Origin: Ignavibacteria bacterium
Lineage (GTDB): Bacteria; Bacteroidota; Ignavibacteria; Kapaibacteriales; Kapaibacteriaceae
Length of the DNA stretch: 36,534 bases
Direction: 5' to 3'
NCBI GenBank assembly: GCA_947458785.1
Contig: CANGZU010000009.1
Coordinates: 1 to 36,534, forward strand
Shown in pieces: positions 1-36,534 of this stretch. Numbering within the stretch: the first letter of the stretch is position 1; each line of letters opens with the position of its first letter. The notes beneath the pieces are model-generated. The model was given only the letters and a program-made list of their open reading frames with translations, searched no databases and was not told the DNA's origin. A program made the position numbers and the translations under genes.

Positions 1-648
1 GACTTTGTGGCAATGAACCATCTCATCGGACTTCAAACAGTAAACATTCGTGACGTTGTAAAGCATGGCAAGGGGCTTGCGTTCCGCCGTGATGACGGCA
101 CGCTACAGCCACTGCGAAGGATCTTTAATCGCGCTATTATTGACGAGCTAGATGATCTCGGAGTAGATCTCAACTTTGCTTGGTCGGAAGATCTCAATGT
201 AGAATGGGCTGGGCATCCGAACTGGTACTTTCGTATCAGTAAGTACCTACTTCCCTACCTTGATCACCCTACTGTGCCTAAGGCCTATGTTGTGGATAAG
301 CTCACGGCAATGCCGAGCGATTTAGAGCACTACGTCCTCAAGCCGCTGTATGCGTTTGCCGGCAAGGGAGTAAATGTCTCTCCCACCTATGAGGATGTTC
401 TGGCAATTCCCGAAGGTGAACGCGATGGCTGGATACTGCAGGAAAAAGTAGCCTATGCTCCATGCGTCGCCACGCCCTATGGTGACAACTTTGTGGAGAT
501 CCGCGTGATGCTGATCTGGCTTGACGGTGCTGAGCGGCCACAACCCGTTATGTCGCTAGCTCGAAGTGGTCGCGGAGCAATGATGGGGGCCAGATACAAC
601 ACTGAGCCCTGGACTGGTAGCTCTGGCTGTTTGTTCGTCTCGGACTAA
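1..648 (+). CDS. ATP-grasp-like protein, 3' part only
   Basis: The reading frame is open from the first base of the window, so the gene starts upstream and only the last 215 residues are visible. A GTG at 7 and an ATG at 13 lie in frame but are probably internal. The visible part has features of an ATP-grasp fold: a lysine followed by a glycine-rich loop (LKPLYAFAGKGV, about residues 112-123), an adenine-binding-like strand ending in Q-E-K (WILQEKV), and a strand with E-I-R before a hydrophobic stretch. The C-terminus has a distinctive glycine-, arginine- and tryptophan-rich segment (about residues 185-210). The substrate cannot be inferred. It could be a glutathionylspermidine-synthase-like or other carboxylate-amine ligase. 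It ends 14 bp before the convergent gene at 663. The family call is inferred from motif pattern only. Confidence 0.55.
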   Translation, partial: DFVAMNHLIGLQTVNIRDVVKHGKGLAFRRDDGTLQPLRRIFNRAIIDELDDLGVDLNFAWSEDLNVEWAGHPNWYFRISKYLLPYLDHPTVPKAYVVDKLTAMPSDLEHYVLKPLYAFAGKGVNVSPTYEDVLAIPEGERDGWILQEKVAYAPCVATPYGDNFVEIRVMLIWLDGAERPQPVMSLARSGRGAMMGARYNTEPWTGSSGCLFVSD

Positions 649-662
649 AACCCACATAGGGA

Positions 663-2546
663 CTATTGCGCCAGGAGCGCTTCTATACGGTTCGTGGCTT
701 CGTCTAAGAACTGTTCCTCTGGGTGCAGACCAACTTCCTTGAACTGTACGCGACCGTCCTTGCCCAAGTAGAACTTTGTAGGGATGCCTGTAACACCAAA
801 CTTGCCAACAACGCTGTCGTCCTTGTCGAGATACATCGGGAAGGTCAACGACGCGTTCTTGCTCATAAACTCACGCACGGTCTTGACACGATCGTCTGAT
901 CGTTCCCATACGTTGACGATTGCAAAAACTACGTTTGGGTTGTCCTTGTAACGGAGATAGAGTTTCTGCAGCGATGGAAACGACTGACGGCATGGGCCGC
1001 ACCATGTGGCCCAGTAGTCGATGATCACAACCTTACCCTTCCAATCAGAGATCTTCACTGGCTTGCCATCAAGGGTCGTAAAGGTACCTTCAATCGCCTG
1101 AAGATTTAGCATGTCCTGCACCACTTTCGTGGCCATGCGCTTACGACCCATAGCGCGCAGCTCCTGCTCACGTTCGCTGATATCAGTGCTATCCTCGCCG
1201 TCTGCTCGAAGCATGGCACGGAAGGTATCGACAACCTTAGGCGTAGCTACACCAAGAGACATGGCGCGCTCTGCCAATCGCATTGCCTTCTTTGTCTGTC
1301 CGCCGGCAGAGTGCAGTTCAACCAACATTTCAATGCAGCCCTTTTCCAGATCATCTCCTCCGAGTTCAACGCTCTGTTCCAGCGCGACTATGGCCTCATC
1401 CGTGCGACCCATAGCGCGCAGGATAGCCCCCTGCACAAAGCGCAGCTGTGAGCTGGCAAGACGTTGCTCTTCACTCCACTCCGAGGTGCCCATGTTTTGG
1501 GGTCGACGCGAAGCGTCGCGAGATGCAGCAATACCTTCATCGACAAGTCGCAGTGCCTGCGGTCGCAAAGAGTCAACCGAACCGATAAAGTTTACGGCCT
1601 GGTGGATCGTGCGTGCTGACAAGCCCTTTGTCGTGCTAACGAATGAAAACAGCTGAGACATCGCACTCTGTTGCGTTGTAGCGTTTAGAACGGCGTCGAT
1701 GATGTTTTGCCGAGCTGGTGAAGTGGTCCACATTGCCAAGTGCTCCGAGGCCCTGCCAACAAACTCATCAAGCGATTTTGAAGCACCGAGCTCCTGAAGC
1801 TGCGCTTGTTCGGCCACCGTGGATGTTGGGAAGCGCCGCGCTGCATCAGTCATAACGCGCTCCGATTCTTCCTGCTTCTGCTGTTCTGCATAGGCCTGTG
1901 CAATAGCGATGGCCTCCAGAGGTGTCTGAATCTGCGAAACCTGCGATGTTAACTCTCGGTACTTTCCCTTTGCCTCATCCTCAGTCAAATCACCGAGGTT
2001 CTTTGCGATCATGATGTAGTTGAACTGCGCTACTACGTTCTTCGGATAGATCCGTGTTTCTTTGTTGAGGTGTTCGAGCGCCTCACTAAAATCGTCCTTC
2101 ATTCGACAAGGGGCTGGCAGCTGACCATAGCGTGCCATGGCCGCCTTGAGATTTGCACCCTCAACCGGTTGACCCTTGTCGTTGTGGCTCATGATCTCCC
2201 AGAACAGCTCTTTGTTGGTATCGTAGACCAGACCATTGCCAACCTTGATGATACCGTACACAGCATCCTTGGGCACAGTGATCGACCCTGTCCATTTACC
2301 TGAGCGTTTATCGAGAGGGATCTCGATAGCAAGGGGCAGCTCGGCTGCCGCGGTGAATGTGTAGACAACAGCATGGATGCTCTTGCCTTCCAACATTGAT
2401 TTGTCGGCATCGAGCGGAGTGTATTCGATCTGGATCTGCTCGCCCACCTTCGGGCTGATAGGAAGCGTGACCAATGTGCCAGCGATTGAATACCCCACTG
2501 CTGCCAGTAGGCAAATCATCAAAACAACGAACATGTGAAATCGCAT
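663..2546 (-). CDS. TPR protein with C-terminal TlpA-like thioredoxin domain
   Basis: This 627-residue exported protein starts with a hydrophobic signal sequence (MRFHMFVVLMICLLAAVGYSIAG). A short beta-rich N-terminal part (about residues 25-130) is followed by a helical middle region (about 140-440) with TPR-like repeats and then a TlpA/ResA-type thioredoxin domain. The domain carries the redox motif CGPC at 516-519, preceded by W-A-T-W, and the cis-proline loop GIPT near 587-590. Such proteins reduce or exchange disulfides in the periplasm, often for cytochrome c maturation or envelope protein repair. TPR regions usually bind partners, so the substrate may be recruited through the middle region. 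It lies downstream of the SDR and ygfZ-like genes on the same strand with a 43 bp gap and is probably co-transcribed. The redox domain is certain; the client is not known. Confidence 0.88.
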   Translation of the reverse strand: MRFHMFVVLMICLLAAVGYSIAGTLVTLPISPKVGEQIQIEYTPLDADKSMLEGKSIHAVVYTFTAAAELPLAIEIPLDKRSGKWTGSITVPKDAVYGIIKVGNGLVYDTNKELFWEIMSHNDKGQPVEGANLKAAMARYGQLPAPCRMKDDFSEALEHLNKETRIYPKNVVAQFNYIMIAKNLGDLTEDEAKGKYRELTSQVSQIQTPLEAIAIAQAYAEQQKQEESERVMTDAARRFPTSTVAEQAQLQELGASKSLDEFVGRASEHLAMWTTSPARQNIIDAVLNATTQQSAMSQLFSFVSTTKGLSARTIHQAVNFIGSVDSLRPQALRLVDEGIAASRDASRRPQNMGTSEWSEEQRLASSQLRFVQGAILRAMGRTDEAIVALEQSVELGGDDLEKGCIEMLVELHSAGGQTKKAMRLAERAMSLGVATPKVVDTFRAMLRADGEDSTDISEREQELRAMGRKRMATKVVQDMLNLQAIEGTFTTLDGKPVKISDWKGKVVIIDYWATWCGPCRQSFPSLQKLYLRYKDNPNVVFAIVNVWERSDDRVKTVREFMSKNASLTFPMYLDKDDSVVGKFGVTGIPTKFYLGKDGRVQFKEVGLHPEEQFLDEATNRIEALLAQ

Positions 2547-2589
2547 AGGTTCAGGAATGTGTCAGAAAATCACGAAATGCCGAACGAAA

Positions 2590-3324
2590 TTACCGAGTAA
2601 GGCCGTAGCCACCATCAACATAGATGGTTTGTCCGGTGATATAGTGTGGTGCCGAGGTAAAGAACATTACCGCATCGCAAACATCCTGGTCCGAGCCGTG
2701 ACGCTGCATTGGTATGCGTTCCGCTGGGATTAGTCGCTTATCGGCGTCGGTCATGTCATGGGGCTGCGAGATAGCACCAGGGGCAACGATGTTAACACTC
2801 AATGTCGGTGCAAGACTGCGGGCCAACGATAATGCTGATGTGCGCGCTGCCGCCTTACTCGCATTATATAGGAGTCGATCCTTCCAGATCTCAGTTGCGC
2901 CTAATGAACCTAATGAGATCACGCGTCCTGTGGTCTTTGCTTCGTCACATACGGTGGTATACATACCCGTCAGTAGAATCAATGGCAACGTGTTTATGCG
3001 CATCGTGTCGATGAACTGCTCGGACGAAATTGTACCAGGGTGCTGTGGGTCTGGAAAGACCCCTGCAGCGACGATGACCACAGCTGGCAGGCCAAGGTTC
3101 GCCGTGAGCTGTGTCCAGGCATGCTTCAATTGTTGTTCGCTTCGGACATCGCATTGAACATGGGTCAGTCGACACCCATGAAGTTCGACCTCCGATTTCA
3201 ACGATGCTGCAAGGTCACCCGACGTGTTATACGTAATACCAACATCATAGCCGTGGCTGGCAAGACGTTGCGTTATCGACCTGCCAAGGCGCCGTGCGCC
3301 CCCTATCACAAAGGCTACCGGCAT
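2590..3324 (-). CDS. SDR-family NAD(P)H oxidoreductase (pteridine reductase/FabG-like)
   Basis: This is a 244-residue classical short-chain dehydrogenase/reductase. The nucleotide-binding loop is GGARRLG at 8-14. Its double arginine suggests NADPH preference and resembles the pteridine reductase/FolM subgroup rather than typical FabG (TGASxGIG). The catalytic residues are Ser140, Tyr153 and Lys157 (YNASK). The C-terminus holds the usual G-Q-T-I-Y-V-D-G-G segment. Reactions in this subgroup include reduction of dihydropterins, but specificity cannot be read from sequence alone. The start codon overlaps the end of the upstream ygfZ-like gene by 10 bp, so translation is probably coupled. A pteridine role would fit the folate-binding YgfZ neighbour, but that is inference. 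Confidence 0.88.
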   Translation of the reverse strand: MPVAFVIGGARRLGRSITQRLASHGYDVGITYNTSGDLAASLKSEVELHGCRLTHVQCDVRSEQQLKHAWTQLTANLGLPAVVIVAAGVFPDPQHPGTISSEQFIDTMRINTLPLILLTGMYTTVCDEAKTTGRVISLGSLGATEIWKDRLLYNASKAAARTSALSLARSLAPTLSVNIVAPGAISQPHDMTDADKRLIPAERIPMQRHGSDQDVCDAVMFFTSAPHYITGQTIYVDGGYGLTR

Positions 3325-4319
3325 GATGGATCTTCCATAGGAAGAAGATGTTGGGTTACGCTCACAGCTACATCGCCAACACGAACGGTTAGTGGTGCAT
3401 TGGGATGTGCATGTTCTCCGCGGACGTACCCAAGGGCAAACCAGGTTGCCCCATCACATGATGTTGTTACGCTGGTAATGACGCCGATGTCAGCATCCTC
3501 TGCAAAAAGCCTGCTGCCCGTGAGCAACTCGCGTTCTGCTGTAAGGCCCATCACGCGCTGCTTGACCTTGTTGTAACTGTCGAGACGAGCAACTACCTCT
3601 TGGCCGATATAACATCCCTTGGCAAACGATGTCATGTGCAGCAGACCTGCTTCAAGCGGGTTGAACGCATCGGTCCACTCGTGTCCGTGTTTGCCCATGC
3701 CAGCCGTGATGCGAACATACTCGGCCTCGACATCATTTAAACGAGGCAGCAGTTCCTGATTCGCGAAAAGGTTCTCACGCACTATCTGCGTTGTCTCACG
3801 GGGTGCGATGACCCAATACGAAACCTCGCATGCTGATGGCTGACGTGTGATGATGGTATTAGCCCCCTCTTGCTCAATGCTGAACCATTGATCAAGGGCG
3901 AAGCCACCTACATTTACTCCAAAGAGGCTGTCGACAACTTCTGAAGAGCGAGGTCCGCAGATCTCAATGACCTGTAATGAATCTGTCATGTCCTGGATCG
4001 AAACATCATCCATGATGATGTACTTGCGAAGCCAAGCAATGATGGTTGCGCTTTGACCGGGTGAGCACAACAGATACGAGGTATCTGCGTCGTGCAGGAT
4101 GGCGATAACATCGATGATGCGGGCCTTGTCGGTGAGCAGCACTGTGTGCTTTCCGAATCCAGGTCGCAGATCGCGCAGGTCGTTTGTTGTGAGTCTGTGC
4201 AGCAAGTCGATACGATCTGCACCTGTGAGCTTGATAATTGTTATGCTGCCCCTATCAATCCAGGCAGCAGAGGAGCGCGCAGCTGCTACCGATGCGGTAG
4301 AAATTTGTGATGTTTGCAT
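3315..4319 (-). CDS. ygfZ: YgfZ/GcvT-like folate-binding protein for Fe-S cluster maintenance
   Basis: The 334-residue product carries the YgfZ signature KGCYIGQE at 234-241, with the conserved cysteine at 236. It is followed by V-V-A-R-L-D and a short beta-barrel domain typical of the GcvT fold. YgfZ proteins bind tetrahydrofolate and help build or repair Fe-S clusters in enzymes such as MiaB; they do not carry out glycine cleavage. The gene is first in a minus-strand run with the SDR (10 bp overlap) and the thioredoxin protein. It is divergent from the subtilase gene, and a Bacteroidota-type -7 element (TAGGTTTG) lies 20 bp upstream of its ATG. The length matches the family. I use the symbol for the family; orthology to E. 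coli ygfZ is inferred. Confidence 0.87.
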   Translation of the reverse strand: MQTSQISTASVAAARSSAAWIDRGSITIIKLTGADRIDLLHRLTTNDLRDLRPGFGKHTVLLTDKARIIDVIAILHDADTSYLLCSPGQSATIIAWLRKYIIMDDVSIQDMTDSLQVIEICGPRSSEVVDSLFGVNVGGFALDQWFSIEQEGANTIITRQPSACEVSYWVIAPRETTQIVRENLFANQELLPRLNDVEAEYVRITAGMGKHGHEWTDAFNPLEAGLLHMTSFAKGCYIGQEVVARLDSYNKVKQRVMGLTAERELLTGSRLFAEDADIGVITSVTTSCDGATWFALGYVRGEHAHPNAPLTVRVGDVAVSVTQHLLPMEDPSCR

Positions 4320-4339
4320 AGCTGTTGAAAGATGAAGTT

Positions 4340-4347
4340 CAAACCTA
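4340..4347 (-). promoter_or_regulatory. Candidate -7 promoter element (TAGGTTTG) of ygfZ
   Basis: On the minus strand the sequence TAGGTTTG matches the Bacteroidota -7 consensus TAnnTTTG and lies 20 bp before the ygfZ ATG. No convincing -33 TTG was found at the usual spacing. The call therefore rests on one half of the promoter plus its position. Confidence 0.35.
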
Positions 4348-4360
4348 CGAAAAGCGTTCC

Positions 4361-6319
4361 ATGAGGGTAGTAGCTGTTTTTATCGCGTTGTTGATGGCTG
4401 TGCCTATGACGGCGCAAGAACGCGTTCCGTGCAGGGTGCGGTTCAGCGACAAAGGACCAGATTCCTTTGCACCCGATTCGGATCTCTACCAGCGCACACT
4501 TGCAACCTATCACCCGCGCGCTTTGGAGCGTCGAATGTCGGTAGGCTTTGATCCGTTGCTCAAGGACGATGACAAGCCGTTGTATGCCCCCTACCAGCAA
4601 GCTGTCTTGGCAGTGAGTGACTCATTGCTGTCTGAACTTGTTTGGATGAATGCGATCATTGTTGGTCTTGACACACTCGAGCAGAAGCAGGTTGCTGGTT
4701 TGCCGTTTGTTGCCTCTGTGGTGCCTACCTCGAGCGTCTCGTATGCACAACTTCGAGATATCGACTGCTCTCCATCGCTCTACGGACCCTCTGGACAGCA
4801 GTTATCTGTTCTGCAGCTTCAACAACTCCACGATGCTGGGTTATACGGTCAAGGGGCTCGCATTGGAATCATCGACAACGGCTTTCGCTGGCGCGATATG
4901 TCGACGTTGCGTCACGCAGATGTTGAGCGCGAGTATGATTTCATCTTCCGTGATTCGCTCACGGCAAATGATGAACTCGACGTCAACGCCCAAGACGTTC
5001 ACGGGAGTCTCATCTTTTCGGTAGTGGGCGGATGGAGTCACGACTCCATCACGGGTGTAGCGCCATTTGCCACGTATCTGCTGGCCAAGTCCGAGGACAT
5101 GCGCTACGAACGTAGGATCGAAGAGGAGCTCTTTGTAGAGGCACTATACTGGCTTGAGCGCAACGGTGCTGATATATCCTCGTCATCGCTTGGCTATCTC
5201 ACTTTCGATTCGACGGATGCATCAACGCCGTATGAGCTTCTTGACGGCAAAACAACATTTGCTGCCCGTGCGATCAATCTTGCAGCTCAGCGAGGCATGC
5301 TCTGTGTTACAGCAGCCGGAAACTATGGAAGACCTAGTTCGCTGATTACACCTGCTGATGCCGATAGTGCGATCACGGTTGGTGCTATGGCTGTTGGCGC
5401 AGATACATTGTGGGCATTTTCCAGCAAGGGACCAACAGCAGATGGACGTCAAAAGCCTGAGATCACAGCGCAGGGAATGGCAGTGTATTGTCAGGCACCA
5501 GCTGGTAACATTGTTCGGTCCTCCGGCACCTCGCTTGCAACACCAATGGTGGCAGGACAACTGGGTCTACTCCGGAGCCTTTACCCAGACGTGCCTCTCT
5601 ACAGGTTACGAGATGCGTTGTTCGCGAACTCCATGTTCCCAAGCATTCGAGACGAAAACATGGGGCATGGGGTAGCTAATACGCTGGCAGCCGCTAAGTA
5701 TCTGGGCCCAGGTATTGGTCGGCCAAACATTGTGATCGTAACACCTCACACTGCCATGTTTATACCGGTATTCTGCATGAATCCGGTGGGCGTTGAAGTA
5801 CTCGCCGTGAATATGGCAACGGGCCAGCGACAGACCATTGCCGCACAACCTGTTGAGGGTGTTTGGTGGTTCATGGAGTACCCAGATGAGATGTTCATCG
5901 GAGGCGATACTCTGCAGGTTCGCGTTAATGCCACTGATTCATCAACAAACCGAGTACGATCATATCCGGTTGACTTTGCAAGCTTTACTGTCGTGCGTGG
6001 TCATGTTGACCTTGCGTGTGCTGTGCGGTTACCATCGTCGATTACCAGTGTTGCCCAGGATGCGTCTAGCACGACTGTTCAGATCGTTGGCCTGCCGCTT
6101 GAGCATGGGACCACGTCGATTACCTGTCTCGTTCCTGCTGAGCTTCGCGTAGTTGATGCACACATCACCGGCATCGATGGTTCGGAGTTACCTGCTTCGA
6201 TTCAACAAGACCAAGGTCGCTTGATCGTCAACCCCACGCGCGCACTCTATGCAGGTGTCTACGGACTTTCGATCAGGTCTGCAAGTGGCCAGATCACCAT
6301 CCCCTTTGTTGTTCTCTGA
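4361..6319 (+). CDS. Secreted subtilisin-like (S8) serine protease with T9SS-like C-terminus
   Basis: A TTG at 4325 is possible, but the ATG at 4361 puts a classical signal peptide at the N-terminus (MRVVAVFIALLMAVPMTAQ), so I chose it; the product is then 652 residues. The S8 catalytic residues are visible: Asp172 (IGIIDNG), His214 (DVHGS), oxyanion Asn321 (AAGNYG) and Ser391 (SSGTSLATPM). The catalytic domain ends near residue 465. It is followed by about 190 residues of beta-rich sequence. The final 60 residues, with repeated short strands and a closing A-G-V-Y-G-L-S-I segment, resemble a type A T9SS sorting domain. That suggests export across the outer membrane and surface attachment or release. 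The ABC exporter gene begins 3 bp downstream. A role in degrading extracellular protein is inferred. Confidence 0.9.
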   Translation: MRVVAVFIALLMAVPMTAQERVPCRVRFSDKGPDSFAPDSDLYQRTLATYHPRALERRMSVGFDPLLKDDDKPLYAPYQQAVLAVSDSLLSELVWMNAIIVGLDTLEQKQVAGLPFVASVVPTSSVSYAQLRDIDCSPSLYGPSGQQLSVLQLQQLHDAGLYGQGARIGIIDNGFRWRDMSTLRHADVEREYDFIFRDSLTANDELDVNAQDVHGSLIFSVVGGWSHDSITGVAPFATYLLAKSEDMRYERRIEEELFVEALYWLERNGADISSSSLGYLTFDSTDASTPYELLDGKTTFAARAINLAAQRGMLCVTAAGNYGRPSSLITPADADSAITVGAMAVGADTLWAFSSKGPTADGRQKPEITAQGMAVYCQAPAGNIVRSSGTSLATPMVAGQLGLLRSLYPDVPLYRLRDALFANSMFPSIRDENMGHGVANTLAAAKYLGPGIGRPNIVIVTPHTAMFIPVFCMNPVGVEVLAVNMATGQRQTIAAQPVEGVWWFMEYPDEMFIGGDTLQVRVNATDSSTNRVRSYPVDFASFTVVRGHVDLACAVRLPSSITSVAQDASSTTVQIVGLPLEHGTTSITCLVPAELRVVDAHITGIDGSELPASIQQDQGRLIVNPTRALYAGVYGLSIRSASGQITIPFVVL

Positions 6320-6322
6320 TCC

Positions 6323-8056
6323 ATGCCTACACAAAAGAAACAGTCCTTTGCATTTCTGCTCTCGCACTACAAGCCCCATTCATTAAAAATGGTGCTAGCG
6401 CTGGTGTTTATGATACCCAGCAGCGGAATCAGTTTGGTCTTTCCTGCGATGACGGGCACGATCATCGATCAAATTCTAACGACGAATGATCCGTCGTCTC
6501 TCTATCAAACGGGTGGACTCTTTCTGGGTCTGCTTACCGTTCAGGCTGTGCTTGGCTACATTGTCTCGATCACCATGTCGCGAACTACGGAGCAAGTCAT
6601 CGCCTCACTTCGATCAAATCTGTTTCAGCACATTGTGAAGTTGCCGTTGGCAACGCTTTCGAAGCATAGGATTGGTGAATTGTCGAGCAGAATCTCTAGT
6701 GATCTGACGCAGATTCAGGAGACGTTTTCATTTTCACTTCTGCAACTTATTCGTCAGTCGATCTTCCTGATCGGTTCGATCATACTCATTCTCACCCGAA
6801 GTGTGCAGCTAACCATACCAATCCTTGTTGGTATGCCACTCATTGTCGCGGCTGCTGTACTCATTGGGCGACGACTTCGGGCATTGTCGACAAAAACCCA
6901 GGATGCGCTCGCACAGACATCGACAATCGTCGAAGAAACACTACAAAGTCTCGCATCAGTCAAGTCGTACGTCCAAGAACAACATGAGATCGGACGGTAT
7001 CGTGCCGCACTTTCAGAGAATGTTGCCCTTGCAATCAAGGGTGCGCGTTTGCGCGCACTCTTCGTGACCTTCATCATCTTTACCATCTTTGGTGGTATAG
7101 CGGCCGTCATTTTGTACGGGGCTCGCCTTGTCCAAGCTGGCGAGGTTAGTATGGGTGAGTTGCTCTCATTCCTGATGTATGCAATGTTTGTCGGTGGTGC
7201 ACTTGGCTCATTTGCCGAGTTGTTCGGGCAGATTCAGAAGTCGCTTGGCGCAGCAGTTCGCATTCAGGAACTGATGGAAGAAGAGCGGGAGCACGTTGGA
7301 GAAGATGCTCAATCCGTCTCAATCCGTGGCATTGAGTTGCGTAGTGTTTCGTTTGCCTACCCTGATAGACAGGATCGTCTTGCCGTGGAAGATCTCTCGT
7401 TGACGATTACGCCGGGTCAGCGAATTGCGTTCATTGGTGAAAGTGGCTCCGGCAAGTCAACAACAGCATCGCTCATTCAACGGCTTTATGAGCCAAGTAA
7501 CGGAAGCCTCCTTTATGACGGCAAGCCAGCCAACGACTATTCGTTGGCCCAGATACGCCGAAACATCGGAGTCGTACCCCAGGACATTGTTCTCTTTGGT
7601 GGAACAATCGAAGAGAACATTCGCTACGGCAGGCCAGATGCGACGATCGAAGAAGTACGTCTCGCGGCAAAGGGGGCAAATGCACTTGATTTCATTCAAG
7701 AGTTCCCTGATGGCTTCTCAACGCTGGTCGGAGAGCGTGGCATGAAATTGAGCGGCGGACAACGTCAGCGTGTTGCCATTGCGCGTGCTTTGTTAAAGAA
7801 CCCACCAATTCTCCTCCTCGATGAAGCAACCAGCTCTCTCGATGCGGAAAGTGAGCATCTTATCCAAGATGCTCTTGAGCGCCTCATGGAGAATCGCACC
7901 TCGGTTATCATTGCGCATCGACTAAGCACCGTGCGCACATGCGACGTGATCCACGTCTTTGCTCATGGACGAATCATCGAGTCTGGTTCACATGAAACAC
8001 TGCTTCAAAAGGACGGTGTGTATAGAAGATGGTGCGATTTGCAATTCATTCGATAA
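6323..8056 (+). CDS. ABC exporter, fused permease-ATPase (MsbA/ABCB type)
   Basis: This 577-residue half-transporter has an N-terminal six-helix membrane domain (about residues 18-310) and a C-terminal nucleotide-binding domain. The Walker A loop is GESGSGKST near 372-380, the ABC signature LSGGQRQR near 476, Walker B ILLLDEATSSLD near 496-507, and the H-loop IAHRLST near 531. Members export lipids (MsbA), peptides or drugs as homodimers. The substrate cannot be fixed from sequence. Close linkage to the secreted protease, with a 3 bp gap, indicates shared transcription. The protease bears a signal peptide and so does not need this transporter for export. Lipid A-core flipping is one option, multidrug export another. 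Confidence 0.92.
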   Translation: MPTQKKQSFAFLLSHYKPHSLKMVLALVFMIPSSGISLVFPAMTGTIIDQILTTNDPSSLYQTGGLFLGLLTVQAVLGYIVSITMSRTTEQVIASLRSNLFQHIVKLPLATLSKHRIGELSSRISSDLTQIQETFSFSLLQLIRQSIFLIGSIILILTRSVQLTIPILVGMPLIVAAAVLIGRRLRALSTKTQDALAQTSTIVEETLQSLASVKSYVQEQHEIGRYRAALSENVALAIKGARLRALFVTFIIFTIFGGIAAVILYGARLVQAGEVSMGELLSFLMYAMFVGGALGSFAELFGQIQKSLGAAVRIQELMEEEREHVGEDAQSVSIRGIELRSVSFAYPDRQDRLAVEDLSLTITPGQRIAFIGESGSGKSTTASLIQRLYEPSNGSLLYDGKPANDYSLAQIRRNIGVVPQDIVLFGGTIEENIRYGRPDATIEEVRLAAKGANALDFIQEFPDGFSTLVGERGMKLSGGQRQRVAIARALLKNPPILLLDEATSSLDAESEHLIQDALERLMENRTSVIIAHRLSTVRTCDVIHVFAHGRIIESGSHETLLQKDGVYRRWCDLQFIR

Positions 8057-8062
8057 TTCCCA

Positions 8063-8093
8063 TTTGCTATTTCGCAAATTCCCCCTATCTTTG
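8063..8093 (+). promoter_or_regulatory. Bacteroidota-type promoter of the tRNA pair
   Basis: A -33 element TTTG (8063-8066) is separated by 19 bp from a perfect -7 element TATCTTTG (8086-8093). The first tRNA begins 22 bp further on. This matches the consensus recognised by the primary sigma factor of Bacteroidota (TTG, about 19 bp, TAnnTTTG). It is the only promoter in the window with both halves at canonical spacing. Confidence 0.75.
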
Positions 8094-8115
8094 CACTCCG
8101 TTTTCTACGTGAAAC

Positions 8116-8191
8116 GGGCCCATAGCTCAGCTGGGAGAGCGCTTCAATGGCATTGAAGAGGTCAGCGGTTCGATCCCGCTTGGGTCCACCA
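8116..8191 (+). tRNA. tRNA-Ala (anticodon GGC)
   Basis: A complete cloverleaf can be drawn. The acceptor arms GGGCCCA and TGGGTCC pair with one G-T wobble. The D-arm is GCTC/GAGC. The anticodon stem CTTCA/TGAAG holds the loop ATGGCAT with anticodon GGC, which reads GCC/GCU alanine codons. The T-arm AGCGG/CCGCT holds the loop TTCGATC. The 3' CCA is encoded (8189-8191) after discriminator A. It is transcribed with tRNA-Asp 13 bp downstream. Confidence 0.97.
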
Positions 8192-8204
8192 GCGTAACGG
8201 TTAC

Positions 8205-8279
8205 GGGATCGTAGCTCAGCTTGGTTAGAGCGCCGCCCTGTCAAGGCGGAGGTCGCGGGTTCGAGCCCCGTCGGTCCCG
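8205..8279 (+). tRNA. tRNA-Asp (anticodon GTC)
   Basis: The acceptor arms GGGATCG and CGGTCCC pair with one wobble. The D-arm is GCTC/GAGC. The anticodon stem CCGCC/GGCGG holds the loop CTGTCAA with anticodon GTC. The T-arm is GCGGG/CCCGT with loop TTCGAGC, including one mismatch-type wobble. The discriminator is G. CCA is not encoded, unlike in the preceding tRNA-Ala, so it would be added by the CCA-adding enzyme. A strong intrinsic terminator follows within 15 bp. Confidence 0.97.
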
Positions 8280-8291
8280 CTCCCGAACAAC

Positions 8292-8328
8292 AAACGTCCG
8301 ATTGCAATCAGCAGTCGGACGTTTTTTT
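8292..8328 (+). terminator. Intrinsic terminator of the tRNA operon
   Basis: A perfect 10 bp stem (AAACGTCCGA with TCGGACGTTT, 8292-8301 and 8315-8324) encloses a 13 nt loop. Seven consecutive T follow at 8322-8328. This is a textbook Rho-independent terminator. Confidence 0.93.
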
Positions 8329-8352
8329 ATTTGTTTTGGTCACACCAACAAC

Positions 8353-8450
8353 CTAACTGGTCATTGGTAGTTCGTAGTCGGTACCTAGTACCTAGTAACT
8401 GGTAACTAGTAACTAGTAATTGGTAACTGATAACTCTTCCTTGGTCATTC
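8353..8450. repeat. Degenerate heptanucleotide tandem array 1 (GTAACTR-like)
   Basis: About 14 consecutive 7-bp units keep one phase from 8353 to 8450. Typical units are GTAACTA, GTAACTG, GTACCTA and GTCATTC; two units near the end (8430-8443) are poorly matched. The array starts about 25 bp after the tRNA terminator and runs into the stop codon of the small minus-strand gene (TGA at 8445-8447, within the last unit). Two related arrays lie on the other side of that gene. Period and phase were read directly from the sequence; function is unknown. Confidence 0.85.
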
Positions 8451-8795
8451 CCCTCCGGCTCCACGGAACTTATCGTCTTCGTCGGCAAAGAGAATGTTAA
8501 ACGAAGTCATAGAGCCGTAGATCTTGGTGATATACCCCTGCAGTTTGACTTTCTCGGCTACGCTGAGGCTGGCATTTGCATTGATCTGCTGTTCCATGAC
8601 CCGCAGATTGTCGCGCATCATCACGATCTTCTGCATGAATCGCTCAATCGACATCTCATGCTGCTTGAGTGAAGCATCAGCTGGTTTGAAGATCATAGTG
8701 CCGTGCTGCCATTTCGCGGCAAGGGGCGCATGATGACGCTTCTCGAGTTCGTCTGCAATCATCGATGCAAGGAGTTTGAGTTCTTGGTAGTCCAT
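8445..8795 (-). CDS. Small conserved-looking protein of unknown function (116 aa)
   Basis: I do not recognise this family. The product is 116 residues with no signal peptide and no membrane segment. It appears largely alpha-helical: N-terminal helix (DYQELKLLASMIADELEKR), a short middle with a possible strand (GTMIFKPAD), and two further helices rich in Met, Gln and Lys. The tail is acidic then glycine-rich (ADEDDKFRGAGGE). Codon use resembles the neighbours and no overlapping gene competes for the region. It is the last gene of the minus-strand run after nadD, separated from it by 122 bp filled with heptad repeats. A near-consensus -7 element (TATCTTTC, 8800-8807) ends 4 bp before the ATG, so it may have its own promoter. 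It could be a small regulatory or structural protein, but nothing in the sequence decides this. Confidence 0.72.
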   Translation of the reverse strand: MDYQELKLLASMIADELEKRHHAPLAAKWQHGTMIFKPADASLKQHEMSIERFMQKIVMMRDNLRVMEQQINANASLSVAEKVKLQGYITKIYGSMTSFNILFADEDDKFRGAGGE

Positions 8796-8806
8796 GTGGG
8801 AAAGAT

Positions 8807-8848
8807 AAATGACGAATGACGAATGACGAATGACTAATGACTAACTAC
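8807..8848. repeat. Heptanucleotide tandem array 2a (GAATGAC units)
   Basis: Six in-phase 7-bp units: AAATGAC, then GAATGAC three times, then two variants beginning TAA. The reverse complement (GTCATTC, GTCATTA, GTAGTTA) belongs to the same family as arrays 1 and 2b, so this array is an inverted copy relative to them. It directly abuts the candidate promoter element of the small gene at 8795. Confidence 0.88.
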
Positions 8849-8864
8849 CGATAGAAAGGCGCGC

Positions 8865-8920
8865 GTAACTGGTCATTCGTAATTAGTCATTAGTAATTAG
8901 TAACTGGTAATTGATAATCA
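8865..8920. repeat. Heptanucleotide tandem array 2b (GTAATTA/GTCATTC units)
   Basis: Eight in-phase 7-bp units such as GTAACTG, GTCATTC, GTAATTA and GTCATTA, ending with ATAATCA, whose last three bases form the nadD stop codon. With array 2a it makes an imperfect inverted repeat: 30 of 42 positions match when the arms are paired around a 16 nt spacer (8849-8864). Array 1 ends in the same way (a GTAACTG-type unit followed by ATAAC), which points to a common origin. Confidence 0.88.
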
Positions 8921-9538
8921 TCTCCGATACAACTTCTTCTCATCAATATAGTCCCGGACGGCTTTCACGGTCTGGTAATTGATGCTTTTGCCGTCGGCTA
9001 CGCGATTACGGATATCCGTTGACGATATCTCCAGTAAGGGGGCTTGAATCCATACTGGTGGACGATTATCGACTGTGAGCTGCTCCGTCATGCGTTGTTC
9101 TAGTTCCGGTGTGAGAAGGAACGGACGTCTCACGATACATAGCTGTGCGATGCGGCAGATGTCCTGCCAGTCTTTCCAACGTACGAACTCAATTGCCTGA
9201 TCGCTTCCTATGAGCAGATGCAACGATGCGTCTGGAAACTGTTGCGACAGTGCCCGCAGCGTATCTACCGTGTAGGATATACCCTCACGATCAACTTCGA
9301 CGGTGCTTACATGAAACTTGGGATGTTGTTCGGTGGCAAGTGATACCATAGCAACTCGGTCTGCTGGAGATGCAAGCCCCTTATCGCCTACTTTAAAGGG
9401 CGATTGAAAGGCCGGCACAAAGTAGCATGCATCGAGAGATAGATGATCTACAAACCGGTCGGCAATGATGAGATGCGCAATATGTATCGGGTTAAACGAT
9501 CCGCCGATGACACCGATGCGCTGATACGAAATCGACAT
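8918..9538 (-). CDS. nadD: Nicotinate-nucleotide adenylyltransferase
   Basis: NadD joins ATP and nicotinate mononucleotide to give deamido-NAD, the shared step of de novo and salvage NAD synthesis in the cytoplasm. The 206-residue length is normal. The nucleotidyltransferase signature GGSFNPIHIAH lies at 12-22, with His19 and His22 as the HxxH pair. The second signature ISSTDIR is at 171-177. The gene lies 14 bp downstream of zupT in the long minus-strand run. Its stop codon is formed inside the last unit of a heptad repeat array, so the repeat may have contributed the final bases of the gene. Function is secure. Confidence 0.94.
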   Translation of the reverse strand: MSISYQRIGVIGGSFNPIHIAHLIIADRFVDHLSLDACYFVPAFQSPFKVGDKGLASPADRVAMVSLATEQHPKFHVSTVEVDREGISYTVDTLRALSQQFPDASLHLLIGSDQAIEFVRWKDWQDICRIAQLCIVRRPFLLTPELEQRMTEQLTVDNRPPVWIQAPLLEISSTDIRNRVADGKSINYQTVKAVRDYIDEKKLYRR

Positions 9539-9552
9539 GGTTGAGGTCTCAG

Positions 9553-10374
9553 TTAAAGGAAGAGTAGCAGCGAGACTGCCATGACTGCCATTCCCGCCAC
9601 GAGACCGTAGATACTAAGATGATGTTCGCCGTATTCACGTGCAGCTGGCAAGAGTTCATCAATGGAGATAAACACCATGATGCCGGCCACGAGTCCAAAC
9701 ACAACGCCCATCACAACTGGGCTCATAAAGGGAAGCAAGACCAGATAACCAATAACTGCGCCAACTGGTTCGGCAAGACCAGAAAGAAACGAGTAGAGGA
9801 AGGCTTTTTTTCGATCTTGCGTGGCGTAATAAACAGGAATGCTAACGGCGATGCCCTCAGGGATGTTGTGTATCGCGATGGCGATTGCAATGGCAAGGCC
9901 AAGGCTGGGGTCCTCGAGTGCGCTCACAAACGTTGCCAGCCCTTCTGGGAAGTTGTGAATCCCGATCGCCAATGCCGTCATGATACCCACACGCAGGAGT
10001 TTGTGCCTGCGCTTAAACTCTTCTTGCTTCGAGGTATCATCGAGAGCTTCGACCGTGATGTTCTCGTGTGGATTCTCATGGCTTGGTACAAGCTTGTCGA
10101 TGATGGCGATCAATGCTATCCCTGCAAAGAATGACAGCACGGCGTACCAGCGGCCCCCTTGAGCTCCATAGACGTTTGATAGCGCCGCTGTGCTCTTGGC
10201 AAGGATCTCAACAAACGAGACATAGATCATCACCCCGGCTGAGAATCCGAGCGAGAGCGAGAGAAACTTCGTTGATGTTTTCTTTGCAAAGAAGGCCATC
10301 GCCGAACCGACGCCAGTGGCAAGGCCTGCCAGGAGCGTCAGTGCAAAGGCGTACCCCAATGCATGAACATCCAT
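9553..10374 (-). CDS. zupT: ZIP-family metal transporter (ZupT-like)
   Basis: This 273-residue inner-membrane protein has about eight hydrophobic segments. The two family signatures are HNFPEG (140-145) and HNIPEG (169-174), whose His, Asn and Glu residues form the binuclear metal site of ZIP transporters. ZupT members import zinc and often iron or manganese. A cytoplasmic loop (about 96-128) is charged and contains two histidines (HENPHEN), as is common between helices 3 and 4. The start codon overlaps the nuoF stop by one base (TAATG), so translation is probably coupled. Metal selectivity cannot be read from the sequence, and no Zur-like operator was noticed. Confidence 0.9.
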
Positions 10375-11705
10375 TAGATGTGAGTCTTAACGAGAGTCGA
10401 TGCCGTAGCACGGCGTCCGTGGACGACGTTAAGTGATACAAACGAACGGTCTTGCTTAACACGCGCTTCGAACTCATCGCGGAACTTCTCAATGAAGCCC
10501 TTTACTGGCCAGGCAGCAGCATCACCAAGTGCACAGATCGTATTGCCTTCGATGTTCGACGCTACGCTGTAGAGTAGGTCGATGTCGGAGCTTGTTGCAT
10601 CACCATGATCAAGGCGGTGCAGGACCTTTTCCATCCATCCACAGCCTTCTCGGCAAGGTGTGCACTGACCGCATGATTCGTGATGGTAGAATCTGGCAAT
10701 GCGGAGTGTAACAGCTACGATGTCTGTGTCTTCGTCCATAACCATGATACCGGCAGTACCGATATGAGTACCGATCTTCTTCAGGTACTCTTCGTCCATG
10801 CAGATGCCTTCGATCTCATCGCCACGGAGCGGCGGCATCGATGAACCTCCAGGAATGACGGCCTTTACCTTCTTGTTACCAGGTACGCCACCACAGATAT
10901 CATAAATGATGTCTGTGAGCTTGACGCCAGTCGGTAGTTCGTACACGCCTGGTTTGTTCACGTGACCGCTGACGCCGTAGAGAAGCGTGCCAGTGTGACC
11001 TGGTGCTCCGATGGCAGAATACGCATCGGCGCCCATAGTCATGATTGCAGGAACGGTTGCAAGGGTCTCAACATTATTGATGGTAGTCGGCATTCCCCAG
11101 AGCCCCTTGTTGGCCGGGAATGGTGGCTTGTAACGTGGGTACGCGCGCTCGCCCTCGAGCGAGTTCATAAGCGATGTCTCTTCACCGCAGATGTAGGCAC
11201 CAGCGCCCTTGTGCACCACGATATCGATTGCGTAGTCACCACCAAATGTCTTCTTCATTCCCTCGCCGATGAGCCCCTTGGCATATGCCTCATCGACAGC
11301 ATCTTGCATCATATCAACCCACTTGTGGTACTCACCGCGGATGTAGATAAATGCAGTCTTGATGCCCATCGCATAGCCAGCTATCATGACGCCTTCGATC
11401 AAACCGTGTGGATTGTATTCGAAGATCTGGCGGTCTTTAAACGAGCCAGGCTCCGACTCGTCGCCATTGATAGCGAGGTACTTCGGCTTGTCATCGCCCT
11501 TTGGCATAAATGACCACTTCAGTCCTGTCGGAAAGCACGCGCCACCTCGCCCACGAAGACCCGATTTCTTCACCTCATCAATCACGCCGTCGGGCGTCAT
11601 TGTCAGGGCCTTGCGGTATGCCCCATAGCCTCCATTGGCCATGTACACATCAGCCTTGTGAAGGTCTTTGATCTGTGGGAGTACGAGATGTGGTGCCGAA
11701 TACAT
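10374..11705 (-). CDS. nuoF: NADH-quinone oxidoreductase subunit F
   Basis: NuoF holds the NADH site, FMN and the N3 [4Fe-4S] cluster of respiratory complex I. The NADH/FMN-binding segment is [16 protein letters not shown] at 49-64. The cluster ligands are Cys345, Cys348 and Cys351 (CGQCTPC) plus Cys391 (NTICALGD). I set the start at the ATG at 11705 rather than an upstream in-frame start at 11777. It has a good Shine-Dalgarno (AAGGA) 6 bp upstream, it removes an overlap with the thiolase gene, and the 443-residue length fits the family. A -7 element (TATATTTG) lies 36 bp upstream. No nuoE, nuoG or other complex I gene is in the window, so the gene is isolated here. A homologous diaphorase subunit of a hydrogenase or formate dehydrogenase remains possible. 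Confidence 0.92.
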
Positions 11706-11741
11706 GAAGTGTCCTTCGTGAAATACGTTCGTTACGACTGG

Positions 11742-11749
11742 CAAATATA
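11742..11749 (-). promoter_or_regulatory. Candidate -7 promoter element (TATATTTG) of nuoF
   Basis: TATATTTG on the minus strand matches TAnnTTTG and lies 36 bp upstream of the nuoF ATG, in the short gap after the thiolase gene. The only TTG upstream is about 25 bp away, wider than usual. It would allow nuoF-zupT-nadD to be transcribed separately from valS and the thiolase gene. Confidence 0.45.
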
Positions 11750-11760
11750 ACTGCGAAACA

Positions 11761-12969
11761 CTAGTCGCAGGACTCAATAACTACAGCGAGACCCTGGCCT
11801 ACGCCAATGCACAGAGCAGCGGCACCATAGCGGAGTCCGCGTCTGCGCATTTCACGGGCAAGGTGACCAAGAATGCGCCCACCGCTCATTCCCAATGGAT
11901 GTCCAATGGCTATTGCACCGCCGTTAACGTTTACCCGCTCTATGTCCAGCTTTAGCTCACGGATGCAAGCCAGGCTCTGTGCTGCAAATGCTTCGTTGAT
12001 CTCGACAAGTTCCAAGTCTTCTACACCTATACCTGCACGTTTGCAGGCAAGTTGGATTGCGCCCACCGGACCAATTCCCATAACACGTGGGTCTACGCCT
12101 ACTGCCCCGCTGCTGATGATTCTGGCAAGAGCATGCTTACGAAGGCCTGCGTGCTGCTCCAGCATCGACTCGCTGGCCAGAAGCATTGCAGCCGCTCCAT
12201 CGTTGAGCGACGATGCATTACCGGCTGTTACCGTGCCACCCTTGCGGAAGGCCGGCTTGAGTACAGACATGCTCTCGATCGAAGCATCGTGACGCGGCTG
12301 CTCGTCTGCAGAAATGATCGTCGGATCGCCCTTGCGATTGGCGATGGCATACGGGATAATCTCATCCGCTAAGACACCACTTGATCTCGCCGCTGAGGCA
12401 CGCTGGTGCGATTGAAGCGCAAAGGCGTCTTGATCTTCCCGCGATATACCCCAACGTTCGGCAATGTTCTCGGCGGTCTCCCCCATTGATTCCAGTGGAA
12501 ACATAGCTTCCATGGCCGTGTTCGGATACCGCCAGCCAAGGGCAGTATCGAAGACGGTAAGATTGCCAAACGTGGCTTTTCCGGAGACGTTCTTGGGCAT
12601 GCTATATGGGGCACGTGACATACTTTCGACGCCGCCTGCTACGATCAGGTTGGCCTCATTCGAGCGGATGGCGCGCATTCCCTGGATAGCTGCTTCAAGT
12701 GATGACGCACAGAGTCTGTTGACAGTAACCGCAGGCACCGATTGCGGCAAACCACCGAGAAGTGCTGCCATGCGGGCAACGTTACGATTATCTTCTCCTG
12801 CTTGATTTGCGCAGCCAATGATCACGTCATCTATGAGTGAGGGATCTATTCCCGTGCGATGCACTAATGTGCGCAGGACCTCCCCTGCCATGTCATCAGG
12901 CCTCACCGGGCTCAGAGCTCCGCCGTACTTACCAACTGCTGTGCGAATCGGATCCAGGATATATGCCAT
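11761..12969 (-). CDS. Acetyl-CoA C-acyltransferase (thiolase)
   Basis: This is a 402-residue thiolase. The nucleophile Cys87 lies in VNRLCASS, the general base His357 in [10 protein letters not shown], and the second catalytic cysteine Cys387 in CIGVGQG. Thiolases either cleave 3-ketoacyl-CoA in beta-oxidation or condense two acetyl-CoA. The sequence resembles the PcaF/FadA/acetoacetyl-CoA group, but the chain-length preference cannot be decided. No hydratase/dehydrogenase partner is adjacent, so a multi-enzyme beta-oxidation operon is not evident here. The gene lies 24 bp downstream of valS without a clear Shine-Dalgarno. Confidence 0.93.
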
Positions 12970-12993
12970 GGTATTTTGTTCTTATTCGTGAGA

Positions 12994-15687
12994 TTACAGT
13001 GCCACAAGATTCTTGTTCAACTTTTCCAACGCATCAGTCCAGTCGCGCATTTTCTGACGTTCAGTTTCAACAACTTCAGGCTTTGCGTTTTGCACAAATG
13101 ATGCATTACCAAGCTTCTTCTCCACGCCCGAGATAGCCCCCTGAAGACGTGTAATCTCCTTCTGCATCCGGGCGCGCTCCTTCTCCAAGTCCACCTTGCC
13201 GGCGACGACCATAAATATCTCGTTACCACGTACGACGTCGGCAACAGAACCCTGCGGTTTGTCGGCTACTGATGAAATCTCGAGTGATGCGCACCGCGCG
13301 AGCGAGCTTATGATGGCGCTTTGTTCTGTAAAGAACTCAACGTTTGCAGGCTCGACGCGCATTACGACGTCAAGACGTTCGCTCGGTGGTATGCCCATCT
13401 CTGCACGCTGACGTCGCATTGCTTCGACGACGAGTTGAAGTGTCTCGAATCGTTGCTCAGTAAGGGGCTCAACATTCGATGCATCCGACGTCGGTGCCGG
13501 TTGTGTCGAGATTGATAGATCCACACCATGTCCGTACAAACCATGCCAGAGCTCTTCGGTGATAAACGGCATGACTGGATGCAGAAGCTTGAGTGTTCCG
13601 TCTATAATCGTGAAGGCATTCTTGAGCACGGCTCGTTTATCGGCATCCGTTGGCGCGTTTGCTGTCTGTACCTTGACGATCTCGACATACCAGTCACAGA
13701 AGTCACGCCAAATGAAATCGTACAATGTCTTGCCATACTCGGTGATTCGGTAGTTGTCGAGGTGCTGACGAGCTGTTTCGACGGTTGTCGCGTATCTCGA
13801 GCGGATCCACCGGTCGGCGGTTGTAAGCTCATAGGTATCGTTCGCCTCTACAACTGCGTCGATCTCCTGTTCTTTCATCTGCAGGAACCGGCAGACATTC
13901 CATACCTTGTTGGCAAAATTGCGTCCCAGCTCCATGGATGGAATATCTTGCGTCTTCTCATCGATATCGAGACGGACATCAGACCCCAACGGCGCCAGGT
14001 AGATCATCGTGAATCGAATAGCATCTGAACCGTACCGACTAATGATGTTCAGTGGATCTGGTGAATTGCCAAGCGATTTCGAAAGTTTTCTACCCTTCGC
14101 ATCCCGGATGATCGAGGTAAAGTAGACGTCCTTGAACGGCACCGTTCCGCGGAACTTTACGGTGGCCATGATCATTCTGGCAACCCAGAAAAAGATAATA
14201 TCGGGGCCAGTTACGAGCAGATTCGACGGCAGATAGTAGTCAAGCTGTTTTGATGTCAGATCATCGTGGCTGGCAAATGGGCCCCGCCAACCCATGGTAG
14301 TCATCGGCCACAGCCATGATGAGAACCACGTATCAAGGACATCCGGATCTTGCTGCAACTCAATCGTCGAATCTACGCCGAGTTTCGTTCGTGCCTCGTC
14401 GATGTTTCGTGCCGCAACATGGCGTCCATCAGGTGCGTAGTAGACAGGGATGCGGTGCCCCCACCAAAGCTGACGGGAGATGCACCAGTCGCGGATGTTC
14501 GTCATCCAGTGCTCATAGGTACGAACCCAATGCTCAGGATAGAACTTGATATCACCCTTGAGAACAACGTCGAGTGCTGGCTTGGCAAGGGGCTCCATCT
14601 TTACGAACCACTGGTCGCTGAGATACGGCTCTACGGCTTCGCCGCCTCGCTCGCTGAAGCCTACATTGTGCGTGTAATCCTCTTTCTTTTCAAGTAGTTC
14701 GGCCGCTTCAAGTGCGGCAACTACTTTGCGGCGCGCAACAAACCTATCCAGCCCCATGTACTCACCTGCGAGCTCGCTGAGCGTAGCATCGGCATTGATG
14801 CACGAAGGCATCTGCAATCCGTGACGTAATCCGATCTCAAAGTCGTTCGGGTCGTGAGCCGGTGTGATCTTGACGCATCCGGTTCCGAAGGTTGGATCAG
14901 CGTACTCGTCGGCGATGATCGGCACTTCCTGCCCAGAGAGCGGGACGATTACCATTGAACCAATGAGATGATTGTAGCGCTCATCGTTAGGGTTAACGGC
15001 TACCGCTACGTCGGCAAAAATGGTCTCAGGGCGAACCGTGGCCACCAGCAGGCAGCCTGTGCCGTCTGCAAGGTTGTACTTTAGGGTGTAGATGTGCTCC
15101 TTTACCTCTTTAAAGATCACCTCTTCGTCGCTCAGAGCGCTCTGAGCAACGGGAGACCAATTGATGATGCGCTTGCCCCTGTAGATCAGCCCTTCGTCGT
15201 AGAGTTGGATGAACACATCACGAACTGCCTCACTGGCGCTTTCATCCATGGTAAACAGAGTACGATTCCAGTCTGCCGACACACCAAGGGTTCGAAGCTG
15301 CTGCAGTATGATGCCCCCATAGCGCTCTTTCCACTCCCAGACTTTGTCGACGAATGCCTCGCGTCCTAGATCATACCGAGATTTACCAACTTTCTTAAGT
15401 TCTTGCTCCACCTTGCTTTGCGTCGCTATGCCGGCATGATCAATGCCCGGAAACCAGCAGGACTCGCGACCGTTCTGGCGGGCCCATCGAATGTAGATAT
15501 CCTGAATGGTATTGTTCAGGATATGGCCAAAGTGGAGAATGCCCGTCACATTCGGAGGGGGCATGAGTATCGAATATGGGCTTTTATCCGATAGTTGCGA
15601 GGCATAAATGCCGGCTGATTGCCACAGTTGATACCAGTGTGCCTCGACTGAGGCCGGGGAATACGCTTTTTCTAATGCAGTTGACAT
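12994..15687 (-). CDS. valS: Valine--tRNA ligase
   Basis: ValRS charges tRNA-Val and edits misattached threonine. The class I signatures are HFGH at 52-55 (after PPPNVTG) and KLSKS near 528-532 (in GRKLSKSLGN). The CP1 editing domain lies between them. The C-terminal 65 residues form the coiled coil typical of bacterial ValRS. I chose the ATG at 15687 (897 residues) over an upstream in-frame start at 15708, because the longer form would begin inside the candidate promoter. A perfect -7 element TATCTTTG ends only 4 bp before this ATG and no Shine-Dalgarno is visible, so a leaderless transcript is possible. It heads the minus-strand run. Confidence 0.96.
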   Translation of the reverse strand: MSTALEKAYSPASVEAHWYQLWQSAGIYASQLSDKSPYSILMPPPNVTGILHFGHILNNTIQDIYIRWARQNGRESCWFPGIDHAGIATQSKVEQELKKVGKSRYDLGREAFVDKVWEWKERYGGIILQQLRTLGVSADWNRTLFTMDESASEAVRDVFIQLYDEGLIYRGKRIINWSPVAQSALSDEEVIFKEVKEHIYTLKYNLADGTGCLLVATVRPETIFADVAVAVNPNDERYNHLIGSMVIVPLSGQEVPIIADEYADPTFGTGCVKITPAHDPNDFEIGLRHGLQMPSCINADATLSELAGEYMGLDRFVARRKVVAALEAAELLEKKEDYTHNVGFSERGGEAVEPYLSDQWFVKMEPLAKPALDVVLKGDIKFYPEHWVRTYEHWMTNIRDWCISRQLWWGHRIPVYYAPDGRHVAARNIDEARTKLGVDSTIELQQDPDVLDTWFSSWLWPMTTMGWRGPFASHDDLTSKQLDYYLPSNLLVTGPDIIFFWVARMIMATVKFRGTVPFKDVYFTSIIRDAKGRKLSKSLGNSPDPLNIISRYGSDAIRFTMIYLAPLGSDVRLDIDEKTQDIPSMELGRNFANKVWNVCRFLQMKEQEIDAVVEANDTYELTTADRWIRSRYATTVETARQHLDNYRITEYGKTLYDFIWRDFCDWYVEIVKVQTANAPTDADKRAVLKNAFTIIDGTLKLLHPVMPFITEELWHGLYGHGVDLSISTQPAPTSDASNVEPLTEQRFETLQLVVEAMRRQRAEMGIPPSERLDVVMRVEPANVEFFTEQSAIISSLARCASLEISSVADKPQGSVADVVRGNEIFMVVAGKVDLEKERARMQKEITRLQGAISGVEKKLGNASFVQNAKPEVVETERQKMRDWTDALEKLNKNLVAL

Positions 15688-15691
15688 TTTG

Positions 15692-15699
15692 CAAAGATA
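15692..15699 (-). promoter_or_regulatory. Candidate -7 promoter element (TATCTTTG) abutting the valS start
   Basis: TATCTTTG on the minus strand is identical to the -7 element of the tRNA promoter. Only four bases (CAAA) separate it from the valS ATG. Known Bacteroidota transcription starts lie a few bases after this element, which would put the start at or next to the ATG. No clear -33 TTG was found. Confidence 0.5.
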
Positions 15700-15766
15700 A
15701 CTGACCAAGGGCTCTTAATGTTCGTACGTTGACGATTCGTGTGATGACTCTTGTTGAAATACCAGT

Positions 15767-15774
15767 TATATTTG
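15767..15774 (+). promoter_or_regulatory. Candidate -7 promoter element (TATATTTG) of the lipoprotein-LysM gene pair
   Basis: TATATTTG lies 37 bp before the ATG at 15812, which is itself preceded by a strong Shine-Dalgarno (GAGGAG, about 15801-15806). The valS promoter on the other strand is about 70 bp away, so this 124 bp gap is a divergent promoter region. No -33 TTG is present at 17-23 bp spacing. Confidence 0.5.
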
Positions 15775-15811
15775 GATCACTTGTATCGCAATAACTGTAG
15801 AGGAGTATCCC

Positions 15812-16156
15812 ATGACGAAGAATTTCAAGGCAGTTGTGCCTGTTGCTCTTCTGGGTGTAGCGCTCGTGTTGGCATCATGCACTTGCAAGATCAAGGAAGA
15901 GCAAATGAGCCAGATTCGCCAGCTACGCACGGAAGACAAGCAAACAGCATCTGACATTCAAAAGGCCGAAGCTGAGAAGTCGCGTGTAGAAAAGGAGCTG
16001 GCATCGCGCCAGGGTGACGTGCGCCAGTGCAACCAGCGCCTCTCATTTGTTCAGCAGAAGAAGTCGCAATGGCCGAATGTATTCCAAGATTGGGATCCGA
16101 ATGCGCCTGAAGTTGCACCTGCAGAACCAGCAACCACGCAACCAAAGAAGAAGTAA
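15812..16156 (+). CDS. Small coiled-coil lipoprotein
   Basis: The 114-residue product has a lipoprotein signal peptide with lipobox LASC and lipidated Cys23. After it come about 55 residues of Lys/Glu/Gln-rich heptad-like sequence predicted to form a coiled coil. The C-terminal tail is rich in Pro and Ala and ends in three lysines (about residues 88-114). Such an architecture recalls Lpp-like proteins that link the outer membrane to peptidoglycan, but it is not a recognised Lpp homologue. It is followed 23 bp later by a LysM coiled-coil protein with its own Shine-Dalgarno, so the two are likely one transcript. A joint structural role in the envelope is inferred. Confidence 0.82.
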   Translation: MTKNFKAVVPVALLGVALVLASCTCKIKEEQMSQIRQLRTEDKQTASDIQKAEAEKSRVEKELASRQGDVRQCNQRLSFVQQKKSQWPNVFQDWDPNAPEVAPAEPATTQPKKK

Positions 16157-16179
16157 TTATTGCCACAAGGAGAACACCA

Positions 16180-16974
16180 ATGAAGACATTGCTTGCACTC
16201 GCACTGTTCTGTGGCATGATGCTTCCAGCTCTTGCACAGGACGTTCCCCCACCACCGGTCACCAAGGCAGATGAACTGCTGACGTGTGACGAGGCAGAAG
16301 CTCGCATCAAGCAGATGAAGACAGACGTCGATGAATCGAAGAAGAAGCTTGATGGTGTAAAGTCAGCCGTAGCAAAGTCTGAGTCAGACCTTGCTAATTC
16401 TGTTGCAGCACTCAAGAAATGCAACGACGAGATTTATGCCCTCGTTGGAGCAACCGAGGCCGATGTCAATTCGTACCGTCAGCGAATCGGTCAACTCGAA
16501 GGAAAAGTTCGCGAAATGCAGCGACTTAATGACGATGCACTTGCAGACCGCCAAGATGATGTTAAGGGGCTGCGCAGCACGCTCAACGAATTGGCTCGCA
16601 TGCAAATGGCTATGATCCCAGAGTTCTACGAGCGCTTAACAAATCTTAACCGTGACATCAAGGGTCTCTACCGTGAAAAGCGGATCAAGGGATATACAGT
16701 CGGTACATGGGCAGAGAATCGCGACTGTCTCTGGAACATCGCTGGTCGTACAGAAATCTATGCGGATCCATTCCAGTGGCCTAAGATTTGGCAGGCCAAT
16801 ACCGACAAGATCAAGAACCCGGACATCATTCAACCAGGATGGGTTCTTTCTGTGCCCCCGGCTGGACCGAAGACATCTGAAGAGATGAAAGCCGAGCGTA
16901 AGTATTACCGTAACAAGCGTGCAGCTCAGGAATCTACCGAGGCTGGTGCGGCAAGCACGGGTACAACGAAGTAA
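16180..16974 (+). CDS. Periplasmic coiled-coil protein with LysM-like domain
   Basis: The 264-residue protein starts with a signal peptide (MKTLLALALFCGMMLPALAQ). Residues 33-165 are charged, heptad-like and probably coiled coil. Residues 171-227 look like a LysM domain: it opens with GYTVGTWAENRDCLWNIAGR, contains P-x-x-W-P-x-I-W-x-A-N, and closes with I-x-P-G-W-V-L-S-V-P. LysM domains bind peptidoglycan glycan chains. The C-terminal tail is basic then Ala/Thr-rich. A Shine-Dalgarno (AAGGAG) precedes the ATG. It lies directly after the small coiled-coil lipoprotein, and an intrinsic terminator follows, so the two form a closed unit. Confidence 0.85.
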   Translation: MKTLLALALFCGMMLPALAQDVPPPPVTKADELLTCDEAEARIKQMKTDVDESKKKLDGVKSAVAKSESDLANSVAALKKCNDEIYALVGATEADVNSYRQRIGQLEGKVREMQRLNDDALADRQDDVKGLRSTLNELARMQMAMIPEFYERLTNLNRDIKGLYREKRIKGYTVGTWAENRDCLWNIAGRTEIYADPFQWPKIWQANTDKIKNPDIIQPGWVLSVPPAGPKTSEEMKAERKYYRNKRAAQESTEAGAASTGTTK

Positions 16975-17001
16975 GTGTTCACGCTCATACGTTGATAGTC
17001 A

Positions 17002-17039
17002 AACGGGCTAACCTACACAAGGTTGGCCCGTTGTATTTT
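17002..17039 (+). terminator. Intrinsic terminator after the LysM gene
   Basis: A 12 bp stem (17002-17013 with 17021-17032, one G-T wobble) encloses a 7 nt loop. It is followed by the T-rich stretch TGTATTTT. It lies 27 bp after the LysM gene stop and 38 bp before the phoH ATG, so it separates the two transcription units. Confidence 0.82.
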
Positions 17040-17076
17040 CCCCCATAATTATGTCCCTCTAAAGACGCACGCGTGC

Positions 17077-18078
17077 ATGCACATTATTGAAAAAAAGGTC
17101 AAACTTGCCGACATCGATCTTTACGAGCTGCTCGGTCCCTACGAAACACATCTGCAGCTCATCGAGAATAAGTTCGATTCATCGATAACGGTTCGTGGAG
17201 ATCAGGTCATCATTCGTGGTGAAACTGCCGAGGTCAGAAAGATTGAGCAGATATTTCTCGAGCTCATCCACACGATAAAGCGCACCGGTCGGCTGCAACT
17301 CTCCGATGTTGCTATGATCGTCGACCTCGTCGATGGCGGCCGTTCTGCTGGGGCTCCACCTAGCTCGATGTCTTCGGAAGAACTCGACTCGGTGATTCTA
17401 TGGGGCAAGCGAGAAATGATTCGAGCGCGTACCCCACGTCAGCTTGAATACTACAAGAAGGTTCGAGAGAACGACCTAGTGTTCTGCATTGGTCCTGCAG
17501 GAACTGGTAAAACATACCTTGCTGTGGCCATGGCAGTTGCTGCCCTGCGTGCCAATGAGGTCACACGTATCATTCTATCGCGACCAGCTGTAGAGGCCGG
17601 TGAGTCGCTTGGATTCCTGCCCGGTGATATCTCCGAAAAGGTAGATCCGTATCTGCGCCCCCTACTCGATGCACTCAGTGATATGGTAACGCCCGACAAG
17701 CTCAAGACCATGCTGGAGAAGCGGATTGTAGAGATCGTGCCGTTAGCTTATATGCGGGGCCGAACATTGAATACGTCATTCATTATCCTTGATGAGGCGC
17801 AGAACGCCACAAGGACACAGATGAAGATGTTTCTCACGCGTCTAGGTCGTAACTCGAAGGCAATCGTCACAGGTGACTCAACACAAGTGGACCTGCCGAA
17901 GAAGCACGACTCCGGACTCATCGATGTGTTTCGTTTGTTTCAGGGAATTCGAGGCATCGAGTTTGTCGAGTTTGAAAAGTCTGATGTGGTTCGTCACCGA
18001 CTCGTTGCAGAAATCGTCGAAGCGTATGAGCGTGATGCACAACGAACATCACATCATGAATCGCCGGCCAGTGCATGA
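17077..18078 (+). CDS. phoH: PhoH-like ATPase
   Basis: The 333-residue product has the P-loop GPAGTGKT at 139-146 and Walker B with LDEAQN at 237-242, both diagnostic of PhoH/YbeZ. The N-terminal 80 residues resemble the RNA-binding KH-like part of this family. PhoH-like proteins are ATPases linked to ribosome maturation and RNA decay, often next to ybeY. Here ybeY is not adjacent; instead the gene overlaps cdaA by 4 bp (ATGA). I took the ATG at 17077, because the upstream TTG at 17023 lies inside the terminator hairpin. No clear Shine-Dalgarno is visible. Confidence 0.92.
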   Translation: MHIIEKKVKLADIDLYELLGPYETHLQLIENKFDSSITVRGDQVIIRGETAEVRKIEQIFLELIHTIKRTGRLQLSDVAMIVDLVDGGRSAGAPPSSMSSEELDSVILWGKREMIRARTPRQLEYYKKVRENDLVFCIGPAGTGKTYLAVAMAVAALRANEVTRIILSRPAVEAGESLGFLPGDISEKVDPYLRPLLDALSDMVTPDKLKTMLEKRIVEIVPLAYMRGRTLNTSFIILDEAQNATRTQMKMFLTRLGRNSKAIVTGDSTQVDLPKKHDSGLIDVFRLFQGIRGIEFVEFEKSDVVRHRLVAEIVEAYERDAQRTSHHESPASA

Positions 18079-18854
18079 CAGAACTCTTTGAGATAGGGTT
18101 TCTTTCGATTACGTGGGCAGACGTTGTAGATGTCGTCTTGATATCCGTTCTGTTCTTTGTGCTCTACAGGACACTGCGCGACACACTTGCGTTGCAGGTT
18201 CTCTTCATCCTTGGTGTCTTGCTGTTGTTGAGCTTTATCACCGACGCGCTCGGCATGAAGACCAGTAATTGGATTCTGCGACGTATCGGCGACGTTGGTT
18301 TGATCGCATTTGTTGTGCTGTTTCAACCTGAGCTTCGTCGAATAGTCCTGATGCTCACGCAGACACCCATTTTTCGCATGTTCATGCGATCCAACACGTC
18401 AGAAGTCATTCAGCCCGTAGTGGAGGCCGTCATGGAGCTAACCACCAAGCATGTTGGAGCGTTGATTGTCTTCTCCAAGGCTGATCATGTAAAGGTAACT
18501 GTCGACACGGGTGTTGAACTCAACGCAGATGTTTCTTCAGAGCTTCTGCTGTCTATTTTCAACACGCGTTCCCCGCTGCATGATGGTGCCGTTGTGCTTG
18601 ACGGTCAGCGCGTTGTTGCCGCTCGATGTGTGCTTCCCTTGAGCGGGACACAAAAACTCGGCGGTCGTACATTAGGCACACGCCACAGAGCAGGACTAGG
18701 ACTATCCGAACAGGCGGACGCGTTGGTGTTGATAGTTTCTGAGGAGCGAGGTACTGCGAGTTTAGCCTATAGTGGCGAAATTGAGCTCGACATTCCTCTG
18801 AACATTTTGGCTGAAACGCTGCAACGCAGGTTGGCCATGGTAGCTCAAGCATAA
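18075..18854 (+). CDS. cdaA: Membrane diadenylate cyclase (CdaA type)
   Basis: CdaA makes the second messenger c-di-AMP from two ATP. Three hydrophobic segments (about residues 11-33, 39-57 and 70-84) precede a DisA_N catalytic domain. The active-site motifs are DGA at 170-172 and RHR at 203-205 (GTRHRAGLGL). The 259-residue length fits CdaA. In Firmicutes cdaA sits with ybbR and glmM. Here it overlaps phoH by 4 bp (ATGA) and is followed 8 bp later by pcm, so translation with PhoH is probably coupled. c-di-AMP usually controls potassium and osmolyte balance and cell-wall homeostasis. The PBP4-like gene in the same run is consistent with a wall link, but that is inference. Confidence 0.94.
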   Translation: MTELFEIGFLSITWADVVDVVLISVLFFVLYRTLRDTLALQVLFILGVLLLLSFITDALGMKTSNWILRRIGDVGLIAFVVLFQPELRRIVLMLTQTPIFRMFMRSNTSEVIQPVVEAVMELTTKHVGALIVFSKADHVKVTVDTGVELNADVSSELLLSIFNTRSPLHDGAVVLDGQRVVAARCVLPLSGTQKLGGRTLGTRHRAGLGLSEQADALVLIVSEERGTASLAYSGEIELDIPLNILAETLQRRLAMVAQA

Positions 18855-18862
18855 CGCGTCTT

Positions 18863-19528
18863 ATGTCATCACGACCAGCCCGACAGTATTCATCATTTGA
18901 ACTTCAGCGTCAGCAACTTGTTGCTCTTCTCTCATCAAGGGGCATACACGATGCGCAAGTCTTGCACGCAATGAGTTGTATCCCGCGCGAGGTCTTCATA
19001 CCTCCGGCACTCTACACGCGCGCTTACGAAGATTCAGCACTCCCGATAGATAATCGGCAGACTATCTCACAGCCGTACACTGTGGCTCTCATGACGCAGC
19101 TGCTGCAGGTGCAGGCCGGTCAGAAGATCTTGGAGATAGGAACTGGTAGCGGATATCAAGCGGCAGTTATTGCCCATCTCGGTGCGCATGTTGTCTCCAT
19201 CGAACGGCATGCTATTCTCTCGCAAAAGGCTCGGACGGCATTGCAGCAGCTTGGATACAACGTTGTCTGCCGTATTGGCGACGGTACTATTGGCTACCGC
19301 GAGGGTGGTCCCTACGATGGCATCATCATCACGGCTGGGGCTCCTGATGTGCCTGAGCCCCTTGCCAAACAGCTTGCAATTGGCGGACGCATGATTGTCC
19401 CGATAGGTACCCTCGAAGAGCAGCGTCTGTATACTGTGATCCGCACGGGTGAGGAAACTTGGAAAGCCGAAGATGTTGGTCCGGCAAAGTTCGTTCCATT
19501 GATCGGTAGATCTGGTTGGAATGAGTAG
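18863..19528 (+). CDS. pcm: Protein-L-isoaspartate O-methyltransferase
   Basis: Pcm methylates isoaspartyl residues formed by ageing of Asp and Asn, starting their repair. The 221-residue protein has the SAM-binding motif EIGTGSGYQ at 91-99, the family segment QTISQPYTVA at 66-75, and a C-terminal V-P-L-I-G-R-S-G-W close to the end, as in other bacterial Pcm. It lies 8 bp after cdaA and overlaps miaA by 8 bp, so it is part of the phoH-to-dacB run. Confidence 0.95.
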   Translation: MSSRPARQYSSFELQRQQLVALLSSRGIHDAQVLHAMSCIPREVFIPPALYTRAYEDSALPIDNRQTISQPYTVALMTQLLQVQAGQKILEIGTGSGYQAAVIAHLGAHVVSIERHAILSQKARTALQQLGYNVVCRIGDGTIGYREGGPYDGIIITAGAPDVPEPLAKQLAIGGRMIVPIGTLEEQRLYTVIRTGEETWKAEDVGPAKFVPLIGRSGWNE

Positions 19529-20471
19529 CAATGAAAATGGGCACCGCCGATTGATTGTGCTCGCCGGCGCGACTGCTTCAGGTAAGTCTGACGTTGCGAT
19601 GCACCTTGGCGGCAAGACGCCTATAGAGATAGTTTGTGCTGATGCACGAACGATCTATCGTGGACTTGACATCGGGACCGCCAAGCCGCCACCCGCAGAC
19701 CTGGCGCTTGTGAAACACCACCTTCTTGATATCGTTGAGCCACACCAGTCCTATACAGCTAGCGCCTATGCAACTGCAGCCAGATCTGCCATTGAATCAA
19801 TTGACATCAACATACTGCCCGTCATTGTAGGGGGCTCAGGCTTCTACATCAAGGCTCTCATCGATGGATTATCAGAGGGCGTGGAAGAAGTTGATCAAGA
19901 GATTCGCACGCAATTGACCAAAGAGTTTGAAGAGCGAGGCATAGAAGCCATGCATGAAGAGTTGGCCACCGTGGACGCCCGAGCGGCAGCAATGTATAGC
20001 GATCGAAACCCACGGCGCGTGCAGCGAGCATTGGAGTACCATCGAGCAACAGGCAAGGCACTATCATCTACTTGGGAACAACAACGAAATGCCGCGCCGT
20101 ATGACGTATGCTTCGTTGCTGTGCATCGTGAGCGGGATGAACTTCGTAGACGTATTGAGGATCGTTGCGCTTTGATGTGGCGGCAAGGACTCCTGCATGA
20201 GACGGAGCAGTTGCTGACCTCTGGCCTTGATGAGCATGTACAATCGCTGCAGACGGTTGGCTATAAGCAGGCAATTGATGTTCTTCGAGGTCGAACATCG
20301 ATAGAACTCGCACAGCTGGAAATGATCACTGCAACATGGCAGTACGCAAAACGTCAGCTTACTTGGTTTCGTAAAGACGCTCGCTACCAATGGGTTGCTG
20401 GCAACACGAATGAATGTGCAAGAGATATATTGCGGCTGTTCAAACATGAGGAGAATCGCGGTCGTGGCTAA
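19521..20471 (+). CDS. miaA: tRNA dimethylallyltransferase
   Basis: MiaA adds a dimethylallyl group to A37 of tRNAs that read U-starting codons. The 316-residue protein has the P-loop GATASGKS at 16-23, the D-A-R-T-I-Y-R-G-L-D-I-G-T-A-K-P segment near 41-56, and the V-G-G-S-G-F-Y segment near 110. These are hallmarks of the family. The start overlaps pcm by 8 bp and the end overlaps the dacB start by 26 bp. Length and motifs are normal. Confidence 0.95.
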   Translation: MSSNENGHRRLIVLAGATASGKSDVAMHLGGKTPIEIVCADARTIYRGLDIGTAKPPPADLALVKHHLLDIVEPHQSYTASAYATAARSAIESIDINILPVIVGGSGFYIKALIDGLSEGVEEVDQEIRTQLTKEFEERGIEAMHEELATVDARAAAMYSDRNPRRVQRALEYHRATGKALSSTWEQQRNAAPYDVCFVAVHRERDELRRRIEDRCALMWRQGLLHETEQLLTSGLDEHVQSLQTVGYKQAIDVLRGRTSIELAQLEMITATWQYAKRQLTWFRKDARYQWVAGNTNECARDILRLFKHEENRGRG

Positions 20472-22140
20472 GTTCGTAATCGCAATGTTTGGTATTGCGC
20501 TCTATACGCTGCAGGCGCTTGCAGCATCACCGCGTGCCATTGATTCTTTGAGTGCGATCATCGATCTGCGCCAGAAGCTGGACAAGCTATACACGGCTGC
20601 TCCTTATCGAAGTGGTCTCGTGAGCGTCAAAGTAATCTCCCTTCGCACTGGTGAGACGCTGTATGAGCGAAATGCCGACAAGCCCCTTACTCCAGCGTCG
20701 ACAACGAAGCTCTTTTCGACGGCTACCCTCTACACTCTTCGTGGTGCAGGCGCTGAACTCGTCACCGATGTACGTATTGATGGTACCATTGATGCCTCGG
20801 GAGTGCTGCGTGGCGATCTTTATCTTGTTGGATGCGGAGATGCACTTCTCTCGGTATCCGACATCGACGGACTGGCAGACAATCTTCAGCGCATGGGGAT
20901 CAAGCGCATTACCGGGACGATCTACGGAGACGGCCATCTCTTTGACAGCAATGTCAACAGGGCGCGCTATTCCGGAGACAATGAAGATGTTGAGCCGCTA
21001 GGTCCGATCACTGCACTCACCCTGCAGCGTGGTGGGTTGTCGATCGTTGTCAGTGCAAGCCGCAACGGTTCTGTGATAATCAACCCCTTGCCTGCAAGTG
21101 ATGGGCTCGAGATTGTTAACACCGTTCAGGTATCATCGGCTCGCACTCGATCAGGGGTGCGAACTCAACCAAGTCGAAAGAAGGGACCAAGTCGAGCACA
21201 ACGCACCGCACGAACTGCTCGCAAGCGTGGTCGTGCAGACCTTCTTCCGTTGTACGATAGTCTCTCGCTTGGTCTGGGAGATGCGCCACGGATTCGCAGA
21301 AGATCTGGATCGCGCCGAGTGACACGTTCAGTGGCACGTGTGGCTGCATCTTCGTCACTGTTGCCCAATGGAACGCAGCGGATTGTGGTCTCTGGTAGGA
21401 TTTCTCCCGGTACGAGTACCACAGTCTATACGACGTTGTTACGACCGGCAGCCGCAACAGCTGGCGTACTTCGTCAACGGCTGCGAACGCGTGGTATCAC
21501 AGTCGATGGTGGGGTTGGTGAGCGCCAGCATCCGGCAACGAGCTCCTCTGTGACGAGTGTTCGACGTCCCCTTGTGGAGCTTGCGTCAATCGTGAACAAG
21601 AAGAGTGACAACTTTCTTGCTGAGCACGTATTCAAGATGTGCGGTGCTGCTGGCGGTGCAAGGCCCTCGTCGGCAGGCGCTTCCACACAATGTGTTGCGC
21701 GAGCTCTCGACTCCCTTGGTGTTCCACGGCTCGGTTGCGTCTTCAATGACGGTAGCGGACTATCACGGCGAAATCTTACATCGGCTTCAACACAAGTTGC
21801 TCTACTACAACGCATCGCTGCTCAACCTTGGGCGCAGGAGTATAAGTCTACGCTTGCTGTTGCCGGAAATGATGGGACGATTCGCAAGCGCCTTGTTGGG
21901 ACATATGCCGCCAACAATGTCAATGCCAAGACTGGTACACTTCGCAACGTTAGCGCACTATCCGGGTACGTGACCACGAGAGATGGTGAGCCCCTTGCCT
22001 TTGCCTTTATCAGCAATGGCAACTCCGTTTCGTCGTATAAGTACACAGAGGATATGGCAGCATTGTTTCTGGCATCGTTCTCGCGAGCTGTCCCATCTAC
22101 GCTTCAGCAAAGCACTGTCAACGAGGTTACGCGTCCGTAG
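20446..22140 (+). CDS. dacB: D-alanyl-D-alanine carboxypeptidase/endopeptidase (PBP4 family) with basic insertion
   Basis: This periplasmic penicillin-binding protein trims peptidoglycan peptides. I chose the ATG at 20446, which gives a good signal peptide (MRRIAVVAKFVIAMFGIALY and on to A-L-A-A) and 564 residues; a start at 20395 would put 17 extra residues in front. Active-site motifs are SxxK at 85-88 (STTK), SxN at 387-389 (SDN) and KTG at 495-497. Between the first and second motifs, residues about 229-301 form an unusual segment with about 21 Arg/Lys in roughly 74 residues and few acids. PBP4 proteins do carry inserted domains here, but this one is low-complexity and strongly basic. The gene overlaps miaA by 26 bp and converges on the NAD(P)HX-repair gene with a 14 bp overlap. 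Confidence 0.9.
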   Translation: MRRIAVVAKFVIAMFGIALYTLQALAASPRAIDSLSAIIDLRQKLDKLYTAAPYRSGLVSVKVISLRTGETLYERNADKPLTPASTTKLFSTATLYTLRGAGAELVTDVRIDGTIDASGVLRGDLYLVGCGDALLSVSDIDGLADNLQRMGIKRITGTIYGDGHLFDSNVNRARYSGDNEDVEPLGPITALTLQRGGLSIVVSASRNGSVIINPLPASDGLEIVNTVQVSSARTRSGVRTQPSRKKGPSRAQRTARTARKRGRADLLPLYDSLSLGLGDAPRIRRRSGSRRVTRSVARVAASSSLLPNGTQRIVVSGRISPGTSTTVYTTLLRPAAATAGVLRQRLRTRGITVDGGVGERQHPATSSSVTSVRRPLVELASIVNKKSDNFLAEHVFKMCGAAGGARPSSAGASTQCVARALDSLGVPRLGCVFNDGSGLSRRNLTSASTQVALLQRIAAQPWAQEYKSTLAVAGNDGTIRKRLVGTYAANNVNAKTGTLRNVSALSGYVTTRDGEPLAFAFISNGNSVSSYKYTEDMAALFLASFSRAVPSTLQQSTVNEVTRP

Positions 22141-23641
22141 GCGTTGCGGGAAAACCGATGATCTTTCGGGCTGCTGAAATCAACTCATGGGCCATAACAG
22201 AGCGGCGTCCAGCATGCTGTGACAGATGCTCCCCCGCTGCGGCATGAACAAAGGCCCCGAGGCGCGTTGCATCAAAAGCCGAACAGCCTTGAGCAACAAA
22301 TGCAGCTATGATACCCGTTAGGACGTCACCCGAGCCTGCTGTGGACATTGCAGGGGTACCCGCACGAAGGTACGTCGTTGACAGACCGTCTGTAGTAATC
22401 GATGGTACATGTTTGACATGGACCACGTAGCCCCTTTCGCGCGCCAGAGTCTGAGCCAGCTCGACATAGTCATCCTCCAAGTCTTCGCGACGCCTACCCA
22501 GTAAACGGGCAAACTCTCCCATGTGCGGCGTTAGAATGGTGTTGTCTCGCTGATGTAGCAGGGGCAAACAACGCATTCCGTCGGCATCGATAACAACTGG
22601 TACCGTTGGGTCAAGTCGGTTGATACAGTCGGCAATGAGCCGAATGGTCTCCGTGTTTGTGCCGAGTCCTGGCCCGATAGCCAGTGTAGTTGCACGCGCC
22701 AAGATCGCATGAAGCTTTTCATGACTCTCTTTGCTAATCGTACCATCTGGGTGGCTACCAACTTCATGTGTGATGATCTCACGCGGCGTCAAGGGATGTA
22801 TCGCTGGAGCAACGAGGTCTACGATGCCGGCTCCTAATGCAAGTGCCGCATGGGCAGTAAGTGAGGGTGCTCCACGCATACTGGTTGTGCCGCCAAGAAC
22901 AACAACGCGCCCATAGTCGAACTTAGAACTTCGCGGTTCACGACTTGGTAACAGAACAGGAACGTCTGCGAGCTCAAGAACGGTGGCATCACATGTTGTC
23001 CGAAGAAGTTCTTCTGGAACACCGAACGAAACAACATGGATTTGACCGCAGCATACTGTTCCCTTGGAACGTATCATCCCAACTTTTTCACGTTCGAAGG
23101 TAATGGTGTGATCGGCATGAACGAAGACGTGGTCCGTAGCTCCAGTTCGCGCATCAAGTCCCGACGGGACGTCAATCGAGACTACAGGCCTGCCCAGTTG
23201 ATTGATGAATGCGATCATGCCCTTTGCTGGTTCGCGCAGTGGAAGACGCGCGCCAACACCTAGAACAGCATCAATCACGAGATCTGTATTCATCGGAGGA
23301 TTTGCGCCTATCTCAGACGTTGCGACAATTGAGGGCAAACAGAGATAGTTGTGTTTGGCTGACGGACTCAGCGCATTCTCCGAGCCGCTCCACACCACTT
23401 GGACAGAGTAGGTGCTCGACAGCATGCGAGCTAGGCAAAAGCCATCGCCGCCATTGTTTCCGTTACCACACACGACAGCAATAGTGCGACATCGGGGAAT
23501 ATGGCGCACTATTATGCTGCATAACTCTGCGTAAGCCGCTGATGCAGCCTGCTCCATTAGATCTGTTTCGGACACATTAAACTGTTGAACCATTTGAAGG
23601 TCCAAAGCTGTTACGTTGTCTGGGGTTAGTAAAACGTCCAT
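22127..23641 (-). CDS. nnrDE: Bifunctional NAD(P)H-hydrate epimerase / dehydratase
   Basis: The enzyme repairs hydrated NADH and NADPH. The N-terminal YjeF-type epimerase has GNGNNGGDGF at 59-68 and DVPSGLDARTG at 157-167. The C-terminal ADP-dependent dehydratase (ribokinase-like fold) has LGGTTSMRGAP at 249-259, GPGLG at 323-327, PHMGEFARL at 372-380 and the catalytic AGSGD at 435-439. I set the start at the ATG at 23641 (504 residues, the normal length for the fusion). An extension to 23731 would add 30 residues with no family counterpart. The two-domain fusion is standard in bacteria. It converges on dacB with a 14 bp overlap and is divergent from phoD. Confidence 0.94.
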   Translation of the reverse strand: MDVLLTPDNVTALDLQMVQQFNVSETDLMEQAASAAYAELCSIIVRHIPRCRTIAVVCGNGNNGGDGFCLARMLSSTYSVQVVWSGSENALSPSAKHNYLCLPSIVATSEIGANPPMNTDLVIDAVLGVGARLPLREPAKGMIAFINQLGRPVVSIDVPSGLDARTGATDHVFVHADHTITFEREKVGMIRSKGTVCCGQIHVVSFGVPEELLRTTCDATVLELADVPVLLPSREPRSSKFDYGRVVVLGGTTSMRGAPSLTAHAALALGAGIVDLVAPAIHPLTPREIITHEVGSHPDGTISKESHEKLHAILARATTLAIGPGLGTNTETIRLIADCINRLDPTVPVVIDADGMRCLPLLHQRDNTILTPHMGEFARLLGRRREDLEDDYVELAQTLARERGYVVHVKHVPSITTDGLSTTYLRAGTPAMSTAGSGDVLTGIIAAFVAQGCSAFDATRLGAFVHAAAGEHLSQHAGRRSVMAHELISAARKIIGFPATPTDA

Positions 23642-23825
23642 GCGCAAGTATAGACGAATACACTCATTTCTGTTGCAGGTTAATCGGCCCACCAGAAAGG
23701 CCGTACGTGCGACTTGGACGTTCATCACCAAGTAAGACGAATTTTATTGACATTGGTCAAGCCCGAGATGTCATCGTAAACATCATTTTTGCAGTTACAG
23801 CTAGACAAACGGTAGATGTCTGTGG

Positions 23826-23833
23826 TAAGTTTG
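23826..23833 (+). promoter_or_regulatory. Possible -7 element (TAAGTTTG) in the nnrDE-phoD divergent gap
   Basis: The gap 23642-23862 (221 bp) is the longest gene-free stretch near here. It holds no tRNA, hairpin or repeat that I can see. TAAGTTTG matches TAnnTTTG and lies 29 bp before the chosen phoD start, but no -33 TTG is suitably placed. On the other strand a one-mismatch element (TATACTTG) sits just before the nnrDE ATG. Confidence 0.3.
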
Positions 23834-23862
23834 AACTGCACTATGCAAAGGATTCAATCAAC

Positions 23863-25932
23863 GTGAGATTCGTCAAAATCATACTCATGATGACAGCCTT
23901 CGCTGAGCTTTCGGTAGCCCAGCCATCGGATTCAAGACCAGCACGTATTCGACATGGGCACTTTGAATCTCCCAGTTCAAGAAGGGTCAGCGTTACGGCA
24001 CTCGATGACAAACTCGAGCCATTTTACCATGGCGTTGCCAGTGGTGATCCTACTCCAGATGCCGTTATCATTTGGACACGCGTAACACCTCGTGATGCCG
24101 ATACATCAATAGGCGTTCGATGGGCTGTCGCACTAGATACAGGGCTTACACAAGTAGTGGCTCAGGGCACGTCAAGCGCTTCCTTGGCATCAGACTTTAC
24201 CGTGAAGATTGACGTATCCGGCCTGCAGTCGAACACGGTGTTTTACTACGCGTTTCAAGCCTACAACAAGGTGTCACTCATTGGGCGAACGCGGACTTAT
24301 CCTTCCGCAGGGGGCGACCATGCACGTCTAGCCATTGTGTCGTGCTCCAACTACCCGGCCGGCTATTTCAATGCATATGGAGCCATCGCAAGACGCAACG
24401 ACATCGATGCGGTGCTCCACCTGGGAGACTATATCTACGAATACAGTGCAGATTCTACTTCGTACGCCGGAACAACCGGTAAACAACTTGGCAGAATGCA
24501 CTCGCCCAGTAATGAGATAGTCTCGCTTGCAGACTATCGCGCTCGGTATAGTCAGTACCGACTCGATCCTGATCTGCGCGCCATGCACCAGCAGCACCCT
24601 GTTGTGCATGTCTACGACGACCATGAATCTGCCAATGACAGTTACACTGACGGCGCAGAGAATCATCAGCCGGGCGAAGGCGATTGGCAGGTACGAAAGC
24701 AACTGTCTCGACAAGCATGTCGTGAATGGATGCCGACACGTGATATGCAAGACGGTCGTATCTATCGTGCGTTGAGATATGGTGATCTTGCTCAGATTCT
24801 CATGCTCGACACACGACTCGACGGCCGCGATAAACAGATTGAAGACCTTGGTGATGACGCGTCGGCTGCGGCAAAGGCATCGCTAGCTGATCCCAATCGC
24901 AAGCTGATATCAGGCGAGCAGTTTTCATGGATCACCTCAACGTTGCGCACGAGCAGCGCCGCGTGGCATGTGCTCGGTAACCAGGTGTTGCTCACACAGT
25001 TTGATGTCTCCCCGATCGACACTGCCTTTATGTTCAACGCCATTGGCCCGGTGTACTCTGCATTTCTGCGTCCCCAGCTTCCTGCTCTGCAGAACCTGAT
25101 TGAGTCGGCTTTCTATGGAGACGTCTGGAGTAATTACCCTGCACAGCGTCTAGCACTCTGCGACGCGATCCGTGCGGCAGGGATTCAAAATCTGCTCGTG
25201 ACGACGGGCGATTTTCACTGCTCTTTTGCTATGGACATTGAACAAACATGGAAACAAGACACGTCGTCCGTCGGAGTGGAGTTTGTTACCCCATCGGTTA
25301 CTTCACCCAACTTCGATGAAAATCTCGGTACACAGGCCTTTTTGCGGCCTATCCTGAGCCCCTTGCTTCAGACGATTGACACGACATTGTACGGACAAAA
25401 CGCACACCTGCACTGGGCAGACCTTGTCAATCATGGTTATCAGATTCTTGACATCACACCCAGCCATGCTCAAGCTGATTGGTACTTCATGAAGTCGATC
25501 ACAGTAAAGTCGCTTGAAGAGTCGTGGGCCAAGGGCTATCGCGTACAGAGCGGGACAAACAGGGCTGTCAAAGCTCAGGCCCAAGCCCCAGGTAAGCAGC
25601 GTCAGGACCTGCCGGCCCCGCCGTATCCTCCTTCCGTAACGCTGAGTGTTTCTGGTCCTGACAGATCACCTACGCCAGTTACATTGCTTTCGTTTGGACC
25701 ACTTCCTGCCTCGCATGTGTTTACGTTAACCTTGCACGCCAACGATCAGACGCAGGCCACGCTCTTCCTTCTCTCAACAAATGCAGAACGAGTGCTTGAG
25801 CAGAATGTCAACATCCCAGCTGGGGTATCTACGCTTGCCATTGATGTCACAGCTTTTGCCCAGGGACAGTATATGTTGGCTATCACAGTCGAACAGAAGC
25901 AGCTATTCTTGCCGATCAGTGTGAAGAAGTAA
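23863..25932 (+). CDS. phoD: Secreted PhoD-like alkaline phosphatase with T9SS-like C-terminus
   Basis: PhoD enzymes are metal-dependent phosphomono- and diesterases acting outside the cytoplasm. I chose the GTG at 23863, which begins a signal peptide (VRFVKIILMMTAFAELSVAQ) and has AAAGGA about 12 bp upstream; the frame is open to 23707 but that extension looks non-coding. The product is about 689 residues. Family motifs include GVASGDPTPDAVIIWTR near the N-terminus, HLGDYIYEY, YDDHE, LGNQVL and TTGDFHCS, which carry the metal-binding Asp, His and Cys-side residues of the PhoD fold. After the catalytic domain a Pro-rich linker leads to an 80-residue beta-rich tail ending G-Q-Y-M-L-A-I-T-V and P-I-S-V-K-K, like a T9SS sorting domain. 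It is followed by a lipoprotein and a TonB receptor, suggesting organophosphate scavenging. That last step is inference. Confidence 0.88.
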   Translation: MRFVKIILMMTAFAELSVAQPSDSRPARIRHGHFESPSSRRVSVTALDDKLEPFYHGVASGDPTPDAVIIWTRVTPRDADTSIGVRWAVALDTGLTQVVAQGTSSASLASDFTVKIDVSGLQSNTVFYYAFQAYNKVSLIGRTRTYPSAGGDHARLAIVSCSNYPAGYFNAYGAIARRNDIDAVLHLGDYIYEYSADSTSYAGTTGKQLGRMHSPSNEIVSLADYRARYSQYRLDPDLRAMHQQHPVVHVYDDHESANDSYTDGAENHQPGEGDWQVRKQLSRQACREWMPTRDMQDGRIYRALRYGDLAQILMLDTRLDGRDKQIEDLGDDASAAAKASLADPNRKLISGEQFSWITSTLRTSSAAWHVLGNQVLLTQFDVSPIDTAFMFNAIGPVYSAFLRPQLPALQNLIESAFYGDVWSNYPAQRLALCDAIRAAGIQNLLVTTGDFHCSFAMDIEQTWKQDTSSVGVEFVTPSVTSPNFDENLGTQAFLRPILSPLLQTIDTTLYGQNAHLHWADLVNHGYQILDITPSHAQADWYFMKSITVKSLEESWAKGYRVQSGTNRAVKAQAQAPGKQRQDLPAPPYPPSVTLSVSGPDRSPTPVTLLSFGPLPASHVFTLTLHANDQTQATLFLLSTNAERVLEQNVNIPAGVSTLAIDVTAFAQGQYMLAITVEQKQLFLPISVKK

Positions 25933-25971
25933 CTCTTGGTGCTCATCATCATGATTCGTAATCTGGTCAAC

Positions 25972-26472
25972 ATGAACATTGTTTCGCCGAGAATTCTCGT
26001 AGCATTACTCGCAGTAACACTGGCTGCTTGTGGAGGACTTGATCCTGAAGCTGTGCGCCCGTTTAGCGGACTGCGAGGTACGATTCGTTACGTAGGGGGC
26101 TCTGCAGGATGGCCAACCGACACCATCTACGATTTACGTGTCGTGGCATTCGAGCAACAGCCAACAGAGCCCAATCAGGTGCTGTTGGCGCTAGCGGCGC
26201 AGACTGCGGCGTATTCACCTGTGATGTTGCCCGTAAATGTTGACTCTACGACATATGTGCTGGAAGTATTGGGAACTCCCCGAACGTTTCAATACGTCGT
26301 TGTTGCAATGCAAAGTGGACCCGATTTTCTCAAGGACTGGATTATGCTTGACGTCTTTGCCCCGTCGGGTAATCCAGCACAACCTGGTCGAGTTGTCGTG
26401 CCATCTGGAGGCACAGTTCCAATTGATTTTAGAGTAGATTTTGCAAACCTTCCTCCCCAGCCTTTCCCATGA
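25972..26472 (+). CDS. Lipoprotein of unknown function, paired with a TonB-dependent receptor
   Basis: I do not recognise the family. The ATG at 25972 gives a compact lipoprotein signal (MNIVSPRILVALLAVTLAAC) with lipidated Cys20 and a 166-residue product. ATG at 25951 and TTG at 25936 are alternative starts. The mature part looks like a beta-sandwich: it opens with F-S-G-L-R-G-T-I-R-Y-V-G-G and has alternating hydrophobic strands and a Pro-rich end. It contains two long Ala/Val-rich strands (about residues 75-110). The stop overlaps the start of the receptor gene (ATGA), so the two are translationally coupled. Lipoproteins in this position often act as surface ligand-binding partners of the receptor, which is only a suggestion here. 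Confidence 0.8.
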   Translation: MNIVSPRILVALLAVTLAACGGLDPEAVRPFSGLRGTIRYVGGSAGWPTDTIYDLRVVAFEQQPTEPNQVLLALAAQTAAYSPVMLPVNVDSTTYVLEVLGTPRTFQYVVVAMQSGPDFLKDWIMLDVFAPSGNPAQPGRVVVPSGGTVPIDFRVDFANLPPQPFP

Positions 26473-28676
26473 TCAGAGTGATTCATGTTGCCTGTTTGCT
26501 TTTGGGGATGCTGCTAGGCACGCAAACACTGCCCAGCCAGAGCATCTTGTTGAAAGGGGCAGTTGAAGACTCTGCCACCCGGGAGTCCATTGTGGGAGCA
26601 ACGGTTCGAATTGAACCGGGTAAGAATGGAACATACACGTCATCTAAGGGTACGTTTCGCATCTCCTGCCCCTCGCCTGCGCGCATTAGTGCCACTTTGG
26701 TAGTGAGTGCTGTCGGTTATGAGACCTATCGAAGGCCACTTACAACGTTTGAGCTTGATGATGACGTATCGAATGTGATGGTCTTGCTGCAAAGGTCAAC
26801 TCTTGTGCGAGACGAAGTGATCGTCTCGGCCAACAAACGGATACAAGCGGTTCAGGATGTTCCGATCAGTGTTTCCATTATGAAGGCTCAGGACCTACAA
26901 CAGCGAGGAATCGTGAGGCTTGATGATGCACTGAGATACGTTAGCGGCATTACAGTGGTTAAAGATCAAGTGAACATCCGAGGTGCTTCAGGTTTTGCTC
27001 TAGGTGTTGGATCGCGCACAGCCATACTTCTCGATGGCTTCTCCCTCCTATCTGGCGACAATGGTGATATCAAGTTCGACGTGCTTCCAGTGATGGACAT
27101 CGAGCGTGTTGAGATTATTAAGGGGGCCGGTTCAGCGCTTTACGGCACTGGCGCTTTGGGCGGTGTCGTCAGCATCCAAACCAAGCGTGCGTCGAAAGAG
27201 CTAACGGTAGTGGCCAGAAGTTATGGCGGTCTCTACACAGGCGCTCCGTATGAGCGATGGAGTTATGTCGACAATGGGTTTACCACCCTATCTGGAGCAG
27301 ACGTTCGGGTGGCGCAGCGTGTTGGCAAGTTTGAGTATTCGATCAGTGGCGGTGTTCGAAATGATCAGTCATTTCGTGCTTACGACGGAGCGTTGCGAGG
27401 ATTTGGTTTCACGAAGCTTTCCTACGATCTGGATGATTCGCACACGCTCAAGCTGAATCTGTTTCATGCTGAAGATTCGCGGCAAAACTATCTGTATTGG
27501 AAAGATCTCAAGAATGCCACTGCGCCTTCTGCAAATCAGATCCTTGACGAGCGACTGTTAACGAATAAGACAGCGGCCGGTGTTGAGCATACGTGGTTGA
27601 TGGGCGATAACAGTACGTTGATATCGAGGTACGGGTTCTTTCGAACGGGTTTCGGCTATGAGTATGCAAACTCTACTGAACCGCCCGTGTATTCTATCGC
27701 GAATGCACACAACCTCGACCTGCAGCATAACGCATCAGTGACTGATGATGTGCTGTTAACCAGCGGGCTTTCTGCCCGGCTGAACACGGTTCGTAGTCAG
27801 GTCTATGGTCAGACCGCGCAGCACATCATAAGCCTGTTTAGTCAGGCAGAGTACAAGATCGCCCAAGGTCCAACGCTTACACTTGGCGCACGGCTTGACC
27901 GTGAAGAAACTCAAGGTCTTGGGTCGCATTTGGTGCTTTCTCCGAAAGTCGGACTCTCATGGGCGGTGGACGAGGACATTGCACTGCGTGCGTCAACAGG
28001 GCGTGGTTTTCGTGCCCCAACAGTTGCAGAGCGCTATGCCAACCTGCAATACGGACCATTCAAGGTCAAACCTAATCCATCGGTACAAGCCGAGTATTCA
28101 TGGTCAAGTGAGGTGGGTATCAACTGGAAGACTCGTGCCGTTTTCCCGATAGAGATAGATCTCGCTGTCTTTGACAACGAACTCTTCAGTCTGATTGAGC
28201 CGACGTTTGACCTTAACTCAGCCGATATCCCGATCATCTTTACCAATCTTACGCGAGCCCGGATTCTAGGCGCTGAGCTTTCTGCGCGGATGGCATTTGC
28301 ATCAAATCTCTTTGCTGAGACTGGGCTTACACTCATGAATCCTGTCGATCTGACGCTTGGCTCAACACTCAAGTATCGCAATAAGGTGCTCTGGTATTCC
28401 AGGGCTTCTTGGTCACCACTATCATGGCTGGAAGCACAGCTCGAGTACAGGTATCAAGACCGTGTTGAGGCAATTGACGACAGGTTGGCACTCTTCATTA
28501 CCGATGCAGATGTTCGGGTTCCAGTGCACATTGTTGACGCGCGTATGTTCGTGAACCTTCACAAGACACTGCGCCTGGGAGTGATTGGACGCAACATCCT
28601 CAATTACGCTTACGTGGAAGCTGTTGGCAACCTTGGCCCAACACGCTCGGTGCTATTGCAGCTCGAGTATCGCTGA
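26469..28676 (+). CDS. TonB-dependent outer-membrane receptor with carboxypeptidase-like N-terminal domain
   Basis: The 735-residue protein has a signal peptide (about residues 1-24) and then a carboxypeptidase-regulatory-like domain (about 26-110, starting I-L-L-K-G-A-V-E-D-S). A plug domain (about 118-235) follows, with the motifs VNIRGASGFALGVGSRTAIL and ERVEIIKGAGSALYGTGALG. The rest is a 22-strand-type beta-barrel ending in L-L-Q-L-E-Y-R. Such receptors use TonB energy to import siderophores, vitamin B12, sugars or other ligands. No SusD-like partner is present; instead a small lipoprotein overlaps it upstream. The substrate is unknown. The phosphatase two genes upstream suggests a phosphorylated or phosphate-containing ligand, which is inference only. 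It converges on lptB with a 15 bp gap. Confidence 0.93.
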   Translation: MIRVIHVACLLLGMLLGTQTLPSQSILLKGAVEDSATRESIVGATVRIEPGKNGTYTSSKGTFRISCPSPARISATLVVSAVGYETYRRPLTTFELDDDVSNVMVLLQRSTLVRDEVIVSANKRIQAVQDVPISVSIMKAQDLQQRGIVRLDDALRYVSGITVVKDQVNIRGASGFALGVGSRTAILLDGFSLLSGDNGDIKFDVLPVMDIERVEIIKGAGSALYGTGALGGVVSIQTKRASKELTVVARSYGGLYTGAPYERWSYVDNGFTTLSGADVRVAQRVGKFEYSISGGVRNDQSFRAYDGALRGFGFTKLSYDLDDSHTLKLNLFHAEDSRQNYLYWKDLKNATAPSANQILDERLLTNKTAAGVEHTWLMGDNSTLISRYGFFRTGFGYEYANSTEPPVYSIANAHNLDLQHNASVTDDVLLTSGLSARLNTVRSQVYGQTAQHIISLFSQAEYKIAQGPTLTLGARLDREETQGLGSHLVLSPKVGLSWAVDEDIALRASTGRGFRAPTVAERYANLQYGPFKVKPNPSVQAEYSWSSEVGINWKTRAVFPIEIDLAVFDNELFSLIEPTFDLNSADIPIIFTNLTRARILGAELSARMAFASNLFAETGLTLMNPVDLTLGSTLKYRNKVLWYSRASWSPLSWLEAQLEYRYQDRVEAIDDRLALFITDADVRVPVHIVDARMFVNLHKTLRLGVIGRNILNYAYVEAVGNLGPTRSVLLQLEYR

Positions 28677-28691
28677 TCGAACGGCCGAGAC

Positions 28692-29441
28692 TTAGTAACG
28701 AGCTAGAGAGAAATTCTCGCCGAGATAACGCTTTCTGACCTCTGCATTCGAGGCAACCTCGTCAGCTGTGCCGCTAACATAGATAGCACCATCTATCAGG
28801 ATGTATGCCCTATCAGTAATGCTCAATGTCTCATGCACATTGTGGTCGGTAATGAGAACCCCGATACCCTTGTGTTTGAGTTCTTTTACGATGGTCATGA
28901 TGTCTTCGACGGCGATCGGATCGATACCCGCGAAAGGTTCATCAAGAAGTACAAACTTGGGGTTGGTTGCAATCGCTCGTGCGATCTCACAGCGGCGACG
29001 CTCGCCCCCTGAGAGCATATAGCCTTTGCTTTTACGAATATGCGTGATACGAAAATCGTTCAGAAGCTCTTCAAGCCTGTCGTTTCGCTCTTTTGCAGAA
29101 ACGGACTGAAGCTGGAGAATTGCAAGAATGTTCTCTTCCACAGACATGCGTCGGAATATCGAAGGTTCCTGCGGAAGGTATGCAAGGCCTAATTGAGCTC
29201 GGCGGTACATGGCCATACGCGTGATGTCTTTATCGTCGAGGTGCACGCTACCAGACTCCGGTGGAATCATTCCGGTGATCATGTAGAAGGTTGTTGTCTT
29301 GCCAGCACCGTTCGGACCGAGCAGTCCTACGCATTCTCCCTGGTGCACTTCGAGCGTGCTCCCCTGAACGACAACGCGCTTCTTGTAAACCTTGCGAAGC
29401 CCTTCGGCTCTGAGTATGCTAACGTGTTTAGTATCTGACAC
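28692..29441 (-). CDS. lptB: LPS export ABC transporter ATP-binding protein
   Basis: LptB powers extraction of lipopolysaccharide from the inner membrane with LptF and LptG. From the GTG at 29441 the protein has 249 residues, the usual size. Walker A is GPNGAGKT at 42-49, the signature LSGGE at 143-147 (followed by RRR) and Walker B VLLDEP at 164-169. The [14 protein letters not shown] segment is characteristic of LptB rather than amino-acid or lipid importers. An adjacent GTG at 29444 is an equal alternative. The open frame reaches 29645 but that part overlaps htrA and is rejected. The start overlaps the htrA end by 14 bp, so the two are likely coupled. Confidence 0.92.
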
Positions 29442-30633
29442 CACCGCCTCGTGGACGTTTCTTGAGTTGGAGAGAAACCGTTCGCTCTTTGCCATCGTGT
29501 AGAACCGAAAGCTTGAGTACTTGATTGGTCTCGCCATCCAAGATCGCAATGTTAAGGTCCTCATCTCGAAGCGTCGGTATGCCGTCGACAGCAATGATAA
29601 CATCTCCGGGCTCAATTCCAGCTGCATCGGCTGGACTATCGGCAAGTACCTGACTTACAAGGATGCCATCATCGACACGAAGCCGGTAGTAGTCTCGCAC
29701 CTCTTCGTTAATCGCGGTGACTTTCATTCCTGTCCAGAAATCGCGGTCAATGCTTCCTCGACTCTTGAGCTTCTCATAGATCATCCGAATACGATCAATC
29801 GGAATAGCAAATCCAATTCCGATGCTGCCTGCGCCTCGGGAGCTGGTTGCTGTAGAATAAATCACCGTATTCATGCCGATGACATCACCGTTCGCGTTGA
29901 CAAGCGGACCGCCGGAGTTTCCCGACGAAATGGCAGCATCGGTTTGAATCATATTGCGATACACACGATCAATTCCTGGTTGATCCGACTGCGAAAAGCT
30001 CACCCCGCTGTTGGAGACCACACCAACAGTAACTGTGGGCTTGGCATTATTGTCAAATAGACCGAAGGGGTTACCAAAGGCAATGGCCCATTCACCAACT
30101 TCTACCTCAGCACTACTTGCCATCTGGAGAGACGGGAAACCTCTGCCATCAATCTTGAGCAACGTGATATCCGAAGTGGGATCGGTGCCAATGATTGTGG
30201 CATCATGCTTTGTACCATTCGTTAATGTCACGACGATTTTCGAAGCATTTCCTGCCACATGGTCGTTGGTCAGAATGTAGCCATCCGGACTGATGATGAA
30301 GCCCGATCCCAGTGATCGCACCTCGTAATCCTGCTTGTAGGTCCTCGAGCGGCGTCCGTAGAACTGTTCTAAAAACGGGTCACGAAAAAAGTCGTCGATC
30401 GGATCGCGATAGTATTGCGTTCGTGTCTCGGTAACGTTTATTCCGACCACGGCCGGCGAGCAGCGCTGGACCGCACGAGTGATGGCATTCCGCCTATTTG
30501 TGCCAATGTCATCGTCGCCGAGCACGTAGTTGCCATATGACACACTTGCGGGCGAGGCCAGCATGTTCAAAGGGTGAGCTGCCATGGCTAGCAGAACAGC
30601 GGTTATAAGAGGGTGACGAAGGAGTTGCTTCAT
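29428..30633 (-). CDS. HtrA/DegP-like periplasmic serine protease with one PDZ domain
   Basis: The 401-residue protein starts at the ATG at 30633 with a signal peptide ([20 protein letters not shown] and on). The trypsin-like catalytic triad is His125 ([10 protein letters not shown]), Asp155 (PTSDITLLK) and Ser240 (SGNSGGPL). A single PDZ domain lies near residues 310-395 (A-G-I-E-P-G-D-V-I). Many Bacteroidota HtrA proteins have two PDZ domains, so this is the shorter, DegS/HtrA2-like form. It degrades or refolds damaged envelope proteins. The LQ loop region after residue 75 is rich in Tyr, Asp and Arg, as in DegP. It is divergent from priA and a -7 element lies 23 bp upstream. lptB follows with an overlap. 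Confidence 0.93.
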
Positions 30634-30656
30634 GGCATTAATGGTCGATTTGACAG

Positions 30657-30664
30657 CAAAATTA
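30657..30664 (-). promoter_or_regulatory. Candidate -7 promoter element (TAATTTTG) of the htrA-lptB pair
   Basis: TAATTTTG on the minus strand matches TAnnTTTG and ends 23 bp before the htrA ATG. It lies in the 61 bp gap between htrA and priA. No good -33 TTG is seen. For priA, a one-mismatch element (TATCTTCG, 30681-30688) lies just before its ATG. Confidence 0.4.
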
Positions 30665-30694
30665 TTGCCCCGAATCGAAGTATCTTCGTTGCCC

Positions 30695-33202
30695 ATGTAC
30701 GTTCGCGTTGCACTCCCCGTCCCCCGTCTTGAAGCCCTGACGTACCTCGTCGACACAGATGATGCTCTCGTGGCCGGTGTCCGCGTTGTTGTCCCTCTTG
30801 GAAAGCGGACGCTTATAGGAACGGTCGTCGAAGTAAATGTCGAACCCGTTGAAGGGACCAAGGCCATTCTTGAGATCCTTGATGAGCGGCCTACGTTCTC
30901 GCGAGAGCTGCTGGAGCTTACACGCAGGGTTGCCGAATATTATCTGTGCTCATGGGGAGAGGTCCTGCATGCTGCAGTCCCCAGCGGGATGCAGCCGAAT
31001 GTTGTGATGCGCATCCACGTCGAGCGGCCACTGTCGACGTCTGAGTATGAATCCATGAAACGGAAGGCACCAAAGCGGGCCCATCTGCTGCGCATCCTTG
31101 ATGAAAGCAAGGGAGACGTCACGGTTGCCTATCTGCAAAAGCAAGCGGCAACAGCCTATGTGGGAGACCAGCTTGACGCCCTTGTGCGTGATGGCTGGAT
31201 CTCGATTTCTATACATGAATCACGGCCCGTTAAGGGGCGAACGGTCCGTTGTGTCCGCTTAGCAGATGACCTTCTGGCCGAGAGCCAGCGTCTGCGGGCC
31301 GCACTCGATCATCTCGACAGCAGAGCCCCCAAACAGTCTCTTGCGCTAGCCTTTGTTGCCATGCACAAATCAGATAGCCCCTTGTCAGTCGCCACGCTGG
31401 CTGATTCCACGGGTGTTGGTGTTAGCAGTATTGATGCTCTCATTGAGAAAGGGCTTCTCTCGGCGTTTCAGACCGACTATGCCTACGGATACTCGGGTGC
31501 CCAGCTTGTTCAACGTGATGAACGATCCGTTGACCTGACCAACGAGCAGCAGGCTGCAGTTACAGCAATTGAGAAGAGTATTGGACTTCAACGCTTTGAT
31601 GTTCACATGTTGCAAGGTGTCACTGGTTCTGGTAAGACAATCGTGTATCAGCGCATCATTGACGGAGTTCTGAGACAAAAGAAGAGAGCACTCGTCCTTG
31701 TTCCAGAGATTGCTCTTACACCGCAGCTAGGCGATCGATTTGCCGCACTCTATGGCTCACGGGTGGCCGTGCTCCATTCGCGAGTTTCAATGGGCGAGCG
31801 TGTCCAGACATGGAATCGCATTGCTCGTGGAGAAGTTGATGTGGTGCTTGGAGCACGATCGTCTGTCTATGTCAACCTGCCTGATCTGGGTGTAATCATA
31901 GTTGACGAGGAGCATGAGCCTTCGTATAAACAGGACGAACCAGCTCCGCGATATCATGGCCGGGATGTTGCCATGATGCGTGGACAGATAGAGCACTGTC
32001 CGGTTGTCCTGGGGTCTGCTACACCATCACTGGAGTCGTACCATAATGTGGTAACCAAGCGCTTCTCGCATCATCGATTAACGACACGGGCTGATGGCGC
32101 ACTGTTTCCTGAAGTGCGTGTTGTTGATATGCGCGCAGCTCGGAAGACACGTCAGGTTGAAGGAGCTTTTGCGGTTGAAACGTTGATTGCCATGGCTGAG
32201 CGTATTCGACAGCGGGAAGGTGTGCTTGTGTTCATGAATAAGCGTGGATATGCGTCACACATGCAGTGCGGAGATTGTGGTGCCGTGCCAACATGTGAGC
32301 ATTGTGACGTTGCGCTAACGTTTCACAAGCACCCCAATGTTTTACGTTGTCACTACTGCGGTTTTACCGAGCAGTTTCACAGCGCATGCACCACGTGTGG
32401 GAGTACAGAGGTTCAAGATGTGGGAACAGGCACCCAACGGCTTGAAGAGGAGTTAACAGAATCGCTGCGGTCATACATAGATCGATCACCAATGATTGCG
32501 CGGATGGATGCCGACAGCACAGCACGAAAGGGCCAACATCGAAATCTGTTACAGCAATTCAGTGATGGGACAATAGACGTCCTTGTCGGCACCCAAATGG
32601 TGGCCAAGGGGCTAGACATTGAACGATGTACCTTAGTCGTTGTGGCAAATGCAGATCAGTCACTCTACCATGCAGACTTTCGTGCAAGTGAGCGTACGTT
32701 ACAGCTGCTGCTTCAAGTCAGTGGCCGTGCAGGCAGGCATGCGAGTAAGCCCGGCTCTGTGTTGTTGCAGTCATTCGCACCAGAGCACCCCACTATGCAA
32801 ATGTGTCAGCAAGGAGAGCGCAATCAGAACGTGTTGCTCACATGGTACGAATCCGAGTATGCAACACGCCGCGAAGTCGTGTATCCCCCATTCGCCCGGT
32901 TTATCGTTGTTGAGGTTAAGTCCTCATTGGAACACTTAGCCCAACAACATGCCGAGATTCTTCATGCATTACTTCCGAAAAATGAACCTACACTTACGTG
33001 CTATCCTGCAAGCCCTCCTTCGGTGCCCCGAGTGCGTAATGTCTATCGCAGGATTATCGTCATTAAAAACGATAAGCAGCTTGATCCCTCTGGACAGGTT
33101 TGTAGGTCTTATCTGCGGGCTATGATCAACGAGTATACCTCAAAGCATGGTGCATCTGATGTCAGAGTTGCAATCGATGTGGATGCTCGAGGATCCTGGT
33201 AG
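30695..33202 (+). CDS. priA: Primosomal protein N' (replication restart helicase)
   Basis: PriA recognises stalled forks and reloads the replisome. I chose the ATG at 30695 (835 residues), where the protein begins MYVRVALPVPRLEALTYLV, typical of the 3'-DNA-binding domain; the frame extends to 30632 without family similarity. Walker A GVTGSGKT lies near 308-315 and the DEEH box near 404-407. The zinc-binding insertion near 525-570 has four CxxC pairs (CGDC, CEHC, CHYC, CTTC). C-terminal helicase motifs with Q-M-V-A-K-G-L-D and S-G-R-A-G-R follow. Its stop codon is directly adjacent to the stop of the convergent DUF5686 gene. Confidence 0.95.
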   Translation: MYVRVALPVPRLEALTYLVDTDDALVAGVRVVVPLGKRTLIGTVVEVNVEPVEGTKAILEILDERPTFSRELLELTRRVAEYYLCSWGEVLHAAVPSGMQPNVVMRIHVERPLSTSEYESMKRKAPKRAHLLRILDESKGDVTVAYLQKQAATAYVGDQLDALVRDGWISISIHESRPVKGRTVRCVRLADDLLAESQRLRAALDHLDSRAPKQSLALAFVAMHKSDSPLSVATLADSTGVGVSSIDALIEKGLLSAFQTDYAYGYSGAQLVQRDERSVDLTNEQQAAVTAIEKSIGLQRFDVHMLQGVTGSGKTIVYQRIIDGVLRQKKRALVLVPEIALTPQLGDRFAALYGSRVAVLHSRVSMGERVQTWNRIARGEVDVVLGARSSVYVNLPDLGVIIVDEEHEPSYKQDEPAPRYHGRDVAMMRGQIEHCPVVLGSATPSLESYHNVVTKRFSHHRLTTRADGALFPEVRVVDMRAARKTRQVEGAFAVETLIAMAERIRQREGVLVFMNKRGYASHMQCGDCGAVPTCEHCDVALTFHKHPNVLRCHYCGFTEQFHSACTTCGSTEVQDVGTGTQRLEEELTESLRSYIDRSPMIARMDADSTARKGQHRNLLQQFSDGTIDVLVGTQMVAKGLDIERCTLVVVANADQSLYHADFRASERTLQLLLQVSGRAGRHASKPGSVLLQSFAPEHPTMQMCQQGERNQNVLLTWYESEYATRREVVYPPFARFIVVEVKSSLEHLAQQHAEILHALLPKNEPTLTCYPASPPSVPRVRNVYRRIIVIKNDKQLDPSGQVCRSYLRAMINEYTSKHGASDVRVAIDVDARGSW

Positions 33203-35620
33203 TTAAAACAGCGCGTTTCCGATAGTGATTCGGAATTCTGGTTTGTCGCGTTGTGACAGGCGCGCGTTGATATCGAGTCGAAGAAAGATCAACAGACGGT
33301 TGATGCTCAAGCCGGCATCGTAGTAGAATCGATCTGCAGTTGTAACAGTTGACTGCAAGAGAGGTTTGTATCGCTCACGTGTGTCATCAGAAAACGATGT
33401 CCAGGCAAACCCTCCAAAGACGATGAACTCGAGACCAAATGATGCGATGTTAGGAATGCGCAATACACCAGGAATGACCTCGCCAAAATTGTGGCTCATG
33501 GTCATCACGAATGAACGATCTCCGTAAAATTCCTTGACGCTCATTCCTCGAAACGCATTTCCGACGGCAATGCCGTTCAGTCCGGACTCAGTACTCATGA
33601 AGCGTTGAGGGGGCACTGCTCCCCATGACCAGCTCCCGGAGATAGAAACATCAAGTGTCCACAGCGGAAGAGTCGCAGTTCGCACAAATCCTTGCCAGTT
33701 GAGCAATGAGAACGAATGATCTCCTCCGAGTATCCCTGCATCTGCCGTTTCAATGCTGACGTTTAAACCACTGCGCGAGACTCGCCGAAATGGGAAGTAA
33801 TCCAAGGATAGCTCGCCTGATAATGAGACGTATCTCCCCTCAGCAATGCTGGGATTCAAACGCTGTGAGCCGCGGCGAGGCAGTAAATGGAAGTACGACA
33901 ATGATGACTCGGCCGAGCGATCATCGGACGAACGATAGCGCAAAACAAAACTGCTCGGACGAATAAACTGATCTTGTCCGAGGAACCTGAGCTGACCCCA
34001 ACTGTAGGATAGTCCTAGTGTTGACCCAGTGCTGTAGTAATAATCACCGTAGTCGTTTCCGAAGAGCAGCGTCGTTACCGCGATGAGGTTCTGACGGACA
34101 AGATTGGGATTGTCTCGTCTGATGAGTTCCCTGCCATGGGAAACTGACAGTCGCAGCTTCTCACGAGCATCAAATGGTAACGAGATACTGCCCGTGTAGT
34201 ACCAGTGGTTGTCACTGAAACCATATCCCCCAGTGAGTTTGGTGTCAAACACACCCTCAATACGATGTGATAGTCCCACACCAAGGTAGAGACCATGAAT
34301 GCTGTTGTATCGGATGATATCATCAAACCCCGTAAACGGCGGACGTCGCAGAGCTGCTAGTCCGCGACGTATGGGCGCGAAGAAGCGGTTCAACAAGGAG
34401 CTCTCGAGACTATCAGGGTTGTTGACAAACGTGTTGATCTCTTGATAAGCGAGCTCCTCCTCCGGCTGCAGGGGAAGCTTGGTGTTTACGCTCCAGTAGC
34501 TGGAATCGAAAACGGTGGCTTCTGGTAAGATCTCAACACGCTTTTGGTCAAACAGATAATCAGGAATTCCTGGGTTAATCTGATAGTCATAACAATAGGT
34601 GTCGATGTCAATGTCGAGCCTTGGCGAGATGATCCAGAACAAGGATGCCTCAAGTGTACTTTCGATCGAAAGAGCTTCGGGAACTACCATGCTATCTTGA
34701 AGTTGGAAGGTCTGGCGATAGGTAAGCTGTGCATCGAATGGCAGATTCACAGAGGGGGTCGGGATAAGCTGCACTTCAACGGGCGTGTGCGTCTGCTGGT
34801 CAATGTATACATATCCGTCAAACGCCCTGCGCAAGGGGCTCTTGGGATGCACCTCGAGTTTTACGGTGTCATCGTCATCACGCGTTCGAAGGGTGAAGTC
34901 ATAGACATCAAGGGCATCGCTCGCAAACGGTGAGTCGATCTCTTCACCCAGGATTGTGACGACGTCTTCGAAGGCATTGAGATTGGTGCCGAAGGTAACG
35001 GTGTTTGCCTGCGACGGAACATTCGCGGTCTGACGGCGCTGAATGATCTCGTTATAGTAGTTGTCCTTTTGCTTGAAGTAACCTTTGGAAAACGACTCGA
35101 GTATGCTAACGATCGTTGAATCGCCTCTGCCTGTGCTCCGAAGGGCAGTTGTTGTGTCAGTGGTGGCAATGAACTTCGTATAAAGCATGTAGGTATAGCT
35201 TTGTAAGCGAGATTCCTGATCGCGCTTTCTGGCAAGTACCTGCCTCATGATCTGCCGTGCTGGGTCCTCGGCAGACACTACGACTTCCGATGTGCGCATT
35301 GTGCGTGGTACCAGCGAAACAACAATCGTTGTATCCCGCATAGGTACTCTGATGGTATCTGTACCGTAGCCAAGCAGCGTGATAACGATCGTCGAACTGT
35401 CGGTTGTAACTGGCGTGATTCGCAGTGAAAATCTCCCGTACTTGTCTGCCAAGACAGAGTTCTTCGCCGACAGATCTCTAACCCGCGCAAAACCGAGGGG
35501 GCGTAATGTCGAGTCCTCTACGATCCTACCACTGATCGTTACAGACCTTTGTTGAGCTCCCACTTCAGTAGTAGCAATCACAAGAGTCATCAAGACCAAC
35601 AGTTGCACGTGCATGATCAT
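33203..35620 (-). CDS. DUF5686-type outer-membrane protein with carboxypeptidase-like N-terminal domain
   Basis: The 805-residue protein has a signal peptide (about residues 1-23) and a carboxypeptidase-regulatory-like beta-sandwich (about 25-112, V-T-I-S-G-R-I-V-E-D-S). A DUF5686 region (about 120-390) and a long beta-barrel-like C-terminal part ending in an F (I-G-N-A-L-F) follow. Members are conserved in Bacteroidota and sit in the outer membrane; their function is unsettled. The terminal Phe and the alternating aromatic strands support outer-membrane insertion. The start overlaps the stop of the upstream solute-binding-protein gene (ATGA); ATG at 35614 is an alternative start. It ends with zero spacing against priA. 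The family assignment is from remembered architecture. Confidence 0.82.
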   Translation of the reverse strand: MIMHVQLLVLMTLVIATTEVGAQQRSVTISGRIVEDSTLRPLGFARVRDLSAKNSVLADKYGRFSLRITPVTTDSSTIVITLLGYGTDTIRVPMRDTTIVVSLVPRTMRTSEVVVSAEDPARQIMRQVLARKRDQESRLQSYTYMLYTKFIATTDTTTALRSTGRGDSTIVSILESFSKGYFKQKDNYYNEIIQRRQTANVPSQANTVTFGTNLNAFEDVVTILGEEIDSPFASDALDVYDFTLRTRDDDDTVKLEVHPKSPLRRAFDGYVYIDQQTHTPVEVQLIPTPSVNLPFDAQLTYRQTFQLQDSMVVPEALSIESTLEASLFWIISPRLDIDIDTYCYDYQINPGIPDYLFDQKRVEILPEATVFDSSYWSVNTKLPLQPEEELAYQEINTFVNNPDSLESSLLNRFFAPIRRGLAALRRPPFTGFDDIIRYNSIHGLYLGVGLSHRIEGVFDTKLTGGYGFSDNHWYYTGSISLPFDAREKLRLSVSHGRELIRRDNPNLVRQNLIAVTTLLFGNDYGDYYYSTGSTLGLSYSWGQLRFLGQDQFIRPSSFVLRYRSSDDRSAESSLSYFHLLPRRGSQRLNPSIAEGRYVSLSGELSLDYFPFRRVSRSGLNVSIETADAGILGGDHSFSLLNWQGFVRTATLPLWTLDVSISGSWSWGAVPPQRFMSTESGLNGIAVGNAFRGMSVKEFYGDRSFVMTMSHNFGEVIPGVLRIPNIASFGLEFIVFGGFAWTSFSDDTRERYKPLLQSTVTTADRFYYDAGLSINRLLIFLRLDINARLSQRDKPEFRITIGNALF

Positions 35621-36534
35621 GGCTCTAGAGATTCCAGTAGTTCACTTTGAGCGCGATCGAGCGATGGCTTTGGCTCTGCCTCTCCCAAGACTACTCGCAT
35701 ATATGCTTGGTTGATATCCTCGCTCACTTCAGACCATGATCGGATAGCAGGCAATGGCACACTTCGCGCAACTCGCGCAGCCACCACGCGCAAGCGTGAA
35801 TCGTTGCTTGCGGCTGCCCCTTTCCAAAACGAAACTGTGGTTGGGAATCCACCTCGAAACTGCACCGTGGCGCAGGTTTTGAGAGTCTTTAGAATCTGAT
35901 AAGCGGTTGCCGTGTCTCTACAGTGTTTTGTGATAGTTGCCATCGTGACGGTCAAGCGATCACGAACCCTCTGATTGGGTGTTAAGCCACACAGCGGCAT
36001 CATCCGTAACGTACTGTTTAACCCGGGAGTGATACGCCGAAGTATCGAGGCCTGTCCAACATACATGCCGAGTTGCCCCCTTATGAACATGGATTGCAGT
36101 TGGCGATCAGTGTCGATTATCCCTTCCCGAGATAGGTCTGCAAACGTGTTCAGTGCATCGACATGTTGCTGACTCAAAAGTGTCGGCTGATGTAGTGAAT
36201 CAACCACTGTAGCAGCAAACCAGGACATCCAGGCGGAGATGACATCTGCCATAGTATTGCTTCCATCGAAGATCGTGCCCCAAGGGGTGACGTTGTTGAG
36301 GCTTCCTGATTCTATCGTTGACATGAGAACTTGGGGTGCTATGCATTCGTCTTCGGGCGTCCTTGTTGTGCTGTCAACGTCTTCAGCAACGATCTGCACA
36401 ACGTTCGTGTTGATAAGTATCTGACGCATATCACAGTAGAGAGGGTGGCCTACCAAGGTTCCTCGTGAGGTGCAATGCTCTGTTGACTGAGGGATGTCAC
36501 GATCGAGCGACGTCGCACTGTTGCTCGAGATCCC
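35617..36534 (-). CDS. Extracellular solute-binding protein (family 1-like), 5' truncated by the window
   Basis: The frame stays open to the last base of the window, so the gene starts outside; 305 residues are visible. Segments typical of sugar-type ABC substrate-binding proteins are present: G-H-P-L-Y-C-D-M-R-Q-I-L-I-N-T-N (normally G-x-P-x-Y-x-D-x-R-x-L-x-Y-N), a mid-protein F-I-R-G-Q-L-G-M-Y-V-G after an L-S-R-E-G-I-I-D segment, and F-P-T-T-V-S-F-W-K-G-A near the C-terminus. These proteins deliver oligosaccharides, glycerol phosphate or similar ligands to an ABC importer. The TTG at 36456 is not a credible start, since the conserved region continues upstream of it. It overlaps the DUF5686 gene by 4 bp. 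The ligand is unknown, and permease genes, if any, lie beyond the window. Confidence 0.75.
   Translation of the reverse strand, partial: GISSNSATSLDRDIPQSTEHCTSRGTLVGHPLYCDMRQILINTNVVQIVAEDVDSTTRTPEDECIAPQVLMSTIESGSLNNVTPWGTIFDGSNTMADVISAWMSWFAATVVDSLHQPTLLSQQHVDALNTFADLSREGIIDTDRQLQSMFIRGQLGMYVGQASILRRITPGLNSTLRMMPLCGLTPNQRVRDRLTVTMATITKHCRDTATAYQILKTLKTCATVQFRGGFPTTVSFWKGAAASNDSRLRVVAARVARSVPLPAIRSWSEVSEDINQAYMRVVLGEAEPKPSLDRAQSELLESLEP

Follow-up and report, generated by a model that had tools for sequence, protein, structure and literature searches.

Outward-facing tandem heptad arrays at gene junctions in Kapaibacteria

The window, i.e., the whole stretch of 36,534 nucleotides that was analysed, holds three arrays of one degenerate 7-bp unit, GTMAYTN, close around a small conserved gene, and two of them run into stop codons. 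How do such repeats come to lie flush with genes, and are gene ends their target, as the initial annotation proposed for a mobile or slippage-driven repeat?

Three arrays around a small conserved gene

The locus comprises the following features:
8116 to 8280, plus strand: genes for tRNA-Ala and tRNA-Asp, on the far side of array 1
8353 to 8450, plus strand: array 1, GTMAYTN heptads that face the small gene from its 3' side, with strict units at 8395-8428
8445 to 8795, minus strand: conserved small gene for a protein of 116 aa, without a match in Pfam or NCBIfam
8808 to 8848, minus strand: array 2, made of GTCATTC/GTCATTA/GTAGTTA units and forming the left arm of a divergent pair
8849 to 8864: core of 16 bp between the arms of arrays 2 and 3, not conserved among other array pairs
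8865 to 8920, plus strand: array 3, forming the right arm of that pair and facing the 3' end of nadD, strict units at 8865-8912
8918 to 9538, minus strand: nadD, nicotinate-nucleotide adenylyltransferase (NCBIfam)

A scan of the window for two adjacent GTMAYTN units, with one mismatch tolerated, returned 19 matches, all within 8353-8912, against 1.66 expected from dinucleotide shuffles, none of 100 of which reached 19. This bears out the three arrays of one degenerate unit that the initial annotation had placed here, including the inversion of array 2, which lies on the minus strand. In array 1, degenerate in-phase units flank the strict ones, from 8353 and up to 8450, and array 2 consists of strict units at 8808-8841 followed by GTAGTTA to 8848, facing the start codon of the small gene at a distance of 12 bp. 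The stop codon of the small gene (TCA, 8445-8447) lies inside an in-phase GTCATTC unit of array 1, which supplies it, and that of nadD (TCA, 8918-8920) inside ATAATCA, the last, degenerate unit of array 3, so that both stops are indeed covered by in-phase units. The array end described earlier, a unit followed by ATAAY, is present at both of these arrays, but at no other locus read in this genome; GATAAY was consequently rejected as a conserved array terminus, since among the loci of this genome only the two window arrays carry it.

The identity of nadD agrees with NCBIfam, and searches of the small protein (8445-8795) against Pfam and NCBIfam matched no family. The small protein retains 63-75% identity across the genus, with homologues reaching records of Chitinophagales and Hydrogenedentota. 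In seven relatives bioY overlaps or almost touches the start of the small gene, an adjacency which suggests a coupled function of the two. The array-free relative G010 features the order nadD, permease gene, bioY and small gene, and the divergent pair of the window occupies the place of its permease gene and bioY, both of which are missing at 8796-8917; no bioY was found in the genome of the window (97.9% complete).

Occurrence, polarity and dialects of the arrays

In the genome from which the window derives, a Candidatus Kapaibacterium draft of 2.13 Mb in 175 contigs with several arrays near contig ends, the three-unit GTMAYTN pattern was matched 423 times and the reversed pattern once, and array-end searches combined with the reading of loci gave at least 42 arrays that contain three or more strict units. 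The initial annotation had staked its reading on further arrays elsewhere in the genome and on a placement tied to gene ends; further arrays are abundant, their positions relative to gene ends are non-random, and they behave as dispersed insertions prone to slippage, in keeping with the kind of repeat it had envisaged. Arrays are present in 12 of 40 genomes (relatives and the genome of the window), with none in the relatives G003, G005, G007, G010 and G017; the bearers include G000, G001, G002, G004, G006, G008, G009, G011 and G012. Across the phylum, a four-unit array occurs in 38 of 395 genomes, and many arrays in only a few, mainly of this family.

The main regularity of the arrays, absent from the initial annotation, is that they face outward, toward the gene that they abut. 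Based on gene starts from a simple codon-model gene caller and tRNAs from ARAGORN, 36 of the 38 arrays listed for this genome lie nearer the boundary that they face (sign test, 5e-9). Stop codons are faced by 24 arrays, start codons by 10 and tRNAs by 4, at median distances of 4, 8 and 15 bp, respectively, the boundary behind being about 75-125 bp away, and spacers with two arrays are divergent in 13 of 13 cases. When only arrays at most 15 bp from one boundary and more than 30 bp from the other are considered, this boundary is faced by 30 of 30 in the genome of the window and, among the matches listed, by 32 of 34 in G012, 9 of 9 in G004 and 16 of 16 in the octad genomes (87 of 89 for the four sets). 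Starts and stops are faced at 33:33 in G012. These spacers also contain other word families, including GTCTCTC, GTATTCT, GTTCGCT, GTAATCA and GTACCTCC, which mostly show the same facing near a boundary. Gene ends are thus places where arrays sit, as proposed, but stop codons were rejected as a special target, as starts and tRNAs are abutted as well. Stops occur inside arrays because the arrays abut gene ends and contain stops; the antisense of the commonest units of this genome (CAATTAC, GAATTAC) lacks them, so that the supply of stop codons cannot set the polarity. By gene direction, the array junctions of this genome are 10 convergent, 10 tandem and 1 divergent, against 18, 99 and 17 in G010, an enrichment of convergent ones.

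Identical code applied to unrelated IMG/VR contigs with the same motif gave no polarity (24 of 49 arrays; 3 divergent and 4 convergent pairs), and in the distant Bacteroidota G036, G278 and G133, with 3 of 16 arrays together, the tendency was reversed or missing; a fourth distant Bacteroidota genome followed the rule in 4 of 5 arrays. A pipeline artefact was rejected on these grounds, and the polarity is therefore a property of the lineage and not of the method. At L380-L395, the loci of the three distant genomes, a start codon tends to sit behind the arrays, which is the reverse of the Kapaibacterial rule, in small numbers.

The genomes differ in the wording of their units, with GTAATTG/C and GTCATTC/G in that of the window, GTCACTT/C in G012, GTAACTC/G/A in G004, GTCACTC in G001 and G006, and units of 8 bp, GTAATTCA/C, in the octad genome G009. 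About 12 loci of G012 have in common a 5-bp-deleted variant, GTMACTCAACTYGTCACT, for which copying between loci fits better than separate origins. Arrays are furthermore found within genes, as an in-frame array in a variable loop of HemW of G012, judged against relatives, and as further in-frame arrays in PrmC and an ABC-F protein. At two other G012 loci, L102 (1942-2054) and L142 (1952-2036), in-gene arrays run antisense to the gene, with the 7-bp register broken by 5-bp units; L102 shows a 33-bp super-unit, and in both the frame stays open, coding VTSDELRVTSE-like repeats. The same genome has, at L121, L122, L123 and L125, TPR/guanylate-cyclase genes of about 2 kb in series; close to every one of their junctions there is an array of four units, accompanied by a CCCACGAAGTGT-like repeat.

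Array-bearing junctions and how they may have arisen

Orthologous spacers were compared at six junctions, a small number, between relatives at species level, and measure 2, 6, 9, 66, 78 and -4 bp in array-free G010 and 173, 34, 208, 221, 202 and 179 bp in array bearers. That an ancestral spacer was overwritten by an array is weakened as an explanation, since the relatives' spacers amount to a few bases only. At one junction, the upstream gene of G010 overlaps the start of what is presumably murC, and G004 carries a complete divergent pair between these two genes, the tail of the upstream protein being changed from NLYSSQS to ESY; an identity as MurG was rejected for this G004 gene, which we take to resemble a carbon-nitrogen hydrolase. 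The C-terminus SVEESVEAL at another junction is replaced by SVEDELLITNYQ, which is array-coded as read from the sequences. In a tree of the small protein, G010 groups with the array-rich G004 and G002 (support of 0.98 for the three), and the arrays are therefore dispensable.

Cores between the arms measure a few to about 100 bp and are apparently unrelated to one another. Those at L048, L072, L074 and L076 often contain a REP-like hairpin, e.g., TTTCCCGCTTCCGCGGGAA, representing a second short intergenic repeat family. With regard to target-site duplications, eight of nine pairs have no shared flank above 5 bp, and the lone 9-bp case is array-like sequence. The arms of one spacer sometimes belong to different families. 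Arm pairs fold as strong hairpins (z of -3.7 to -8.9), yet the complementarity of real pairs is no better than that of shuffled pairs (p of 0.6-0.8), so that no recent joint insertion of both arms is visible and a selected hairpin between the arms was rejected. Among candidate enzymes, Ku is absent in 22 of 22 genomes searched and the reverse transcriptase RVT_1 in nearly all array bearers, and a reverse transcriptase or Ku-dependent end joining was rejected accordingly. The Y1 transposase is present in array-free relatives as well as in array bearers and no arrays adjoin Y1 genes in the stretches read around them, for which reason Y1/RAYT was rejected as the agent.

Our preferred reading, to which we would give an even chance, is that arm pairs were inserted into compact junctions and then resized and copied. 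The arrays would be dispersed, lineage-specific insertions filling gene junctions, with a basic unit of two inverted tandem-repeat arms facing outward around a short variable core, the arm words being 7-bp GTMAYTN here, 8-bp words in the sister species and other GTNNYYN words elsewhere. Likely targets would be gene pairs with almost no DNA between them, where insertion may sometimes cost a few terminal codons. Slippage, together with copies passed between loci, could then let the arms diverge independently in length and wording, giving rise to the species dialects, and the arrays would be mostly neutral or selfish and no termination device. We infer that the pair was inserted as a unit, that the arrays spread by copying and not by independent origin, and that some agent sets the polarity. 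Observed directly, and in favour of this reading, are the genome-wide family, the polarity, the dialects, the deletion variant common to many loci, spacers wider than those of an array-free relative and close relatives devoid of arrays; the like facing of other word families, the in-frame arrays and the lack of polarity on the viral contigs also speak for it. Against this reading speak the lack of an enzyme that tracks the arrays, of target-site duplications and of a conserved core, as well as the mixed-family arms and an arm complementarity no higher than that of shuffled pairs. The strict outward rule suggests a directional insertion process, and we propose tentatively, at somewhat less than an even chance, that Kapaibacteria possess one. 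It could be a non-autonomous element whose arms are tandem repeats or else a repair reaction by end extension, and would lay GTNNYYN heptads or octads outward at junctions with a polarity that outlasts changes of word and period.

The main rival, which we consider unlikely, would see the arrays as filler of repaired breaks: a junction breaks, the ends are trimmed to essential sequence, and the 3' ends are extended with copied (NRRNNAC)n and joined. Outward polarity in any gene direction, independent arm families and a loss of terminal codons are predicted by such a process, and arms flush with gene ends, flanking protein tails swapped for array-coded residues, missing target-site duplications, different-family arms in one spacer and the position of the window pair, where the bioY/permease block is missing, are all consistent with it. 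The flushness is, however, equally explained by insertion into junctions almost without spacer, and the process lacks an enzyme because Ku, missing from all genomes searched, and the reverse transcriptase are not common to array bearers; we also know of no enzyme with the specificity needed. It appears quite improbable that the arrays are functional boundary elements, in which the outward arms would signal in both directions at the RNA or DNA level, as transcript ends, as sites bound by Rho or S1 or as insulators, with selection keeping their orientation. The strict polarity retained across the change of period, the strong arm-pair hairpins and the enrichment at convergent junctions could support such a role, but the sense-strand orientation is opposite between 5' and 3' untranslated regions, the hairpins look incidental in view of the shuffled pairs, arrays are found in coding loops too, and G003, G007 and G010 live without them. 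Moreover, convergent arms would fold equally and are yet essentially absent. A Rho site in particular was rejected, as units of this genome such as GTAATTG are not C-rich.

Ordinary simple-sequence repeats, i.e., chance heptads slipping locally in spacers with neither dispersal nor direction, would account for the varying array lengths, and according to PMC4679880, citing Mrazek 2007, many repeat-rich genomes have heptamers as their most frequent class of repeat. This already disfavoured reading is very unlikely in view of one word family, in a dialect of the species, at no fewer than 42 places of a single genome, the indel variant common to about 12 loci and the polarity (p of about 5e-9).

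Relation to known repeat systems

Cyanobacterial heptamer arrays were recognised decades ago and, to our knowledge, have no accepted origin. The STRR heptanucleotide repeats of filamentous cyanobacteria, reportedly described by Mazel in 1990, likewise form many intergenic arrays of degenerate heptads, the difference being the host lineage, here Kapaibacteria, and we know of no polarity rule for them. Being multiple, tandem and dispersed, and built of degenerate 7-bp units, the present arrays belong to this broad heptamer-array class (STRR/LSSR). With MITEs they share small size, non-coding nature and inverted ends, but target-site duplications and a conserved core are missing, the inverted arms enclosing cores that look unrelated, and the arm sequence varies within one spacer. 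REP/REPIN elements with RAYT (Y1) transposases (PMC3116915, PMC3733652) are alike in being short, intergenic, arranged in inverted pairs and dispersed non-autonomously, and Y1 proteins occur in these genomes; the arms here are, however, tandem arrays instead of a fixed palindrome of 20-40 bp, and the arrays show neither the fixed palindromic REP hairpin with its GTAG or CGTC tag nor, in the stretches read around Y1 genes, the linked Y1 transposase.

The closest counterpart is the TAACTGA heptamer, a direct repeat reported from marine Beggiatoaceae, from Cyanobacteria and from five Bacteroidetes (MacGregor 2015, PMC4679880); the initial annotation, which knew of no described family in this lineage, had not taken these relatives into account. 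Both are tandem 7-bp units of a near-identical word, intergenic and patchy among species, with related heptamers mixed and in-ORF cases, and TAACTGA sets often end a few bases short of a start codon, which they face. Of the published sets, 147 of 170 face start codons and 12 face stops, and reversed sets are present in a Microcystis sample (PMC4679880). Unlike this pattern, start-facing arrays in the genome of the window (median of 8 bp) are fewer than stop-facing ones (10 vs. 24), and for the exact TAACTGA tandem, TAACTGATAACTGA, a count of 0 was obtained both for the window and for the loci of its genome, G012, G004 and the octad genomes. Divergent pairs as a rule, arrays that face starts, stops and tRNAs without distinction, a change of period to 8 and a comparison with the junctions of an array-free relative are not described in PMC4679880, which does note two Bacteroidetes junctions as shorter in relatives. 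The literature searched, with most subscription journals outside its scope, held no description of divergent pairs or of equal start and stop facing as a rule.

The hosts are freshwater bacteria, and the repeat type is known elsewhere without a strict orientation rule. A near-absolute rule that persists through the change from 7 to 8 bp, together with clean before-and-after junctions in a close relative, makes the origin of heptamer arrays testable, and the arrays illustrate how compact genomes acquire spacer DNA and changed protein tails. The Kapaibacterial arrays are a variant of the known cyanobacterial and Beggiatoaceae heptamer-array class, with a strict orientation rule.
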